This document shows, piece by piece, positions 1 to 64,000 of a DNA stretch of 64,000 nucleotides (the stretch's first letter is position 1; each line of letters opens with the position of its first letter). The translations under genes and the position numbers were made by a program. The notes under the pieces were generated by a model. It ran no database searches. It was not told the DNA's origin and was given only the letters and a program-made list of their open reading frames with translations. Source of the DNA: Domibacillus indicus (lineage in GTDB: Bacteria > Bacillota > Bacilli > Bacillales > Domibacillaceae); the NCBI RefSeq assembly GCF_023715895.1, contig NZ_JAMBOO010000007.1, positions 1-64,000 of the forward strand. Reading direction: 5' to 3'.

Positions 1-410
<410 letters not shown>

Positions 411-552
411 AGTGTTTGACTTGCTCATTTGTTTCCATTGAAACACGGGGTGTTTTAATGGAAGATAAAAATTTAAAACGTTGACGTTTTTATTGATTTT
501 GTTCAGTTTTCAATGTTCAATGTTTATTACTGTCGTTCGTGACAGCTAAATA

Positions 553-581
553 AATATATCATTTATCCGAATGAGAGTCAA
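553..581 (-). promoter_or_regulatory. rrn operon promoter
   Basis: On the minus strand a TTGACT -35 (576-581) and TATATT -10 (553-558) are separated by exactly 17 bp. They lie about 140 bp upstream of the 16S 5' end, as expected for a proximal rrn promoter. The leader between them carries a small CTGTC/GACAG hairpin (530-545). Beyond 582 the DNA is very AT-rich (possible UP-element or distal promoter), and from there to about 969 I see no credible gene. Confidence 0.75.
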
Positions 582-969
582 TAATTTCTCAAATTTTTTT
601 TAAAAAATGCTTAACAAGTGTAATCCCAAGTATATTCTCAGTTTCAGAATGTCAGCTCTCAATTTAATAACATAGTTTATTAGTATATAAAGAGAAAAAA
701 CAAAGACAATTTCTATATAAGTTCCGCTATTGTTTTAACGGCGGATTAGCAATATAACATTGTATCTTCTTTTACGCAATCATATTTTTTATTTTATTAA
801 TTGTATAAGTGTGTTTACTATACCTTCATATATACGAATAGTTTTCTCCTCTAAAAGAAATACTAAAGTGTATAGTCCTTTATCTGCCCCTTCTTTTTCC
901 GCAAATTCAGAAGCGATTTTTCTTTTCGTGATACAAATTTTAAAAGCGCTGCCTCCCTAACAATAAATT

Positions 970-1107
970 GTAGCAGCTGAAGGAATTGAAAGTGAAGAGC
1001 AGCATCAAGTATTAGCTCAAAATGGCTGTGATATCGGGCAGGGCTACTTTTTCAGCAAACCGTTCACCAGCGAAGAGCTGCTATCGAAAACCAGCCGTCT
1101 TTGGTAG
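970..1107 (+). pseudogene. EAL-domain c-di-GMP phosphodiesterase, C-terminal remnant
   Basis: An open frame of about 45 codons ending at TAG (1105-1107) reads like the end of an EAL domain: AEGIESEEQ, then GCDIGQGYFFSKPF, then EELL. In intact EAL proteins these are the last strand/helix of the barrel (AEGVET...GCD..QGY.FSKP). A stop codon lies just upstream in the same frame and no EAL-like sequence precedes it, so the gene has lost its N-terminal part. It is stranded between the rrn promoter and the ABC exporter operon. Identification is from motif recall only. Confidence 0.7.
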
Positions 1108-1235
1108 CGTGGCGCATGCTTCTAGATGCTGATAGTGGACAGTTTCCCAACGCCAACGTTTGTCGTATACAAATGTATATGGCTATGCTTGGTTTTTTAG
1201 CAGGTGAAGCTGCTTAAAAAAAGCGGAGCAAAGCA

Positions 1236-1273
1236 GACTGAAGCGGGTGGACAAGTGTCCACTCGCTTCAGTC
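1236..1273. terminator. long hairpin, probable terminator of the ABC exporter operon
   Basis: GACTGAAGCG and CGCTTCAGTC form the outer arms, with GTGGACA/TGTCCAC inside and a 2-3 nt loop: an 18-bp near-perfect stem. It lies about 60 bp past the stop codon of the ABC gene. A T-rich tail is present only loosely on each side, so strand and efficiency are uncertain. Confidence 0.6.
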
Positions 1274-1332
1274 ATTCTTTCTCTTTTGAAAAAAGAGGAT
1301 TCTAAGGCTCCATCCTAAAAGTCTGTATTACA

Positions 1333-3162
1333 CTAAATCCTAAGCTGCTTAGAATAAAGCCCGTAATAAAATCCGCCTTCGCCAAGTAACTCATCATGGC
1401 TGCCTTGCTCAATCAATTTTCCATCTTTAATCACTAAAATGCGGTCAGCCTGTTCAATTGTCTTTAATCGATGGGCAATCACAAAGCTCGTTTTTCCTTT
1501 TGTCAGGTTGCGAAGCCCCTTCTGAATCTCCACTTCTGTTCGAGTATCAATATTAGCCGTCGCTTCATCAAGAATCAAAATATCAGCATTTGCGAGAATA
1601 GCTCTCGCGATCGAAAGAAGCTGCTTTTGCCCCTGGCTTATATTGGCTCCTGTTGAAGTAATGAGTGTATTGTATTGAGCCGGCAAATGTTTAATAAACC
1701 CGTGGGCGGACGCTGTTTTGGCTGCTTGCATAACCTCTTCATCGGTCGCGCCCAATCTCCCGTAGCGAATATTTTCCATGACCGTTCCCGAAAATAAATA
1801 AGGATCCTGCAGGACAATTCCGATCCTTTTGCGTAAATCTCTTATTTTATACTCCTTAATTCCCTTGCCGTCGATCAGTATTTCACCGGAATCGGCATCA
1901 TAAAAGCGCATCAATAAATTGATAATGGTTGTTTTACCGGATCCTGTCGGCCCCACCAAAGCAACCATCTCACCGGCTTTTGCTTCAAAATCAATATGCT
2001 GCAGAATTTTCTTCTCATCGCTATAGCTAAAATGAACATCAGTAAACTTGATGTCCCCCCGGAATCTGGAGACAGCGGCGGCATCCTTTTTATCTTGCAT
2101 ATCGGGCACTTCATCCATTGTTTCAAACACACGCTCCGCCCCTGCAAGCGCCGCTTGAATAGAATTAAACAAAGTGGACAGCTGATTGATAGGTCTTGAA
2201 AATTGCCGTGAATAAGTGACAAATGAAGCAATGACCCCAACGGTCGTTAGCCCTTTCAATGCCAGCACAGCTCCTGTAACGACAACCAGTCCGAGCCCTA
2301 CATTACTCAAAAAGTTATTAACCGGCCCGAGATACCCAGAGAACATGTCTGCACGCATGGCTGAATGACGCAGCCGCTCATTAACCATATCAAATTCCGC
2401 AAAAGTATCATCCTCTTTGCCAAACAACGTAATCATTTCACCACCGCTAATCGATTCTTCAATAAATCCATTTAATTCTCCCAAATCCTTTTGCCTGTTT
2501 GAAAAATTTTTTCTGCTTACTCCAACGATTTTTTTCGTCGTGAAAATCATCAGCGGAATGGTAACAAAGGAAACAATAGCCAATACCCAGTTTAACGAGA
2601 ACATAGCGATTGTGACACCTGTAACGGTTAAGACAGTTGAAACCATTTGGATGACACTTTGACTCAGTGCTTGATGAAGGTTATCAATATCATTTGTGAA
2701 CCGGCTCATCAAGTCCCCATGTTTATGACGGTCGAAAAAACGCAGCGAAAGCGTTTGGAGCTTTGCAAACAAATCCCCGCGAAGAGTGCGAATAGTTTTC
2801 AACGACACATTCACCATGATATATGCCTGCAGCCAGGTGAAGAGAGAGGCGGCTAAATAAATTCCAAGCAGCACCCCGGCCATTTTCATCGTACCGGGCA
2901 TATCTTTTGGGATAACGTAATGGTCAATCATCACTCCAATGTAATAGGGCCCTAATAAACTTAAAAGCGAGGAAAGGACGGCAAATGATGTTGATAACAG
3001 TAAACCTGTTTTCTGCTTCTCCATGTAATTCCAGACGCGTCGGAAAGTCCCTTTTAGATCCTTTGTTTCTGCGGCCGGTTCTGTTATTCTGCCCTTTAAT
3101 CCTCCTCCGCCTGCGCCTGTTGATTGCTGCATTTTTGTGATACTACTCATTTGCTGAGCCAA
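1333..3162 (-). CDS. ABC multidrug exporter half-transporter, YfiC/LmrD-like
   Basis: A type IV ABC exporter half-molecule of 609 residues: N-terminal six-helix membrane domain (about 50-340) followed by a nucleotide-binding domain with Walker A GPTGSGKTT, signature SQGQKQ, Walker B ILILDEATA with the catalytic Glu, and the H-loop FVIAHRL. The signature is degenerate (SQGQ instead of SGGQ), which is typical of one subunit of heterodimeric exporters. The start is TTG at 3162, 8 nt after AAAGGAGG. It overlaps the upstream half-transporter gene by 20 bp, so the two are co-translated and probably form one heterodimer exporting drugs or lipophilic compounds. Size and pairing resemble B. subtilis YfiB/YfiC; the substrate is unknown. 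Confidence 0.9.
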   Translation of the reverse strand: MAQQMSSITKMQQSTGAGGGGLKGRITEPAAETKDLKGTFRRVWNYMEKQKTGLLLSTSFAVLSSLLSLLGPYYIGVMIDHYVIPKDMPGTMKMAGVLLGIYLAASLFTWLQAYIMVNVSLKTIRTLRGDLFAKLQTLSLRFFDRHKHGDLMSRFTNDIDNLHQALSQSVIQMVSTVLTVTGVTIAMFSLNWVLAIVSFVTIPLMIFTTKKIVGVSRKNFSNRQKDLGELNGFIEESISGGEMITLFGKEDDTFAEFDMVNERLRHSAMRADMFSGYLGPVNNFLSNVGLGLVVVTGAVLALKGLTTVGVIASFVTYSRQFSRPINQLSTLFNSIQAALAGAERVFETMDEVPDMQDKKDAAAVSRFRGDIKFTDVHFSYSDEKKILQHIDFEAKAGEMVALVGPTGSGKTTIINLLMRFYDADSGEILIDGKGIKEYKIRDLRKRIGIVLQDPYLFSGTVMENIRYGRLGATDEEVMQAAKTASAHGFIKHLPAQYNTLITSTGANISQGQKQLLSIARAILANADILILDEATANIDTRTEVEIQKGLRNLTKGKTSFVIAHRLKTIEQADRILVIKDGKLIEQGSHDELLGEGGFYYGLYSKQLRI

Positions 3163-4897
3163 CAGCTGCGCCTCCTTTCTTTACTTGCGTATTGTAAATT
3201 TCCTGATAGAGCGGACAGCTTTCCAACAGCTCTTTATGGGTTCCATTGCTGACAATTTCACCGTCGTCCATTACAAGAATCCGGTCCGCATCTAAAATGG
3301 ATGAAATCTTCGAGGAAATCATAAACGTTGTAGTACCTTTGAAATCAGACTCTAGTGTCTGAAGAATCATGGCTTCTGAACTGGCATCCAGGGCAGAGGT
3401 TGCATCATCTAAAACGAGAATGGACGGCTTCCTTACAAAAGCTCGGGCAATGGCTAATCGCTGCTTTTGCCCGCCTGACAAATTGGACCCGCCCTGAGTT
3501 AATTGATAATCAAATCGATCCTCAAACTTCTCAATAAATTCTGACGCACATGCCTGTTTAGATGCCGCTTCAAGCTCTTCATAAACTGCTGAAGTTTTAC
3601 CGAATTGAAGGTTCCTTTCAATGCTTCCAGAAAATAGTATAGGCTTTTGTGTAATATAGCCAATGGATGAGCGAAGAGAGGCCAGCTCTATATCCTTGAT
3701 ATTCATACCATCTATAAGGATTTGACCTTGATCCATCTCATACAGCCGCGGCAGCAGTTTGCCTAATGTCGTTTTTCCGCTTCCTGTCGGGCCAATAATG
3801 CCAATTTTTTCTCCTTTCCAGGCTGTAAAGGAAATATTTTTTAAAACTTGTTCGCCGTTTTGACTGTATGAAAAAGAAACATTCTTAAACTCTATGGCTG
3901 CTTTTACACCGGCAATGCGTTCCGGATGTTCGATCGTTCGAACCTGGTTTTCCGTCTCTAATACTTGCTGAATCCGGTCAGCGGACGGGAATGCCCGCAT
4001 CAATTGCATGATCACCATACTGCTTGATGTTAAAGCCATTAAAATAATATTTAAGTAGTTGATAAAGGCAAGGATAACACCCACTTGTACGCTGCTCCCA
4101 TTTACCTGTATGACACCAAGCAAAAGAGAGATCACTACGCCAATATTGATTACAAACATAGAAACAGGCATAAGGATAGTAATGATTTGTTCTGCCGTTA
4201 TGGTGGTTTTCGTTAATGAATCGTTTACTTTTTGAAACAGCCCAATCTCATAATCCCGGCGCACAAACGCTTTTACAACCCGTATGCCTGTAATGCTTTC
4301 CTGCAGCTTTGTATTCAGCTGATCGATTCCTTCCTGCACTTTTCTGAACCAGCTTCCCGCTTTTCTTGAAAGAAAGATAATGAGAAACAATAGGATAGGA
4401 ATCAAAACAAGCAAAATCGGAAAAAGCTCGGGAGCTTGAAAAAAAACGATTACACTGCTTCCAATAAAAAGAAGCGGCCCTCTCACGAAGCTGCGAAGCG
4501 TCATCATGATGGCCGTTTGAAGGAGCGAAATATCGCTGGTGACGATTGTGAGTAATTTTCCTGTACCAATCACGTCACGATTTTCACTTGAAAACTGACC
4601 TGCTTTTTTGTAAACATCCCGCCTAATATCTGTTGCAGTATTCACTGACGCACGTGTACTGTAAATTGTGCACCCTGCCCCGCCGGCCAGCCCGATCACC
4701 GCAGCGCCCGCCATCAGCATGCCCATTTGCACAACGTAGGTCATGTCACCGTTTGCAATCCCGCTGTCAATGATTTTCTGCATCATAAAAGGCTGTAAAA
4801 GATCCATTGTTACCTCCAAAGCCATTAACAACGGAGCAAGCATCATAAAAGACTTATATGGTTTTGTGTACCTTAACAGCTTTCTGATCGATTTCAT
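3143..4897 (-). CDS. ABC multidrug exporter half-transporter, YfiB/LmrC-like (degenerate ATP site)
   Basis: The second exporter half, 584 residues: six membrane helices, then a nucleotide-binding domain with Walker A GPTGSGKTT and canonical LSGGQ. The catalytic Glu after Walker B is Asp (ILVLDDATS) and the H-loop His is replaced (MISSKIS). Together with the degenerate signature of its partner this gives one consensus and one degenerate ATP site, the known architecture of BmrCD/LmrCD/TM287-288-type heterodimers. The start ATG follows GGGAGG and overlaps the PadR stop by 4 bp (ATGA), so the three genes form one operon: regulator, then both exporter halves. Confidence 0.9.
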   Translation of the reverse strand: MKSIRKLLRYTKPYKSFMMLAPLLMALEVTMDLLQPFMMQKIIDSGIANGDMTYVVQMGMLMAGAAVIGLAGGAGCTIYSTRASVNTATDIRRDVYKKAGQFSSENRDVIGTGKLLTIVTSDISLLQTAIMMTLRSFVRGPLLFIGSSVIVFFQAPELFPILLVLIPILLFLIIFLSRKAGSWFRKVQEGIDQLNTKLQESITGIRVVKAFVRRDYEIGLFQKVNDSLTKTTITAEQIITILMPVSMFVINIGVVISLLLGVIQVNGSSVQVGVILAFINYLNIILMALTSSSMVIMQLMRAFPSADRIQQVLETENQVRTIEHPERIAGVKAAIEFKNVSFSYSQNGEQVLKNISFTAWKGEKIGIIGPTGSGKTTLGKLLPRLYEMDQGQILIDGMNIKDIELASLRSSIGYITQKPILFSGSIERNLQFGKTSAVYEELEAASKQACASEFIEKFEDRFDYQLTQGGSNLSGGQKQRLAIARAFVRKPSILVLDDATSALDASSEAMILQTLESDFKGTTTFMISSKISSILDADRILVMDDGEIVSNGTHKELLESCPLYQEIYNTQVKKGGAAVGSANE

Positions 4898-5649
4898 CTG
4901 CTGCCTCCCTGCCGATCTCTTTGTTGTTTTGCCTGCTGTTCAGACCAATGAATAAGGCCATTTCTCCCGCTTCTTATGATTTCAGCAAGTTCAGGCGCAA
5001 GTGAAGGGTCGTGCATTACTTTTCTCATGGCATGTTGAAATTCTAATTGAAATTTCTCCATCTCTTCCCGAAGCCACACCGCTTCTCTTGATTGCTTCCA
5101 TAACAGCTGAAAGCGCCATTCCTCCCAAAACACTTCGTCCTCATCATGAACAATCTGAGAGAGAAATGTCAGGCCATCGTCCATTAACGTGTAGACTTTT
5201 TTATCTGTTTGCTCGTCAATGGAAATGAACCCTTTTTCAAATAAATCCTGTAAGGCAGGGTAAACGGTCCCGGCGCTGGGAGAATAAATCCCTTCGCTTC
5301 GTTTCTCCAACAGCTTCATAATTTCATAGCCATGCCGCGGCTTTTCTTTAAGCAGCTGTAGAATCGCTGCTTGAATGAGTCCTCTTCGTTTTGTGGACTT
5401 CGTTTTAGCATTTCCCTTTACATGATGCGGTTTTCCGTGCAGATGACGTGCTTTTTTAAAGCCTTTTTCCGTAATGGAAAAAGCTCCTTTATCATTTATA
5501 ATCATTTCTTCATTCAACAAATCATCTATAACAGCATTAGGATTGGACATTTCTTTGCTAAGAAGAACTAGCAATTCCTCTTTATCCATGTTTTTTCGGC
5601 TTAAATATGTAAGAACTGTAGCAATATCTTGTTTTTTAAACGCTGGCAT
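4894..5649 (-). CDS. PadR-family transcriptional regulator
   Basis: 251 residues. The centre (about 90-170) has the PadR winged helix, with the typical stretch AAILQLLKEKPRHGYEIMKLL followed by SAGTVYPALQDL and a wing. An extra N-terminal helical segment of about 80 residues precedes it, and a C-terminal helical dimerisation region follows. The ATG at 5649 was chosen because GGAGGAG lies 8 nt upstream; a longer open frame reaching to 5754 would run through the operator. First gene of the exporter operon, so it most likely represses itself and the exporter until a drug-like ligand binds, as in LmrR-type systems. Confidence 0.85.
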   Translation of the reverse strand: MPAFKKQDIATVLTYLSRKNMDKEELLVLLSKEMSNPNAVIDDLLNEEMIINDKGAFSITEKGFKKARHLHGKPHHVKGNAKTKSTKRRGLIQAAILQLLKEKPRHGYEIMKLLEKRSEGIYSPSAGTVYPALQDLFEKGFISIDEQTDKKVYTLMDDGLTFLSQIVHDEDEVFWEEWRFQLLWKQSREAVWLREEMEKFQLEFQHAMRKVMHDPSLAPELAEIIRSGRNGLIHWSEQQAKQQRDRQGGSR

Positions 5650-5680
5650 ATAACTCCTCCAATCACCCCTGTTTATTACG

Positions 5681-5736
5681 ATAAATTTTAATCGATATAA
5701 ATGTATGTTACAAGAAGTATATCGGTTAAAATTTAT
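5681..5736 (-). promoter_or_regulatory. promoter with overlapping 19-bp inverted repeat (PadR operator candidate)
   Basis: Minus-strand -35 TTGTAA (5708-5713) and -10 TAAAAT (5685-5690) are 17 bp apart. The arms ATAAATTTTAATCGATATA (5681-5699) and TATATCGGTTAAAATTTAT (5718-5736) are inverted repeats with one mismatch, one covering the -10 and the other lying just upstream of the -35. Placement in front of a PadR gene suggests autoregulation. Confidence 0.7.
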
Positions 5737-5754
5737 CGATATACTTCTAAGCAT

Positions 5755-6033
5755 GATTACTTAAAGCAGCCATTCTACAAAAATGTCTACACATTGGCCA
5801 TAATCATTTACTGTGCCACATTTGGGTTCGGCTAAAATTCAAATGTTTTATGAATCATTTTGTCTTCCCTGCAAGGAAGACATGCTTGTACCGGCAATCT
5901 CTGGCATTCATCCTGCCGCTTCACCCTGGTACTGGATGAAAGCAAAAGTACTCAATCCGCAAAAATCTGATAGGAAGAGGCTTTACTCTATTCATGACAG
6001 CCTCCTTGTACGCTAAGTATTTATAATAAGAAA
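5755..6033. other. intergenic region without a supportable gene
   Basis: An open frame of 67 codons (5813-6016, plus strand) starts with no ribosome binding site and resembles nothing I recognise. I see no structured RNA here. It may hold decayed sequence. Confidence 0.4.
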
Positions 6034-6065
6034 TAAAAAAACGCATATTCTGTTCGAATATGCGT
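6034..6065 (-). terminator. rho-independent terminator of the amino acid permease
   Basis: Perfect stem ACGCATATTC/GAATATGCGT (6041-6065) followed on the minus strand by seven T (6034-6040), 50 bp after the permease stop codon. Confidence 0.85.
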
Positions 6066-6114
6066 CAATCTCATTATAGATTTTATCTTTTATATGGGCC
6101 CGCTCAAAACCGGC

Positions 6115-7506
6115 TTACTTGCTGATTATATTGTCTTCTTCTTGAACATCCAGTGGTGCACGCTTACCAATACCAAAAGCGAAAAAGCTGACCACAACTA
6201 GTACAAGGAATACAATTCCGGCTACAAGCGACATGCGCGTGTCGTCATTAAACCACATACCAACCAATACAGTCAGTAAGAAAGCGATCGTTACATAATT
6301 CGTTACAGGTGCAAACGGCATTTTAAAAGGATGATTTGCCATTTGGGCCTCGTTTCTTTTCCGGAATTGAATCTGGCTGATCAAAATCACAAACCATGGT
6401 ACCATTCCGGGAAGAACGCTGGCACTGTATACATAAACGAATAAGTTTTCTGGTGCTATGTAGCTTAATACAACTCCGACAGCCAATCCGATCATAACAC
6501 CTAATGTACTGAAGATAGGCACTCCGTTACGGGAAAGTTTTGCAAAGAACTTTGGTGCCTGCCCGTTCATCGCCAGTGTATAAAGCATACGGCCGGCGCT
6601 GTAAATCCCACTATTGCAGCCGGACATCGCCGCAGTGATTACAACAAAGTTAATCAGTCCGGCAGCCGCTGTAATTCCTACTTTTGCAAACGTCGCCACG
6701 AATGGACTGCCAATAGAGCTTAACTGATCCCATGGATAAACAGTCACAATAACAAAAATAGCCCCTATATAAAAAATTAAAATACGCCAAATAATGCTTT
6801 GGATCGCTTTTGTTAAGGTATTTTGCGGATCCTTCGCTTCTCCAGCCGTAATCCCAATCAGCTCCACTCCTTGGTATGCCCCAATAACAAGGGACAGCGC
6901 AAAGAAAAACCCGGACCAGCCGCCTGTAAAGAAGCCGCCATGGCTCCAAAGATTTGAGATTCCAATGGCCTCTCCTCCGTTGCCAAGTCCAAAGAAAATC
7001 AAGCCAAATCCAGCAATAATCATTAAAATAATGGTCACAATTTTGATGAGTGCAAACCAAAATTCAAACTCGCCAAATGATTTAACCGAAACTAAATTCG
7101 CAGCACCAAGAATCGCCATTGCTACAATGCCGGGAACCCAGGCAGGCAGATCCGGGAACCAGTACTGCATGTAAGCTCCCACCGCAATAATTTCCGACAT
7201 CCCCACAATCACCCATTGGAACCAGTTGCTCCAGGCAGTCATGTACCCTGCTAGTGGATGAATGTATTTATGGCCAAAAGTCGCAAATGACCCTGTGCTT
7301 GGCTCTAAATAAAGCATTTCTCCCATTGCACGCATAATAAAAAAGATAAAAACGCCAGTGATTGCATAAGCAAGCATAACAGAAGGACCTGTCCATTGAA
7401 TCGTGCTGGCAGAGCCCATGAACAGCCCGACACCAATAGTGCCGCCTAAAGCAATCATTTGAATATGACGAGACTCAAGGCCTCTATTCAATTCTTTGTT
7501 TGCCAC
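6115..7506 (-). CDS. APC-superfamily amino acid permease (amino acid transporter family, YtnA/YdgF-like)
   Basis: 463 residues with about 12 hydrophobic helices. The N-terminus has the amino acid permease signature: [21 protein letters not shown] followed by [12 protein letters not shown] and RAMGEM; the conserved GEAKDP loop follows helix 6. It should import a small amino acid by proton symport across the cytoplasmic membrane. The B. subtilis proteins of this length and motif set (YtnA, YdgF, AapA) handle alanine, D-alanine or serine, but specificity cannot be read here. The GTG start at 7506 is preceded by AAAGGAGG. Monocistronic, with its own promoter about 170 bp upstream and a terminator. 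Confidence 0.9.
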
Positions 7507-7678
7507 TTTCTTTTTCCTCCTTTGACACGATAAATAGCAGAACGCCGGGAAAGTCCACCCTGTCTTCTTTTATTCACCAGGGAAATAGTGAAGGAGGCAT
7601 TGTGCTTCTCATTTTTCACCTGCAAGCATGATGCAGCTAGAAAGGTTCGTTATTTACCGTAACTGAATTACCTATTCT

Positions 7679-7707
7679 ATAATAATAAACTTCTTAAAAA
7701 AATACAA
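7679..7707 (-). promoter_or_regulatory. probable sigma-A promoter of the permease, with long leader
   Basis: Minus-strand TTGTAT (7702-7707), 17-bp spacer, TATTAT (7679-7684). Transcription from here would give a leader of about 165 nt before the GTG start. The leader can form local hairpins, but I cannot match it to a known riboswitch. The rest of the gap (7708-7894) shows no gene. Confidence 0.5.
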
Positions 7708-7894
7708 TTGTATCTCCTGGAAAAACACTAACAACTATACTTGTACTAACATTTAGAATAGTTTAATTTTTCGTAACAGTTTTACGATTAATTATCCTAA
7801 AATAGTAAACCTTGTTCCCCTAGTGTGAATACAGTTTTCGTTTAAAAAAGGAGGCTTTATACCTCTTTCCTTCAATTAATTTTTTTCTCCACAA

Positions 7895-7936
7895 AAAGAC
7901 CCTTTAAAGCAATAATCATTGCTTTAAAGGGTCTTT
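7895..7936 (-). terminator. terminator of glgC
   Basis: 19-bp perfect stem (AAAGACCCTTTAAAGCAAT and its complement) with a 4-nt loop, flanked on the minus strand by TTTTTG. It lies 11 bp past the glgC stop codon. Confidence 0.85.
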
Positions 7937-7947
7937 CAAAGAAGTAT

Positions 7948-9102
7948 TTACGCTTTTACGCCTTCTTGACTGTGAGCAGCAAGAAACGCTTCTGTAATCA
8001 GTAAGATCTCATCAGAATCATTATAAATCACTGTGTTTTCTGGAATTTCAATGTCCTCCATGACAATAGCCCGTTCAATGTATGCACCACGTCCAATTCG
8101 CGCATTCGGCATAATAACGCAGTCTTTTACAAATGCATCTCTTTCGATTTGTACACCTTGAGAAACGACTGAATGTTCCAGTTCGCCATCGATGACAGAC
8201 CCTTCATTTAAAAGAGAGTGTTTAACAGATGCATTACGGCCCATTACCTGTGGCGGATGATTGGCATTAATGGAGTAAATGCGCCATTCTGGATCATACA
8301 AATCCAGCTCTTTGCCCTGGTCGAGCAAGTCCATATTGGCTTCCCACAAGCTTTTTACTGTACCTACGTCTTTCCAGTATCCTTTAAATGGATAAGCCGT
8401 TAATTTTAAATTGTCTGCCAGCATAGCCGGTATCACATCTTTACCAAAATCGTTGGATGAATCCGGATTTTGCTCATCACGCTCTAGGTATTCTTTTAAA
8501 ACAGACCATTTAAAAATGTAGATGCCCATTGAAGCAAGGTTGCTTTCAGGATGTTCTGGCTTTTCATCAAAACGAGTAACATTATAAGATTCATCTGTAT
8601 TCATAATACCGAAGCGGCTTGCTTCTTCCCACGGAACTTCAATAACAGAAATGGTCGCATCTGCACCCTGCTCTACGTGATAATCGAGCATTGCTTCGTA
8701 ATCCATTTTATAAATATGATCACCCGATAAAATCAGCACATGCTCTGGATTATGCTGTTGAATATAATGGAAGTTTTGGTAAATGGCACTTGCTGTACCG
8801 GAATACCAATTTACTTTTGAAGACTCTGCGTACGGTGGAAGAACAGTTACTCCGCCATCCCGGCGGTCTAAATCCCACGCACTTCCAATTCCAATGTATG
8901 AATTTAAAGCCAGCGGCTGATACTGTGTTAAAACACCTACAGTATGGATACCGGAGTTTGCACAGTTAGAAAGCGGAAAATCGATGATACGGTACTTTCC
9001 GCCGAATGGTACAGCAGGCTTGGCTAGCGTTTCGGTTAATTCCTTTAAACGGCTTCCTTTTCCTCCAGCAAGAATCATTGCAATACATTTTTGTCTCTTC
9101 AT
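7948..9102 (-). CDS. glgC: glucose-1-phosphate adenylyltransferase (ADP-glucose pyrophosphorylase)
   Basis: 384 residues, the usual GlgC length. It makes ADP-glucose from ATP and glucose-1-phosphate, the committed step of glycogen synthesis. Visible motifs: the nucleotide-binding loop [15 protein letters not shown] near residue 10, [29 protein letters not shown], the FDEKP motif, and a C-terminal left-handed beta-helix with isoleucine-patch repeats. In B. subtilis it lies in glgBCDAP, but here glgD, glgA, glgB and glgP are not adjacent: the downstream gene is a permease after a terminator, and upstream are about 500 bp without a gene. Confidence 0.95.
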
Positions 9103-9600
9103 GATGTCATTCTCCTTTTCTTTCTCCTGTATGTTTTTTATCTATTAAATGGAGCATTAAGTATGTGAATTTACATGGACGAAAAGTGCCACAACCTTTG
9201 TATACCCCGTTTGCCGGTTGTTAATCCTCTATTCAAAAAAATTTTATTTCTTGTTTTTGACAAATAACCTTAAATTGGATTTGAATGAAGACATCTGATA
9301 AAAAGGGAGAAGAAAATTGGAAAATTGAAGTGAACAATCAAAAAAACAACAGGGAAATCTACTTACAGTACAAAGCTTTTTTATTGCAAATGATCGAGAG
9401 CCTAATTAGTATAAAGAACTAGAAAAACTTTATACACGAAGAGAAAAGATTTTTTCCCGGCCCTTTCTTTAATGAGGAAAGAAATAATAAACGTAAAGTG
9501 TAACCATATTTCTGATTCTGTAGAAAATCTGGTGAAGCCCCCAAGTCTTTCCACAATATTATTTAATGCCCTGGCCAAACCTAAGAAAGGAGACGGATGA
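9103..9600. other. intergenic region between divergent glgC and nat
   Basis: About 500 bp, AT-rich, without a credible gene. A plus-strand TTGACA (9257-9262) has only a weak TTTGAA at the right spacing. Promoters for glgC and nat must lie here, but none is clear. Confidence 0.4.
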
Positions 9601-10389
9601 ATGGGAGAATTAGATATAGCTTTCCGTAAAAGGATTGGCTTTTCTGAAGATAAACGGATTACATTTGCGAACCTAGAGGATATTTTGAGCCGAACAGCCC
9701 AAGCCCTTCCTTTTGAGAATCTTTCTATTCTTTCTGGGAGAACAAAAGAGATCAGTGAGAAAAATCTGATTCAAAAAATAATTCTACATAATGAAGGCGG
9801 TCTTTGCTACGAGCTGAATGGCCTTCTTTACCTTTTTTTAATTGAGAATGGTTTTAAGGCCGTTTTGGTGCGGGGCGTTGTTTACAGCGAGCCGCACCAG
9901 GATTGGAGCCGCACAGGCCAGACACATGCGGCTGTGCTTCTTTTTTATCAAGGGGAAAAATACTTACTTGATACTGGATTTGGGGGTAACCTGCCTTTAG
10001 TTCCTGTTCCATTAACAGGAGAAACCGTTTCTTCTCCTAACGGCATATTCCGTATTAAACACGAGAATAGCCCCTTTGGTGATTATCTGCTTGAAATGAA
10101 AGTAAAACACAAGCACACACACTGGAAAAAAGGATACACATTTGATTCAAAGTCGGAAATAACGAATGTGTCTGAATTAAACCCTATGCAAGAAACGATT
10201 GTTCACCATTCTGATTCTGCTTTCAACAAAAAACCATTGGTTACCCGCTTGACGGAGCAAGGAAACATTACTTTAACAAGCACCTCATTAACTGAATGGG
10301 CAGACGGGAAAGAAAACAAACAAGAAATGACAGAAGAAACATTCGGCCAATCGTTAAAAAAATATTTTAATTTAGAAATACAACACTAA
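9601..10389 (+). CDS. nat: arylamine N-acetyltransferase
   Basis: 262 residues. The cysteine-protease-like catalytic triad of the NAT family is visible: Cys69 in GGLCYELN, His109 in THAAVLL, and Asp124 in LLDTGFGG; LPFENLSIL near residue 37 is also typical. These enzymes transfer acetyl from acetyl-CoA to arylamines or hydrazines through an acyl-Cys intermediate in the cytoplasm, and in Bacillus act in xenobiotic detoxification. The start ATG follows AAAGGAG at 8-nt spacing. It appears monocistronic, and the regulatory RNA downstream belongs to the next gene. Confidence 0.93.
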   Translation: MGELDIAFRKRIGFSEDKRITFANLEDILSRTAQALPFENLSILSGRTKEISEKNLIQKIILHNEGGLCYELNGLLYLFLIENGFKAVLVRGVVYSEPHQDWSRTGQTHAAVLLFYQGEKYLLDTGFGGNLPLVPVPLTGETVSSPNGIFRIKHENSPFGDYLLEMKVKHKHTHWKKGYTFDSKSEITNVSELNPMQETIVHHSDSAFNKKPLVTRLTEQGNITLTSTSLTEWADGKENKQEMTEETFGQSLKKYFNLEIQH

Positions 10390-10664
10390 AGCTGCATATG
10401 CACCGATAAGTTCAGAAACTGTGGTTAACCAAGTCCCCCTTCAATTATGAAGGTCTTTTAAAAGCATGTTTAAAATGAAAGCTGGAACCAAAAAATGCAT
10501 GCTTTGGTTCCTGCTTTATTCAATGTCTTTGATTTTCAATTGGCACCTTATAGGCTTTTGAAAAAAATTTTTGCCGGTTCAGGGTTCGACAAAATCTTTT
10601 CCAATCTTTTGTTACAATGTGAAATCAAGGATAAAAAAGTCATATTATCCAAAAAAAACAAAAA

Positions 10665-10757
10665 AGGAACAAAAGGTAAACTAGCCGAAAGGCTGGGACA
10701 CAAAGCTACAGATCTAAGGTTCTTTTTATAAGAAGACTATGATGGCTGAGCTGCTTC
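10665..10757 (+). ncRNA. probable cyclic-di-GMP-I (GEMM-I) riboswitch
   Basis: The segment GGTAAACTAGCCGAAAGG / CTGGGACACAAAGCTACAG / ATCTAAGG matches the conserved core of class I c-di-GMP riboswitches: GGNAAACC, a stem capped by a GAAA tetraloop, GGGACGCAAAGC, then CCUAA. A variable P3 stem (TTCTTTTTATAAGAA) and a 3' ATGATGGCTGAGCTGC piece resembling the tetraloop-receptor strand follow. The closing P1 pairing is weaker than in the Vc2 example, which lowers confidence. A TACAAT -10-like box lies at 10613-10618. The aptamer ends about 5 bp before the AGGAGGG ribosome binding site of the SinI-like gene, so control is likely translational; I see no terminator between. Confidence 0.65.
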
Positions 10758-10775
10758 GTCACAGGAGGGTATTCA

Positions 10776-10928
10776 ATGCTGGATCAAGATCTTGATCAGG
10801 AGATTGTAGAAGAAGTATTGGACACTGAGTGGATAGCACTAATGAAAGCTGCAAAAAGCCTCGGTCTGTCAATTGAAGAAATTAGAGAATTTTTAGCTGC
10901 CAATAAAGTACAAAACTCTGCTTCATAA
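10776..10928 (+). CDS. SinI-like antirepressor, 50 residues
   Basis: A small gene with a strong AGGAGGG (10764-10770) 5 nt before ATG. The product is acidic at the N-terminus, then reads LDTEWIALMKAAKSLGLSIE followed by EIREFLAANK. This matches the SinI dimerisation domain (in B. subtilis SinI: LDQEWVALMVEAKEANISPEEIRKYL). SinI titrates the biofilm repressor SinR by forming a heterodimer. No sinR or other HTH partner is adjacent, so the target may be encoded elsewhere. It sits directly under the GEMM-like leader, which would make its translation respond to c-di-GMP. Confidence 0.8.
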   Translation: MLDQDLDQEIVEEVLDTEWIALMKAAKSLGLSIEEIREFLAANKVQNSAS

Positions 10929-10976
10929 TAGTGAAAGCAGAGCGGCTTACCTTTTCGGCTTGAGCCAGCTTTGATG

Positions 10977-11014
10977 TAAGCTCTTGTCCTGACTGTCTGT
11001 AAGACAGGAGCTTA
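10977..11014 (+). terminator. hairpin after the SinI-like gene
   Basis: TAAGCTC/GAGCTTA outer arms with CTGTC/GACAG inside; only a weak T-rich tail (TCCCCTCTTTGTTCTT) follows. A terminator is plausible but not strong. Confidence 0.45.
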
Positions 11015-11059
11015 TCCCCTCTTTGTTCTTAAATCACCCGACTGCTCTTATGTCTATGC

Positions 11060-11647
11060 TTATTTTGATCGAATTCCCTTTAAAAGACCTTCTACTAAAT
11101 GTGTAATATATGCTTGATCAATCTCCTGCTTGTAAATCGCTGCTTTTAAATACACAGCGCCAAACAGCATGTCGAGGGAAGCGTCTATATCACTTTCTTC
11201 ACAAATGTGGCCGTTTTGAATTCCCTGCTTTAAAATGTTTTTTGTTGTATTTCTTCTTGGATATAAAAAGGAAGAAGAAAACTGTTCAGAAATCTCATGG
11301 TTTTCAATCACCACAGAAAGCAAAGCTTTGCCTAAAGAGCTTTTCAGCACTTTCGCAAGTTCCTCTAATTGTTTTATTAAATTTTCTTCCAGCTTTAGTG
11401 AAGGAATATAATCGAATTTGGCTTCTGTCATTTCTAAAAAAGCACTTATTAAAAGCGTCTCTTTGTTTTTCCACCAGCGGTAAATCGTTGCTTTGCTGAC
11501 GTTTGCTTCTACCGCTACCCGTTCAATTGAAAGAGCTGAAAACCCTTTTTGTTCAACCATTTCTATAACGGTGCAAATAATGGCTTTTCTAGCTTCTTCA
11601 CTTCGCGGCCGTCCGGCTGCCCTGCTTTGACCTTTGTTGTTTTTCAT
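11060..11647 (-). CDS. TetR-family transcriptional regulator
   Basis: 195 residues from the ATG at 11647 (a GTG four codons upstream is also possible). The N-terminal helix-turn-helix is clear: RKAIICTVIEMVEQKGFSAL, then SIERVAVEANVSKATIYRWW and KNKETLL. The C-terminal ligand-binding half is of the all-helical TetR type. It is divergent from an MFS efflux gene, with a palindrome in between, so it most likely represses that pump and itself and responds to a pump substrate. Confidence 0.88.
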   Translation of the reverse strand: MKNNKGQSRAAGRPRSEEARKAIICTVIEMVEQKGFSALSIERVAVEANVSKATIYRWWKNKETLLISAFLEMTEAKFDYIPSLKLEENLIKQLEELAKVLKSSLGKALLSVVIENHEISEQFSSSFLYPRRNTTKNILKQGIQNGHICEESDIDASLDMLFGAVYLKAAIYKQEIDQAYITHLVEGLLKGIRSK

Positions 11648-11845
11648 TTTAAAAAGCACCTGTCTTTCAAAAAATCCCTGCTTTCTTATCTACATTTTCA
11701 TTTATACATACTTTCTTCATTTAAAGAATTCCTTTTTATTTTATCAGGTGTAACTCCCGCTGCGCTACTATCTCAGAGACCGATAAAAGAAAGAGACTGC
11801 TTCTTCTCTTCTTGCCAAATAAAACACAAGATAGTATATTATAGT

Positions 11846-11879
11846 TTGCACAAAAACGAAACGGTTCGTATCGTTTTTG
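11846..11879 (+). promoter_or_regulatory. TetR-type operator over the MFS promoter
   Basis: The palindrome arms CAAAAACGA (11851-11859) and TCGTTTTTG (11871-11879) flank an 11-bp centre that is itself partly symmetrical. A plus-strand TTGCAC (11846-11851), 17-bp spacer and TATCGT overlap it, as expected for repression. Confidence 0.65.
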
Positions 11880-11917
11880 AATGAATTACACTTAGAAAGA
11901 AAGGAGATTCTTTATCG

Positions 11918-13147
11918 TTGAACCCATTATCAAATTCTGCTCCTCACAGTGAGAGCCATTCTTTTATCACCCTTTTATTGTTTTGGTGCGGGCTGGTTCT
12001 GTTAAGCAGTATGTATGTTACCCTCCCTTTAACCACCTTGTTTATGGACTCATTTGGGATTACTAGTGCTCAGGCAGCTTGGATTGGAAGTTCTTTTTCA
12101 CTTTGTTATGCGCTAGGCTGTCTGCTGTATGGCCCGTTTTCTGATAAATATGGCCGAAAGGTCTTTTTAGCTGGAAGCATTTCTCTTTTATCCGTTATCA
12201 CAATCAGTATTGGTTTTGTTGAAAGCTTTCATGTCCTTCTTGTTCTACGGGGCTTGCAAGGATTGGTTGCAGCAGCATTCGCACCTATTTCCCTTGTGTA
12301 TGCAGGAGAATTATTTCCTCCTCATAAACGCTTAACGGCCATTGGATTTATCAGCTCTGGATTTCTCATGGCCAGTATTATCGGGCAGGTGTTCAGCGGT
12401 ACGGTTAGTGAAGCGTTCGGCTGGCAGGCTATCTTTTTTATTCTGGGTGCTGTTTATCTTATTACGGCCATAGCTGTTATATTTCGCCTCCCTAAAGAAC
12501 AAACGCCTAGATCAGCGGAAAGTATTCTTCGTAAATTCGGCAATATGACCGGGCTTTTAAGAAATACACAGCTTTTGCTCGCTTTCTCAATTACCTTTGT
12601 GCTGCTTCTTTCACTCGTTGGCATGTATACGGTATTAGGCAATTACCTGGGTTCAGCCCGGTTTGGCCTCCAATCTGGAGAAATATTGGCCGTCCGCGGA
12701 GCCGGCATTCTGGGCATGCTTTTTTCTCCATTCGCTGGTCAAATTGCCCAAAAAATCGGGCGGGGTACTGTTTTAAAAGGCGGCTTAGCTATGGCAGCAG
12801 CCGGACTTTTAGCGACTGGGTTCAGCCCCACGCTTCCAATCCTTGTTATGTCAACAGTTGTATTTGTAGCCGGTATCGCCCTAGTTACGCCTGTTGTGAT
12901 TTCACTGGTCAGCCAGCTGGCCGGAAATGCCCGGGGAAGTGCCGTATCGTTTAACGCCTTCGTTCTTTTCCTTGGCGCAAGCGCGGGTCCAGGGCTTGTG
13001 ATGGGCTTTTCTAAAACTGCGCAATATGTGCTGGCGCTCGATTTATTAAGTGCCGTTATGGTCATCGCCCTGCTCGTTTCCCTGTTTATTAAAACAGAAG
13101 CGCAAGCGCCTATTGAGGCAGCGGCGAAGCAGCAAATCAGCCAATAA
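11918..13147 (+). CDS. MFS efflux transporter (YybF/YnfM-like, 12 helices)
   Basis: 409 residues with 12 predicted membrane helices. It carries the MFS motif A variant GPFSDKYGRKVFL after helix 2 and an RGLQG stretch in helix 4 (DHA1-type drug/proton antiporters). The start is TTG at 11918, 11 nt after AAAGGAG. Its divergence from a TetR gene and the operator overlapping its promoter indicate an inducible efflux pump; the substrate cannot be inferred. Confidence 0.88.
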   Translation: MNPLSNSAPHSESHSFITLLLFWCGLVLLSSMYVTLPLTTLFMDSFGITSAQAAWIGSSFSLCYALGCLLYGPFSDKYGRKVFLAGSISLLSVITISIGFVESFHVLLVLRGLQGLVAAAFAPISLVYAGELFPPHKRLTAIGFISSGFLMASIIGQVFSGTVSEAFGWQAIFFILGAVYLITAIAVIFRLPKEQTPRSAESILRKFGNMTGLLRNTQLLLAFSITFVLLLSLVGMYTVLGNYLGSARFGLQSGEILAVRGAGILGMLFSPFAGQIAQKIGRGTVLKGGLAMAAAGLLATGFSPTLPILVMSTVVFVAGIALVTPVVISLVSQLAGNARGSAVSFNAFVLFLGASAGPGLVMGFSKTAQYVLALDLLSAVMVIALLVSLFIKTEAQAPIEAAAKQQISQ

Positions 13148-13160
13148 TCCTGTTAACTCA

Positions 13161-13195
13161 AACAAGCGAAACGCATTTTTAGCGTTTCGCTTGTT
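13161..13195. terminator. bidirectional terminator between two convergent pumps
   Basis: 14-bp stem AACAAGCGAAACGC/GCGTTTCGCTTGTT with loop ATTTTTA, followed by TTGTTT on the plus strand. It serves the MFS gene on the left and possibly the convergent one. Confidence 0.8.
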
Positions 13196-13227
13196 TTGTT
13201 TAATAAACTTCTAAAAAGCAATACTTT

Positions 13228-14598
13228 TTACACAGATTGTTTTTTGAAGGTACTTGAGTAGATAAAAGCCACTGCAGCAATTAAAAGAGCCAAAACCGCA
13301 TAAATGTTGCTGTAGTTAATGCTTTCCTGGTTGTGAAGAAACGGATTCAGCTGAATCGCCGTATGGTGAATCTCTAACGCTTTACTAATGAATGTAATAG
13401 ATGTAGCTCCGGCAATAAAGTTTGTCATCATAAAAACGCCCATCCCTACTCCTGCATGCTCTTTTGGAAGAGACTGTGATACGGTGTTGCCAAGGGCAAT
13501 TTGAATAAATGTCTGCCCAATGCAGGCAAGAAGCAAAACGGCCATGACGATCAAAGGGGACAATCCGGCAATCAGCGCCAGAAAACTATAACCAAGGAAA
13601 AAGCTTAAGAGGGCCATATAAGCCAGAAAGTGATTTCCTTTTTGGTCTGCTAATAAACCCGCTTTTTTCCCTAGAACTGCTGCCACCAGCGCACCTGGAA
13701 ACATAATAAGCCCGCTCATTAAGGGGGATAATCCATTGACGGTTTGCAGCAGGAGCGGAGTTAAATAAGGAATGCCAAACCCGATACCGGAACTTAAGGC
13801 AGAAACAAGGATGCCAATAGAGTAATGCTTGTTTCTAAAAAGAGAAAAGCGGATAAATGGATCATTCGCCTTATTCATTCTCCATAAAAAGAAAACAAAC
13901 AGAACTGCTCCGGCTGTAGCAAGCAGCGGCGCAGACTTCGTAACTGCCAGCAGAAGCAGTGCCAGTGTGCCCGCAAGAAAAGCAGCCCCTGCCAGGTCAA
14001 TATTTGTTTTTTGCTTTTCCGCTTCATCATTCAAATACTTTCGGAAAAATGGCAGAGTTACCAACACTAGGAGGGATACGATAAAAAGATAGTGCCAGCT
14101 GATAAAACTGGTCACAAATCCAGCGACGATCGGTCCGATCGCTGTTCCCAGCGCCATCCCTGCAGAAGTAATACCGAGCGCCCTCCCCCTTGTTTCAGGG
14201 GTAAAGTAACTGGAGGGAATAATCATGGACGTAGCAGGCATAACGGATGCTCCAGCTGCCTGAAGAAGCCGGCCGGCTACAATCATCCAAAAGTTAGCTG
14301 CGGTAAAGCCAATCACCGATCCAACAGCAAAAAACAGAAGGCCTGCAGTCAATAGCGTTTTCAGTTTGTATTGATCTGCCAGCTTTCCGTACATCACAGA
14401 GCCGATCGCATACACAATAATATAACCGGTGACAATCCACCCGGCTTGAGAAGGCTTCAGCCCAAATTCATCTGTAATAGCCGGAATGGCTATATTAAAC
14501 ATAGTTGAATTCATTACGGAAATCACAAGAGCAAAAGCCAAAATAAAGATAAGTCTTTCTCTTCGCTTTTCCTCTAGTTGTGAAATTGATTCACTCAT
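13228..14598 (-). CDS. MFS efflux transporter, DHA2 family (LmrB/TetL-like)
   Basis: 456 residues with about 14 hydrophobic helices, the DHA2 layout. Motif A appears as YGKLADQYKLKTLL, and motif C-like GITSAGMALGTAIGPIVAGF lies in helix 5, marking proton antiport efflux. Length and helix count resemble Tet(L) and LmrB. It follows the quercetinase gene by 85 bp on the same strand, and an LmrA-type regulator lies upstream, so a flavonoid- or lincomycin-type efflux role is a reasonable inference. Confidence 0.87.
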   Translation of the reverse strand: MSESISQLEEKRRERLIFILAFALVISVMNSTMFNIAIPAITDEFGLKPSQAGWIVTGYIIVYAIGSVMYGKLADQYKLKTLLTAGLLFFAVGSVIGFTAANFWMIVAGRLLQAAGASVMPATSMIIPSSYFTPETRGRALGITSAGMALGTAIGPIVAGFVTSFISWHYLFIVSLLVLVTLPFFRKYLNDEAEKQKTNIDLAGAAFLAGTLALLLLAVTKSAPLLATAGAVLFVFFLWRMNKANDPFIRFSLFRNKHYSIGILVSALSSGIGFGIPYLTPLLLQTVNGLSPLMSGLIMFPGALVAAVLGKKAGLLADQKGNHFLAYMALLSFFLGYSFLALIAGLSPLIVMAVLLLACIGQTFIQIALGNTVSQSLPKEHAGVGMGVFMMTNFIAGATSITFISKALEIHHTAIQLNPFLHNQESINYSNIYAVLALLIAAVAFIYSSTFKKQSV

Positions 14599-14633
14599 TC
14601 TTTTTCCTTCTTTCTTTGTGTAAAAACATTATA

Positions 14634-14658
14634 AGAAAGGGAGCTTTTCTCCCTTTCT
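14634..14658 (-). terminator. hairpin between quercetinase and MFS genes
   Basis: AGAAAGGGAG/CTCCCTTTCT stem with a 5-nt loop. On the minus strand it is followed by TATAATGTTTTT rather than a clean T-run, so it may terminate partially, allowing some read-through into the MFS gene. Confidence 0.5.
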
Positions 14659-14683
14659 GTTTACACAAGTATATAAACTCTTT

Positions 14684-15706
14684 TTAAGCGTTCACTTTAT
14701 GGGCCATTTTCAAATCCAGTTTCTCTATGTTTTGAATAACCCGGTCAAAACGAAGTGCCTGCGGATGGGCTGGGAAAATATGATGTTCATATGGATCGCC
14801 CAGCGTACGGAAGAACGGCTCAAATAAACCGGAAACGAGCAGCCCTGCGATTTTTGTATAAGCTGAATCCAAACGGTAAGAATGCACTGTATGGGCAGGA
14901 ACGTGCAGGAAATCGCCCGGGCTTAAATGAATTTCTTCTCCGTTTGCCCACATCGTCATCTGTCCCTCGAGGCAGAAAAAAGTTTCTGTATGCTGTTCAT
15001 GGTAATGGTCTACAATGCGGTCTCCTTTTGGACCTTCAGATGAAACGATAATAAACTGGCCATCCGTCGTGTCCTGAGTCGCGATAATTCTGTGGAGCTG
15101 GTCACCTGTTAAAAGCCGGTCTCCCTCTCCTGATTCAAGTACATAAGGAACCATCTTGTCTGGCAAAACAGCATTTTCAACCAGCTTCGCTTCTCCTTCC
15201 TGGTCATCATCCTTATGGAAAATCACATCAGCACAAGCAGCTGCTTTTGAGAACCGATCACGGCTTACTTCCTCAACAGCATAAGGTGGATGCTCGATCT
15301 TGTTATACGATTCTCCCAGAATGGAATAAAGGTGCGCCGTATTTCCACCCATCGTATAAGATACAAATCTCGTTCGATGACTTCCCATTTTATATCCATG
15401 AAGCGTTCCTGCTGGGATATGAGCGTAATCTCCAGGCAGCAGCAGGTGCTTTTCTCCATTAAGCGCAAGCTCTAGTTTTCCGTCTAAGACTAAAATTCCT
15501 TCTTGGCTGTTTTCATGAAGGTGTAATGGAAAAGAATCACCTTTTCCTCCTGATAGCAGTACCATTTCAAAAAGATCGCCTGTGCTTTTGGCATCCGCCA
15601 TTACCGTTGCTACCTGCCGGCCAAAAAGGTAACGCTCTCCTTCTCCACTGCGAAGCAAGTAAGGTATTTTTTCTTTTGGTAAAGTATTTGTCCATAGTTG
15701 AGTCAT
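14684..15706 (-). CDS. qdoI: quercetin 2,3-dioxygenase (bicupin quercetinase)
   Basis: 340 residues, two cupin domains. Metal ligands are visible in each: N-terminal HLHENSQEG...LHGY and C-terminal DHYHEQHTE...VHSY, i.e. H-x-H...E...H. The enzyme opens the flavonol ring of quercetin with O2, releasing carbon monoxide, in the cytoplasm. B. subtilis QdoI (YxaG) has the same length and layout. The ATG at 15706 was chosen for its AGGAGGG at 6-nt spacing. Two LmrA/QdoR-type boxes lie immediately upstream, and the cognate TetR-type gene follows upstream on the same strand. Confidence 0.92.
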   Translation of the reverse strand: MTQLWTNTLPKEKIPYLLRSGEGERYLFGRQVATVMADAKSTGDLFEMVLLSGGKGDSFPLHLHENSQEGILVLDGKLELALNGEKHLLLPGDYAHIPAGTLHGYKMGSHRTRFVSYTMGGNTAHLYSILGESYNKIEHPPYAVEEVSRDRFSKAAACADVIFHKDDDQEGEAKLVENAVLPDKMVPYVLESGEGDRLLTGDQLHRIIATQDTTDGQFIIVSSEGPKGDRIVDHYHEQHTETFFCLEGQMTMWANGEEIHLSPGDFLHVPAHTVHSYRLDSAYTKIAGLLVSGLFEPFFRTLGDPYEHHIFPAHPQALRFDRVIQNIEKLDLKMAHKVNA

Positions 15707-15722
15707 AGTAACCCTCCTTAAA

Positions 15723-15776
15723 TATAGACCGGTCATTATAATTATAAGTGAAAAAATAAATAGACCGTTCTATATA
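15723..15776 (-). promoter_or_regulatory. two LmrA/QdoR-type operator boxes
   Basis: Box 1, TATAGACCGGTCATTATA (15723-15740), and box 2, AATAGACCGTTCTATATA (15759-15776), both fit the ATAGACCNGTCTAT palindrome known for LmrA/QdoR. Their centres are about 36 bp apart, upstream of qdoI, with TATAAT-like boxes between them. Confidence 0.75.
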
Positions 15777-15802
15777 AAAATAACATAAAGGATGCAGAAG
15801 TG

Positions 15803-16378
15803 CTATCCTTTTCTCGGTATTAAACTTGGTATGATGTCAGACAGCAGTAAAAGCGGGGTTTTATCTTTGTCTGTCAATGAGCGCATTACACTTCCCCCAA
15901 CCATCGAACTGATGAGTACCCCTAATTTCTCTGCTTCTTCTTGTTCGATCCCGCTTTGCACGAGTTTTTGAGCAAAAAGAGATTCCCATTTTGTAAATGC
16001 TTCAACACAAGCTATCCGCAAAGGCTCACTGATCAAAGCCGTTTCTGCTGCCAGCAAACCGACAGGCACACCCTCTATACTTTCCGGATAATCAAACTGG
16101 CTTGCCGTTTGTGCAATAAATAACTGAACCGCCTTTACAGGGTCATCTGTTTTTTCCATATTCTCCTGTATAATTCCACCGATATATTGGCTTGTATAAC
16201 GAACAGCCTCCACTGCTAACTCTTCTTTGCCATTTGGAAAATAGTAATAAAGAGAGCCTTTCGGTGCTCCGCTTTCTTTTAAAATCTGATTTAATCCTGT
16301 TGCATGATACCCTTGAAGCTGAAAAAGACGTGAAGCGGTTTGAAGAATTTTTTCGCGTGAGTCTGGCTTGTTTTTCAT
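15803..16378 (-). CDS. TetR-family regulator, LmrA/QdoR (YxaF) type
   Basis: 191 residues. HTH: REKILQTASRLFQLQGYHAT, then GLNQILKESGAPKGSLYYYF and PNGKEEL, the exact pattern of the LmrA/YxaF subgroup, whose C-terminal domain binds flavonoids. The ATG at 16378 follows AGGGGGT; a longer frame to 16441 has no such site. In B. subtilis LmrA and QdoR repress lmrAB and qdoI-yxaH and are released by quercetin. The two matching boxes just downstream of this gene make local control of qdoI very likely. Confidence 0.9.
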   Translation of the reverse strand: MKNKPDSREKILQTASRLFQLQGYHATGLNQILKESGAPKGSLYYYFPNGKEELAVEAVRYTSQYIGGIIQENMEKTDDPVKAVQLFIAQTASQFDYPESIEGVPVGLLAAETALISEPLRIACVEAFTKWESLFAQKLVQSGIEQEEAEKLGVLISSMVGGSVMRSLTDKDKTPLLLLSDIIPSLIPRKG

Positions 16379-16476
16379 AAAGAACGTACCCCCTGTTAGT
16401 AGAAAACGCCTTATACCAATATAAAAAACATTATGCTTCATGTCAAAAAACGCTAAAATCCTAAAAATCTGCGAAT

Positions 16477-16506
16477 AACCATGCTCTTTATTAACAGAGC
16501 ATGGTT
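16477..16506 (+). terminator. terminator-like hairpin
   Basis: 11-bp stem AACCATGCTCT/AGAGCATGGTT followed by TTTCTTTTG on the plus strand. No plus-strand gene reads into it, so it may be a leftover or may end antisense transcription. The rest of 16507-16677 is featureless. Confidence 0.5.
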
Positions 16507-16677
16507 TTTCTTTTGTAATTTATCTATTAGAATTAAAGAACTATGTAAAAGCAAAAAAAGCTAAATAACATTATTAAATTAAAGTTTCTTAGGGATTTGA
16601 TTTAATTTCTGCTTTTGAATTCCCTTTACTCTCCCCATTGTTTTTGGAGAACTTGTAGGGAAAATTCGAACAAAAAT

Positions 16678-17049
16678 TTAATCTGAGAATACATAATCCC
16701 CTTCTTTAATTTGATTTCTTTCAAACCATCCAAGATTTACTTCAAGTGCATAACGATAAGAAAGTTCGGGATCATACATACGGCATTCTACCTCTTTACA
16801 TGGCTCCATATCCATTATTTTGAGAATTTTTCCATCCGAATCAAGAAAAGCAATAGATAAAGGAATTAAGGTATTTTTCATCCAAAAACCACCATATATT
16901 TTTCCCCCGTACATAAATAACATTCCCTCGTTTTCGGGTAATTTTTCAACAAACATTAAGCCCTTTTCTATTTTTTCTTGCGTATTTGCAATTTGGACGG
17001 TTAATTTCGTTTTCCTTTCTCCACTGATTATTTTTATCTTTCTTTTCAT
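16678..17049 (-). CDS. DUF192 family protein
   Basis: 123 residues spanning a complete DUF192 domain: KGLMFVEKLPENEGMLFMY, then GGFWMKNTLIPLSIAFLD, DGKILKIMDMEPC and a closing YALEVNLGWF...GDYVF. The fold is known but a general function is not settled. Here no signal peptide is present, so it is cytoplasmic. The ATG at 17049 has GGGGGG 8 nt upstream; a longer frame to 17130 lacks this. Monocistronic. Confidence 0.88.
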   Translation of the reverse strand: MKRKIKIISGERKTKLTVQIANTQEKIEKGLMFVEKLPENEGMLFMYGGKIYGGFWMKNTLIPLSIAFLDSDGKILKIMDMEPCKEVECRMYDPELSYRYALEVNLGWFERNQIKEGDYVFSD

Positions 17050-17370
17050 TGTATTCCCCCCCTTCGAGAATGATTGTAAGCAGAAAAGGATTCCCGCCTT
17101 TTCTTGTAAAAGAAGTTCATAGTCTTCCAATTCCCATTAAAAAACGACTTTTCCCCTTAACGCTGCTCAACGAACCCGCGCCGTTCGTTCAATAAGAAAA
17201 TCAACACCAGTCTTTATATACATATGATCGTTCTTGCTTTATGAGCCAAAACAGTCATCTGACAATAGTTTATATGTAAATAAGCAGAACATGTAAATAT
17301 CGATGTGTGACATCACTTAAATAAGTGCTACAAAAGCCTGTTAAATTTTGTTATTCATTTTTATCTAAAG
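17050..17370. other. intergenic region with a short inverted repeat
   Basis: No credible gene. AACGAAC (17169-17175) and GTTCGTT (17183-17189) form a 7-bp inverted repeat around CCGCGCC, possibly an operator upstream of the DUF192 gene. Confidence 0.4.
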
Positions 17371-17400
17371 AAAAAAGACCGAAAAAACTCGGTCTTTTTT
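17371..17400. terminator. terminator of cwlJ
   Basis: AAAAAAGACCGA/TCGGTCTTTTTT stem with a 6-nt loop; A- and T-runs on both sides make it bidirectional. It lies 30 bp past the cwlJ stop. Confidence 0.85.
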
Positions 17401-17430
17401 AGGTTTTATTAAACTGACATACTCGTTCGT

Positions 17431-17871
17431 TCAGTAAGTATAAACAGTATCACACGTTCCAGGTCTTGGTTCATAAAAACAGTGATTTTTATATTGACCA
17501 GCGAAAGGCTGGTCATACCATGTTGGAGGGCATGGAGCATATGGATTAAAATACCAAAGGGCATATTTCCCTGGTTGTTGTCTCCAGTAATCCAAAGCCT
17601 GTTTGGCTAATCTTCTTTCAGCTTCTCTTGACTTTTGATAAAATAAATTACCTTTTTGAACAGCTTCAAAGGCATAATTATTTCCTTGTATTTGATAAAT
17701 AACATGGGGAACTGTTCTTAAATTTTTAAAGTCCAAACAATTTGCTTTAAGGCGATTAACAATTACATTTCCAACATACAACATTCCCTGTTTTCCTTCG
17801 GCTTCGGCTTCTGCTCTCATCATCCTTGCCATTAAGTCAACATCTGAACTTCGGTAACTTACTCTTGGCAT
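17431..17871 (-). CDS. cwlJ: spore cortex-lytic hydrolase CwlJ
   Basis: 146 residues (B. subtilis CwlJ has 142). Hydrolase_2/SleB-type fold with the catalytic region MMRAEAEAEGKQGMLYVGN near residue 20, then INYQ-like QIQGNNYAFEAV, and the C-terminal ALWYFNPYAPCPPTWYDQPF and HCFYEPRPGTC typical of CwlJ. It degrades cortex peptidoglycan during germination from the spore coat side. The ATG at 17871 follows GGGGGTGA; a longer frame to 18045 has no site. In B. subtilis cwlJ is paired with gerQ, which it needs for coat localisation, but no gerQ is adjacent here. Confidence 0.92.
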   Translation of the reverse strand: MPRVSYRSSDVDLMARMMRAEAEAEGKQGMLYVGNVIVNRLKANCLDFKNLRTVPHVIYQIQGNNYAFEAVQKGNLFYQKSREAERRLAKQALDYWRQQPGKYALWYFNPYAPCPPTWYDQPFAGQYKNHCFYEPRPGTCDTVYTY

Positions 17872-18010
17872 TTTTTCACCCCCAAAATATACTATAAAAA
17901 AAAGCCTGCATTGGTGTAGGCTTTTAGGATGCAGACAAACCCCCTTTTCAAAAAAACTTTTGCAAATGGGGTTTTTGCCTGTTTGTTTGGGCTTATTTAG
18001 GGGCTTTCTG

Positions 18011-19670
18011 ATTGAACAAAAAATTAGCGCCGCATTCCCCTTCAAAATCTTCGATTTAGTGGGGGTTAGGCGCTAAGGTCTTTATTTCCCTGTTCTTCTA
18101 TATATTTTTTCATTACACCGATTGCCGGTTCTTGCTTATAACCACTCATACTGATTCTCTTTTTATTTTACAAGTGATTTCCATTTTGATACGATCAACG
18201 TATTATAAGGACTAAAAAATGGAAAGGAGGGTTTGATCATGAAAGTTGCGAAGTCACTGCTGCACAAAATCACAAACCAGACGGAAATCTTCAATGCTAC
18301 ACTGGATATTTATAATGATGCCCTGTCTTTCATCATTCAAGTGATCGACAAAGAGTTTGATAATACCGACGAACTGACAACTAAATCAATTGTACCTGCA
18401 GTAGAAAAACTGATTCACGCAACCAAATCAAACCCTCAACCTAAATACAAAGAGTTTAAGGATCGTTTTTACAAATTTCCGTCCTACTTCCGCCGAAGTG
18501 CCATTGCTTCTGCTTTTGGCAAAGTAAAGAGCTTTCGCTCTAACTATCAAAATTGGCAAGAAGAGCAGAAATACGCTCTTTCCGAAGGAAAAAAGTTTAA
18601 GAAACAGCCTCCGCGCCTGCAGGCGGAACATAAAGAATTCCCTGTTTTTTATCGCGGAAACATGTTCAACAGGACGTCTGATACGACTGCACAAATCAAG
18701 GTATTTCACCAGAATGACTGGGTATGGACAAATATCGAATTTAAAGAGCAGGACCTTTATAAACGCGGTGTCTGGGAATGGAAAGAGAACAACCCTAAGC
18801 TGATTAAACGGGGAAAGAAATTCTTCCTTTCCATTAGCTATGAAAATAAAGTCACTTTAACAAAAACACCTATTCAAGAGCAAAAAGTATGTGCAGTAGA
18901 TCTCGGACTGACGAATTCTGCCGTTTGTTCAATTATCGATGCAAAAGGCACTGTCTTAGGCCGGATATTTATTGACCAGCCTAAAGAAAAAGACCGTCTG
19001 CAGACGCTAACGAACAAACTGCGGAAAGCCCAGCGGGCAAGCGGCCGTATTCATGCACCAAATTTTTGGCGGCAGATCAATAGGTACCAGCAGCATATTG
19101 TCCGCCACACTAGCCATGAAATTGTCAAATTTGCAACAAAGCATAGCTGTGACGTCATCGTATTTGAATACTTGGGCAGAATGAAAATCCCAAAAGGGTT
19201 CTATGGAGCCAGGAAACTTCGTTTCAAGCTTCACGGGTGGCGAAAAATAGGCATCCAGAACAAAGTGGAAGAAATGGCGCATTGCCTAGGCATGCGCATT
19301 TCCCGGATCAATCCGCGAAACACCAGCGCCCTGGCGTTCGACGGCTCTGGAAAGGTGGAACGAAACCCGAAAAAAGACCTTGCCGTATTTTCAACAGGCA
19401 AAGTCTATCATGCGGATTTATCTGCTTCTTATAATATTGGAGCCCGCTATTTCATTCGGGCTTTTCAAAAATCCACTTCGGAAACGAAATGGTTGTCACT
19501 TCAGGCAAAAGTTCCTGAGCTGGCAATAAGGACATCGCAGACCTTGTCTTCGTTCATTAGTCTCCATCATGCACTCGGGCTTCCGGAGGAAGCTTAATCC
19601 GCTGATGTTGTACTGTATTCAAGATAAGGGATGCTCCATCAAAATCTTTGATTTAGGTGGAGAGGTTCAC
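18011..19670 (+). mobile_element. TnpB-only IS200/IS605-type element, family E, copy 1
   Basis: Boundaries come from comparison with the second copy at 51583-53242: identity starts at ATTGAAC and ends at GGTTCAC. The left end carries a subterminal palindrome, TTAGCGCC...GGCGCTAA (about 18024-18076). The right end carries CTCCATCAAA...TTTGATTTAGGTGGAG. There are no terminal inverted repeats and no target duplication. No tnpA is present, so transposition would need a Y1 transposase elsewhere. The right end and the tnpB 3' region would encode the omega RNA, with the guide taken from the flank after 19670. A terminator-like hairpin (17937-17976) lies about 35 bp before the left end. Confidence 0.85.
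18239..19597 (+). CDS. tnpB: TnpB RNA-guided nuclease homologue (family E)
   Basis: 452 residues from the ATG at 18239 (GGAAAGGAGGG just upstream; a TTG two codons earlier is less well placed). RuvC residues are present: Asp221 in AVDLGLTNSAV, Glu310 in IVFEYLGR, Asp393 in YHADLSASYNIGARY. The four zinc-finger cysteines that usually sit between the last two are missing: the stretch after NPRNTS reads ALAFDGSGKVER with no Cys. TnpB proteins cut DNA next to a transposon-associated motif using the omega RNA. About 96% identical to the copy at 51811. Confidence 0.85.
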   Translation: MKVAKSLLHKITNQTEIFNATLDIYNDALSFIIQVIDKEFDNTDELTTKSIVPAVEKLIHATKSNPQPKYKEFKDRFYKFPSYFRRSAIASAFGKVKSFRSNYQNWQEEQKYALSEGKKFKKQPPRLQAEHKEFPVFYRGNMFNRTSDTTAQIKVFHQNDWVWTNIEFKEQDLYKRGVWEWKENNPKLIKRGKKFFLSISYENKVTLTKTPIQEQKVCAVDLGLTNSAVCSIIDAKGTVLGRIFIDQPKEKDRLQTLTNKLRKAQRASGRIHAPNFWRQINRYQQHIVRHTSHEIVKFATKHSCDVIVFEYLGRMKIPKGFYGARKLRFKLHGWRKIGIQNKVEEMAHCLGMRISRINPRNTSALAFDGSGKVERNPKKDLAVFSTGKVYHADLSASYNIGARYFIRAFQKSTSETKWLSLQAKVPELAIRTSQTLSSFISLHHALGLPEEA

Positions 19671-19854
19671 TACAGCACTACCTTGATTGATAATTTAGTA
19701 TTTAAAATGACCGTTTACATTAGAATAGGTTTTTCAAATAAAATCACCTTTCATCCTGCGTCCAAATGTATTTAGGTTACACTTAAAATAAATAAAAAGG
19801 ATAATTAGCCATCAAAATGGACTAATTACCCTCTAAATGAGTATCTACATTTAA

Positions 19855-19983
19855 TTATTCGAACACCGTTTTTCTTTCTTCTCTGCACTGTTCACAAATA
19901 TGCAGCACTCTAGAAGGATTGTTTTCTGCGTCTGCTTCTTGATTGGGTTCTTCAACCGCACCACAGATTTCACATATTTTCAT
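19855..19983 (-). CDS. small CxxC/CxxC zinc-binding-like protein, 42 residues
   Basis: Starts at the ATG overlapping the end of the HMA-like gene (13-bp overlap) and encodes MKICEICGAVEEP, then HICEQCREERK. Two CxxC pairs 22 residues apart suggest a zinc ribbon. Last gene of the formate dehydrogenase operon. Short proteins of this type (DUF2197-like) are common in Bacillaceae without assigned function. An AT-rich hairpin (about 19798-19830) downstream may end transcription. Confidence 0.65.
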   Translation of the reverse strand: MKICEICGAVEEPNQEADAENNPSRVLHICEQCREERKTVFE

Positions 19984-20233
19984 GTGACTCATTTATCTCC
20001 TTCACATTTAGTTTATTCTCATCATCCGAGTAAATCGTAAAGCCAGAATCAACAATCGCCTGCTCAAAATCTTGGGAAGACGCCATACGTTCATCGTACG
20101 TAAAGACGGCTTCATTCTTTTCTAAATTGATTTCCGCCTGCCCGATGCCCCAAACCGAAAGAAGGGCATCTAAAACTGTATCTGCATCTCTCATGCTGTG
20201 CATATCTTTCACCATAATTGAACCTGACTGCAT
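19970..20233 (-). CDS. HMA-fold-like small protein lacking the metal-binding CxxC
   Basis: 87 residues. The pattern SIMVKDMHSMRDADTVLDAL, then VWGIGQAEINLEKNEAVFTYD and FEQAIVDSGFTI matches heavy-metal-associated (CopZ-like) domains in strand/helix order. The loop that should be M-x-C-x-x-C reads MHSMRD, so it cannot bind copper in the usual way. The ATG at 20233 has AAAGG 9 nt upstream; an earlier ATG at 20242 is too close. It follows the DUF1641 gene with a short overlap, so it belongs to the formate dehydrogenase operon. Function unknown; perhaps a protein-protein module. Confidence 0.65.
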   Translation of the reverse strand: MQSGSIMVKDMHSMRDADTVLDALLSVWGIGQAEINLEKNEAVFTYDERMASSQDFEQAIVDSGFTIYSDDENKLNVKEINESHENM

Positions 20234-20238
20234 TTGTT

Positions 20239-20748
20239 TCATCCTTTCTTATCTTGTTCGTGGTGGGAAGGCTGAACAAAAGCCGTACCCAGCCCTTCCA
20301 TAAAAGCTGCCATAGCTGCGATCGACGCTTTTATTTCCGGGCTTTTTAGTTTTTTCCGCATCTTCCATAAGCTTTGAGGTTCTTCCTGCTGGCCTGCCTC
20401 AGCCATTTTTTGAAGCCCGAGGCCGACTCCTCTCATCATCTTATCGGTCTGTTCTGGCGAAAGCGAGCCAAGGAATTTAGCGCCGTTCATGCCATTTTTA
20501 ATCACATTGTGCATGAAGGGCTGGTTGATCTGCTGAATCGCAATAGCACCGACTTCTGTACGGTTCTCCAGCATCCCTCTCAGCGCATCGTAAATCCCCA
20601 TTTCCTGAAGGCCTTTCATTAATTGAATCATGCCAAGGACAGCTTCTTTGTTTTCCGTAAGCTCACGCATAATTTCGGCTGCAGCCTGTGCTTGTTCTTC
20701 CTGCTGGTCAGGAACTCTTTTGCTGATTTTCCGGATAGCTTGTGCCAT
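20239..20748 (-). CDS. DUF1641 protein, YrhD-like formate dehydrogenase partner
   Basis: 169 residues, alpha-helical, with the DUF1641 core: ELTENKEAVLGMIQLMKGLQ, then MGIYDALRGMLENRTEVGAI and SLSPEQTDKMMRGVGLGLQ. In B. subtilis the homologue YrhD is encoded beside the formate dehydrogenase YrhE, and DUF1641 proteins are regarded as accessory subunits. The gene overlaps the 3' end of the dehydrogenase by about 40 bp in another frame. The ATG at 20748 has AAGGGGG at 6-nt spacing. Confidence 0.85.
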   Translation of the reverse strand: MAQAIRKISKRVPDQQEEQAQAAAEIMRELTENKEAVLGMIQLMKGLQEMGIYDALRGMLENRTEVGAIAIQQINQPFMHNVIKNGMNGAKFLGSLSPEQTDKMMRGVGLGLQKMAEAGQQEEPQSLWKMRKKLKSPEIKASIAAMAAFMEGLGTAFVQPSHHEQDKKG

Positions 20749-23701
20749 GTTCATCCCCCTTAATAATCATCTCATTAATTGGTGTAAAGTCTGTCCGATT
20801 CCACTTCTCTTCCACTTTTACGCTGATCTGCGGCACCCTGTTTCCATACCGGTGATTGTGTTTCGGCAGCGGCGGCTCTCCTTTTTGTTCAAGCACTTGC
20901 ATTTTTACACCCATTTCCTTATAAGCCGGTGTATGCGTAATATAATCATGGTAGCTGCTCGTTAAATAGTTAACAGCTTCGTTATCTTCGCGTGTATTCA
21001 TCGGCAGATACAATTCATTGCCTTTCACCCGGTCGGTCACCATTACCCTTACTTCTACATACCCATACGGAGAGGTCAGGCCGACTAACGTGCCGTCCTC
21101 AAGATTCCGTTCTTTCGCCAGTTCTGGGGAAACCTCAAGCCATACATCCGGTACTTTGTGGTTCAGCCCTTTGCTCCGGTGCGTCATGTTTCCTTCATGG
21201 AAATGCTCAAGAATACGGCCATTATTTAAATGTAGATCGAAGTCTGCACCTGCTTGGAATGGCGGTGTCCAGTCAACAGGAACAAGTCTTGCTTTTCCAT
21301 CTGGAAACGCAAAGTTTTCCGTATACAGAAGAGGTGTATCTGTTCCATCCGCTGCAACAGGCCATACAAGAGACTTGAACCCTTCCAGGCGTTCGTAGTT
21401 AACACCTGCAAAGAGTGGAGCGAGAGAAGCGGCTTCATCCATAATTTCACTTGGATGTTTGTAGTTCCAGTTTGCACCGAATCGGTTGGCCACCAGCTGG
21501 AAAATTTCCCAATCAGGCTTCGAATCTCCAAGCGGCTCCATCACTTTATAAAAACGCTGAATTCTTCTTTCTGTATTCACAAATGTCCCGTCTTTTTCAA
21601 GGCTTGGCGCTGCCGGCAGGATAACGTCAGCAAACTGGGCCGTTTTGCTGAAGAAAATGTCCTGCACAACGAAAAACTCCAGTTTTTCAAAAGCATTTTG
21701 TACAAAATTAGAATTCGCATCGACGAGTGCCATTTCTTCACCAAATAAATACAATGCTTTCAAACGGTCGTCCTGCATCGCTTCTACCATATGGTGGTTA
21801 TCATGGCCAGGTTCTGTTGGAAGCGGCGTACCCCATGCTTTTTCATACCGCTCACGCACACTCGCATCCTGTACAGGCTCATAGCCTGGGAACCAAGCTG
21901 GCATTGTACCGAAATCACAAGCTCCCTGCACATTATTATGCCCGCGAAGCGGATAAGCTCCTGTACCTGTGCGCCCATAATTTCCTGTAATCAAAAGAAG
22001 ATTGGAAATCGCTGTACTCGCATCTGTGGCTCCTTTATGCTGGGTAATGCCCATCGCCCACAGGGCGCAAACAGATTTAGCTTCGTGAATCATGGTGGCA
22101 ATCTGTATCATCGTCTCCTGCGATAACCCGGTTTGTTCTTCAGCATAAGCCAATGTAAATTTATCAAGCGATTTTACGTACTCATCCAGGCCATTTACTC
22201 TGTTTTGAAGAAATTCTTTGGCTTCCCAGCCCATATCCAGAATGTACTTCGTAACCGCACTAATCCAGATAATATCGGTGCTTGGCTTTGGATGTACAAG
22301 CAGATCCGCCCGCTGTGCGAGCTCGTGCTCCCGTATGTCGGCCACCAACAATTTCTGCCCGTGGAGCTTATGAGCTCGTTTAATACGAGTAGCCAGAACA
22401 GGGTGGGATTCAGCAGGATTCGCGCCAATGACTATGATCAGCTCCGCTGAAGAAATATCATGAATCGTCCCTGCATCTCCTCCGCGCCCGACTGTCCGAA
22501 GCAGCCCGGCTGTTGCAGGAGACTGGCAGTAGCGCGAGCAGTTATCGACATTATTGGTTCCCATTACACTGCGGGCAAACTTTTGAAACAAATAATTTTC
22601 TTCGTTAGAGCATTTGGATGAAGCAATATATCCAATGGAATCAGGCCCGTACTGCTCTTTCACATAGCCAAGCTTTTCCTGGATTAAGTCAAGCGCTTCT
22701 TCCCATGTAGCTTCAACAAATTCATCGCCTTGACGAATTAACGGCTTTGTCAATCTCTCCTCGCTGTTTACAAAATCCCATCCCCACTTGCCTTTTACAC
22801 AGGTAGAGATTCCATTAACAGGCGCTTCTTCAAGCGGCTCGATTTTTAAAATATCCCGGTCTTTTGTCCATACTTCAAAACTGCATCCGACTCCGCAATA
22901 CGTACAGACGGTTTTGGTTCTTTTAATACGAGATTTTCTCATCGCTGCTTCCACTTCGGATATGGCAAAAATCTCTTTATAGCCCGGTTCTACTTCTTTC
23001 GTCATGTCAATCATCGGTCCAAGAATTTTAGGCGGGATGGCCGTTAAGTAGCCGGCTTCTCCAAGCATCGATTTTTCCATCAAAGCGTTACAAGGGCACA
23101 CATTCACACAGTGTCCGCATGATACGCAAGATGACTGGTCAATAGGTACATCATTGTCCCAAATGACCCGGGGTACTTCGCGGCTCCAGTCAATTGTCAG
23201 CGTTTCATTTACCTGCAAATCCTGACAGGCCTCTACACATCGTCCGCACAGAATGCACTGATCCGGTTCGTAGCGGTAAAAAGGATGGGAATTGTCCGGC
23301 GGGTATGGCTTTGCCTTGAATGGATACTTTTGATGGGAAAGCCCCATATGCTCAACCGTATTATGTACGGTGCAGTTTCCATTATTGTTGTCACATACCG
23401 TGCAGTACAGCTCATGGTTTTTTAAAATTCTTGACATGCCCTCGTACTGCGCTTCCTGTACAAGAATCGATTCTGTGTCCACAACCATACCAGGCTCTGC
23501 TTTCGTTACACAGGATCGAACCAGAGCGCCGTTTACACTTACATAGCATGTATCGCACGTCTGGATACTGCCAAGCGTAGGCGTATAGCAGATACTAGGT
23601 ACAAATACGTTTTCCTCTCTCACAACCTCGAGGACGGTTTGCCCAGGCTTTGCCCGGTACGATTTGCCGTTGATTTCGATCGAAAAATCCGGTTTATTCA
23701 T
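20708..23701 (-). CDS. molybdopterin-dependent formate dehydrogenase alpha subunit (YrhE/FdhF-like)
   Basis: 997 residues. Order of domains: a 2Fe-2S ferredoxin-like N-terminus (about 1-80; CYTPTLGSIQTCDTC), a His-Cys cluster loop, two 4Fe-4S motifs (CILCGRCVEACQ and CVSCGHCVNVCPC, about 150-210), the 4Fe-4S motif of the Mo subunit (CTYCGVGCSFEV...CVKGKWGW), then the bis-MGD domain. The active-site ligand is Cys, not Sec, in NCSRYCQSPATAGLL near residue 400. It oxidises formate to CO2, probably NAD-linked and cytoplasmic. The ATG at 23701 follows GGAGG. Upstream by 36 bp is the FNT channel, and downstream is YrhD-like. Confidence 0.93.
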   Translation of the reverse strand: MNKPDFSIEINGKSYRAKPGQTVLEVVREENVFVPSICYTPTLGSIQTCDTCYVSVNGALVRSCVTKAEPGMVVDTESILVQEAQYEGMSRILKNHELYCTVCDNNNGNCTVHNTVEHMGLSHQKYPFKAKPYPPDNSHPFYRYEPDQCILCGRCVEACQDLQVNETLTIDWSREVPRVIWDNDVPIDQSSCVSCGHCVNVCPCNALMEKSMLGEAGYLTAIPPKILGPMIDMTKEVEPGYKEIFAISEVEAAMRKSRIKRTKTVCTYCGVGCSFEVWTKDRDILKIEPLEEAPVNGISTCVKGKWGWDFVNSEERLTKPLIRQGDEFVEATWEEALDLIQEKLGYVKEQYGPDSIGYIASSKCSNEENYLFQKFARSVMGTNNVDNCSRYCQSPATAGLLRTVGRGGDAGTIHDISSAELIIVIGANPAESHPVLATRIKRAHKLHGQKLLVADIREHELAQRADLLVHPKPSTDIIWISAVTKYILDMGWEAKEFLQNRVNGLDEYVKSLDKFTLAYAEEQTGLSQETMIQIATMIHEAKSVCALWAMGITQHKGATDASTAISNLLLITGNYGRTGTGAYPLRGHNNVQGACDFGTMPAWFPGYEPVQDASVRERYEKAWGTPLPTEPGHDNHHMVEAMQDDRLKALYLFGEEMALVDANSNFVQNAFEKLEFFVVQDIFFSKTAQFADVILPAAPSLEKDGTFVNTERRIQRFYKVMEPLGDSKPDWEIFQLVANRFGANWNYKHPSEIMDEAASLAPLFAGVNYERLEGFKSLVWPVAADGTDTPLLYTENFAFPDGKARLVPVDWTPPFQAGADFDLHLNNGRILEHFHEGNMTHRSKGLNHKVPDVWLEVSPELAKERNLEDGTLVGLTSPYGYVEVRVMVTDRVKGNELYLPMNTREDNEAVNYLTSSYHDYITHTPAYKEMGVKMQVLEQKGEPPLPKHNHRYGNRVPQISVKVEEKWNRTDFTPINEMIIKGDEHGTSYPENQQKSS

Positions 23702-23737
23702 TCGTCTTCCTCCGTTACATTTCGTTGAACTTGTCAA

Positions 23738-24547
23738 TCATGCTTTGTAGGTCTCTTTTTTATCAGAGAGCGTTGTTGGGTCAGCTTTTAAATAAGCAAG
23801 CCAGTAAATCAGGGCCACAAACAGGGCGCCGCCGGCCGCATTTCCAAGAAAGACAGGAACGAAGTTTTGTATGTAGTCTCCCCAGTCAGCGTGGCCGGCA
23901 AAAATGGCGGCTGGAATAATGAACATATTAGCTACGACGTGCTGAAAACCAATCGCTACAAAGCCCATAATCGGAAACCAAACGGCCAGTATTTTCCCGC
24001 TTATATCTTCTGCGCCATACGACTGCCAAACCGCCAGTCCTACGAGCCAGTTACAGCCAATCGCGGAAAAAAAGCTTTGCCAAAATTCTGTTTCTATTTT
24101 CGCCTCAGCCGTGTGGATTGTTTTATCTAAAAAAGGGCCCGTTTCGGTTAGTCCAACCAGATGGCCAAACACGTAGGCGACAAACAGCGCACCGACAAAG
24201 TTACTGACTGTAATCCAAAACCAATTGGCAAACAGCTGGCGGGCAGTGATCTTTTTATGCAAACACGCAATCGTGACTGCCACCATATTGCCGGTTAACA
24301 GTTCACCTCCCGCGACAATGATTAACACGAGGCCAAGCGGAAAAACGGCTGCGCCTAGAAATGACGCAAATGATCCCCACTCTGCCGGCAAATCACCGGT
24401 GACCCGAATGGAAAGAAGGTAGCCGATTGAAATAAAGGCTCCGCCTAAAAAACCTAATGGGAGCATGCTTTGGAGCGGAAGCTCTGCTTTTGTTTTGCCT
24501 GTTTCAACAGCGATCTGTGCAATTTTTTTCGGGGGCTGAAATCCCAT
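23738..24547 (-). CDS. formate/nitrite transporter (FNT family, YrhG/FocA-like)
   Basis: 269 residues, six membrane helices of the FNT pentameric channel fold. Family signatures are visible: GGAFISIGYLLSI in the first helix region, FPLGLVLIIVAGGELLTGNM, and LFVAYVFGHLVGL with an N-terminal-half break. It moves formate (or nitrite) across the membrane. Being the first gene of the operon with formate dehydrogenase, formate import is the likely job. RBS TAGGAGG upstream of ATG. Confidence 0.92.
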   Translation of the reverse strand: MGFQPPKKIAQIAVETGKTKAELPLQSMLPLGFLGGAFISIGYLLSIRVTGDLPAEWGSFASFLGAAVFPLGLVLIIVAGGELLTGNMVAVTIACLHKKITARQLFANWFWITVSNFVGALFVAYVFGHLVGLTETGPFLDKTIHTAEAKIETEFWQSFFSAIGCNWLVGLAVWQSYGAEDISGKILAVWFPIMGFVAIGFQHVVANMFIIPAAIFAGHADWGDYIQNFVPVFLGNAAGGALFVALIYWLAYLKADPTTLSDKKETYKA

Positions 24548-24602
24548 TGGAAAATCCTCCTAATCTTTACAAGCAATATTGTTTGCTGATTTAGGAGAAA
24601 TT

Positions 24603-24860
24603 ATGAGTGTTTTTAATTTATTAAAGAAAGAAGGAATGAAAATGGATAAAGGAGTTTTATTGCAGCGTGTACAGGCGATGATTGTTTCATCCACGAAAAA
24701 GCCAAAGCAGATGATTCTTTCTACAGTCAAAATGGCAGATTTATTAGGTGTTTCGCCGGAAGAAATCAGCCAGGGGTTAAATGAGCTTGTAAAGGAAGGA
24801 CGTTTAAAGCAGTCGAAACTCAAAGAGGCGCCTTATCATGAGGTTTATTTCCTGCCTTAA
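24603..24860 (+). CDS. small winged-helix-like protein, divergent from the FNT gene
   Basis: 85 residues. TTAGGAG lies 7 nt before ATG. The middle reads ILSTVKMADLLGVSPEEISQ then GLNELVKEGRLKQSKL, a helix-turn-helix pattern with a following wing-like segment. Only 55 bp separate it from the FNT start, and this gap contains AGCAA/TTGCT half-sites. It could regulate the formate operon; I do not recognise a named family. Confidence 0.6.
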   Translation: MSVFNLLKKEGMKMDKGVLLQRVQAMIVSSTKKPKQMILSTVKMADLLGVSPEEISQGLNELVKEGRLKQSKLKEAPYHEVYFLP

Positions 24861-25936
24861 TCATGCGCGTGTTAGAGGAAAATGATACAGAAGCAAAATG
24901 TGGTGCAAGCGGCATTCTCTTTTTGAATAGATAGAGCACAATAAGAGTTCTGCCACTTGGCCATACAAGGTTACATTCAGTTGGTGCGGCAGCAAAGCTT
25001 TCTCACGTTTTCTCATTCAAGGATCGGCTTATATGAACAAGCTGCCTGATCCCTTCTCTGATTTTTGTTTCGTTCATATAGGAATAGGTTAACCGAATTC
25101 TTGAGCGATCCTGGCCATACGGATCAAAATAAACGCCTGGCACAAAGGAAACCGACTGCTCAATGGCTCTTTTCAACAAATGGCTGCCATCTATATGGTC
25201 AGGGAGCTCTACCCACAGATTCAGCCCTCCTTTAGGGCTTTCCCACTTCCAATTGATCCCGGACAGTTCCTCTTCCATAATTTTTTTCCGGATTTGCAGA
25301 GCAATTCTCAGCTTGCTAAAATGCTGCTGCATTCGTTCAGAGTGAAAAAAGTGCAGAAAGATCTTTTGATTCAGCAGCGGGGAACCGTTGTCTGCCAGTG
25401 ATTTGACGGTGATCAATGACTGCCTTAAAGCCGGCGGGCAAAGTACTGCCGCAACCCGGAGGCCCGGTGATACATATTTGCAGAAGCTTCGAACATAAAT
25501 AACAGATCCTGCCGTATCAAATGTATAAACAGGCGGTGCTGCCTGCTTTTCAAAATAAATATCCGGATAAGCATCGTCTTCCACGAGCAGGCAGTAATAC
25601 TGTTCAGCAAGCTCTACCAGTCTTTTCAGCTGGAAAACCGGCACTACATAGCCGGTCGGATTATGAAACGTCGGGTTTATATAAAAAAGTCTTGGCTTAT
25701 AGGTTTTCATACAGTACTCGATCCAATCGAGATCATATCCGTTTTCTGTTATATCGACCGCTATAATATTAGCTCCATGGTTTTTAAACGTATCAATGGC
25801 GGCACTGTAGATCGGCCGTTCAAACAGCACTGTATCTCTTGGTTTCACAAAGGCCAGGGCAATCAAATGAATCGCCTGCTGAGATCCGGTCGTAATGAGA
25901 ACATTTTCAGGTGCTGCGTATGTTTTATGTATGTTC

Positions 25937-26120
25937 TTGAACTACCACCCACTTACCTGACGGTTGAAGTGGGGGATTCCTGGGCAAGGGGATCTTCGAC
26001 CCCCAGTAATCAGGCTAACCCCGTATTCCAACGGTTTTATGACCAATCTTAAATAGACTGAAGTGAAAGAAGCCGAAGGGCTTCTTTTTTAATATTCAGG
26101 CTCGCATTCAGGTCCCGGTC
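25937..26120 (-). ncRNA. predicted omega RNA (right-end RNA) of element C copy 1
   Basis: By analogy with known TnpB systems, the RNA spans the tnpB 3' end and the right-end hairpins up to 25937, followed by about 16-20 nt of guide from the flanking gene. The 5' limit is a guess; only the hairpin CCCCCACTTCAACC...GTAAGTGGG and the position relative to tnpB are seen. Confidence 0.4.
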
Positions 26121-27263
26121 GTGACGCACACCGCAGGACGGACACTCCCACACCCGGACAGCGAGATTTTTTACATCCTTATGCTGGTGCCCGCACCCGG
26201 AACAGAACTGGCTTGATGGGAAGAACGGATCGACTTTTATGATCGTCCGTCCGTACCACTTCGCTTTGTAAGCGAGCATTTCGTTGAACCTCGACCATGA
26301 CGCATCGTGAATCCCCTTGCTTAGTTTTTTGTTTTGGACAAGATTCTTCACTGACAAATTCTCCACCGCGATCACTTGGTTTTCATGAACGAGCCTGGTC
26401 GTCAGCTTGTGAAGAAAATCTTCTCTTGTGTGTTTGATTTTTTCGTGCAGTTTAGCAATCTGGGCTTTATTTTTTCCCCACGATTTCGAACCTTCTTTTT
26501 TACGTGCAAACGCACGCTGAAGAAAGGCTAACCGTTTTTCGTATTTTTGATAGTATTTCGGGTTGGCAATGGATTCACCGTTGGAGAGCACGGCAAACTC
26601 TTTTAGTCCCAGGTCAATGCCAACGGCATCGTTGGTGCTTGGTTTGTACGGGGAATAAGACATCTCGCAAATGACCGAAATAGAATACCGGCCGGTGCTG
26701 CTGCGACGCACGGTGACACGCTTAATGTCACCTTCAATGTTTCGGGACTTGGAAAAACGAATCCAGCCGAGTTTCGGCAGCTGAATGCGATTGTCCACGA
26801 TTTTAATATTGTGATTTGTCATTTTGGTTGTGTAGCTTTGGACCGGGTTTTTCTTGCTTTTAAATGTCGGATGGCCCTTAAAGTCATACGCCGTTGGCGT
26901 ATAGCCTTCTGCACATTTTTTTGCGGCTCGTTTTTTTAATTCTTTTTTCGGCTGTTCCTTATATTTTTTGAATCCTTCGTACTGATATTCGATGCTTGCC
27001 TGAAGTGCAATACTGTCAGAATCAGACAACCATTTGAACGTTTCTTTTAGCCCAGGGAGAAGCTTTTTAGCAGCTGTTTCTGTATACCGTTTTTTTGTTT
27101 TTTCGAAACTCTTGATGTTTTCATTTAATATATAATTGTAGACAAACCGGCAGCAGCCGATCGTTTGGTTAATCAGTTGCTTTTGCTCGTCACTTGGATG
27201 GATTTTAAACCGAAAGGCTTTAAAATGAAGGTTCTTTGTTTCATCTGTTTTGGTTTTCATCAT
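26049..27263 (-). CDS. tnpB: TnpB RNA-guided nuclease (family C)
   Basis: 404 residues from the ATG at 27263 (GGGGTGGGG just upstream). An N-terminal OrfB HTH-like region begins AFRFKIHPSDEQKQLINQ. RuvC residues are intact: Asp217 in VGIDLGLKEF, Glu301 in IAVENLSVKN, Asp384 in HDRDLNASLNI. The zinc finger CSGCG...CPSCG (Cys354, 357, 374, 377) is complete. Nearly identical to the copies at 35202 and 46633, which suggests recent activity. It lies inside the MocR gene in the same orientation. Confidence 0.92.
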   Translation of the reverse strand: MMKTKTDETKNLHFKAFRFKIHPSDEQKQLINQTIGCCRFVYNYILNENIKSFEKTKKRYTETAAKKLLPGLKETFKWLSDSDSIALQASIEYQYEGFKKYKEQPKKELKKRAAKKCAEGYTPTAYDFKGHPTFKSKKNPVQSYTTKMTNHNIKIVDNRIQLPKLGWIRFSKSRNIEGDIKRVTVRRSSTGRYSISVICEMSYSPYKPSTNDAVGIDLGLKEFAVLSNGESIANPKYYQKYEKRLAFLQRAFARKKEGSKSWGKNKAQIAKLHEKIKHTREDFLHKLTTRLVHENQVIAVENLSVKNLVQNKKLSKGIHDASWSRFNEMLAYKAKWYGRTIIKVDPFFPSSQFCSGCGHQHKDVKNLAVRVWECPSCGVRHDRDLNASLNIKKEALRLLSLQSI

Positions 27264-28008
27264 TTTCCCCACCCCCCCTGAACGTTTGTTCTATACCTAA
27301 TTATACCATTTTAGCAATAGTGCGTTCAAGGAAAAAGAATGACTGAAAGAGCAGCGATTCATCCCCCACTTAGCGAGCTTGAAGTGGGAGTGTTCTCGCC
27401 GAAAATGATAAAGTAATGCGCCAGTGATTCACGTAATTCGGGGTCTCCTTCTACAGTAGCATAGGTTGCCAGCACCTTCGGATACAGGTCAAATACCTTT
27501 TTCACATAATGAGACAAGTAATGGTTTGGCAGCAAATTAGGATCGATAAACGCCTGCGAAAATTGGTATTTAACAGAAGCAGCATGAAGGGCAGCAAGCT
27601 GGTTTTCTTTTCGATACGCAGTCACAATTGGCATATCTGCTTCTTCTTGTCTGAAGGTTCCGCTCTTTACGTAGTAGCCTTTTTTATCGACCACATATAC
27701 TTTGTTTTGTTCTTTTAGCAGTTGAAACGCTTTAAAAACCGTGAGCCGGTGGACGTTCATTTCCAGAGACAGCTGGCGGATGGACGGGAGCTTCTCATGC
27801 TCCTTCCATTCTCTTCTTTCAATGCGCTGCAGGATAAAATCATATACCTGCTCAAAAAGAAAGCCGTTCTCGTTTTTTCTTTTGACTTTACTCACACTCC
27901 ACGCCCCCTTCTGTCCCTAGTGTACCACGCAGTTTCTTCGTTCTGTTCTGTTTCTTTCAAACTGTTCTATTGAGGCAGGTTTATGATGGGAGCAAGGAGG
28001 TTGTAAAG

Positions 28009-28920
28009 ATGATTCTTTTGTTCTATGTATGGATGTGCCTGATTTTCGGGACTACTTTTTTAGCGATTAAACTGGGCGTAGATGCTGGTGCGTCCCCATT
28101 TTTTTCAGCTGGGCTCCGCTTTTTTGGTGCTGGGGCGCTTTTGTTTCTCCTTATGCACATCAAAGAAAGGGTTCCCCTTGTCCTGCTGGTCAGCCGGGAT
28201 CTTTTTCTGATTGGAACCGGCCTTACATTTGGCACGTTTGCTACGCTGTATTGGGCCGAACAGTTCGTGTCCTCGGGTACGGCGGCCGTTTTGTCTGCCA
28301 CTGCGCCTATGATGATTTTAGGCATGCAGACATTCGGTCTGAAACAAAAAATGCAGCCGTCTGCGATGATGGGCTGCGCGGTAGGAATTATAGGTGTGTT
28401 TCTGCTGATTCTGCCTAATCTTTCTTTATCCATGAATGCTCACTGGCTGTCCGGCTGCTTCGCTATTATACTCGGCCAGGTGTTTTACGCCGGCGGAACT
28501 CTTTACGCAAGGCGATCAAAAGAAACGGCGGTGTCGCCAATCGCTTTGAACGCCGTCCAAATGATGCATGGCGGGCTGCTGCTGTTTGCGCTGTCATTCT
28601 TTACAGAAAACGAGCAGCTGTCTTCTTTAAGCCAGCCGGTTTTTCTGCTCTCACTGCTCTATCTTACCGTTGTCGGCTCTATGATCGGCCACACTCTGTA
28701 TTATTATTTAGTCACAAAAACCAATCCGGTATTCCCGTCTACCTGGCTTTATATTTCGCCATTGATTGCTGTTATGGCAGGATTCTTGTTTTACGGCGAA
28801 GAGCTGTCCCGGATGACGTTAATTGGATCCATTACAATCATTGCCGGTACGATACTGGTGAATGCAGAAGCACTAAAGTCACTGGCGAGAAAGAGAAGTT
28901 TGGCTCGAAAGCCATATTAA
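28009..28920 (+). CDS. EamA/DMT-family transporter
   Basis: 303 residues with ten membrane helices in two EamA repeats. Repeat 1 has FGTTFLAIKLGVDAGASPFF and GLRFFGAGALLFL; repeat 2 has a GSMIGHTLYYYLV and SPLIAVMAGFLFYGEEL pattern. Such proteins export or import metabolites such as amino acids. The ATG at 28009 follows AAGGAGG at 8-nt spacing. It is divergent from the interrupted MocR gene, and MocR regulators often control such a neighbour, so loss of the regulator may have changed its expression. Confidence 0.88.
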   Translation: MILLFYVWMCLIFGTTFLAIKLGVDAGASPFFSAGLRFFGAGALLFLLMHIKERVPLVLLVSRDLFLIGTGLTFGTFATLYWAEQFVSSGTAAVLSATAPMMILGMQTFGLKQKMQPSAMMGCAVGIIGVFLLILPNLSLSMNAHWLSGCFAIILGQVFYAGGTLYARRSKETAVSPIALNAVQMMHGGLLLFALSFFTENEQLSSLSQPVFLLSLLYLTVVGSMIGHTLYYYLVTKTNPVFPSTWLYISPLIAVMAGFLFYGEELSRMTLIGSITIIAGTILVNAEALKSLARKRSLARKPY

Positions 28921-28947
28921 AAAGTGGAGGTTATCCCTCCACTTTTT
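28919..28947. terminator. bidirectional terminator between EamA gene and diguanylate cyclase
   Basis: 12-bp stem AAAAAGTGGAGG/CCTCCACTTTTT with a 5-nt loop. It overlaps the last codons of the convergent cyclase gene. Confidence 0.85.
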
Positions 28948-30520
28948 GGTATGAAATAGTCGCTCGGTTTCTTCCTTCAGATTTTGATTGATATAAAGCT
29001 TGATCTGCGAGTTGAAATAACTCTGCCAAAGAAGCAGACTGTAATGGAAATTCAGCAATACCAAGTGAAATGGTGACAGGCCGGCCACCTGCTTTGATTT
29101 TATTTTCTACAGCGATTCTTACTTTTTCTGCAATACTGTAGGCTTCCAGTCCAGTAGTGTCAGGAAGCAGCATAATAAACTCTTCTCCCCCATAACGAAA
29201 GCAAATATCCGTTTTTCTGACGATCGATTGGATCGTAGAAACAAGCTGTTTTAATGTTTCATCGCCCATTTGATGACCGTATGTATCATTAATCTGCTTG
29301 AAATGGTCGATGTCTATGATTACAAGGGAAAATCGTCGGTTCTGTGCTGCCCAGCTTTCCATTCTTTCATCCAGCTCTCTGCGATTGGGAATGCCGGTAA
29401 GCGGATCCGTTATCGCTGCGTGGGTGAGCTTCTGATTATTTTCTTTTACCGCTCTGATCGCAATCGCCACACTCTTGGTTAGAAGGTCCGCTTCCCGATT
29501 CCAGTGGGGCCGCTCATCCGGAACTGGCACTGCTTTTCCGGATGCAAGCCGATTCATCAAATCAGCTAAATGCATAAAAGGAGCCGCCAGCTTTCGGGCG
29601 ATCAGTATCGATAACGCTAACAAAAGAAGAAATGGCGGAAGAATACGCAGCACCAGTTTCTCAATATGATTTTGTAGAACATCCTTCATGGATGAAACTG
29701 GAGTCTGCTGTACAACACCCCAGCCGATTTCTGGAATGGCACTGTAAGCAGCAAGCATGGGTATGCCTGCTTTATTTGTTACTTGTTCGGCTCCGCTTTT
29801 TCCCTGCATTAGTTTACGAACAACTGTATTTGCATTACCGTCTTCTCCAATGCGGCCTTGATCAGGGTGAAACAAAAGGGTGCCGTCTGGACCGACCACA
29901 TAATAATACGAACCGTTTTCTTCAGTTGCATCGTTCCCTAATATTTCATTTAAAACGTTTTCTTCTTGAAGATAGATGCTGCCGCCGATCATCCCTCTAT
30001 ACGTGCCATTTTTATCGTAAAGCGGCTGGCTCATTGAAACGAGCAGCCGGCCTGAAGGCCCGATATAAGGTGCTGTAAGGGCAGGCTTCTTCGTATCAAG
30101 AACCTTTTTGGTTTCTCCTGTTGTAATCACTTGCCCTTTTAATCCTGTACTTAACGGCGCGATATTCCGCATAAGGCCTGTTTCATCTACCCAGGAAAGC
30201 GAGTTAAAATAGCGGCTGCTGTTTCGCAAAAGTTCTAACTGTTCCTGAATTTCTTCATCGCTTAATGTATCCTTCTCTTGAAGAAATTCGGCGGTATCCT
30301 CAAGGCTTAATCTCATCGAATGAAACAGTGAACCAACAGATTGACTGATTTTGCTGGATTTAGAGTAATTGAGGGAAAGGTACGTACGCGTAAGAGAATC
30401 TTTTTCCGACTGGTAAGATGAAACTACCATAATCAATACAGTTAAAATAACTGAGGCACAGACAAGACTGGTTAACAGGGTGGCTAAACTTACCTTACGA
30501 GTAGTAAACAATTGCTTCAT
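28931..30520 (-). CDS. membrane-bound diguanylate cyclase (dCache-GGDEF)
   Basis: 529 residues: transmembrane helix about 12-36, an extracytoplasmic sensor domain of dCache type (about 40-280; SWVDETGLMRNIAPL, YIGPSGRLLVSMSQPLYD), a second helix about 290-308, a short HAMP-like linker, and a GGDEF domain (about 365-525). The active-site loop is RYGGEEF, so catalysis is expected, and an RxxD inhibitory site (RKTD) lies five residues before it. It makes cyclic-di-GMP from two GTP. RBS AAGGAG before ATG. Monocistronic. The other c-di-GMP-related features of the window are the GEMM-like leader at 10665 and the EAL scrap at 970. Confidence 0.92.
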   Translation of the reverse strand: MKQLFTTRKVSLATLLTSLVCASVILTVLIMVVSSYQSEKDSLTRTYLSLNYSKSSKISQSVGSLFHSMRLSLEDTAEFLQEKDTLSDEEIQEQLELLRNSSRYFNSLSWVDETGLMRNIAPLSTGLKGQVITTGETKKVLDTKKPALTAPYIGPSGRLLVSMSQPLYDKNGTYRGMIGGSIYLQEENVLNEILGNDATEENGSYYYVVGPDGTLLFHPDQGRIGEDGNANTVVRKLMQGKSGAEQVTNKAGIPMLAAYSAIPEIGWGVVQQTPVSSMKDVLQNHIEKLVLRILPPFLLLLALSILIARKLAAPFMHLADLMNRLASGKAVPVPDERPHWNREADLLTKSVAIAIRAVKENNQKLTHAAITDPLTGIPNRRELDERMESWAAQNRRFSLVIIDIDHFKQINDTYGHQMGDETLKQLVSTIQSIVRKTDICFRYGGEEFIMLLPDTTGLEAYSIAEKVRIAVENKIKAGGRPVTISLGIAEFPLQSASLAELFQLADQALYQSKSEGRNRATISYQKVEG

Positions 30521-30699
30521 TGGTGTCTCCTTGATTTTAGAAAAAGATAATCATTTATCCATTAGCCATCCCTTTATTATAAAACATACAAATTAAAATA
30601 CATAGTCCTTTAAAGCAGTTATACAGGAACAGAGTTTCTTATTTTCACCTACATAAACAAAGTGGTTACGTTATACTAAACATTGAGGAGGAACACATT

Positions 30700-31584
30700 A
30701 TGCAGGCTATACTTATGTTTGCCATCTCAATGGCAATCTTCGGTTCAATCGGCCTTTTTTCGGAGAACACGGCCCTGCCATCGATTGAACTGGTTTTTGT
30801 GCGCTGCCTTTGCGCCACTATATTATTAGGAGCAATTTTAATCTTCCAGCTCGTGAAAAACACTGAATCCCCCGTTTCTAAAGTACCGCGCCGGGAGTAC
30901 GGGCTCGCCCTGCTGTGCGGGGTTTTTCTTGTTACCAACTGGGTGTTTTTCTTTCGTTCTATTGAAGTCATGCCGATTACAGTAGCGGTGTCTATTTATC
31001 ATCTTGCTCCCGTGATTGTACTTGTGCTCGGTTCTTTTCTTTTTAAAGAAAAAGTGACCATTTTAGGAGTAGTATTTTTCTTTGTGTGCTTTTTCGGCAC
31101 TCTGCTCGTTGGAGGAATTCACCAGCATACAAGCTTCACTGCGTTTTTATCAACTGGTGTAATGTGGGCTTTCCTGGCTGCTCTTTTCTACGCGCTGACC
31201 TCTCTGACTGGAAAGGGAATTCAAGCCCTTAATCCGTTGTCTACTACCATTATTCAAACGAGTCTTGGCATTTTATTGCTCGTTCCTTTCGTCGATTGGG
31301 CGAACTTTACCGCGCTTACGTTAGAAAATTGGATCTATATTCTGATCACCGGATTTATTCATACAGGCTTCGTCTTTTATTTGTTTTTCCGCAGCCTGCG
31401 CCAACTATCGGCTCAAACGATCGCACTGCTTGTTTTTATTGACCCGATCGTAGCGATTTTGCTGGATGTATCGGTTCTCCATTACCGGCCTGATCTTTAT
31501 CAAATTCTCGGCATCATCCTCGTTTTCGTCGGTATCAGCTACTCTCCTAAAAAAGAAAAACGAATGAAAAAACAAGCTGCATGA
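30700..31584 (+). CDS. EamA/DMT-family transporter
   Basis: 294 residues, ten predicted helices in two EamA repeats (FAISMAIFGSIGLF; YHLAPVIVLVLGSFLFKEKV; FIDPIVAILLDVSVLHYRP). Only distantly similar to the EamA protein at 28009. Likely a metabolite exporter in the cytoplasmic membrane; substrate unknown. GAGGAGG lies 8 nt before ATG. It has its own terminator. Confidence 0.88.
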   Translation: MQAILMFAISMAIFGSIGLFSENTALPSIELVFVRCLCATILLGAILIFQLVKNTESPVSKVPRREYGLALLCGVFLVTNWVFFFRSIEVMPITVAVSIYHLAPVIVLVLGSFLFKEKVTILGVVFFFVCFFGTLLVGGIHQHTSFTAFLSTGVMWAFLAALFYALTSLTGKGIQALNPLSTTIIQTSLGILLLVPFVDWANFTALTLENWIYILITGFIHTGFVFYLFFRSLRQLSAQTIALLVFIDPIVAILLDVSVLHYRPDLYQILGIILVFVGISYSPKKEKRMKKQAA

Positions 31585-31611
31585 ACACCTATATTGTTCA
31601 CGCAGCTTGTT
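31571..31611 (+). terminator. terminator of EamA gene
   Basis: 17-bp stem AACAAGCTGCATGAACA/TGTTCACGCAGCTTGTT with one mismatch, overlapping the last codons, then CTAATT. Confidence 0.75.
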
Positions 31612-31635
31612 CTAATTAAATACCCGGATAGTCGT

Positions 31636-32168
31636 TTAACGATTTTTCAGTAAAGTTGCCTCATACCAATTAAATCCCTGCTTTTCGATTTCTTGAACAA
31701 AATGGTGTTTTCCAGCTATATAGTCTGCTATATCGTTTGGATATTGAGCAGCCAGCTCACTCTTGAGTTTTCCATGTTTTGTTCGCACACCTCTAGATGG
31801 GCTCTTATGTAATCGCGAAATGCTAAGTGTCGTACAATGTGTTGGCTTCCTGACTGATACACATGGACATGATACGTGCGCAAGCTGTCCCCTTTCCCCA
31901 AAAAACGGAGTCCTGTAATTCCATTTTTCCCCCTAAGGATCGTATCCTGCTTCAACCATCGCTTCATTCAAGGTATCCACTTTGCTTATATCTTTCACTA
32001 TTGGCATCATGTCGATAATGGGCTTTGCTTTCAGATCTGGAACCGCTGTGCTGCCAATATGAAAAGTCTCCATTAACTCATCTTTTAAAATGATGGAGAG
32101 CTTTTCGGTCTCGGTCTCAAATAAAAGGGCCATTCTGTCCGATACAAACACACTTCTACTTTTCTCAT
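31636..32168 (-). pseudogene. GrpB/UPF0157-family nucleotidyltransferase, frameshifted
   Basis: Pieces of a GrpB protein lie in successive frames: MRKVEV then TEWP (start at 32168), ETFHIGSTAVPDLKAKPIID and MMPIVKD, then GLRFLGKG...YHVHVYQSGSQHIVRHLAFR, DYIRAHLEV, and finally LKSELAAQYPNDIADYIAGK to a TAA at 31636. At least three frame changes (near 32130, 31945 and 31780) separate them. GrpB proteins are small cytoplasmic nucleotidyltransferase-fold proteins. The order and completeness show recent decay, not a random match. Confidence 0.8.
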
Positions 32169-32175
32169 CTATTAT

Positions 32176-32385
32176 TTATCCGCTCCCTTTTGGTTCTTCT
32201 TCCTTTGAACACTCTTCTCTTTCCTCATGAAACTCTTCTATCGCCTGCCCGGCAATATAATCAAAGGGAGTATACGTATGGCTTGGGAGTTCCTTTTTCC
32301 AACTCATTTTACAAACTACTGTTATTACTAAAGCAACAATCAAAAGCATCATAAAAACGATCGGTGCATAAAAAGCCACATTCAT
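32176..32385 (-). CDS. small DUF3951-like membrane protein, 69 residues
   Basis: One transmembrane helix (about 5-26), then a conserved-looking tail, SWKKELPSHTYTPFDYIAGQ followed by EEFHEEREE. This pattern (HYTPFDyitgq...FHEEkEE) is what I recall for DUF3951 of Bacillaceae. A longer frame upstream to 32559 runs through an inverted repeat and is not protein-like. The repeat starts 3 bp upstream of the ATG, so a normal ribosome binding site has been replaced by its GGGGGT and expression may be altered. Confidence 0.6.
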   Translation of the reverse strand: MNVAFYAPIVFMMLLIVALVITVVCKMSWKKELPSHTYTPFDYIAGQAIEEFHEEREECSKEEEPKGSG

Positions 32386-32387
32386 TT

Positions 32388-32437
32388 GGGACTGACCCCC
32401 GTTTTTGAGACAAGGATCAAAAACGGCGGTCAGTCCC
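32388..32437. repeat. inverted repeat with 21-bp arms (GGGACTGACCCCC type)
   Basis: Arms GGGACTGACCCCCGTTTTTGA and TCAAAAACGGCGGTCAGTCCC, one mismatch, 8-nt loop. The core GGGACTGACCCC reappears at about 45039-45051. It looks like a small mobile palindromic repeat of intergenic DNA. Confidence 0.7.
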
Positions 32438-32851
32438 ACCGGATATAGATCAAAACAAGCTTTTTTTAAAGCAAATAGATTTTCAATAAATTCTTTGATT
32501 TGAGCCCACTTATTACTAGGCCATCTTCCGGGAAGCCGACACCTTCTCTTATTGTTCATTCAATATGTATAGTCCATGCTTGCTCATGCTTTTAGTGATC
32601 CGAAAAACTCTCTTTCAGCAGCCGGCCATTTGCTTGCAATAATACTTTGACACTCCCACGGCTAAAGCCGCAAGCCCTTCACCTTACGGTGAGACGGGCG
32701 GGATTCTGAAGTGCGAACGCGTTCTCAGTCCATTTCTGTTTAAAACTCGCCTTCAGTTAGGGGCGGTGTCATCAGCCCGTCCTGCTTCGTTTTGTATGCC
32801 TTCGGCATACATGTACCTTACAGGCGGTCCTGCTGTTACCACAGGACTAGG

Positions 32852-33931
32852 TTAAGCTGCTTGCTTGTTTTTCTTTTTTGAAAGGCCGCTGATAGCTTTT
32901 GAAATATTAATGGCCGCATTCGCATCAGCATGAAGCGTATATTGACATTTGACACACGCAAACGTGTGTCTTTTTCGATTCTTTTTGTCTACATGGCCAC
33001 ATTTACATGTTTGAGAGGTATGATGTGGATTCACATATTCAACTTGAATCCCTGCCATTTTGGCTTTGTATTCAATAAACTGCTGAAGCTGATAATGTGC
33101 CTAGGAGTGCAGATTTCTGCCTGCGTCTTTTTTTGATTTGGCTTTACGGCGAATACCTGTCAAATCGTTCATTTTGCTGCAGCGAATACCGTTCTCTGCA
33201 GCAAAATGAACGATTTGCCGGCTTATTTTATGGTTCAGATTTTTCATCCATTGGGATTCTTTATGTTTAGAGGCTTTAATAACAGAAAGAAGCTTATTTC
33301 TTCCTAAGGTTTTTCTTCTTGAAGAAAATGTTCTTCGAATAAAAGCAGCCTCGTTTCCTTTGAAAAACAATGAATTTGTCCCTATTGAAGCAACTGCTAA
33401 ATAATTTAGCCCTACGTCTATACCCATCACTTTAGAAGAAGAGGAAACAACCTTCGGTTCAAAAGAAACCGCCACAGACATATACCATTTCCCTTTTTTC
33501 TCATAAAGCTTGCCGGCACCTAATTTTGCTTCGCCGGACAATATTTTATCAAGCCAATGCTGCTGATAGAGCTCTGCCACAACTGGAACACCGACTCGTT
33601 TCTCTAATGTAGGAAAGGAGAGTTTGTATAAGTTGTTTTCTTTTTCAACTTTTAAATTTTGGTTGTTAAAGGTACACCAAAGACGGCGGAAGGCTTTTGC
33701 TTTTTGATTTTTCTTTTGTGACTTCACTTCCCGGATGGTTTGGTTAACAATGGCCGAAGGCAATTTGTCCGTAGAAAAAAGTTTGTAGACCTTCGAAGTG
33801 GCTTTTGAAAGTTCATCATATTGAAGAAGCCAATTAGAAAAGTCGGTGTTTAATTCGGTCATTTTGCAGTATATCTGTTCTTTTGCATGGGTTGGCTTCA
33901 TGAGTTCCAGCTTTAAAGAAATGGTTTCCAC
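32852..33931 (-). pseudogene. tnpB: tnpB with amber stop and lost catalytic Glu (family D)
   Basis: Start GTG at 33931 (GGAAAGGAGG upstream). The frame is uninterrupted except for TAG at 33101-33103 (codon 277), where relatives have Trp in RNLHSWAHYQLQ; after it the same frame continues AHYQLQQFIEYKAK and ends with an intact zinc finger (CKCGHVD...CVKCQYTLHADANAAINI). The first RuvC Asp (172, GIDVGLN) and the last Asp are kept, but the Glu expected in MEDLTGIR is Asn255 (MNDLTGIR). So the protein would be truncated and, even with readthrough, catalytically dead. Confidence 0.88.
33161..33217. repeat. perfect 22-bp inverted repeat inside tnpB D
   Basis: Left arm 33161-33182 (starts CAAATCGTTCATTTTG) and right arm 33196-33217 (its exact complement) flank a 13-nt loop. 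On the coding strand the first arm encodes QIVHFAA and the second arm encodes the SKMNDL that replaces the normal catalytic segment. Confidence 0.92.
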
Positions 33932-34011
33932 TTCGTTCCTCCTTTCCAAAAGATTAGGCTGTATCAATTATAACAAACAAGTGTTTGGTATACAAGAGAG
34001 ATAAATTAAAA

Positions 34012-34057
34012 GAAAAAAATCGAACCTTTGACATGTCTGAAGACATGCCCGGTTCGA
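34012..34057 (-). terminator. terminator of the GNAT gene
   Basis: TCGAACC/GGTTCGA outer arms with CATGTC/GACATG inside (34020-34057), followed on the minus strand by TTTTTTT. Confidence 0.85.
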
Positions 34058-34065
34058 CCTCGCTA

Positions 34066-34629
34066 TCATCCCACACCTGAAGGAGTGGGCTTTTCCGCTC
34101 GTAAGGTCTGTAAAACACCGAGACGATACGACCCGTCTCTTCGAATCATATGGTTGCGAAGTATACCTTCTTTTACTGCACCGAGCCGTTCAATCGCTTT
34201 TTGAGACCTGATATTTCGATCATCTGTTTTAAATTGGACACGGATGATACCTAACTCATGAAAGCAATAACGGAGCAGCAAATGCTTGCACTCTTTGTTC
34301 ATAGGTGTGCCCCATACAGATGGATGAAACCATGTCCAGCCAATCTCCAGACTTTTATGAGCTTGTGAAATCGCCAAAAAGCGTGTTGTGCCAATGATCT
34401 TTCCTGTTTTCCGCTCAATCACAACAAATGGATATTCAGCACCTGTTTCTTTTGCTGTTAATGCGTCTTCTACAAATTGAGACATCTCTTGAAGCGTTTT
34501 AACGTGCTGGGGCAGGTGCGTCCAGATATCTTCATGGCCCCCTGCTTCCCACAGCCCTTTTATATGCCCTCTTTCCATTGGAACAATTTAAACATGATTC
34601 CCTGTTAATTCTTTGAGTGAATGATTCAT
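34066..34629 (-). pseudogene. GNAT-family N-acetyltransferase (RimJ/RimL-like) with early in-frame stop
   Basis: The natural start is the ATG at 34629 behind GGAGGGGG; it reads MNHSLKELTGNHV, then TAA (34588-34590), then IVPMERGHIKGLWEAG and on through a full GNAT domain (GKIIGTTRFLAIS, EIGWTWFHPSVWGT, FKTDDRNIRSQKAIERLGAVKEG). Related proteins have an Arg at the stop position (HVRLxPM). The domain after the stop is intact for 170 codons, so translation could restart at the ATG at 34578, but no ribosome binding site is visible there. Either a recent nonsense mutation or a sequencing error. Confidence 0.75.
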
Positions 34630-35089
34630 TTGCCCCCTCCTTTTCTCTGGATGTTCAGCATATTTGGTACTCGTCTAATCTACTGACTCCTTTTACCTCG
34701 TTATTTTCTCCTTTAAAGAAAGTACTTCTTTATATTCTCAGTGCACATACGCCTATTATTTCCATTATATCCAACTCCAGTTTCCTTGTAGAGAATGACC
34801 GACCAAATTTTTCCTCGTCGAGCCTGTAAAAATCGCAGCGCTCATAACATTTTTAAAGCTAAATACTTACTTTTAGCTTTTTTTATTTTGTTTGTATAAA
34901 ATGGCTGGAACAAGGCCATACTGTTTTGTGTAAGGCAGTCCTATTCTCTTGAGTTTATATCCCTGTTACCACCGTGCAGCCAGAGCCCCCTCTGGCTGTT
35001 TTTTTGCCTATATCCCTTAACTCTTGGCAAAGAGTTAAAAGGGTTAACTATAGAATAAGTAATCATAGTCGTATGCTTTATCGTTTCCA
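34630..35089. other. intergenic region with two orphan plus-strand terminators
   Basis: No gene is supportable. A hairpin AAAGCTAAA/TTTAGCTTT with T-run lies at 34855-34885, and a stronger one, CAGCCAGAG/CTCTGGCTG followed by seven T, at 34977-35005. Between them a TATAAAAT box (34895) starts a stretch of about 105 nt that could be a short RNA. A third hairpin, TTAACTCTT/AAGAGTTAA, is at about 35018-35039. Confidence 0.45.
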
Positions 35090-35275
35090 TTGAACTACCA
35101 CCCACTTACCTAACGGTTGAAGTGGGGGATTCCTGGGCAAGAGGATCTTCGACCCCCAGTAATCAGGCTAACCCCGTATTCCAACGGTTTTATGACCAAT
35201 CTTAAATAGACTGAAGTGAAAGAAGCCGAAGGGCTTCTTTTTTAATATTCAGGCTCGCATTCAGGTCCCGGTCGT
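35090..35275 (-). ncRNA. predicted omega RNA of element C copy 2
   Basis: Right-end hairpin (CCCACTT...AAGTGGG, about 35099-35127) and the tnpB 3' end, matching copy 1. The 5' limit is not determined by sequence alone. Confidence 0.4.
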
Positions 35276-36416
35276 GACACACACCGCAGGACGGACACTC
35301 CCACACCCGGACAGCGAGATTTTTTACATCCTTATGCCGGTGGCCACACCCGGAACAAAGCTGGCTTGATGGGAAGAACGGATCGACTTTTATAATTGTC
35401 CGTCCGTACCACTTCGCTTTGTAGGCGAGCATTTCGTTGAACCTCGACCATGACGCATCGTACATCCCTTTGCTTCGCTTTTTACTTTGGACGAGATTCT
35501 TCACTGACAAACTTTCCACCGCGATCACTTGGTTTTCATGAACGAGCCTGGTCGTCAGCTTGTGAAGAAAATCTTCTCTTGTGTGTTTGATTTTTTCGTG
35601 CAGTTTAGTAATCTGGGCTTTATTTTTTTCCCACGATTTCGACCCTTCTTTTTTACGTGCAAACGCACGCTGAAGAAAGGCTAACCGTTTTTCGTATTTT
35701 TGGTAGTATTTCGGGTTGGCAATGGATTCACCATTGGAGAGCACGGCAAACTCTTTTAATCCCAGATCAATGCCAACGGCATCCTTGGTGCTTGGTTTGT
35801 ACGGAGAATAAGGCATCTCGCAAATGACTGAAATAGAATAACGGCCGGTACTGCTGCGGCGCACGGTGACACGCTTAATGTCACCTTCGATGTTTCGGGA
35901 CTTTGAAAAACGAATCCAGCCGAGTTTCGGCAGCTGAATGCGATTGTCCACGATTTTAATATTGTTATTTGTCATTTTGGTTGTGTAGCTTTGGACCGGG
36001 TTTTTCTTGTTTTTGAATGTCGGATGGCCCTTAAAGTCATACGCCGTTAGCGTATAGCCTTCTGCACATTTTTTAACGGCTCGTTTTTTTAATTCTTTTT
36101 TCGGCTGTTCCTTATATTTTTTGAATCCTTCGTACTGATATTCGATGCTTGCCTGAAGAGCAATACTGTCAGAATCAGACAACCATTTGAACGTTTCTTT
36201 TAGCCCAGGGAGGAGCTTTTTAGCAGCTGTTTCTGTATACCGTTTTTTTGTTTTTTCAAAACTCTTGATGTTTTCATTTAATATATAATTGTAGACAAAC
36301 CGGCAGCAGCCGATCGTTTGGTTAATCAGTTGTTTTTGCTGGTCACTTGGATGGATTTTAAACCGAAAGGCTTTTAAATGAAGGTTCTGTTTTTCATCTT
36401 TTTTGGTTTTTGCCAT
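35202..36416 (-). CDS. tnpB: TnpB RNA-guided nuclease (family C)
   Basis: 404 residues from the ATG at 36416 (GGGTGGTGAG upstream; a longer frame from 36437 is less likely). Same layout and intact RuvC Asp/Glu/Asp and four zinc-finger cysteines as copy 1. Differs from copies 1 and 3 at scattered positions (N-terminus MAKTKKDEKQNLHLKAF; SVKNLVQSKKRSKGMYDAS), so it is the most diverged of the three. Confidence 0.92.
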   Translation of the reverse strand: MAKTKKDEKQNLHLKAFRFKIHPSDQQKQLINQTIGCCRFVYNYILNENIKSFEKTKKRYTETAAKKLLPGLKETFKWLSDSDSIALQASIEYQYEGFKKYKEQPKKELKKRAVKKCAEGYTLTAYDFKGHPTFKNKKNPVQSYTTKMTNNNIKIVDNRIQLPKLGWIRFSKSRNIEGDIKRVTVRRSSTGRYSISVICEMPYSPYKPSTKDAVGIDLGLKEFAVLSNGESIANPKYYQKYEKRLAFLQRAFARKKEGSKSWEKNKAQITKLHEKIKHTREDFLHKLTTRLVHENQVIAVESLSVKNLVQSKKRSKGMYDASWSRFNEMLAYKAKWYGRTIIKVDPFFPSSQLCSGCGHRHKDVKNLAVRVWECPSCGVCHDRDLNASLNIKKEALRLLSLQSI

Positions 36417-36565
36417 TTTTCTCACCACCCTGAACATTTGTTCTATACCTAATTATACCATTTTAGCAATACAGCGTTCAAGGAAAAAGAATGACTAAAA
36501 GAGCAACGATTCATCCCCCACTTAGCAAGCTTGAAGTGGAGGGGTTCTCGCCGAAGATGATAAAA

Positions 36566-36605
36566 ATACCACCCACTTGAACCGTTAAGTGGGTGGCGGC
36601 AGTTC
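36566..36605. repeat. solo right-end-like hairpin that doubles as a terminator
   Basis: CCACCCACTT (36569-36578) and AAGTGGGTGG (36587-36596) form the stem. Read on the minus strand, GAACTGCCGCCACCCACTT followed by AACGGTT closely matches the right end of family C elements (GAACTACCACCCACTTACCTAACGGTT) minus four loop bases, but in inverted orientation to copy 2. On the minus strand it is followed by TATTTTTAT, so it could terminate the gene at 36609. Confidence 0.65.
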
Positions 36606-36608
36606 CAT

Positions 36609-37169
36609 TCAGACAGCTCTTTTTCGAAGCGCAGCATAACAGGCTACAACAATCGCTCCCGCTAGACCCGTCAGCATATCGGTCATTGTATCTTTATTAT
36701 CGTCTTCTTCCATGAAACCCATAACGGCCCCGAGAAATTCAGCACTTTCCCACAGAGCACTGATCGTCACTGCGAATGTTAAAACAAACAAAAAAATCAT
36801 CCATCGCGAAATTCCTTTTTCTACACTGTTTGGCAAAAGAAGTTTATAGATAGCTATTCCCACAAAACCCGCAAAAACACTCCCAAAGAAATGAAGCATT
36901 GTATCCCACCAGCGAAAGCGGTCATAAAATTTCAAGATGGCCCCCAGAAAAAACGTACAAAATATAAAAAGATAATAGCTGATAATCAAAGACAGGTTGA
37001 AAGGGATCTTTTTTAAAAACAAAAGTAAAACGGGCAGTAAGCTGAACAAAACCCTGCCAATTGCATCCGGCCAGGTAGAAGAATTTCCATTTGAAATGTC
37101 TCGAATAAACACAGCTGCCATTACGACAACAAACGTTATGCTTAAAAACAAAATGACTTTCTTTTTCAT
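36609..37169 (-). CDS. DUF2238/YjdF-like membrane protein
   Basis: 186 residues with five or six membrane helices. FRWWDTMLHFFGSVFAGFVG, then ISALWESAEFLGAVMGF and KDTMTDMLTGLAGAIVVA resemble the conserved core of DUF2238 proteins (WWD..LHF, LWE..EF, DTMTDL..D..GA). No biochemical function is established. The ATG at 37169 was chosen because the membrane domain begins there; the longer frame to 37277 is not conserved-looking and its ribosome site is weak. Confidence 0.72.
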   Translation of the reverse strand: MKKKVILFLSITFVVVMAAVFIRDISNGNSSTWPDAIGRVLFSLLPVLLLFLKKIPFNLSLIISYYLFIFCTFFLGAILKFYDRFRWWDTMLHFFGSVFAGFVGIAIYKLLLPNSVEKGISRWMIFLFVLTFAVTISALWESAEFLGAVMGFMEEDDNKDTMTDMLTGLAGAIVVACYAALRKRAV

Positions 37170-37392
37170 GTCATCACCATCTAAAAAAGTTTTTATTAGT
37201 ATGCCCAGTAACTGCCGTCTCAACCCGGTGATGAAAGTGCCCTTATCTGCATTTTCCTGATTCTTATACTTCTCCACTCATATTTCATTTACTCCAGAGA
37301 AAATTTCTTAGGGAAAATACCTATATGGGACAACATTCCATTCAAAAAACAGAGCATATACTTATGTCATGAACAGAATGGAGGGATCCCTA

Positions 37393-37920
37393 TTGGCCGA
37401 CAAATCAAGAGTACACCAGCACTTGGCCTGGCATGAGACGCTTGAACTGCATGAAATAGCAGCTACGACAGCCCATCATCTGACTGAATTCAAATTGCAG
37501 CTTGCGAATGTACAGGACCCGACGCTGCGAGGCCTGTATATGGAGGCGATCCGGAATCTTGAGCAAAATACGCTTGAGCTGCTTCCTTTCTATGAAAAAG
37601 CACCAATACCGATGATGCTCAAAGACAGCCTTGAAACGTTCAGTCCCAAGCCGATGGGAGTAAACTTGACCGCCTTCTATGGAAGAAAACTACTTATATT
37701 TGCAAAAAATGCTGTACGCAATTATGCGGTCGCCATTACGGAAACTGCCACTCCAGCTCTGCGTGTCATCTTTCAAAAACAATTACAAAAAGCGATCGAA
37801 TTGCACGCCAAGACGTTCGATTTTATGCTGCAGAGAAGCTATTACCCGGCGTATGATTTAGAGAAGCTGCTTGCTGAAGATTTAAAAAATGCCAAAACCT
37901 CTTTGTCCGTAAGACGCTGA
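37393..37920 (+). CDS. spore coat protein, CotF-like
   Basis: 175 residues. WHETLELHEIAATTAHHLTE, then LRGLYMEAIRNLEQNTLELL and FYEKAP match CotF-domain proteins, a helical ferritin-like bundle found in spore coats. The start is probably TTG at 37393, 7 nt after GGAGGG; an ATG-started frame from 37369 includes the ribosome site. CATATACT (37355-37362) resembles a mother-cell (sigma-E/K) -10 box, with no clear -35, consistent with late sporulation expression. Confidence 0.75.
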   Translation: MADKSRVHQHLAWHETLELHEIAATTAHHLTEFKLQLANVQDPTLRGLYMEAIRNLEQNTLELLPFYEKAPIPMMLKDSLETFSPKPMGVNLTAFYGRKLLIFAKNAVRNYAVAITETATPALRVIFQKQLQKAIELHAKTFDFMLQRSYYPAYDLEKLLAEDLKNAKTSLSVRR

Positions 37921-38013
37921 TATAGTATCATTCCTTCTCTTCAGCTACCCTGTTTTGTTAGTACGCTAAAAAAGTGCTATATCTTTTATCTAAGTTAAGA
38001 ATTATAAAAACAA

Positions 38014-38060
38014 AAAAGCCTCTGATTTTCTCCTTCAGAAGGAAAAAACCAGAGGCTTTT
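38014..38060 (+). terminator. terminator after the coat gene
   Basis: AAAAGCCTCTG/CAGAGGCTTTT arms with an inner TTCTCCTT/AAGGAAAA pairing, then TATATTTT. Confidence 0.85.
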
Positions 38061-38190
38061 ATATTTTATGAACGGGCTGCTATTTTGCCTTAAAAGATCG
38101 CTGGAAGAATGTTTTTCAATTGATCCAGATCTCGCCTGTCACAAAATAAAGCTGGCTCGCTGTGTATTCTTTTCCTTCTTCTGTCTTGGA

Positions 38191-38382
38191 TCATACCATC
38201 CAGGAAAGGTGATTTTGTGAAAAAAGAGAATCGGGGTCTTTAAATCCATCTAGATAATAAACCGTCTCGCCAATATGAAAATCACTGGCTTTCTCCCAGC
38301 TAAACGCAACACCTTCTTCGCAAGCTACAAAAGGTTCTATAATAAACCTGTCATGCTCTTGTGATGCCGAGATAACTGACAT
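38191..38382 (-). CDS. hypothetical protein, 63 residues
   Basis: AAGGGGAAAG lies just before ATG. The protein is acidic and has no membrane segment: FIIEPFVACEEGVAFSWEKA, then HIGETVYYLDGFKDPDSLF. I do not recognise it. Last in a run of four short minus-strand genes of unknown function (38191-40062). Confidence 0.6.
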   Translation of the reverse strand: MSVISASQEHDRFIIEPFVACEEGVAFSWEKASDFHIGETVYYLDGFKDPDSLFSQNHLSWMV

Positions 38383-38414
38383 TTACTTTCCCCTTTTAAC
38401 ATTATGCGTAGATT

Positions 38415-38777
38415 TTAACCTATTTCGTTCTCTATACTATCATTTAAAAATTTTGTAATAAGTACTTTTTTAACGGCATCCTCAACAAATGGCTCGTTTT
38501 TCTTATTGTACTGAATCGCCGCTCCCAGTTTTTCAATATAAGCTCCCGTAGTAAACCCAATATCATCTGCAACTTCATAGATAATTTTCTTCATAGTCTC
38601 TTGATATTTTTGTTTGTCGTTTTCACACATAACATCGATTATGTCAATTAATGCTTTTATGCCGGACAATAAAATATCTAGCTCCTCTATTTCTTTACTT
38701 TTAATTTTAACTTGGACATCATACTGCCCGTCTTCCTGAAAGTTTGATTCAACTTTCATTTCATGATATGTAGTCAT
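38415..38777 (-). CDS. hypothetical protein, 120 residues
   Basis: GGAGG lies 6 nt before ATG. A soluble, mostly helical protein after an N-terminal beta-like segment (EDGQYDVQVKIKSKEIEEL, then KALIDIIDVMCENDKQKY). No family recognised. AT-rich like its neighbours, which hints at acquisition. Confidence 0.7.
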   Translation of the reverse strand: MTTYHEMKVESNFQEDGQYDVQVKIKSKEIEELDILLSGIKALIDIIDVMCENDKQKYQETMKKIIYEVADDIGFTTGAYIEKLGAAIQYNKKNEPFVEDAVKKVLITKFLNDSIENEIG

Positions 38778-38879
38778 TTCTTTCCTCCAGTACGTAGCTT
38801 TGATAGATCTTCAAGCTATTCGCCGCAAATTATGTTAGTAAAATGAGTGTTGCATAGTAGTGAAAAAGTGACTTTACCT

Positions 38880-39521
38880 TTACTTAAATACTTTGTCAAT
38901 CTCTTCTCTATCGTACTCCAGTATCCAATGGTTATATTTTTTATACATCTCTTTTATTGTTTCAGCTGACTTAGCCAATAAATCACAGCCCCTATCATCA
39001 TAGACATGAAAAATGGTCTCTTTTTTAACATTAATAAAAAAAATATCATGAAAAATGCTTGGTTTTATTCCCATGTCTTGGTTGCAAATGGCTTTTAACA
39101 GAGGAATATATTTAATGTCTGATGTTTTACACTTAAGAGTAAATCTATGCGTTTTGTACTTGCCGTCTTCATCATCTTCAGGGAAAACATAGGGTATTTC
39201 CGTGTGCTTTAACTTGTACAGGACAGATTTATCCTTTACATATAGAGAAAAAATGTTTAGTCTGTGCTTGAACGTACCATTATCTCCGAAATCATTTACA
39301 TTCGCTACTACAAAAATCTCTTCTTCTGGAGAATGTAAGGATCTAAATAAGGTGATGGCCCTTTCGTAAACTCCTTTGAGATAAAAACATTCTTTAGCAC
39401 AATCCTCTTTGGTCCAATTCACACCCAATTCAAAGCGAATACCAACATCCCAGCTATAAAATAAAGGAGGCCTAAGAGATAAGTTTGGAAAATTGACTTT
39501 CATATAATTTTTAAATTCCAT
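38880..39521 (-). CDS. DUF3885 family protein
   Basis: 213 residues from the ATG at 39521 (AGGAG upstream; an earlier ATG at 39539 contains this site). LSLRPPLFYSWDVGIRFELG at the N-terminus and the following YERAITLFRSLHSPEEEIFV are the hallmark of DUF3885. The domain is frequent in Bacillus next to orphan immunity-type genes, but its role is unknown. Soluble and cytoplasmic; low-GC. Confidence 0.8.
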   Translation of the reverse strand: MEFKNYMKVNFPNLSLRPPLFYSWDVGIRFELGVNWTKEDCAKECFYLKGVYERAITLFRSLHSPEEEIFVVANVNDFGDNGTFKHRLNIFSLYVKDKSVLYKLKHTEIPYVFPEDDEDGKYKTHRFTLKCKTSDIKYIPLLKAICNQDMGIKPSIFHDIFFINVKKETIFHVYDDRGCDLLAKSAETIKEMYKKYNHWILEYDREEIDKVFK

Positions 39522-39591
39522 ATGGTTAACTCCTATCATTTTAACAATCCTTTCCTTGAGTGATCCTGTCCTGTTAATTTAACAAGAATCA

Positions 39592-40062
39592 TTACTTACT
39601 GTTTCTTCTCAATTGGTTCTCAGCTTCTTTCACGATAGTTACAATTAAGGCTGCCTTGCTTAAATTTGAATGATTGTCTCCATACCGAAAATCATCTATC
39701 ATATCACTAATATAGCACCATTCTTCTAGGTCCCCAGGGTAGTCAAGATCATGAACCACTTCATATATTTGATAAGCTATATCCAAGGCATTTTCTTCAT
39801 CTTCTAATATCTTTTTTGATAAATGCCGAATGTAATAGACAGCACCCTCTTCATATGATGGTTCCTGCAAATCCAACTCACTTAAAGCCCTTCTAAAGTA
39901 ATCTTCTGACTCAAAAATATTAAGTGGTTCTCTTAGAGTAGAGAGGATATTCAGGGAAAATGATGAACAATCATTTTCTAACATTTTCAAAGCCCAATTA
40001 ATATAATCAATAGACTTAACATCACCTTTGTACTGTTTATAAAACAAAAGGAAAGTATCCAT
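39592..40062 (-). CDS. hypothetical protein, 156 residues, immunity-like context
   Basis: AAGGGG lies 8 nt before ATG. Helical and acidic (Asp/Glu-rich): ALSELDLQEPSYEEGAVYYI, then EWCYISDMIDDFRYGDNHS. Composition and size resemble contact-dependent or polymorphic-toxin immunity proteins, but I cannot assign a family. First of the four-gene unknown run; no toxin gene is visible nearby. Confidence 0.65.
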   Translation of the reverse strand: MDTFLLFYKQYKGDVKSIDYINWALKMLENDCSSFSLNILSTLREPLNIFESEDYFRRALSELDLQEPSYEEGAVYYIRHLSKKILEDEENALDIAYQIYEVVHDLDYPGDLEEWCYISDMIDDFRYGDNHSNLSKAALIVTIVKEAENQLRRNSK

Positions 40063-40543
40063 TTCCCTACCCCTTGAAAGTTTTTTCGCTTATTATATCA
40101 AACGTCAGAACTTAAGTGACGGTCTGGTGCCTTTTCAACTAACCTGTTCTATTTGTTCAACAAAAAAATCAATAATATTTTTAACAGGCTTTTCTTTTAA
40201 GGCGGTTATCAAAAAGCCTTTTAATCAACAAATTCGGGCGACTCCTATCTAGCTGAGATTAGTGCTGCTTATCTGTCTAAGTGAACTGTTAAACAACAAT
40301 TTGAGTTATTATACTTTTAATGGTTAGTCCCAGCTAAACCACCAAATTGATATTTTTTAAATGTAAAAGAGGACCCATTGTTTGCTCTTTTCTTTATTCC
40401 CTTTTTAACTAAAGCTTCGATTAATAAAATAAAAAATCCCGAACCAAACAGATGTGATATGGTATTCTGAATAATATGTGTTAACAAATAATACATTTGG
40501 GTTGACTATTAACTTTAATTGAACCTGTAAATGAGGGAGAACT
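40063..40543. other. intergenic region without a supportable gene
   Basis: AT-rich, divergent promoters expected for 39592 and 40544. A plus-strand TTGACT (about 40501) lacks a good -10. AAAGAG/CTCTTT flank a short loop near 40368-40392. Nothing else recognised. Confidence 0.4.
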
Positions 40544-40960
40544 ATGTATAAGCTGCGAGGTCATCACCTCTTTTGCCTTCTGGGCTACCGGGGAATGGGC
40601 TATTCCGAAGAATACGTCGAAAATATGACACGTTTGCACCAAACGTTGAGAGATCACCCTAATACGCTCATTCACCTTGTAAATGGCCCTGATCAGTTGT
40701 GTGAAAAATACCCCAATTCAGGTGTATACCATTGCCAGGACAACAGTATTTATGAAAGGGATGCCGCTATTTTGGAGAAAATGGGGCTTAAAATCGGACA
40801 AATTTTAAGCTGGAAGGATATTGAGTCGTGTATCCGAAAGTTTGTGGTCCCCTCTGATGTTCAGGTTATATGTGAAACCTGTTCCTGGCGGTCATATGGA
40901 GTTTGTGAAGAAGGTATTCAAGAGATTCATGAAGGGAAAAGGTTGAGGAAAATTCAATAA
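40544..40960 (+). CDS. DUF1284 family protein (probable iron-sulfur protein)
   Basis: 138 residues. The opening KLRGHHLFCLLGYRGMGYS and the cysteines in DQLCEKYP, YHCQDN and ICETCSWRSYGVC fit DUF1284, whose conserved Cys set suggests an Fe-S or zinc site. Function not established. ATG has GAGGGAG 6 nt upstream. Monocistronic. Confidence 0.82.
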   Translation: MYKLRGHHLFCLLGYRGMGYSEEYVENMTRLHQTLRDHPNTLIHLVNGPDQLCEKYPNSGVYHCQDNSIYERDAAILEKMGLKIGQILSWKDIESCIRKFVVPSDVQVICETCSWRSYGVCEEGIQEIHEGKRLRKIQ

Positions 40961-41171
40961 TCCCCCTCTTCCCTTTTATTAATCCTTCCATTTTGAGAGC
41001 AACTTCTTCTGTGCAATCATGGTGAACCAGCATTTCTTTACCGTTAAGACTATTTACTAGAGAAAAACGTAAGCAGCACCTGATAAGAGATATCACTCAA
41101 ATAAGGAAGGAGATTTATCACTGAAGGCTGCATCCTTTCTTCTGAGCCATGCATTTAATATTTAGCATTAA

Positions 41172-41219
41172 AAAACCAGGCTCCATTCCTTGATAGAGAA
41201 GGAATAGCGCCTGGTTTTT
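41172..41219. terminator. bidirectional terminator
   Basis: AAAACCAGGC/GCCTGGTTTTT arms with inner ATTCCTT/AAGGAAT. It lies between the convergent DUF1284 and DUF4386 genes; the rest of 40961-41265 shows no gene. Confidence 0.85.
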
Positions 41220-41265
41220 CTGTTGGTTTAAGTAATCCGTATTATTTAAATGTATACATACCCAC

Positions 41266-41970
41266 CTACTTCTTTTTTACAGACATGGCGGCAATTGCAG
41301 ATTCATTGAATCCTTTAGCAATCAGCCAGACGGCTAAAATCATTTCATTAGCTGCTACCGGCAGTGCCAAAACAGCACCCCAAACCGAAACTTGTTCAAT
41401 AACACCGAACATAACTAACAGGGCACAAAGGAAAACAAGGGCTGCCCCCGTCATTCCTAGGATGGGTATGAATCTCGGTACGAGCTTGGATTTATAAAAG
41501 ATATAACTGTACATCACGGTATTGATACCGAGCATAAAATTGGGGCCAAGCAGGAATGTCCAGTCATGTATTGCTTTTAATACGGTGCCCGAAGTTTGAA
41601 AAGATGCGGTATCCAGAGCTCCTGCCGCTGCAAATTCCCGGCTTAAGGTCAACAGCGACAGCACGCTGATGACACCAACCGTAATGACAACCGCTTCAAG
41701 AAACCGGAAGCAGACATGCCAAAGAGCGATCGTTTCATTATACCTTCTTAAAATTGGAAACATGGTGGTTGCCGTACCAACCGCTGAAACGACAAGAATT
41801 AATTCCATCAACGCCCCCATTATCACCTGGTCGGCTTGTTCAGCACCTTTAGTCAGGTAATCAGGACTATTTAGGATAGGATCATATAAAATAACACCAA
41901 TTATCGCCGTCACAGCGGCAAGTATAAACAGTACACCGACAATTTTTGCTGCTTTTTTGTTTGAATTCAT
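41266..41970 (-). CDS. DUF4386 family membrane protein
   Basis: 234 residues, six or seven hydrophobic helices; KAAKIVGVLFILAAVTAIIG at the N-terminus and TVLKAIHDWTFLLGPNFMLG, then INTVMYSYIFYKSKLVPRFI in the middle are the DUF4386 pattern. Function unknown. The ATG at 41970 follows AAGGAG. It is the last of a three-gene minus-strand cluster with an XRE regulator, so it is probably controlled by it. Confidence 0.85.
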   Translation of the reverse strand: MNSNKKAAKIVGVLFILAAVTAIIGVILYDPILNSPDYLTKGAEQADQVIMGALMELILVVSAVGTATTMFPILRRYNETIALWHVCFRFLEAVVITVGVISVLSLLTLSREFAAAGALDTASFQTSGTVLKAIHDWTFLLGPNFMLGINTVMYSYIFYKSKLVPRFIPILGMTGAALVFLCALLVMFGVIEQVSVWGAVLALPVAANEMILAVWLIAKGFNESAIAAMSVKKK

Positions 41971-42027
41971 TTCTATCTCCTTCTTTCCACAAATTCTCAA
42001 ACGGTAAAGCAGAAACAATCATCGGTC

Positions 42028-42252
42028 TTACAGCTTCGAGTTGTCCCCATAAAAGAATACTTCTTCCAGCGGTAAGTTAAAGGCGCGAGCAATGCGAAAA
42101 GCCAGTTCCAAAGATGGGGAGTAATTTCCCTTCTCAAGAGCTACGATAGTCTGTCTTGTTACGCCTGCCTTGTCAGCCAGTTGCTGCTGGGTCATTTCAT
42201 TATGGTTGAATCGTAATTTTCGAATGTGATTGCCGACAAGATGTTTGCCCAT
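42028..42252 (-). CDS. XRE-family (Cro/CI-type) regulator, 74 residues
   Basis: A single HTH_3 domain: IRKLRFNHNEMTQQQLADKA, then GVTRQTIVALEKGNYSPSLE and LAFRIARAFNLPLEEVFFY. The size equals the YozG/YgzD-type stand-alone regulators often found beside a small membrane protein gene. The upstream gene ends 1 bp before, so they are co-transcribed; it probably binds the palindromes at 42725-42759. Confidence 0.9.
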   Translation of the reverse strand: MGKHLVGNHIRKLRFNHNEMTQQQLADKAGVTRQTIVALEKGNYSPSLELAFRIARAFNLPLEEVFFYGDNSKL

Positions 42253-42253
42253 A

Positions 42254-42700
42254 TTAAATTCCTTTCCGATAATGATAAAGTTTCGTAACGGAGCCGGTCA
42301 CATCGGAAAGAAATCCTGAAGCGATCAGGATCATAAACATCGCCTGTGACGGCTGATAAATGACCAGCGATCCCATTGCAAAAAGAAAGCCGAGGATAAA
42401 TACAAAAAAAGAGTTTCGATGTGCTTTCAATTCGATAAACTTATCCAGTTCATCCGCAAATGCTGGTTCCTTTTCTCTGGTCGTTATCCTAAAGAGGATG
42501 TTAAAAATAATGCTGATTACGATGTGTGCGGCTATGGAAACCAAAGTTAAAACAAGGACGAAGGATCCCCAATAGCGAAATGTTTCGGTCGACTGAAGTC
42601 CTCCCTCGGGATGCTGCGGGTACATATATAAACAAAAAAATCCGAAAATGAGAATAACACTGATCAGCGATACAATGCTTTTCTTTTCTTGATAAGTCAT
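42254..42700 (-). CDS. small four-helix membrane protein next to XRE regulator
   Basis: 148 residues from the ATG at 42700 (GGGGGG upstream). Four hydrophobic segments (about 10-30, 46-70, 98-115, 118-137): SLISVILIFGFFCLYMY, FVLVLTLVSIAAHIVISII. The pair membrane protein plus XRE regulator is common in Firmicutes. No function known. Confidence 0.75.
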   Translation of the reverse strand: MTYQEKKSIVSLISVILIFGFFCLYMYPQHPEGGLQSTETFRYWGSFVLVLTLVSIAAHIVISIIFNILFRITTREKEPAFADELDKFIELKAHRNSFFVFILGFLFAMGSLVIYQPSQAMFMILIASGFLSDVTGSVTKLYHYRKGI

Positions 42701-42724
42701 GACTTCCCCCCTTGTACGTTCGCT

Positions 42725-42759
42725 TTTACATGATGTAAAGTATGTTTTACACGATGTAA
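42725..42759 (-). promoter_or_regulatory. two palindromes 21 bp apart (operators)
   Basis: TTTACATGATGTAAA (42725-42739) is a near-perfect palindrome and TTACACGATGTAA (42747-42759) a near copy, with centres 21 bp apart, i.e. on the same face of the helix. They sit 25-60 bp before the first gene of the membrane protein/XRE/DUF4386 cluster. Confidence 0.7.
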
Positions 42760-42884
42760 TATAGACTATGCACAAAGTCAATTAAAGATGACACCTAATT
42801 GATATAATAGAACTTTTTTCTTTTGAAAACGCAAAAAAGCCGCTCTCCATCTTAGGACGTAAGCACAAAACGATACATTAATTT

Positions 42885-42928
42885 AAAAAATCCCTGATTC
42901 CTTTAATAACAAGGTTTCAGGGATTTTT
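42885..42928. terminator. terminator-like hairpin
   Basis: AAAAAATCCCTGA/TCAGGGATTTTTT arms. No gene reads directly into it from either side; the gap 42782-43214 otherwise shows no gene, so it may mark a lost gene. Confidence 0.65.
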
Positions 42929-43214
42929 TGTGTCCTTTGATGACGAATGGAGAGTGCTGATAATCCCCCCAACTCCCCTAGTCTCCAAAACGTATTTCTT
43001 CTATCATACATGGCTATTGCGTGCTGCAAAGCCTGCAGTCAGAGAACGGACGATTAAAGTTTTATGACGGTTCTTACTGTATAAAAGATATTGTAACGGT
43101 CCGGTTTGCTGATTGATTTATCATGAATGAAAAACAGTTTTTATAAATATTAATGTAAGCCCCTTACGTTCTTCTCTCCTTCTTATTATAATAAATGGAA
43201 AAGGAGGAATTTGA

Positions 43215-43886
43215 TTGGCAATAAGGTTAAAATTATTCATTACAATGTTTGCGGCTATTGCATTGTTTTTAACTACATACCATTCAGCAGAAGCAGCAAA
43301 TCCGATCAAGCCGAGTCAAAGCCGGGTGACCTATACACTTAAGGATGCAAACGGTGTAGCATACAAGGTTTATTTTGCTGGCGTAAGGGAGAAGAAGGGA
43401 TATGCATCTTATGATAAGTGGCCTTATGTGTGGGCAGGAGCCAACGAGGGGGATCTTGTTTACAAAGGAAACTACACTCTTTACACCCACAAAGTGGGCA
43501 CAAGCCATATCAAAAAGTCACGTTTCTATTTTAAGGATTACGAATTGAATTCTACTCGCAAGATGGTTCATGTTTACCCATCTAAGTACAAGGGGCAGCC
43601 AGATATTTTAGCCGTTGCCGAGACAGATCATTCGGATTTAGAAATTGCGCAATGGTACTACATGAAAGATGGCGTACTAACAAAAATGATTGATGTAGGT
43701 TATACTAAACGCGCGAAGCGTATTGCTATCAATAAATTTCAAATAGCAGGATACGACAATAGCACTGGCAGTTGGCATTTTAGTGATTTAGTCTTCAATC
43801 CTAAGAAAAACAAATATAGTACGGTTAATGTAAAACCCAAGAACCCAAGCCAAGTAATCAAAAACTGGCCAAAACACTGGCAATAA
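43215..43886 (+). CDS. secreted protein of unknown function
   Basis: 223 residues. The start is TTG at 43215, 7 nt after AAAGGAGG. A clear signal peptide: LKLFITMFAAIALFLTTYH then SAEAAN, cleavage after AEA near residue 27. The mature part is Lys/Tyr-rich and beta-like (VTYTLKDANGVAYKVYF, then KWPYVWAGANEGDLVYKG). No family recognised. Probably released or wall-associated. Confidence 0.8.
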   Translation: MAIRLKLFITMFAAIALFLTTYHSAEAANPIKPSQSRVTYTLKDANGVAYKVYFAGVREKKGYASYDKWPYVWAGANEGDLVYKGNYTLYTHKVGTSHIKKSRFYFKDYELNSTRKMVHVYPSKYKGQPDILAVAETDHSDLEIAQWYYMKDGVLTKMIDVGYTKRAKRIAINKFQIAGYDNSTGSWHFSDLVFNPKKNKYSTVNVKPKNPSQVIKNWPKHWQ

Positions 43887-43890
43887 AAAA

Positions 43891-43922
43891 TACCCGTCTA
43901 CTCGTTATGAGCAGGCGGGTTA
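43891..43922 (+). terminator. terminator of the secreted protein gene
   Basis: TACCCGTCTACTC/GAGCAGGCGGGTTA stem with a 5-nt loop, then GTTTATT. Confidence 0.75.
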
Positions 43923-43960
43923 GTTTATTACATTTTTATAAAATTTCTTTAAAGATCCCT

Positions 43961-44203
43961 TTACTCTTTATTTTGGAGTTTTTCCGCTAGCTTATAGAAA
44001 TCGAGGCAATGCTTTAAAAATTCTTCATTGACCTCTTTGTACAATTTTGTTGATTCGTCTAATACGTTATTTAAACGATCATAAATATAATAATTGTTCG
44101 CACCTATTCCATAGCGCTTATATATAATTTCGTACTTCTTACCATTATAAACACCACTAAAATATGCATATTTACCTACTTCCTTCGAGAGAACAAAAGA
44201 CAA
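43961..44203 (-). CDS. hypothetical protein, 80 residues
   Basis: Probable TTG start at 44203 behind GGGGGGAGG. Reads FVLSKEVGKYAYFSGVYNGK, then IGANNYYIYDRLNNVLDEST and a helical end. A continuous frame extends upstream to 44416 but only this part looks like protein. Unknown function. Confidence 0.5.
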   Translation of the reverse strand: MSFVLSKEVGKYAYFSGVYNGKKYEIIYKRYGIGANNYYIYDRLNNVLDESTKLYKEVNEEFLKHCLDFYKLAEKLQNKE

Positions 44204-44233
44204 ATTTACTCTACCTCCCCCCTTAATATCTAA

Positions 44234-44431
44234 ATGTATGCTGAACTGAAACGAAAAGAAGAAAAAGAAGCGCCCCCTCTTTATCTGGATAAGCAGGTAC
44301 TGGATGAAATGCAGAGGATTGTAATGGAGTCTTATTATGAGCAGCGAGTGATTGAGCTTCAGGTGAACACATTTGGAATTCCTCATGTTGAAGGCAAAGG
44401 CATCGTTGCTCCCCACCTTCCACTGAGATGA
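44234..44431 (+). pseudogene. short coding remnant, possibly YolD-like
   Basis: A frame without ribosome binding site, preceded by an in-frame stop, reads APPLYLDKQVLDEMQRIVME and ends QRVIELQVNTFGIPHVEGKG. The ending resembles YolD-like proteins (short, V-x-I...G...V-x-G), but the match is weak. The following gap to 44864 contains no supportable gene. Confidence 0.3.
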
Positions 44432-44864
44432 CCCCGCGCAGAATTTTTTCTCTATAAAAAATGCCGCTCGAGGGCGACATAATTTATTACTATCATTTTA
44501 GCAGGCAGGTCCTTCTTTGATTTTTGCTTATTCTGCTTCTCTTTCCCCAACGTTGGCATCCCATTTACTTTCTTCTATTGCCGTATCTGCTCTTCCATTG
44601 TTTTCGTCTGCTCCCACTCCCTTTCGGCAAATAAAAAAGGACACCAAACACCCTGTGCAACCGGCTCACCGTATACAGTGGATTGGATCACTTAATTACC
44701 TGTTTTTTGTTTCTGATGTTGAAATTTGCACAATGTTAATTATGTTTTATTGTTATGTTTCTTTGGCTGTAAATTGCCGCTGTTCCCCGTTTCAGAATCG
44801 AACATCAATAGCGGCTTGCTGAGGATTAGATGTCACTTCAACGACGTTTTCAAGTCCGTATTGC

Positions 44865-45002
44865 TCACGTTCTTTGTCTATTAAAGACCGTCCTGTTTTG
44901 GATATTTAATTCCTTCAAGACTTCTTTGATCGGCACTCCAGCTAATCTCATTTTTACAGCCTTCATTTTTACTTCCGCTGGATAACCAATTCTTGTACCC
45001 AT
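44865..45002 (-). pseudogene. IS3-family transposase OrfA, N-terminal fragment
   Basis: MGTRIGYPAEVKMKAVKMRL, then AGVPIKEVLKELNIQNRT is the start of an IS3-family (IS150-like group) OrfA HTH protein. The homology stops after NRT, a TGA follows at 44865, and the rest of OrfA and all of OrfB are absent. Confidence 0.7.
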
Positions 45003-45005
45003 AGA

Positions 45006-45115
45006 AAAAACACCTTTAAGTTGTTTTCAGGTATTCCATGGGACTGACCCCGTACCCGTTTTTCAACTTAAAGGTGTTTTTATTTGTCTCACTCTATGGG
45101 GTGAGTCCCCTTTTA
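45006..45115 (-). mobile_element. left-end remnant of the IS3-type element with inverted repeat
   Basis: The 18-bp arms AAAAACACCTTTAAGTTG (45006-45023) and CAACTTAAAGGTGTTTTT (45064-45081) flank 40 bp that include GGGACTGACCCC, the core also seen at 32388. On the minus strand GGGGACTCACCCC (to about 45111) could be the IS terminal repeat. Only the left end survives. Confidence 0.5.
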
Positions 45116-45164
45116 ATAAAAGTACCATAAGGTCTTTTTTGATGGCTGCATGCATATCCTTGGC

Positions 45165-45635
45165 TTAATGGTCATCTCCCTGCTCAAGCCGGCCATGTTG
45201 CTGTCCCGCTAATTCCATTTCATGAAAAAGCGATAGTTCAGAAAGGTCAGTATGATCGTCAGGGCCGACTTTGTTGGTCAGATAGCTTTCATAGCGCGCG
45301 TCCATCATGCCGATAAAGCCTTCTGGTTTGTCTAAAACAGTCTGGCCGGTTAATTCATAAGCAGGCAGCGCAGTTTGAACAAAACGCATTTTTTCATGAT
45401 GGGTAAAATTGTCCCAATCCGTCACGGAAAACGAGTGAAGGGTTTCTTTGCTGATGGCCTGTTCACCCAAAAAACCGGGTTCCTCCCCACCTGTATTTTC
45501 AGAAGCGACAAGGGTTTTTCCAAACAGGCTGGAATAAGATCCTTCTTCCCATATAGCGGATAAGCTTAACCCAGCACTAACGCCTATTAGTACCATAAAA
45601 ACCGGCGCAAGTAGTAACATAAGTACGTATTTCAT
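45165..45635 (-). CDS. membrane-anchored hypothetical protein, 156 residues
   Basis: ATG at 45635 with AAGGAGG 8 nt upstream. One N-terminal hydrophobic segment (LMLLLAPVFMVLIGVSAGLS), then an acidic extracytoplasmic part (SVTDWDNFTHHEKMRFVQTA, DDHTDLSELSLFHEMEL). No lipobox Cys. Unknown function. Confidence 0.65.
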   Translation of the reverse strand: MKYVLMLLLAPVFMVLIGVSAGLSLSAIWEEGSYSSLFGKTLVASENTGGEEPGFLGEQAISKETLHSFSVTDWDNFTHHEKMRFVQTALPAYELTGQTVLDKPEGFIGMMDARYESYLTNKVGPDDHTDLSELSLFHEMELAGQQHGRLEQGDDH

Positions 45636-45960
45636 AAGAGGCACCTCCTTTTTTACGCAGTGTGCTAGGTGTCCTACTGTAAATAGATGCCAGGGATTTT
45701 TGCTTTGTTGTTTTCTCGTAAAATAAAGACGTCGTTCCCCGTAACTCCTATCTTTTCTATAAAAGCGGAAGTTTATTCAAAAAACGTGAAAAATGTTTCT
45801 TTTTCGACATTCCCATTAACAGGGGACACCTTTAACAGAGCCAGAGACAAAAAACATGCTATGGAAAAATAAGATCAGTAAAATTTAAATCTCAACTACC
45901 TCTCTTTTATAAAATGGGCTATTTTTAATCTCAAAAAGAACAATATATTTATAAAGTGAA

Positions 45961-45992
45961 AAGCCGTACCAGCATGATAACTGATACGGCTT
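45961..45992 (-). terminator. hairpin near the kinase remnant
   Basis: AAGCCGTA/TACGGCTT arms, just past the remnant's stop on the minus strand. It was probably the terminator of the intact kinase gene. The gap 45636-45960 shows no gene. Confidence 0.5.
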
Positions 45993-45995
45993 CTT

Positions 45996-46243
45996 TCATT
46001 TGGGAGATGGTAGTTTCCCCTTATTTATTGGAATTTCCACACGCATAACCGTCTGGTTTTTATTTGAATCCATTGATATTTCCCCGCCGTACCTATTTAC
46101 TACTTCCTGAACGATAAATAGGCCCTAGTCCCTCACTTTTCCCTGTCAGGCCTTTTTAGTTGAGAAGCCGCTTTTAAAAATGTGTTCTTTATCTTTTTCA
46201 CTAATTTCAGGCCCTGTATTAGTTATTTCAAAATGAAAAAAGG
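45996..46243 (-). pseudogene. sensor histidine kinase, C-terminal ATPase remnant
   Basis: Minus-strand reading gives FHFEITNTGPEISEKDKEHI and FKSGFSTK, then (after a frame change) KGLTGKSEGLG, then LFIVQEVVNRYGGEISMDSN and a terminal VEIPINKG. These are the N-G1-G2 boxes of a HATPase_c domain of the DctS/sporulation-kinase type. Two stop codons and at least two frame changes, and no DHp domain upstream, show it is dead. Confidence 0.75.
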
Positions 46244-46252
46244 TTGATCCAC

Positions 46253-46449
46253 GTGAACAGTCGGAAAGAGCTTGAACAAATTTTAAGCCAGCACATTATT
46301 AATACGGCGGAAGCACTCGAGATTTTAGGATGCAGCTGTCAGTATTAAACAAGCTGGTTCGTACCGAAGATATAAAACCTTTACGGGAGTTTTCGAAGAA
46401 TCGACTGTTTTTGAGGGAACAGAATGAAACAATGAATATTAAAATTTAA
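46253..46449 (+). pseudogene. small helix-turn-helix protein with one-base deletion
   Basis: GTG at 46253 starts NSRKELEQILSQHIINTAEA then LEILGCSCQY and a stop; the next frame continues LNKLVRTEDIKPLREFSKNR and LFLREQ. Inserting one base in the TATTAAAC run (about 46348) restores an excisionase-like HTH (ELEILGCSRQYLNKLV...LFLR). Confidence 0.7.
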
Positions 46450-46632
46450 AATCCCGGAACCCTACCAAGAGGATCCAGAATCTTTTTTATCATCTTTGGC
46501 GAGAACACCCCCACTTCAAGCTTGCTAAGTGGGGGATGAATCGCTGCTCTTTCAGTCATTCTTTTTCCTTGAACGCTCTATTGCTAAAATGGTATAATCA
46601 GGTATAGAACAAACGTTCAGGGGGTGGGGAAA

Positions 46633-47847
46633 ATGATGAAAACCAAAACAGTTGAAACAAAGAACCTTCATTTTAAAGCCTTTCGGTTTAAAATCCATCC
46701 AAGTGACGAGCAAAAACAACTGATTAACCAAACGATCGGCTGCTGCCGGTTTGTCTACAATTATATATTAAATGAAAACATCAAGAGTTTCGAAAAAACA
46801 AAAAAACGGTATACAGAAACAGCTGCTAAAAAGCTCCTCCCTGGGCTAAAAGAAACGTTCAAATGGTTGTCTGGTTCTGACAGTATTGCTCTTCAGGCAA
46901 GCATCGAATACCAGTACGAAGGATTCAAAAAATATAAGGAACAGCCGAAAAAAGAATTAAAAAAACGAGCCGCTAAAAAATGTGCAGAAGGCTATACGCC
47001 AACGGCGTATGACTTTAAGGGCCATCCGACATTCAAAAGCAAGAAAAACCCGGTCCAAAGTTACACAACCAAAATGACAAATCACAATATTAAAATCGTA
47101 GACAATCGCGTTCAGCTGCCGAAACTCGGCTGGATTCGTTTTTCAAAGTCCCGAAACATCGAAGGTGACATTAAGCGTGTCACCGTGCGCCGCAGCAGTA
47201 CCGGCCGGTATTCTATTTCAGTCATTTGCGAGATGCCTTATTCTCCGTACAAACCAAGCACCAAGGATGCCGTTGGCATTGATCTGGGATTAAAAGAGTT
47301 TGCCGTGCTCTCCAATGGTGAATCCATTGCCAATCCGAAATACTACCAAAAATACGAAAAACGGTTAGCCTTTCTTCAGCGTGCGTTTGCACGTAAAAAA
47401 GAAGGTTCGAAATCGTGGGAAAAAAATAAAGCCCAGATTGCTAAACTGCACGAAAAAATCAAACACACAAGAGAAGATTTTCTTCACAAGCTGACGACCA
47501 GGCTCGTTCATGAAAACCAAGTGATCGCAGTGGAGAATTTGTCAGTGAAGAATCTTGTCCAAAACAAAAAACTAAGCAAGGGGATTCACGATGCGTCATG
47601 GTCGAGGTTCAACGAAATGCTCGCCTACAAAGCGAAGTGGTACGGACGAACGATCATAAAAGTCGATCCGTTCTTCCCATCAAGCCAGCTCTGTTCCGGC
47701 TGTGGCCACCAGCATAAGGATGTAAAAAGTCTCGCTGTCCGGGTGTGGGAGTGTCCATCCTGCGGTGTGTGTCACGACCGGGACCTGAATGCGAGCCTGA
47801 ATATTAAAAAAGAAGCCCTTCGGCTTCTTTCACTTCAGTCTATTTAA
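46633..47847 (+). CDS. tnpB: TnpB RNA-guided nuclease (family C)
   Basis: 404 residues from the ATG at 46633 (GGGGGTGGGG upstream). Catalytic Asp/Glu/Asp and the CSGCG...CPSCG zinc finger are intact. Closest to copy 1 (differences include MKTKTVETKN versus MKTKTDETKN). Likely functional. Confidence 0.92.
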   Translation: MMKTKTVETKNLHFKAFRFKIHPSDEQKQLINQTIGCCRFVYNYILNENIKSFEKTKKRYTETAAKKLLPGLKETFKWLSGSDSIALQASIEYQYEGFKKYKEQPKKELKKRAAKKCAEGYTPTAYDFKGHPTFKSKKNPVQSYTTKMTNHNIKIVDNRVQLPKLGWIRFSKSRNIEGDIKRVTVRRSSTGRYSISVICEMPYSPYKPSTKDAVGIDLGLKEFAVLSNGESIANPKYYQKYEKRLAFLQRAFARKKEGSKSWEKNKAQIAKLHEKIKHTREDFLHKLTTRLVHENQVIAVENLSVKNLVQNKKLSKGIHDASWSRFNEMLAYKAKWYGRTIIKVDPFFPSSQLCSGCGHQHKDVKSLAVRVWECPSCGVCHDRDLNASLNIKKEALRLLSLQSI

Positions 47848-47959
47848 GATTGGTCATAAAACCGTTGGAATACGGGGTTAGCCTGATTACTGGGGGTCGA
47901 ACATCCTCTTGCCCAGGAATCCCCCACTTCAACCGTTAGGTAAGTGGGCGGTAGTTCAA
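47775..47959 (+). ncRNA. predicted omega RNA of element C copy 3
   Basis: Same right-end hairpin and position as copy 1; the 5' boundary is an estimate. The guide would match the 3' end of the dehydratase gene region. Confidence 0.4.
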
Positions 47960-47964
47960 TGCTT

Positions 47965-49119
47965 TTATTTAAAGACGTCTTTACGATAAGCCTTAATCAC
48001 GTCCCGGTTAACCTCCACTCCAATGCCTGGTTTTTGAGGGATTTTTACTATTCCATTATCCATGCTGATTGCCCCGTAAATTAATTCTTCTCGGAATGGA
48101 TGGGCAGACTGGTCATATTCCAACAGCGGTTCCTGCGGATTCATCGAAAGTGGTGCAGGAAGAATATTGGAAATGAATTGTAAAGATGCAGCCAGTCCCA
48201 CACCAGATCCCCAAACATGCGGGATCAGCATTGTATTCCAAGCTTGTGCCATAGCAGCAATTTTTTTGCATTCGGTAAATCCTCCTGCCGACATGAGATC
48301 TGGCTGAAGAATATCTAATGCTCCAGTAGAAATCCAGTGACGGTAGCTTGTTTTCCCAAAAATATTTTCACCAGATGCAATATAGGTGGAGGTTAAATTT
48401 CGTAAATTGTGATATCCTTCAATATCTTCCGGGGCTAGCGGTTCTTCGAAGAAATGAATTTTCGCCCGTTCACATTCTAACAAGATACGCCGTGCAGCTG
48501 CCGAATTATAAGCACAATTAGCATCTATCATGATCATGATATCCGGACCTACTGCTTCACGAATCGCATAAATATATTCAATATCACTCTTTACCCCGAA
48601 TCCAACTTTCAATTTGACTGCTTTAAATCCTTTGGACAAGTGGCGCTGTGCTTCTTTGACTCCTTCTTGAAGATGATCTTTTCCTTGTAATCTGTAAAAA
48701 CCCGTTGCGTAAGGCTGGACTTCCGTACGAAAAGCTCCACCCAGTAGTTTATGTATTGGTTTGTTCAAAGAACGGCCGATTACATCCCATAAGGCAATAT
48801 CTACCCCGCTGATCGCATTAATTGCTGCCCCGTGCTGTCCAAACGGACGAGTTTGGTTATACATCTCTTCCCAAAGTACTTCAACATCGAACGGATCACG
48901 ACTGATGAGCATTGGTTTTAAGCAGAACTGGACAAATGAAGCAGCAATTTCCGGCGGCTGAAGTCCATGGCACAATGATTCTCCCCAGCCGGTAATTCCT
49001 TCATCCGTTACAATTTCGACAATCATTGAACTGCGTTTTTCCACCCACCCTTGAGAGAAAGCAAATGGTTCAGACAAGGGGGGTGACAATACATGTGGGA
49101 TAACATCGACAATTTTCAT
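47965..49119 (-). CDS. enolase-superfamily sugar-acid dehydratase (mandelate racemase subgroup)
   Basis: 384 residues. N-terminal capping domain (1-125), then the barrel with KAVKLKVGFG (Lys pair about 165-167), metal ligands Asp in IDANCAYN, Glu in FFEEPL and Glu in ASGENIFG, and a late His in IPHVWGSG. These fit the mandelate racemase subgroup, which dehydrates sugar acids. The divergent neighbour is a sugar-acid dehydratase too, so both probably act in aldonate or aldarate catabolism. Exact substrate not readable. RBS AAGGAGAG. Confidence 0.85.
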   Translation of the reverse strand: MKIVDVIPHVLSPPLSEPFAFSQGWVEKRSSMIVEIVTDEGITGWGESLCHGLQPPEIAASFVQFCLKPMLISRDPFDVEVLWEEMYNQTRPFGQHGAAINAISGVDIALWDVIGRSLNKPIHKLLGGAFRTEVQPYATGFYRLQGKDHLQEGVKEAQRHLSKGFKAVKLKVGFGVKSDIEYIYAIREAVGPDIMIMIDANCAYNSAAARRILLECERAKIHFFEEPLAPEDIEGYHNLRNLTSTYIASGENIFGKTSYRHWISTGALDILQPDLMSAGGFTECKKIAAMAQAWNTMLIPHVWGSGVGLAASLQFISNILPAPLSMNPQEPLLEYDQSAHPFREELIYGAISMDNGIVKIPQKPGIGVEVNRDVIKAYRKDVFK

Positions 49120-49324
49120 TTCTCGTGTTTCTCTCCTTTATCAAAATTTATTTCGGAAGATTTTTATGCCAAAAGATGAAGTTTTCGTCAGCTTAAACGG
49201 CTATGTTTTCATCGCTTTCAGTTAATTTGTTTAATATAATGCCATCTTAATGTTTAAAAATAAAATTGTTAATAAACTCTAATATTTCAAAAATATGCAA
49301 TGTGTCTCTTCAGTAACGTTTTCT

Positions 49325-49424
49325 GTTTTATAATATAAAACTATGTTTTATAGTATTGACATTATTTTAAAACGGAATTATATTCATGTAAAGTTGTTTT
49401 CGCTAAAAAATGAAAGCGCTTAAA
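49325..49424 (+). promoter_or_regulatory. promoter, palindromic operator and cre site of the dehydratase gene
   Basis: TTGACA (49356-49361), 17-bp spacer, TATATT (49379-49384): a near-consensus sigma-A promoter. A perfect palindrome GTTTTATAATATAAAAC (49325-49341) lies just upstream, followed by an ACTAT/ATAGT pair, suggesting a GntR-type operator. TGAAAGCGCTTAAA (49411-49424) is a good CcpA cre site placed just after the start point, where CcpA blocks elongation. Glucose repression is thus likely. Confidence 0.8.
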
Positions 49425-49467
49425 AGAATATATCTATTTCTGAACTACTTTTTAAAAGGAGGAAATG

Positions 49468-51471
49468 ATGTACAACTCACTGAATGAACTTTTAAAGGAA
49501 AAAAATGAAGATACATTTATGATCCAAACGAAAGCAGCAGGTCCTTCAGGGTCCCTGCCTCTTACTGATAAAATGCTTCGGGAAGCGCCAAGCGGAAATT
49601 TATTCGGTTTGTCCCAAAACGTAGGAATGGGATGGGAACCCGGAAAATTAAACGGAAAGCAAATCTTATTATTAAGCACACAAGGAGGTATGCGCGGCGA
49701 GGATGGAAAGCCGATTGCGCTTGGTTATCATACAGGTCACTGGGAAGTTGGTCTCCTTATGAAAGCAGCAGCAGAAGAAATCAGCCAAAACGGCGGCATT
49801 CCCTTCGCAGGTTATGTAAGCGACCCATGTGACGGACGTTCTCAAGGTACGACAGGTATGTTTGATTCTTTCCCTTATCGAAACGATGCAGCCATGGTCT
49901 ATCGAAGGTTAATTCGTTCTCTTCCGACAAGGAAAGCGGTTATCGGGATTGCAACGTGTGATAAAGGCCATCCTGCTATGTTAATTGCGCTGGCCAGCAT
50001 GCATGACCTTCCTACAATTGCTATTCCTGGAGGGGTAACTCTTCCACCATCGCATGGTGAAGATGCAGGAAAAGTGCAAACAATTGGTGCCCGCTATGCG
50101 AATGATGAATTATCAATGCAGGAAGCAGCTGATTTAGGCTGCCGTGCGTGTGCGACGCCAGGAGGCGGATGCCAATTTCTTGGAACAGCTGCCACATCAC
50201 AGGTAGTTGGAGAAGCTCTTGGCCTTTCTATCCCCCACTCGGCTCTCGCGCCATCCGGACAGTCCGTCTGGCTGGAAATGGCGCAGCAATCTGCGCGAGC
50301 GGTAATGAAAATGGAAGAACAAAAGATTACCACAAAAGATATCTTAACGGACGGAGCGATTCGCAATGCGATGGTGATTCATGCTGCATTCGGCGGTTCT
50401 ACAAATCTTTTGCTTCATATTCCTGCCATTGCCCATGCTGCGGGACTATATATTCCGACCGTGCAAGACTGGAACAACGTAAACAAACAAGTGCCGCGAA
50501 TCGTCAGTGTCCTTCCAAACGGACCCGTACACCATCCGACTGTAAGAGCGTACCTTGCAGGAGGTGTTCCTGAAGTCATGCTTCAACTTCGGCCCCTTGG
50601 CGTTCTAGATGAAACGGTCATGACTGTGACTGGCGAAACATTAGGCAGCGTGCTGGATTGGTGGGAACAATCTGAAAGACGCCAACAAATGAAAAAACGT
50701 TTAAAAGAAGCGGATTCGATCGATGCAAGCGATGTCATTATGACTCCTGCCAAAGCGAAAGAAAAAGGATTAACATCGACTGTTACGTTTCCAACAGGCA
50801 ACATTGCTCCTGAAGGCGCGGTGATCAAGTCAACATCCATCGATCCTTCTATGCTTGATGAAAACGGTGTGTACATCCATCGTGGAACAGCTAAAGTGTT
50901 CACGAGCGAAAAAGAGGCGATCCGTGCCATAAAAAATGGAGAGATTCATAAAGGGGATATTATGGCTGTGATTGGCCGCGGACCTCTTGGTACAGGCATG
51001 GAAGAAACGTATCAGCTTACATCTGCCTTGAAACATTTATCCTACGGAAAGCATGTCACCCTCCTTACAGATGCACGCTTTTCCGGCGTTTCTACAGGAG
51101 CCTGCATTGGCCATATCGGTCCTGAAGGTCTCGCCGGCGGTCCGATTGGAAAACTTCGTACCGGGGATATTATAGACGTGCGAATTGATACGAAAAAGCT
51201 GGAAGGTCATTTGAATATGATTGGTTTTTCCGATGGGGGCAACAGCCCTGAAGACGGGAAAGCTATTCTAGAGATGCGTGAAGTCCATCCAGAAATGAAG
51301 CCCGATCCAGACCTACCTGACGATACACGCTTGTGGGCAGCCTTACAATCCGTAAGCGGAGGCACTTGGAAGGGTAGCGTTTACGATGTAAACCGCATTA
51401 TCGAGGTGCTAAAAGCAGGAGAAGAAGCATTATCGCAATTAAAAAAAGAGAAACATTCTATGGAAATATAA
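49468..51471 (+). CDS. IlvD/Edd-family dehydratase, YjhG/YagF (D-xylonate dehydratase) type
   Basis: About 667 residues, the length of YjhG/YagF. Visible landmarks: [19 protein letters not shown]-like segment with the first cluster Cys, [72 protein letters not shown]. Such enzymes bind an iron-sulfur cluster and Mg and convert an aldonate to the 2-keto-3-deoxy acid. The second of two ATG codons (49468) has the better spacing to AAGGAGG. Monocistronic with its own terminator. Confidence 0.9.
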
Positions 51472-51542
51472 CTAAATAATCTGGTTAAGGAAAGACACGC
51501 TCTAATGAACAAACCTATTCGTAAAATGATTAAATAACTTAA

Positions 51543-51577
51543 AGTGCTGCAAACCAAAATGTAAAGTTTGCAGCGCT
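51543..51577 (+). terminator. terminator of the dehydratase gene
   Basis: AGTGCTGCAAAC/GTTTGCAGCGCT stem followed by ATTTTATT. The TnpB element E copy 2 begins 5 bp further. Confidence 0.8.
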
Positions 51578-51582
51578 ATTTT

Positions 51583-53242
51583 ATTGAACAAAAAATTAGC
51601 GCCGCATTCCCCTTCAAAATCTTCGGTTTAGTGGGGGTTAGGCGCTAAGGTCTTTATTTCCCTGTTCTTCTATATATTTTTTCATTACACCGATTGCCGG
51701 TTCTTACTTATAACCACTCATACTGATTCTCTTTTTATTTTACAAGTGATTTCCATTTTGATACGATCAACGTATTATAAGGACTAAAAAATGGAAAGGA
51801 GGGTTTGATCATGAAAGTTGCGAAGTCACTGCTGCACAAAATCACAAACCAGACGGAAATCTTCAATGCTACACTGGATATTTATAATGATGCCCTGTCT
51901 TTCATCATTCAAGTGATCGACAAAGAGTTTGATAATACCGACGAACTGACAACTAAATCAATTGTACCTGCAGTAGAAAAACTGATTCACGCAACCAAAT
52001 CAAACCCTCAACCTAAATACAAAGAGTTTAAGGATCGTTTTTACAAATTTCCGTCCTACTTCCGCCGAAGTGCCATTGCTTCTGCTTTTGGCAAAGTAAA
52101 GAGCTTTCGCTCTAACTATCAAAATTGGCAAGAAGAGCAGAAATACGCTCTTTCCGAAGGAAAAAAGTTTAAGAAACAGCCTCCGCGCCTGCAGGCGGAA
52201 CATAAAGAATTCCCTGTTTTTTATCGCGGAAACATGTTCAACAGGACGTCTGATACGACTGCACAAATCAAGGTATTTCACCAGAATGACTGGGTATGGA
52301 CAGATATCGAATTTAAAGAGCAGGACCTTTATAAACGCGGTGTCTGGAAATGGAAAGAGAACAACCCTAAGCTGATTAAGCGTGGAAAGAAATTCTTCCT
52401 TTCTATCAGTTATGAAAATAAAGTTACTCTAACAAAAACGCCTATTCAAGAGCAAAAAGTGTGTGCGGTAGATCTCGGACTGACGAATTCTGCGGTTTGC
52501 TCGGTTATCGATGCAAAGGGCACTGTCTTAGACCGGACATTTATTGACCAGCCTAAAGAAAAAGACCGTCTGCAGACGTTAACGAATAAACTGCGGAAAG
52601 CCCAGCGGGCAAGCGGCCGTATTCATGCACCAAATTTTTGGCGGCAGATCAATGGGTACCAGCAGCATATTGTCCGCCACACCAGCCATAATATTGTAAA
52701 ATTCGCAGCAAAGCACGGCTGTGACGTCATTGTATTCGAGTACTTAGGCAGAATGAAAATCCCCAAAGGATTTTATGGAGCCCGGAAACTTCGCTTTAAG
52801 CTTCACGGGTGGCGAAAAATAGCCATTCAGAACAAAGTGGAAGAAATGGCGCACTGCCTGGGTATTCGCATTTCCCGGATCAATCCGCGAAACACCAGCG
52901 CCTTAGCGTTCGATGGCTCCGGAAAAGTGGAACGGAACCGGAAAAAAGACCTTGCCACGTTTTCAACAGGCAAAGTCTATCATGCGGATTTATCCGCTTC
53001 TTATAACATCGGCGCCCGTTATTTCATTCGGGCTTTTCAAAAATCCACTTCGGAAACGAAATGGTTGTCTCTTCAGGCAAAAGTTCCTGAGCTGGCAATA
53101 AGGACATCCCAGACCTTGTCTTCGTTCATTAGTCTCCATCATGCATTCGGGCTTCCGAAGGAAGCTTAACCAGCTGATGTTGTACCGTATTCAAGATAAG
53201 GGATGCTTCATCAAAATCTTTGATTTAGGTGGAGAGGTTCAC
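51583..53242 (+). mobile_element. TnpB-only IS200/IS605-type element, family E, copy 2
   Basis: 1660 bp, the same size and ends as copy 1 (ATTGAAC at the left, GGTTCAC at the right). Inserted right after the terminator of the dehydratase gene. The bases following the right end (CAAACAGGCCAGATGGCGGA) would form the guide. Confidence 0.85.
51811..53169 (+). CDS. tnpB: TnpB RNA-guided nuclease homologue (family E)
   Basis: 452 residues from the ATG at 51811. RuvC Asp/Glu/Asp conserved (AVDLGLTNSAV, IVFEYLGR, YHADLSASYN); the zinc-finger cysteines are again missing (FDGSGKVERNRKKDLATFS). Differences to copy 1 are concentrated in the C-terminal half, mostly synonymous or conservative, so both are under selection or recently spread. 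Confidence 0.85.
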   Translation: MKVAKSLLHKITNQTEIFNATLDIYNDALSFIIQVIDKEFDNTDELTTKSIVPAVEKLIHATKSNPQPKYKEFKDRFYKFPSYFRRSAIASAFGKVKSFRSNYQNWQEEQKYALSEGKKFKKQPPRLQAEHKEFPVFYRGNMFNRTSDTTAQIKVFHQNDWVWTDIEFKEQDLYKRGVWKWKENNPKLIKRGKKFFLSISYENKVTLTKTPIQEQKVCAVDLGLTNSAVCSVIDAKGTVLDRTFIDQPKEKDRLQTLTNKLRKAQRASGRIHAPNFWRQINGYQQHIVRHTSHNIVKFAAKHGCDVIVFEYLGRMKIPKGFYGARKLRFKLHGWRKIAIQNKVEEMAHCLGIRISRINPRNTSALAFDGSGKVERNRKKDLATFSTGKVYHADLSASYNIGARYFIRAFQKSTSETKWLSLQAKVPELAIRTSQTLSSFISLHHAFGLPKEA

Positions 53243-53371
53243 CAAACAGGCCAGATGGCGGAAGAAAAGCGGGGATTTTTGTGAGCAAAACACACGGTGT
53301 CAAACAAAACCGAACTGTAAAATAGTTTTCTCGAAAAAATTCTGCAATGATCCGGCACTATAGACCATATT

Positions 53372-53545
53372 TTAATCACCCAGTGGTAAATAGTTTTCAG
53401 CAGAATCGTATAACCATTTGCCATTTTTAAAAAGCAGAAATTCATGATTAACGATATTTTCACCGATTTCCATAGTAATCGAAATCGTCCTAATACTATA
53501 CACCATGTATATTTTATCTTCGTGAATATGTTTTACTTTAAACAA
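53372..53545 (-). CDS. hypothetical protein, 57 residues
   Basis: TTG start at 53545 after GGAAGTGAGG. Reads FKVKHIHEDKIYMVYSIRTI, then EFLLFKNGKWLYDSAENYLP. A beta-rich small protein or the C-terminal domain of a larger one; no family recognised. A hairpin AGCTTC/GAAGCT (53632-53649) lies upstream. Confidence 0.5.
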   Translation of the reverse strand: MFKVKHIHEDKIYMVYSIRTISITMEIGENIVNHEFLLFKNGKWLYDSAENYLPLGD

Positions 53546-53789
53546 AATACCCTCACTTCCTTATCATTTCTAATTTCGAAAAATAATATGTCTCAACTTT
53601 TTAATGTAGAACCATAGAAAATCAAAAAAACAGCTTCCGATAAGAAGCTAGTTTGGCAGGGATTAATTACATTACATAGCTAATTCAATTATAGTTGTTC
53701 CCTGCTACCCATACTCAATGAGCGATAATAAAGGTATAAGAAAGCATGGAAATAAGGGTTTTTTATCTTAAAAGATTACTGGGCAGCTT

Positions 53790-54455
53790 CTATTGATTTG
53801 ACCTCTTTTTCACTACTTGCAGTACTTGTTCCAATTCATATTCTAACCTTGGATCAATATATCTTTTGATAGGGGTGCTTAAACTTCCTGTAAACTGTCT
53901 ACTCGCTTGTGCTTCAGCTTCCATCATTAAGATACGGTCCTCTACGCGTGACATCCCATTAGCGATCGTTTCAGAATGGAATGTCACATTCGTTTTTTGA
54001 ATCCGTTTGATCGATTGAGCTATATTGGCTCTCGAAATGAGCATTAATCTTTTTTGTTGAAATTCATGATAGGTTTTTTTTAGTTGATTCAATTCTTCAT
54101 AAAGTGTCTCGGTTTGGCCCTGAAGAATATTCAACTGCTCAGTATAAAGAGTGAGCTGCTGCTGGTGAATCAATTTTTCCTGCAAGGCCAATTTTGCGAT
54201 AAAGTCCTCTCCTTGTTCCACAGCTAATCTTGCCTGCCTGTCCCTTTTTGCAACCAGGCTTTCTGTTTCATTAATTAATGCTTTTTGTTTATTTTCGAGG
54301 TAAATTTGCTGTGCTAATGCCTGTTCCCCTTTTTTGAGCTCCCCTTCCATTTCTCTCATATACTCGTTTAACATCGCAATAGGATTTTCCAGGCTATCGA
54401 GCACGCCGTTTATTCCAGCACTGCCCATCGTTTTTAATCTCTTAAAAATCCCCAT
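53790..54455 (-). CDS. pspA: PspA/IM30-family membrane stress protein
   Basis: 221 residues, almost all coiled coil after an N-terminal amphipathic helix (GIFKRLKTMGSAGINGVLDS). LENPIAMLNEYMREMEGEL, then a long helical hairpin and a C-terminal helix match PspA/LiaH (ESCRT-III fold). It coats and stabilises the cytoplasmic membrane under stress. The ATG at 54455 follows AAGGAG (10-nt spacing). Directly downstream of a small membrane protein gene, as in liaIH-like operons. Confidence 0.9.
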   Translation of the reverse strand: MGIFKRLKTMGSAGINGVLDSLENPIAMLNEYMREMEGELKKGEQALAQQIYLENKQKALINETESLVAKRDRQARLAVEQGEDFIAKLALQEKLIHQQQLTLYTEQLNILQGQTETLYEELNQLKKTYHEFQQKRLMLISRANIAQSIKRIQKTNVTFHSETIANGMSRVEDRILMMEAEAQASRQFTGSLSTPIKRYIDPRLEYELEQVLQVVKKRSNQ

Positions 54456-54456
54456 A

Positions 54457-54870
54457 TTACTCATTCTCCTTCTCAAGTTTTTGTTCTTTCTCCCAGCTGT
54501 CTAAAATGTCCGCATTACTTTGATTTATCGGAGGGCTTGTTTTTGAAGCAGGGACATTCGTGACAAATTGCTGAAACGCATCAGCTTTGTCTTTTTTCTT
54601 GTACCACCTATAGGCGAATATCGCGGCAGTCCCAGCTACAGTAAGGAGGAGCATCATTACAAGCCAGGAAAAGTCACCGCCATGGTGCGGTCCATGCATG
54701 TCTGCATGGAATGCTGGCCCTCCTCCATGGCCTCTCCCCATTTGGTGGGCATATCCATATCGCTCATGACCTTCAGACCTTTCGAAGAGATTTAGAAAAA
54801 AGTTGACTCCAGCAAGCCCTGAAACGCTTACAGTTCCCCAGAAAAGCACTTGCTTTATTTTTTCATTCAC
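54457..54870 (-). CDS. small membrane protein with Gly/His-rich segment, PspA partner
   Basis: 137 residues. GTG start at 54870 with AAAGGGGAG upstream. Two membrane helices (about 8-27 and 66-86) are separated by a Gly/His-rich stretch (GRGHGGGPAFHADMHGPHHG), which could bind metal. Its stop codon abuts the pspA start (TAATATG), so translation is coupled. By position it may be the membrane anchor or sensor for PspA (like LiaI or PspB/C). Not a recognised family. Confidence 0.75.
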   Translation of the reverse strand: MNEKIKQVLFWGTVSVSGLAGVNFFLNLFERSEGHERYGYAHQMGRGHGGGPAFHADMHGPHHGGDFSWLVMMLLLTVAGTAAIFAYRWYKKKDKADAFQQFVTNVPASKTSPPINQSNADILDSWEKEQKLEKENE

Positions 54871-54914
54871 TTGTTTATCTCCCCTTTCTATTGCGTGATG
54901 TATTGATTGTAGTT

Positions 54915-54939
54915 GTGAAAAGTGAAAATTCAGTGAAAA
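54915..54939 (-). repeat. three GTGAAAA repeats in the pspA operon promoter region
   Basis: GTGAAAA at 54915, 54922 and 54933 (TTTTCAC on the coding strand), 45-70 bp upstream of the operon start. It may be the binding site of a response regulator. Confidence 0.4.
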
Positions 54940-55391
54940 TAGATGAATTTCCAGCAAAATTAAGATATATTGCCACTTTTTAGTGCGATTAACTTGCCTT
55001 ATAAAGCTTTATACAGAATTCCTTTCTGAATCTGTCCACGCCTGCCTCAGAGGAGAAGAAGGTTCCGAATCCATAAAAGGAAGAGTCCAGGATGCAAAGT
55101 TCATTCTCCTTTTAAATTATAGGCCCAAACAAAAAAAGCTCCATTTTTATATTAATGAGGCTTTCATACAAAAGTTATTCGTACTCACACAGGGTTGGAT
55201 TTATACCCCCCTTCCCAATTTCACCGATGAGATGAAGCAATCTACTATTCTACTCTGCAAAAAAGTTTAACAATAGAGACAAATGTTTAATCCAATATGC
55301 TTCTTTACTCATATCCTAATAATATAAATCGATTACAAACATTGATTTATAGAACTGCTTCACTACCTTTCTGTAAAGGAGGTGAAATGGT
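54940..55391. other. intergenic region without a supportable gene
   Basis: A 95-codon plus-strand frame (54983-55270) has no ribosome binding site and resembles nothing I recognise. The YjcZ promoter must lie in the right part. Confidence 0.35.
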
Positions 55392-55493
55392 ATGAGTGGT
55401 TATGGTTACAACGGCGGCTTTGCGTTGATTGTAGTTCTGTTCATTCTTTTAATCATCATTGGTGCTTCATTCAAAGGCGGCTACGGCTATTGA
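55392..55493 (+). CDS. YjcZ-family sporulation peptide, 33 residues
   Basis: AAAGGAGGTG lies 7 nt before ATG. Sequence [20 protein letters not shown], then [13 protein letters not shown]: Gly/Tyr-rich ends around one transmembrane helix, the typical YjcZ/YrhK-type small sporulation protein. It probably localises to forespore or spore membranes. Confidence 0.88.
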
Positions 55494-55735
55494 TTTAAAT
55501 GGCTGAGCGACATTTCAAAGATTCTTCCAGGGTTCTTAACTGCTTAGAAATGGCGCTCTAGTCAAGCTGCTATTACTGTTTCGATGTCACTTCTACATGT
55601 TACCGTTGCCAACATGAAATACATTTCCTGCTAGCTAATGCTGCTTATTTGGGTGAACATGGTTTATATTTCACCGTAGCGGGTAAATGATTAAAGACAT
55701 GGTCTTTCATTGACCACTTGCCCTAGTTTCTTATA
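55494..55735. other. intergenic region without a gene
   Basis: No credible open frame or RNA signature; only AT-rich sequence between the YjcZ gene and a terminator. Confidence 0.4.
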
Positions 55736-55761
55736 CCGCGGAGTCCCCCGCGGCTTTTTTT
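55736..55761 (+). terminator. terminator
   Basis: CCGCGG/CCGCGG stem with a 6-nt loop, then CTTTTTTT. Confidence 0.8.
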
Positions 55762-55885
55762 ATGCTTCTCTTTATACTTTCTCAAGTACACCCGCTGTCC
55801 TCTTAATCAAGCCCATCCAGCATCCGACGATTTACTTAATAATATTAATCTTCCTATATTCGTTTTGGCTATTAGCACTTAGAAA

Positions 55886-55933
55886 AAAAGCAGGCTTCCT
55901 CTCTTAATCACCAAGGGAGGAAGCCTGCTTTTT
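55886..55933. terminator. bidirectional terminator-like hairpin
   Basis: AAAAAGCAGGCTTCCTC/GAGGAAGCCTGCTTTTT arms. No gene lies immediately left or right; perhaps the end of a lost gene. 55934-56225 shows nothing further. Confidence 0.7.
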
Positions 55934-56225
55934 AGTTTATTTATGAATGCAACATAATATCTGTTATGCTACACTTGTATTCTTGTAATACCAAGTATAT
56001 TACCGTTTAACATATCTTTAATCTTTAACAGGCTTATTTGTGTTTAAAATATTTATTTTTAGTTATTTTTCCTATGGAGAGATCAAATTCAGGCAGAAAC
56101 TCACTGTACTGAATAGAGTAATGAGAATAACGTTACATTCGTTGTTAAGGATATAACAATCCTGTTATTAAGACCAACAAGCTTGTTATCCTTCAGCGGA
56201 ATATAGAATGGGTGTAAATCCAAGG

Positions 56226-56603
56226 TCATTTCTTTTTGTTATCTTTGTCTTTTTTGTCTTTGTCTTTCTTGTCTTTATCTTTCCCGTCTTTGTCTTTCTT
56301 GCCTTTGTCTTTCCCGTCTTTGTCTTTCTTGTCTTTATCTTTCCCGTCTTTGTCTTTCTTATCTTTGTCTTTCCCGTCTTTGTCTTTCTTATCTTTGTCT
56401 TTCCCGTCTTTGTCTTTCTTGTCTTTATCTTTCCCGTCTTTGTCTTTCTTGTCTTTGTCTTTATCTTTCCCGTCTTTGTCTTTCTTGTCTTTGTCTTTGT
56501 CTTTCCCGTCTTTCTCTTTCTTGTCTTTTTCTTTCTCGTCTTTTTCTTCCCAGTCTTTTCCTTTCCGATCTTCTTTTTTGTGTTTAGGCATGTGTTTAGG
56601 CAT
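56226..56603 (-). CDS. Lys/Asp tandem-repeat protein, 125 residues
   Basis: GGAGGGAG lies 9 nt before ATG at 56603. After PKHMPKHKKEDRKGKDWEEK the protein is almost only K, D, G and E: about eight copies of a 10-12 residue unit KKDKDGKDKD, ending KDNKKK. It has no signal peptide, no hydrophobic segment and nearly equal positive and negative charge, so it should be disordered. Repeat-unit length variation (10 or 12 residues) suggests growth by slippage. A spore- or stress-related role is a guess. Confidence 0.65.
   Translation of the reverse strand: MPKHMPKHKKEDRKGKDWEEKDEKEKDKKEKDGKDKDKDKKDKDGKDKDKDKKDKDGKDKDKKDKDGKDKDKKDKDGKDKDKKDKDGKDKDKKDKDGKDKGKKDKDGKDKDKKDKDKKDKDNKKK
56262..56520. repeat. 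30-bp tandem repeats (CTTTCCCGTCTTTGTCTT type)
   Basis: Direct repeats of about 30 and 36 bp, at least seven units, differing at single bases. They encode the KKDKDGKDKD units. There is no spacer structure, so it is not CRISPR. Confidence 0.85.
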
Positions 56604-57198
56604 GTTACATCTCCCTCCTTTCACATTAAATTTTGTTGAGGTAATCATGAGGTAGAAATGAAAAGTGGCTACCTGTTTAAAATTATCCTCATACTACTCT
56701 ATGTAACAAATGGAAATTTTGGTTGCACAATAGTCTATTTTTAAAGATAAATATTATCTTGCATTCAGCTAGTGGCCTATATGATTCAAATATTCTTTAT
56801 GATCAGTCACTACTGGGGCTTGTGGCTACGATTATTTTTGTTTTCTTCTGCAGACAGACAAAGGGAGGAGAAATAATTAGATCTTATATACCTTTTAAGA
56901 ATAAATTGAAACAGATTCTACCGTCCGATAATACCTTAAAAACCACTATGTTTTGGCGGTTGGCGGGCAAAATAGGTCAGGGTTAAGCTGTATAAACAAA
57001 AACCCTTGATAATCAAGGGTTTTTACGTGTTTTATCTTTTAAGTACTAGGCAGATTATCTTCTCCTTCCTAAAATACATGTTTCAGAACATCCTTCTTCG
57101 TTGTAAAGCCTGCTTTCTCGTGTAACTGTCAACTGTCTTTGTACCACAAACAGCATTTGTCATGAATTATTTTTAAAGCTCAAATTCGCTTTAATACT
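56604..57198. other. intergenic region with a terminator-like hairpin
   Basis: An 87-codon plus-strand frame (56723-56986) lacks a ribosome binding site and a recognisable domain. The hairpin AAAAACCCTTGA/TCAAGGGTTTTT (56998-57024) is a good terminator for plus-strand transcription. Confidence 0.45.
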
Positions 57199-59238
57199 TT
57201 ATTCTTTTGCTACATTCACACGACCGGAAAAAAAGACTGCTCCTCCGCCCATATCCGACAAGCGGTCGGGTGTCATGGAGTTGACGAGCTGTTTGGTTCC
57301 CGGTGCATCTGCCCACAGTCCTTGGGATACGACCACACCCGGCAGCACCCCGCTGCCGACCGATACAGTAAGGCGGCATTCTCCGCGCGAATTCCAAACG
57401 CGTACTTGTTCTCCGTCTTCAATCCCGGATGCTTTGGCATCTTCTGCATTCATGTATAACCGGGCTTCTTTTTCAAGCTGGACATGTTTTTCATTATTGG
57501 AAAACGTCGAATTTAAAAAGTTATGATTCGGCGCCGGAATGAATACATAGGGAAGCTTTTCATCTTGCTTAATCGGTACATAAGTAGGCAATGGTGGAAA
57601 GCCATCCTGCTTCATTTTTTCAGAATACAATTCGATTTTCCCGCTTGGTGTCAGCAGTTTTCCTGGAAGAATTGGTTTCACATCTGCTCTTATAAACTGC
57701 TTTTCCGTCAGCGATGTATAATTGATGTGTTTTATAAATGGATTCTCCGGATAATCAAGCGCACGGTCAATCATTTCTTCATCTCTTTCCCGAAACTCCG
57801 GCTCTTCAAATCCCATTTTTTCAGCCAGCAGGCGGAACACTTCAACATTTGATTTAGACTCCCCGTGTGGCCCAATGACCGGCTGCTGAATTTGAACAAA
57901 ATGATGCCAATACGATGTAAAAAAGTCGGTGTTTTCATACGAAGATGAAGCCGGCAGGACAATATCCGCATACTTGGCTGTTTCAGTTAAAAACAGATCA
58001 TGGACGACAAGAAACAAATCTTCACGCTCCAGCCCTTTTCTCACCTTGTTTCCTTCCGGAGCCACAACCGCTGGATTTGTGCTGTACACAAACATGGATT
58101 TAACCGGCTGTTTAAGCCCCGTCAAAGCCCGGCCGATCTGGTTCATGTTAATACGGCGTGTGTTTTTATTTTCGAGAAAATCCGGACGCTGCAGTGCATC
58201 GGAATTAAAAGCCAGATACCCAGCGTTTCCTTTAATGGCTCCGCCGCCCCGCTTCAGCCACTGTCCGGTTAAAGCAGGCAGGCAGGAAATCGTGCGGATG
58301 CACATGCCGCCGTTGTCATGGTGCTGCAGGCCGTTTCCAATGCGGATAAAAGAAGGTGATGTTCTCCCGTATAAACGGGCAAGCGTATAAAGATCATCGA
58401 CTGATACGCCTGTAATCTGCGCAACCGTTTCCGGATCATACTGAACCACATGCTCCCTCAGTTCTTCAAAGCCCACTGTGTATTCTCTTAAAAAGTCTTC
58501 ATCCACTAAATGCTCCGCAAATAAAATATGCATCATGCCAAGCGCGAGTGCCGCATCGGTACCCGGCTTAATCGGGATAAACCAGTCCGCCATCTTTCCA
58601 GTCTGGTTTTGGTGTACATCAATCACCACAATTTTGGCACCGTTTTTCCGCGCTTTTTGCGCGAGCACAACCTGGTGCATATTGGTGCTGACCGCATTCA
58701 CACCCCAGAAAACGATCAGCTTGGCATGAATGGTATCCTCGGGATTTGTTCCTTTGCTGTCTCCCATTGTGTACCGGTAACCCGCTTCACCGGCTGACTG
58801 GCAGATTTTTCGGTCCAGCTGTGATGCACCGAGCCTGTAGAAAAAGCGCCGGTCCATACTTTCCGAATTGAGTACGCCCATGTTGCCATAATAGCTGTAT
58901 GGGAGAATGCTTTCGGACCCATCCGTTTCGATAAGCTCTTTCCAGCGCGACGTTATTGTCTCAAGTGCCTCTTCCCACGTAATCCGTTCAAACCGGCCTT
59001 CTCCTTTTTTCCCAACACGCTTCATTGGGTATGCCAGCCGTTTTTCGTCATAAAGCCGTTCTTTTATGTTGCGAACTTTATTGCAGATACTGCCTTTTGT
59101 AACAGGATGGTTTGGGTCGCCTTCTACCTTTACGATTCTGCCATTCTTTTTGTGGACCAGGAGGCCGCACTGATCCGGACAGTCAAGTGAGCAGACCGAA
59201 GGAAACACGCCATCCGGCTGGTCTTTGTAAGCATACAT
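57199..59238 (-). CDS. molybdopterin oxidoreductase (YyaE-like)
   Basis: About 679 residues. N-terminal 4Fe-4S motif C-x3-C-x3-C-x27-C (VCSLDCPDQCGLL and GSICNK), then ITWEEALETI and a bis-MGD-type domain, ending in a C-terminal MopB beta-barrel (EDGEQVRVWNSRGECRLTV). Similar in layout to B. subtilis YyaE and to single-subunit reductases. Oxidises or reduces a small substrate; unknown. The second ATG (59238) has better spacing to GGAG than the first (59244). Monocistronic, with no electron-transfer subunit adjacent. Confidence 0.85.
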   Translation of the reverse strand: MYAYKDQPDGVFPSVCSLDCPDQCGLLVHKKNGRIVKVEGDPNHPVTKGSICNKVRNIKERLYDEKRLAYPMKRVGKKGEGRFERITWEEALETITSRWKELIETDGSESILPYSYYGNMGVLNSESMDRRFFYRLGASQLDRKICQSAGEAGYRYTMGDSKGTNPEDTIHAKLIVFWGVNAVSTNMHQVVLAQKARKNGAKIVVIDVHQNQTGKMADWFIPIKPGTDAALALGMMHILFAEHLVDEDFLREYTVGFEELREHVVQYDPETVAQITGVSVDDLYTLARLYGRTSPSFIRIGNGLQHHDNGGMCIRTISCLPALTGQWLKRGGGAIKGNAGYLAFNSDALQRPDFLENKNTRRINMNQIGRALTGLKQPVKSMFVYSTNPAVVAPEGNKVRKGLEREDLFLVVHDLFLTETAKYADIVLPASSSYENTDFFTSYWHHFVQIQQPVIGPHGESKSNVEVFRLLAEKMGFEEPEFRERDEEMIDRALDYPENPFIKHINYTSLTEKQFIRADVKPILPGKLLTPSGKIELYSEKMKQDGFPPLPTYVPIKQDEKLPYVFIPAPNHNFLNSTFSNNEKHVQLEKEARLYMNAEDAKASGIEDGEQVRVWNSRGECRLTVSVGSGVLPGVVVSQGLWADAPGTKQLVNSMTPDRLSDMGGGAVFFSGRVNVAKE

Positions 59239-59346
59239 CCCCATTCTCCTAACCTTCTAAAATAGATATTTGTTATTTCATCATAGCGCAGGCGAAAAAA
59301 CCTGACAATAGAGCGGCTTCAGTCTTGCTTTTTCCCAGCATTTCTT

Positions 59347-59790
59347 TTAAGTTAACGATTTAAAATAAGAGTAAAATTTGGTGTCTCTTTGCATGCCGAC
59401 TTTTTCATAAAGCGTCTGCGCAGTTTTGTTATCCTTAGCTGTCTGAAGGGTGACAAATTTGGCTCCTTCACTTTCGCAAAATTGAAAAGCGATGTGCATC
59501 AGTGCTTTGCCGATTCCTTTTTGCCGGCAAGAGGGATGGACGAATAAATCATTCAAGATGTATGCCCGCTGCATGCCAAGCGATGTAAACGTTGAGTACA
59601 GCTGAACAAATCCAGCTGCCTTTTCTTTTTCGTATCCAATAAACACAATCGACTCTTCCCTCTGCAGTCTCTCCTTTAAAAAAGCAGCTGCTCCTTTTTC
59701 ATCACTTGGCTGCTCATAAAACACGCGGTAAGCATCAAATAATGGAGAGAGCACAGGCAGATCCTTCAGCTCAGCTCTTATTATTTTCAT
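59347..59790 (-). CDS. GNAT-family N-acetyltransferase
   Basis: 147 residues. RAELKDLPVLSPLFDAYRVF at the N-terminus, and the acetyl-CoA loop FVHPSCRQKGIGKALM with typical R-x-x-G-x-G/A. YSTFTSLGMQRAYILNDLFV precedes it. A small soluble acetyltransferase; substrate unknown. ATG at 59790 after GGAGGAAG. Confidence 0.88.
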   Translation of the reverse strand: MKIIRAELKDLPVLSPLFDAYRVFYEQPSDEKGAAAFLKERLQREESIVFIGYEKEKAAGFVQLYSTFTSLGMQRAYILNDLFVHPSCRQKGIGKALMHIAFQFCESEGAKFVTLQTAKDNKTAQTLYEKVGMQRDTKFYSYFKSLT

Positions 59791-59906
59791 TTGTCTTCCT
59801 CCCACTTGATTGATAAAAAAGCTTTCTGTTTTATAGTATGGGAAAAAAGTGACATGTTAAGAAGATACAGTTTTTATTATTCCTTCATGTCAGATAGAAG
59901 TGCTTT

Positions 59907-60158
59907 ATGCAGGAAGCACGCGTAATTTATATCAGTACATTTTCGAAAGTGTTTTTGCCATCGATCCGGCTGAGCTATATGATTCTGCCGCCTTCTTCGG
60001 TTGAACAGTACAAGCAGGCTGAGGTGAAAATTTATCTTATCGCTCCTTATTTTTCAAAGGATCTTCCTTCTATTCCTTTCATTCAACTAGGGTTCAGCGG
60101 CCTTTCGCCAGAACAAATACGCTTGGGTGTTCAACTGCTCAAAGAAGCTTGGACATAG
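59907..60158 (+). pseudogene. MocR-type PLP aminotransferase, internally deleted remnant
   Basis: RVIYISTFSKVFLPSIRLSY, then MILPPSSVEQYKQ is the lysine loop of a GabR/MocR aminotransferase domain; it is followed directly by IYLIAPYFSKDLPSIPFIQL and GFSGLSPEQIRLGVQLLKEA, the domain's end. Roughly 80 residues that normally lie between are missing, and no N-terminal part exists. The frame is open because the deletion is in frame. Confidence 0.78.
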
Positions 60159-60198
60159 AGCTTTTATGTGGTGCTTTCGCTTAAATCTTAAAAAAGTT

Positions 60199-60223
60199 GT
60201 TTAAGAGAAGAATAGGCGGGTAT
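60199..60223 (+). promoter_or_regulatory. sigma-B promoter
   Basis: GTTTAA (60199-60204), 13-bp spacer, GGGTAT (60218-60223). This is the sigma-B consensus (GTTTAA-N12/15-GGGTAT), about 50 bp before the KGG gene. Confidence 0.88.
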
Positions 60224-60274
60224 TATTAACACTGTACCACCAGAAATTCTAAGAGAACTGAGGAGGAACTTTTA

Positions 60275-60484
60275 ATGGCTAACAACAATAACGACAAAAT
60301 GAGTCGTGAAGAAGCAGGCCGCAAAGGCGGAGAAGCTACAGCAAAGAACCATGACAAGGAATTCTATCAGGAAATTGGAAAAAAAGGTGGAGAAGCCACT
60401 GCCAAGAATCATGATAAAGAATTTTATCAAGAAATTGGCGAAAAGGGCGGAGAAGCCCGCGCTAAACAACGCGATAACGATTAA
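60275..60484 (+). CDS. KGG-repeat general stress protein (GsiB-like)
   Basis: 69 residues, hydrophilic, with three KGG repeats: MSREEAGRKGGEATAKNHDK, EFYQEIGKKGGEATAKNHDK and EFYQEIGEKGGEARAKQRDN. Members resemble LEA-like, desiccation or starvation-induced proteins such as B. subtilis GsiB, which is one of the strongest sigma-B genes. GGAGGAA lies 9 nt before ATG. The sigma-B promoter upstream fits. Confidence 0.92.
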   Translation: MANNNNDKMSREEAGRKGGEATAKNHDKEFYQEIGKKGGEATAKNHDKEFYQEIGEKGGEARAKQRDND

Positions 60485-60539
60485 TGCCGGTTAAACACCG
60501 AAGATACTCACAAAAATCAAATCGCCATTGATCACATCA

Positions 60540-60578
60540 AAAACGAGCATGCTTCGCTGTTCTAGCATGCTCGTTTTT
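60540..60578 (+). terminator. terminator of the KGG gene
   Basis: AAAACGAGCATGC/GCATGCTCGTTTT stem followed by TTGTG. Loop about 12 nt. Confidence 0.85.
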
Positions 60579-60594
60579 GTGTGCTTTTGGCATT

Positions 60595-60790
60595 TTATAT
60601 TTTAAATCTACTGATTGGTTCTCTTAACTCTAAAGCCATCCGGCTTAAAGCTTCTGCAGAAGCCAACACTTCTTCCATCGCTGCATTTTGCTCTTCAGCC
60701 GAGGCAGCTACATTTTGTATGTTTCCGGCAGCCTGCTCAGAAATTCCGCTCACTCCTTTGATCATTTTCGCAGTCGTATTAAAAACGTTT
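60595..60790 (-). pseudogene. methyl-accepting chemotaxis protein, C-terminal remnant
   Basis: Minus strand reads VFNTTAKMIKGVSGISEQAA, then GNIQNVAASAEEQNAAMEEV and LASAEALSRMALELR. This is the end of an MCP signalling domain. It starts within a few bases of the permease stop codon and has no start of its own; the rest of the MCP is gone, replaced by the ABC operon. Confidence 0.78.
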
Positions 60791-61558
60791 TTTTACGATC
60801 CATTTATAAGAAAAGGCAACCGTTATAATAATCCATACGACTGTTGCTGCTATGCCTTTAAACATTTCTGCTTTATTTAAATGCGAGGAAAGTAATTCTA
60901 TCGCCTGCAGGCTGGCACTGGCTGGATTCAGCCAACCCAACATAGGATGCAGCCCGGCCAGTATTCGAAAAGCAAGAAGACAGGCTATACTGATAAGCGC
61001 AATAACCGCTTGCCCATTAAACAAGGTACTGACCATTGCCGTAAAGGAAACAATAAAAAATACCCAGATCAGATACAAAAGCAAAGCCGGCAGCACCACT
61101 CGAAAAGGAACATTTGTAAACAAATAATCTGTATACAATAGCGAGGCGGCAAATCCAGCTGCCACGCTTAGGGCAGCAGCGGAGCAGCCGGCCGCTATTT
61201 TCCCTCCTATATAAGCTCCCACAGTAACCGGTTTTGTTAAAATGAATTTGAGCATGCCGCTCACTTTATCTGCCTGAATAATTCCCATAGTCGAAACGAC
61301 AATAATGATTAAGCCCATCTGATCAAATTGTGAGGCAAGTGTACCAGCGAGCACTTCATCTCCGCTTTGATTGGTCATCGCCGGATCAATGGTAATTCCC
61401 TGCCCTCCTCCAACTGCTTCCAAAATAGAAGGTAGAAAAAACAGCAGAACAGGCTGAGCAGATCCTAAACCCATGAAGGCGAGCGGCATCCAAATGATTT
61501 TCGCTTCTCTTATTAATTGAATCCACTCTTTATGCCAGATCACGTAAAAAGCATTCAT
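60779..61558 (-). CDS. yxlG: ABC-2 type permease, YxlG-like
   Basis: 259 residues (the same length as YxlG) with six helices. KEWIQLIREAKIIWMPLAFM at the N-terminus; IIVVSTMGIIQADKVSGMLK and FILTKPVTVGAYIGGKIAAG are typical of ABC-2 exporters. Overlaps the ATPase gene by 4 bp (ATGA). With the preceding ATPase and small membrane protein it reproduces yxlEFG order of the B. subtilis sigY operon, whose transported substrate is unclear. Confidence 0.82.
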   Translation of the reverse strand: MNAFYVIWHKEWIQLIREAKIIWMPLAFMGLGSAQPVLLFFLPSILEAVGGGQGITIDPAMTNQSGDEVLAGTLASQFDQMGLIIIVVSTMGIIQADKVSGMLKFILTKPVTVGAYIGGKIAAGCSAAALSVAAGFAASLLYTDYLFTNVPFRVVLPALLLYLIWVFFIVSFTAMVSTLFNGQAVIALISIACLLAFRILAGLHPMLGWLNPASASLQAIELLSSHLNKAEMFKGIAATVVWIIITVAFSYKWIVKKRF

Positions 61559-62463
61559 GCGCCTGCCACCATTCTTAAAAAGATTTCCTCCAACGTATCT
61601 GACCTTCTTGTTTCAAAACGTAAAATGTCTACATTATTCTTCAATGCATGCCCAATCAAATGGTTTTTATATGCCTGCACATCGTCAAGCGTTACTTTAA
61701 CAGTATTACCAATAAGGTCTACCTTTTGAACATAGGGCAGGCACCGGACGAGCCCCGCCCAGCCCAAGTCTCTTGGCGTAAGGTCAACATAAACCGCTGA
61801 ATCCTCATTTCTGCATGTCAGCTCAGCCAGTGTAGTATCTTCCAGTTTTATGCCGTTTTTCATAATGACGAGCCGCTCACAAATTTCTTCTGCATCACTT
61901 AAGATATGTGTTGATATCAGTACAGTGGTGTCTTTTTTTATATCTCGAATTAAATTCAACACCTCTCTTCTTCCGATTGGATCCAGCGCTGAAACCGGTT
62001 CATCCAATATAAGAAAAGACGGCTTATGAAGAAGAGCTTGCGCAATACCCAGCCTTTGTTTCATGCCCCCGGAAAAGGTGCCGACTTTTATATTCTCTTC
62101 CTGCTTGAGGCCTACCCGCGTCAGCACCGTTTCAATTTCTTTCAGAAGGTTTTTCTTTGGCATGTCTGATAGGCGCCCCATAAAAACGAGTGTTTCTTTA
62201 GCCGTCATCCAGGAATAAAGAGGTGGCTCCTGTGGAAGGTAGCCAATCTGGCGCTTCATAGAAGACAGCCTTTTTCCGTCTAGGTGCACCTCACCTTTAT
62301 CTGCTGGCAGCACATCTGTAATAATATTGAGCAGCGTTGACTTTCCTGCTCCATTCGGGCCAAGCAGCCCTACACATTCCCCTTCCTCAATATGTAAAGA
62401 AACATCCTGGACAGCTGTTTTATGTTTAAACGTTTTAGTCACATGTTCAACGCTTATTTTCAT
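61555..62463 (-). CDS. yxlF: ABC transporter ATP-binding protein, YxlF-like
   Basis: 302 residues. Walker A GLLGPNGAGKSTLLN, signature TFSGGMKQRLGIAQALL, Walker B FLILDEPVSALDP with the H-loop STHILSD, then a C-terminal extension typical of drug/antibiotic exporters. Overlaps both flanking genes by 4 bp, so the three are translationally coupled. Confidence 0.9.
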   Translation of the reverse strand: MKISVEHVTKTFKHKTAVQDVSLHIEEGECVGLLGPNGAGKSTLLNIITDVLPADKGEVHLDGKRLSSMKRQIGYLPQEPPLYSWMTAKETLVFMGRLSDMPKKNLLKEIETVLTRVGLKQEENIKVGTFSGGMKQRLGIAQALLHKPSFLILDEPVSALDPIGRREVLNLIRDIKKDTTVLISTHILSDAEEICERLVIMKNGIKLEDTTLAELTCRNEDSAVYVDLTPRDLGWAGLVRCLPYVQKVDLIGNTVKVTLDDVQAYKNHLIGHALKNNVDILRFETRRSDTLEEIFLRMVAGA

Positions 62464-62708
62464 CGGGCAGCGCCTCCTTTTCGTCCGATTGTGAAATATA
62501 AAATAGGACCGATCGTGTTACAAACCAGAATGATGATCATCCAAAAAAGCACATGATCTTGTGTTTTGCGGTGCCGGTATAAATCAATTAACGCCACCAC
62601 AATCAAAACCAAAGCAACGGCTATAAACGGCATAAGAATAGGCAGCACAACCGTCCAGTCGATTTCTTTCAATTCTTCCAATCCGTAATGAAGCTGCAAT
62701 TGTCTCAT
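62460..62708 (-). CDS. yxlE: PLDc_N-type small membrane protein, YxlE-like
   Basis: About 82 residues with two helices: VVLPILMPFIAVALVLIVVA, then DHVLFWMIIILVCNTIGPIL followed by YFTIGRKGG, the PLDc_N ending. In B. subtilis YxlE is an anti-sigma-Y partner; no sigY is visible here. The start is uncertain: ATG at 62708 has GGAAGG too close, and a TTG three codons later is better spaced. Confidence 0.75.
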   Translation of the reverse strand: MRQLQLHYGLEELKEIDWTVVLPILMPFIAVALVLIVVALIDLYRHRKTQDHVLFWMIIILVCNTIGPILYFTIGRKGGAAR

Positions 62709-62721
62709 TCCTTCCACTTTA

Positions 62722-62818
62722 TTATCATTATCGATAATGATAACATTAATATATGGAGAATGCATTTGTTTTTTTGGCTGAAGTTTAATATGATTTCTTT
62801 ATTATCGTTACTGATAAT
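62722..62818. promoter_or_regulatory. divergent control region with two dyads
   Basis: TTATCATTATC and GATAATGATAA abut as a perfect 22-bp palindrome (62722-62743) directly upstream of yxlE. ATTATC-N6-GATAAT (62801-62818) is a second dyad toward the divergent regulator. They probably bind the winged-helix protein encoded at 62894. The half-site GATAAT also resembles Fur boxes. Confidence 0.65.
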
Positions 62819-62893
62819 GTTCTCAACTTTTTTCAACTGACAGTTTTTAACGCTAAAAAATAGAACATTTTCGTTCTCAAAGGAGATTTATAT

Positions 62894-63430
62894 ATGAATA
62901 AAGCAGAAATATTAATGCACCCAGTCAGAATGAAAATATCCCAGGCTCTTATGCGAAACAAAGAAAACGGCCTGACACCTTTAGAAATGGTTAAAATCAT
63001 TCAGGATGTGCCTCAAGCGACCCTGTACCGTCATATTAGCACCCTGCATCAAGCGGGTATCATCCGTGTGGCAAAAGAAAAAAAAGTCCGGTCCGTGTCT
63101 GAAAAATATTATGTGTTGGACGAAGAAGCCGCCCAGCTTCATACGGATGAGTGGAAACATTTAACGAAAGAAAAAAAGCTCAGCTATCTTTCATATTATC
63201 AGCTGTCACTCATGACCCAGTATCAAAACTATTTGTCTATGCTAGAGAAAAAGCAACAAGCGGAAGACCTCTCCACTTTCTCGCTTATGGAATTAAAAAT
63301 CGACGAGCAGCATTTTGAGGATTTTCAGAAGGAATTAAACCAGTTAATGCGCAAATATTATGATCGAAAAAATGAGGATGCTGATGCGCCAGCCCGCACG
63401 ATTGCGGTAACGATTATTCCTGAGACTTAA
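62894..63430 (+). CDS. ArsR-type winged-helix regulator
   Basis: 178 residues. ILMHPVRMKISQALMRNKEN, then PLEMVKIIQDVPQATLYRHI and STLHQAGIIRVAKEKKV is an ArsR-like winged helix (HTH_20). A C-terminal helical part follows. AAAGGAG precedes ATG. Divergent from the yxlEFG-like operon with dyads in between, so it likely controls it, in place of the sigY used in B. subtilis. Confidence 0.85.
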   Translation: MNKAEILMHPVRMKISQALMRNKENGLTPLEMVKIIQDVPQATLYRHISTLHQAGIIRVAKEKKVRSVSEKYYVLDEEAAQLHTDEWKHLTKEKKLSYLSYYQLSLMTQYQNYLSMLEKKQQAEDLSTFSLMELKIDEQHFEDFQKELNQLMRKYYDRKNEDADAPARTIAVTIIPET

Positions 63431-63581
63431 TATAAATACCTTTTAGATCCGAGTTCCAAATGGATACTATTGAATAAAAGGCTGGAATAGTAGTGAACAG
63501 AATACAACTGATTTTAATAGTCTAAATTCAAATTGAAAGAAACCAACAGCCGATTACAAATATTTTAAAAGTTATAAGCAC

Positions 63582-63616
63582 AAAACAGAAGAACCTTTTA
63601 CGGTCCTTCTGTTTTT
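63582..63616 (-). terminator. terminator of the permease gene
   Basis: AAAACAGAAG/CTTCTGTTTTT stem with inner AACC/GGT pairing; 20 bp past the permease stop on the minus strand. The gap 63431-63581 is otherwise empty. Confidence 0.8.
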
Positions 63617-63637
63617 CAAGAAAATATTTAGTATGCG

Positions 63638-64000
63638 TTATTCAGCTTCATGCAAAGAAGGCGGCAGCTTTTTAAATCCGTTTGTTCTGGAGAATAAAAA
63701 AGCGATTCCGATTGCCAGCCATACAGTTCCCAGCAGTAAAGCAAGCCTGTCCATTCCGAACCAGATATAGGCAATGACTGAAAAGCCCAACAGCGGAAGC
63801 ACAAAGTATCGGATATGCTGCAGGCCGGATGGAAGCCAGTTTGGCTGACTGCCAAGTTTAAGCGGTGATTCTCCTTTTTTCTTAACGTAGTACAGCCAAA
63901 TGACAGATAAGTTTAGAGCAGTGAAGCCAAAAAAAGCTCCGTAGTTGACCAAATTGGAAATAAGGTTGATATCCATTGTATTTCCTAATATAAATTCAAT
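63638..64000 (-). CDS. APC-family amino acid permease, C-terminal part (runs off the window)
   Basis: The open frame continues to the window edge. It reads NLVNYGAFFGFTALNLSVIW, then LYYVKKKGESPL and two further helices (HIRYFVLPLLGFSVIAYIWF, LLLGTVWLAIGIAFLFSRTN). This is the last three or four helices of an APC-superfamily transporter, with the conserved NxGA...FxxxNLS. An ATG at 63976 is internal. Substrate unknown. Confidence 0.72.
   Translation of the reverse strand: MEFILGNTMDINLISNLVNYGAFFGFTALNLSVIWLYYVKKKGESPLKLGSQPNWLPSGLQHIRYFVLPLLGFSVIAYIWFGMDRLALLLGTVWLAIGIAFLFSRTNGFKKLPPSLHEAE

Follow-up and report, generated by a model that had tools for sequence, protein, structure and literature searches.

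Features of the locus

A gene of 50 codons plus a stop codon, beginning with ATG, occupies positions 10776..10928 on the plus strand of the window (the whole 64-kb stretch of DNA that was analysed). It was annotated as encoding a SinI-family antirepressor, since its 50-aa single-domain product was matched by Pfam SinI (PF08671) over residues 15-40 at 45.7 bits, against a cutoff of 31.4. Immediately upstream, a c-di-GMP-I (GEMM-I) riboswitch aptamer was placed at 10666..10759 (+). The parent model c-di-GMP-I (RF01051), which an earlier note made from the sequence alone had named as the check on the GEMM-I-like aptamer that it described, matched 10665-10758 at 69.5 bits (gathering cutoff 35). 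The c-di-GMP-I-GGC model (RF03167) matched 10666-10759 (+) at 65.3 bits (cutoff 59, E 3.6e-13; cmscan with the gathering threshold). The start codon follows the aptamer after a 16-nt gap containing the Shine-Dalgarno (SD) sequence AGGAGG (10763..10768, +), with 7 nt between SD and start codon. The aptamer, now over cutoff in two Rfam models, the SinI domain of the 50-codon gene and the direct adjacency of the two were all borne out.

Compared with the nearest relative found (L059), the aptamer was 100%, the flanks 90-93% and the ORF 97% identical. Among 34 aligned aptamers of the class, changes on both sides were seen in 13 of the 14 predicted P2 and P3 pairs; P1 was not predicted in that alignment, and in the window it comprises only about 3 bp (by eye). 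Passages of PMC9049102 and PMC11218506 describe G20, A47 and C92 of Vc2 as ligand contacts, with A47 stacking between the two ligand guanines. All three bases are present in the window aptamer: G20 corresponds to G at 10675 (+; G in 85/86 aligned aptamers), A47 to A at 10702 (+; A in 86/86) and C92 to C at 10754 (C in 80/86). U22-A45 stands in place of C22-G45, so that pairing is kept. A c-di-GMP-I riboswitch very probably controls this SinI-like gene.

A long hairpin 3' of the gene (10976..11015), which lacks a T run, is a weak candidate for the end of a one-gene transcript in the predicted fold. The terminator scan called no terminator after the SinI gene, this hairpin included.

The SinI-type protein and its candidate partners

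The product fell short of the cutoff of the NCBIfam SinI equivalog NF046031 (35.1 of 80 bits) and appears, from its sequence, to be SinI-like without being certified as the same protein as that equivalog. It also showed a weak match to the C-terminal part of SlrR (23.9 of 250 bits). A phmmer search against solved structures returned the SinI chains 1b0n_B (E 2.6e-4) and 5tmx_A (E 2.9e-4). The entry listed at the top of that search, the repeat protein 8vd6_A, was discarded because its score was the sum of five weak stretches. Core residues of the SinR hook are listed in a part of PMC3163267, and those mapped by eye onto the window protein are W19, L22, M23, A26, K27, L31, I36, F39 and L40. A lysine at the K27 position is also found in the solved SinI chain (phmmer alignments, by eye). 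The closest named relatives of the locus are from Domibacillus, the best with 96% protein identity, which makes Domibacillus the probable genus.

The earlier note had remarked that no SinR gene is adjacent, and this held for the whole 64 kb. A tblastn search of the window with both SinR proteins of the genome found no sinR; the best match was the SinI domain itself, followed by an HTH stretch (42055-42237) with 26% identity. Both sinR genes lie on another contig, and each encodes a protein whose SinI-type hook scores above the Pfam cutoff (61 and 46.4 bits). One of these sinR genes is faced by a decayed aptamer (C107:28400; L020 4401-4571; 31.3 bits by model R1) with a truncated sinI. At the same place in a relative (G008), a 67.4-bit aptamer and a sinI face a sinR with 93% identity. 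In the window's genome, then, the sinI with a riboswitch next to sinR has decayed, which would leave the window copy as the intact riboswitch-controlled sinI. A third, weaker SinI-like ORF without an aptamer lies near sinR (L020 3881-4066; 20-21 bits, below cutoff).

From these comparisons the window protein would probably act on SinR. SinR binding could have changed, because this copy of sinI does not lie beside sinR, and the alternative is a real riboswitch in front of a protein that no longer antagonises SinR, having either another HTH target (for example, an SlrR-like one) or the status of a duplicate on its way out. The failure to find sinR in the window, the unreached NF046031 cutoff together with the weak SlrR match, and the further SinI-like ORF near sinR all speak for such a loss. 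Against it stand the retained hook residues, the 97% identity of the ORF to that of the relative, the SinI-type hooks of both SinR proteins and the relic state of the aptamer copy beside sinR, which leaves the window copy intact. On this balance the loss of SinR action is considered unlikely, at roughly one chance in four, and action on SinR is kept as the preferred reading.

Probable expression platform and polarity

SinI leaders carrying an aptamer (81) were reduced to 51 representatives by dropping near-duplicates, and start codons and SD sequences were assigned by our own scoring rule; three Sda leaders were left out of the SD-pairing analysis. The distance from aptamer end to start codon was 15-38 nt (median 26) in the 81 leaders, and for this reason control is most likely exerted at translation. 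Pairing between C92 and the SD was predicted with P > 0.5 in 40 of the 51 representatives. The SD was mostly paired in 34/51 leaders when the aptamer 3' strand was free and in 7/51 when this strand was withheld (p 6e-9). Linkers were also shuffled, because GCC pairs with AGG by nature. For linkers of at least 10 nt, 20 of 33 leaders scored better than 95% of their shuffled versions (p 8.8e-7), with a median z of -2.9. For linkers shorter than 10 nt, the window included, 0/18 did so at the 5% level (p 0.18), a comparison with little power since there are few bases to shuffle. A tail-swap test across 27 leaders gave p 0.011 and 0.022. In L150 and L104 the strand started by C92 forms a hairpin of 13 or 10 bp that takes in the start of the SD. 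The model predictions give good support to an ON switch of translation where the linker measures 10 nt or more.

In the window, the linker from aptamer to SD is about 3-4 nt. CUUC at the aptamer 3' end, starting from C92 (10754..10757, +), can form either the 3' side of P1 or an alternative anti-SD, and in the predicted ligand-free fold it pairs with GGAG at 10764-10767. This alternative pairing is of 4 bp; the corresponding 32-nt fold was no better than shuffled sequence (z -0.05), and a window SD hairpin was accordingly dropped as a demonstrated feature. The tail-swap test also failed for the window leader, in which 22 of 26 foreign tails paired as well as its own. The polarity of the window switch is taken from its relatives, because its own 4-bp pairing does not exceed shuffled sequence, and by analogy with them an ON switch would be the likely state of affairs.

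The opposite polarity is rather improbable. An OFF switch would have the compact, ligand-bound aptamer, ending 3 nt before the SD, block the ribosome, such that c-di-GMP lowers SinI. This would suit the very short linker of the window and the lack of a significant SD hairpin in the short-linker class (0/18). The predicted ligand-free MFE fold of the window, with P1 open and the SD paired, argues against it, as do the SD hairpins of the long-linker class, which use C92 and exceed shuffles. High c-di-GMP usually favours biofilm, and this also fits ON control of SinI, the polarity that is retained below.

Ligand class of the aptamer

Aptamers of the c-di-GMP-I class are able to change ligand, and of the models in the clan it was the GGC variant whose match cmscan retained. 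In the RF03167 alignment the GGC consensus GACGCGAAGC has G at the position of A47, where the window reads GACACAAAGC, with A; the label 'GGC' presumably refers to this replacement of A47 by G. The aptamer was filed under RF01051 because its base at the A47 position is A, where that consensus has G. The reading as a GGC variant with a special ligand was rejected on the same ground, A47 being kept although the RF03167 cutoff was passed (65.3 against 59 bits). From its sequence the window aptamer looks like the ordinary c-di-GMP-I type.

The genome holds 20 aptamers over the RF01051 cutoff, and 28 GGDEF matches are listed for it; the messenger is therefore very likely made in this organism. One such gene lies in the window (28964..29416, minus strand; PF00990, 156.1 bits), encoding a GGDEF domain with a GGEEF motif and RxxD, a diguanylate cyclase that is a possible source of ligand without being specific to the locus. 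The earlier note had pointed to a diguanylate cyclase in the same window. The gene is there as described, but with 28 GGDEF matches on the list for the genome its presence means little, and it was rejected as evidence for the wiring. An aptamer for another cyclic dinucleotide (e.g. cAMP-GMP), or a degenerate one, is very improbable: the ligand change known for the class and the GGC match favour it, but the canonical G20, A47 and C92, the missing GGC-consensus G at A47, the kept U22-A45 pair and the 28 listed GGDEF matches argue against it.

Recurrence of the aptamer-sinI pairing

The order was surveyed by a Pfam SinI search in 120 genomes, of which 85 had a match. The sample comprised 57 single-domain loci from 52 genomes among the matches listed, with open frames up to 95 aa and the genome of the window left out, and aptamers were searched with model R1 within 250 nt upstream of the SinI domain. 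L155 (weak, 35.0 bits) and L196 (52.2 bits) were counted as aptamers. Among the matches listed, an aptamer was found directly upstream in 35/57 single-domain SinI loci, corresponding to 35/52 genomes; these 52 genomes fall into 29 family groups, of which 23 showed the pairing. When these same listed matches were sorted by the position of sinR, an aptamer was present in 13/19 loci with sinR downstream on the same strand, 11/14 with sinR on the opposite strand within 600 nt, 2/10 with sinR elsewhere in 5 kb and 9/14 with no sinR in 5 kb. It follows from these counts that the RNA goes with sinI, ordinary sinI-sinR loci included, and not with stray copies only.

A search of other genomes with the window protein gave a same-strand aptamer over the Rfam cutoff directly upstream in 17/29 loci. 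A search with an alignment of aptamer-linked SinI proteins gave an aptamer in 38 of 46 named loci, which is not an unbiased rate because the query was made from aptamer-linked proteins; some of these 46 are the same places as loci of the 29-locus set. The survey figure of 35/57 is the fairer frequency. On these sequence comparisons, direct RNA wiring of c-di-GMP to a biofilm switch seems to be widespread among the related species.

That the aptamer came to lie next to a small ORF by accident, for which the 20 aptamers in the genome might be cited, has a negligible probability and was refuted by the survey, the same order recurring in 35/57 SinI loci and 23/29 family groups among the matches listed. 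The recurrence supports the interpretation of riboswitch, SinI domain and adjacency given in the earlier note, and the finding is broader than its author thought.

At L194 and L175, two same-strand c-di-GMP-I aptamers are separated by about 700 nt, each before a short ORF that passes the SinI motif test; these are perhaps two riboswitch-sinI units in tandem.

Putative promoter and Spo0A boxes

A -10-like hexamer, TACAAT, lies at 10613..10618 (+) and was identified by eye as part of a putative sigma-A promoter; it was not listed by the promoter consensus scan. The same place in relatives reads TACAAT (L059, L062), TATAAT (L061), TACACT (L060) and TATACT (L033), also by eye. An exact Spo0A (0A) box, TTCGACA, is present at 10585..10591, 21 nt before this hexamer, and is the reverse complement of the consensus TGTCGAA given in a passage of PMC10134886. 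It is one of three exact 0A boxes in the whole 64 kb.

For the box count, 90 leaders were reduced to 62 by dropping near-duplicates and 150 nt upstream was examined in each. Exact 0A boxes occurred in 18/62 leaders, compared with a mean of 1.12 and a maximum of 5 in 500 rounds of dinucleotide shuffling, and with 1.5 expected from the box density in the same loci. The 19 boxes in the 62 leaders were located 57-124 nt before the aptamer. SinI loci without an aptamer had an exact box in 2/22 cases, a count made on a somewhat different stretch. Among the other aptamers of the genome, 4/19 were preceded by an exact box (L009, L010, L016 and L019; boxes 21-63 nt upstream), and 0A boxes are thus not special to sinI.

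Transcription of B. subtilis sinI is under Spo0A control according to a part of PMC3163267, and a part of PMC7643835 reports repression of the C. difficile sin locus by Spo0A. Because of the latter, the sign of Spo0A control at the present leaders is a matter of inference. The sequence suggests that these leaders receive two inputs, Spo0A and c-di-GMP.

Proposed mechanism and relation to known systems

The textbook example of the SinI/SinR switch is that of B. subtilis, in which a protein of the SinI kind lifts a brake on biofilm genes. The aptamer, the SinI domain, their adjacency and wide recurrence, the conserved contact bases and the enrichment of 0A boxes were observed here, and the whole explanation that is favoured as probable would join them through ligand binding, ON polarity, activation by Spo0A and action on SinR, the four steps that we infer. 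When ligand is absent, the aptamer 3' end (C92 and the following bases) would pair with the SD and keep the gene off. When c-di-GMP is bound, C92 would be engaged with the ligand and the 3' strand would go into P1, so that the SD is freed and SinI is made. SinI would then pair with the C-terminal hook of a SinR encoded elsewhere in the genome, and repression of matrix genes would be relieved. Spo0A~P, acting at the 0A box of the promoter, probably drives transcription, in which case the gene would need two inputs.

A wider proposal, put forward tentatively and at slightly less than even chances, is that sinI acts as a gate with two inputs in a large part of the order, its transcription being set by Spo0A~P and its translation by c-di-GMP through a riboswitch in which the contact base C92 also serves as anti-SD. 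The gate would be common and possibly ancestral, and B. subtilis would represent a branch in which the RNA input was lost. In Domibacillus, Sda would also be controlled by c-di-GMP through a second riboswitch, one signal favouring matrix and delaying spores.

The earlier note had remarked that the SinI/SinR switch of B. subtilis is not known to be wired to c-di-GMP by RNA. Such wiring is hardly described, but a (c-di-GMP)-sinI arrangement was already predicted for Bacillus methanolicus MGA3 (BMMGA3_08510), where PMC4342826 gives it a single sentence and a row in a table. This is the same predicted pairing as in the window. The entry, in the portion of PMC4342826 that holds it, comes without mechanism, distribution or follow-up, whereas the order-wide recurrence, the expression platform and the 0A boxes are added here. 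Among open-licence papers, as far as their retrieved passages go, no further published mention of an aptamer-sinI pairing was found beyond that of B. methanolicus (PMC4342826). Unpublished array data mentioned in a passage of PMC7793685 have sinI up when a cyclase is overexpressed in B. thuringiensis 407.

Positive control by c-di-GMP-I riboswitches is exemplified by Vc1 of Vibrio cholerae (in a part of PMC4744006) and Bc2 of B. thuringiensis (in a part of PMC11218506). The window aptamer resembles these in its architecture, in the G20, A47 and C92 contacts and in the positive control proposed here. It differs from them in its target, a SinI-type antirepressor, in the short leaders (15-38 nt from aptamer to start codon) and in the proposed masking of the SD by the C92 strand. 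As in the B. subtilis SinI/SinR system described in parts of PMC3163267, there is a SinI hook domain, SinR genes are present and sinI transcription would be controlled by Spo0A; unlike in B. subtilis, where sinI and sinR are adjacent, the window sinI copy stands alone. Riboswitch and protein both belong to classes already described; new to us are how widely the wiring is distributed and the two roles of C92 at sinI, as contact base and as part of the anti-SD.

A covariance-model search for c-di-GMP-I had matches in 0 of 14 known control genomes, B. subtilis being named among these. A riboswitch on about six in ten surveyed sinI loci (35/57, among the matches listed) would link c-di-GMP directly to the biofilm decision and would suggest that B. 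subtilis, where that search found no such RNA, is atypical in this respect.

Other aptamer-led genes and the window edge

Several other genes outside the window follow c-di-GMP-I aptamers. Three proteins that look alike by eye (107-111 aa) are each encoded behind such an aptamer (L010, L016 and L022; C169, C97 and C98), and the one that was scanned had no Pfam match at E 0.01. Two ORFs of about 50 codons, also alike by eye, lie right behind aptamers (L013 and L021; C114:578 and C44:2958); the scanned one likewise had no Pfam match at E 0.01. In two places a GGDEF gene comes after a c-di-GMP-I aptamer (L014 on C122 and L022:7795-7879 on C98), a possible feedback on ligand synthesis. A c-di-GMP-I aptamer stands directly before a gene for the sporulation inhibitor Sda (PF08970; L015/L108/L207, G000:C11:53282-53561). 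This aptamer-Sda pairing was found in five genomes labelled as the same genus (L207-L210 and L221) and in 0 of the other 25 fetched loci. At the edge of the window itself lies the 5' end of a 16S rRNA gene (1-411, minus strand).
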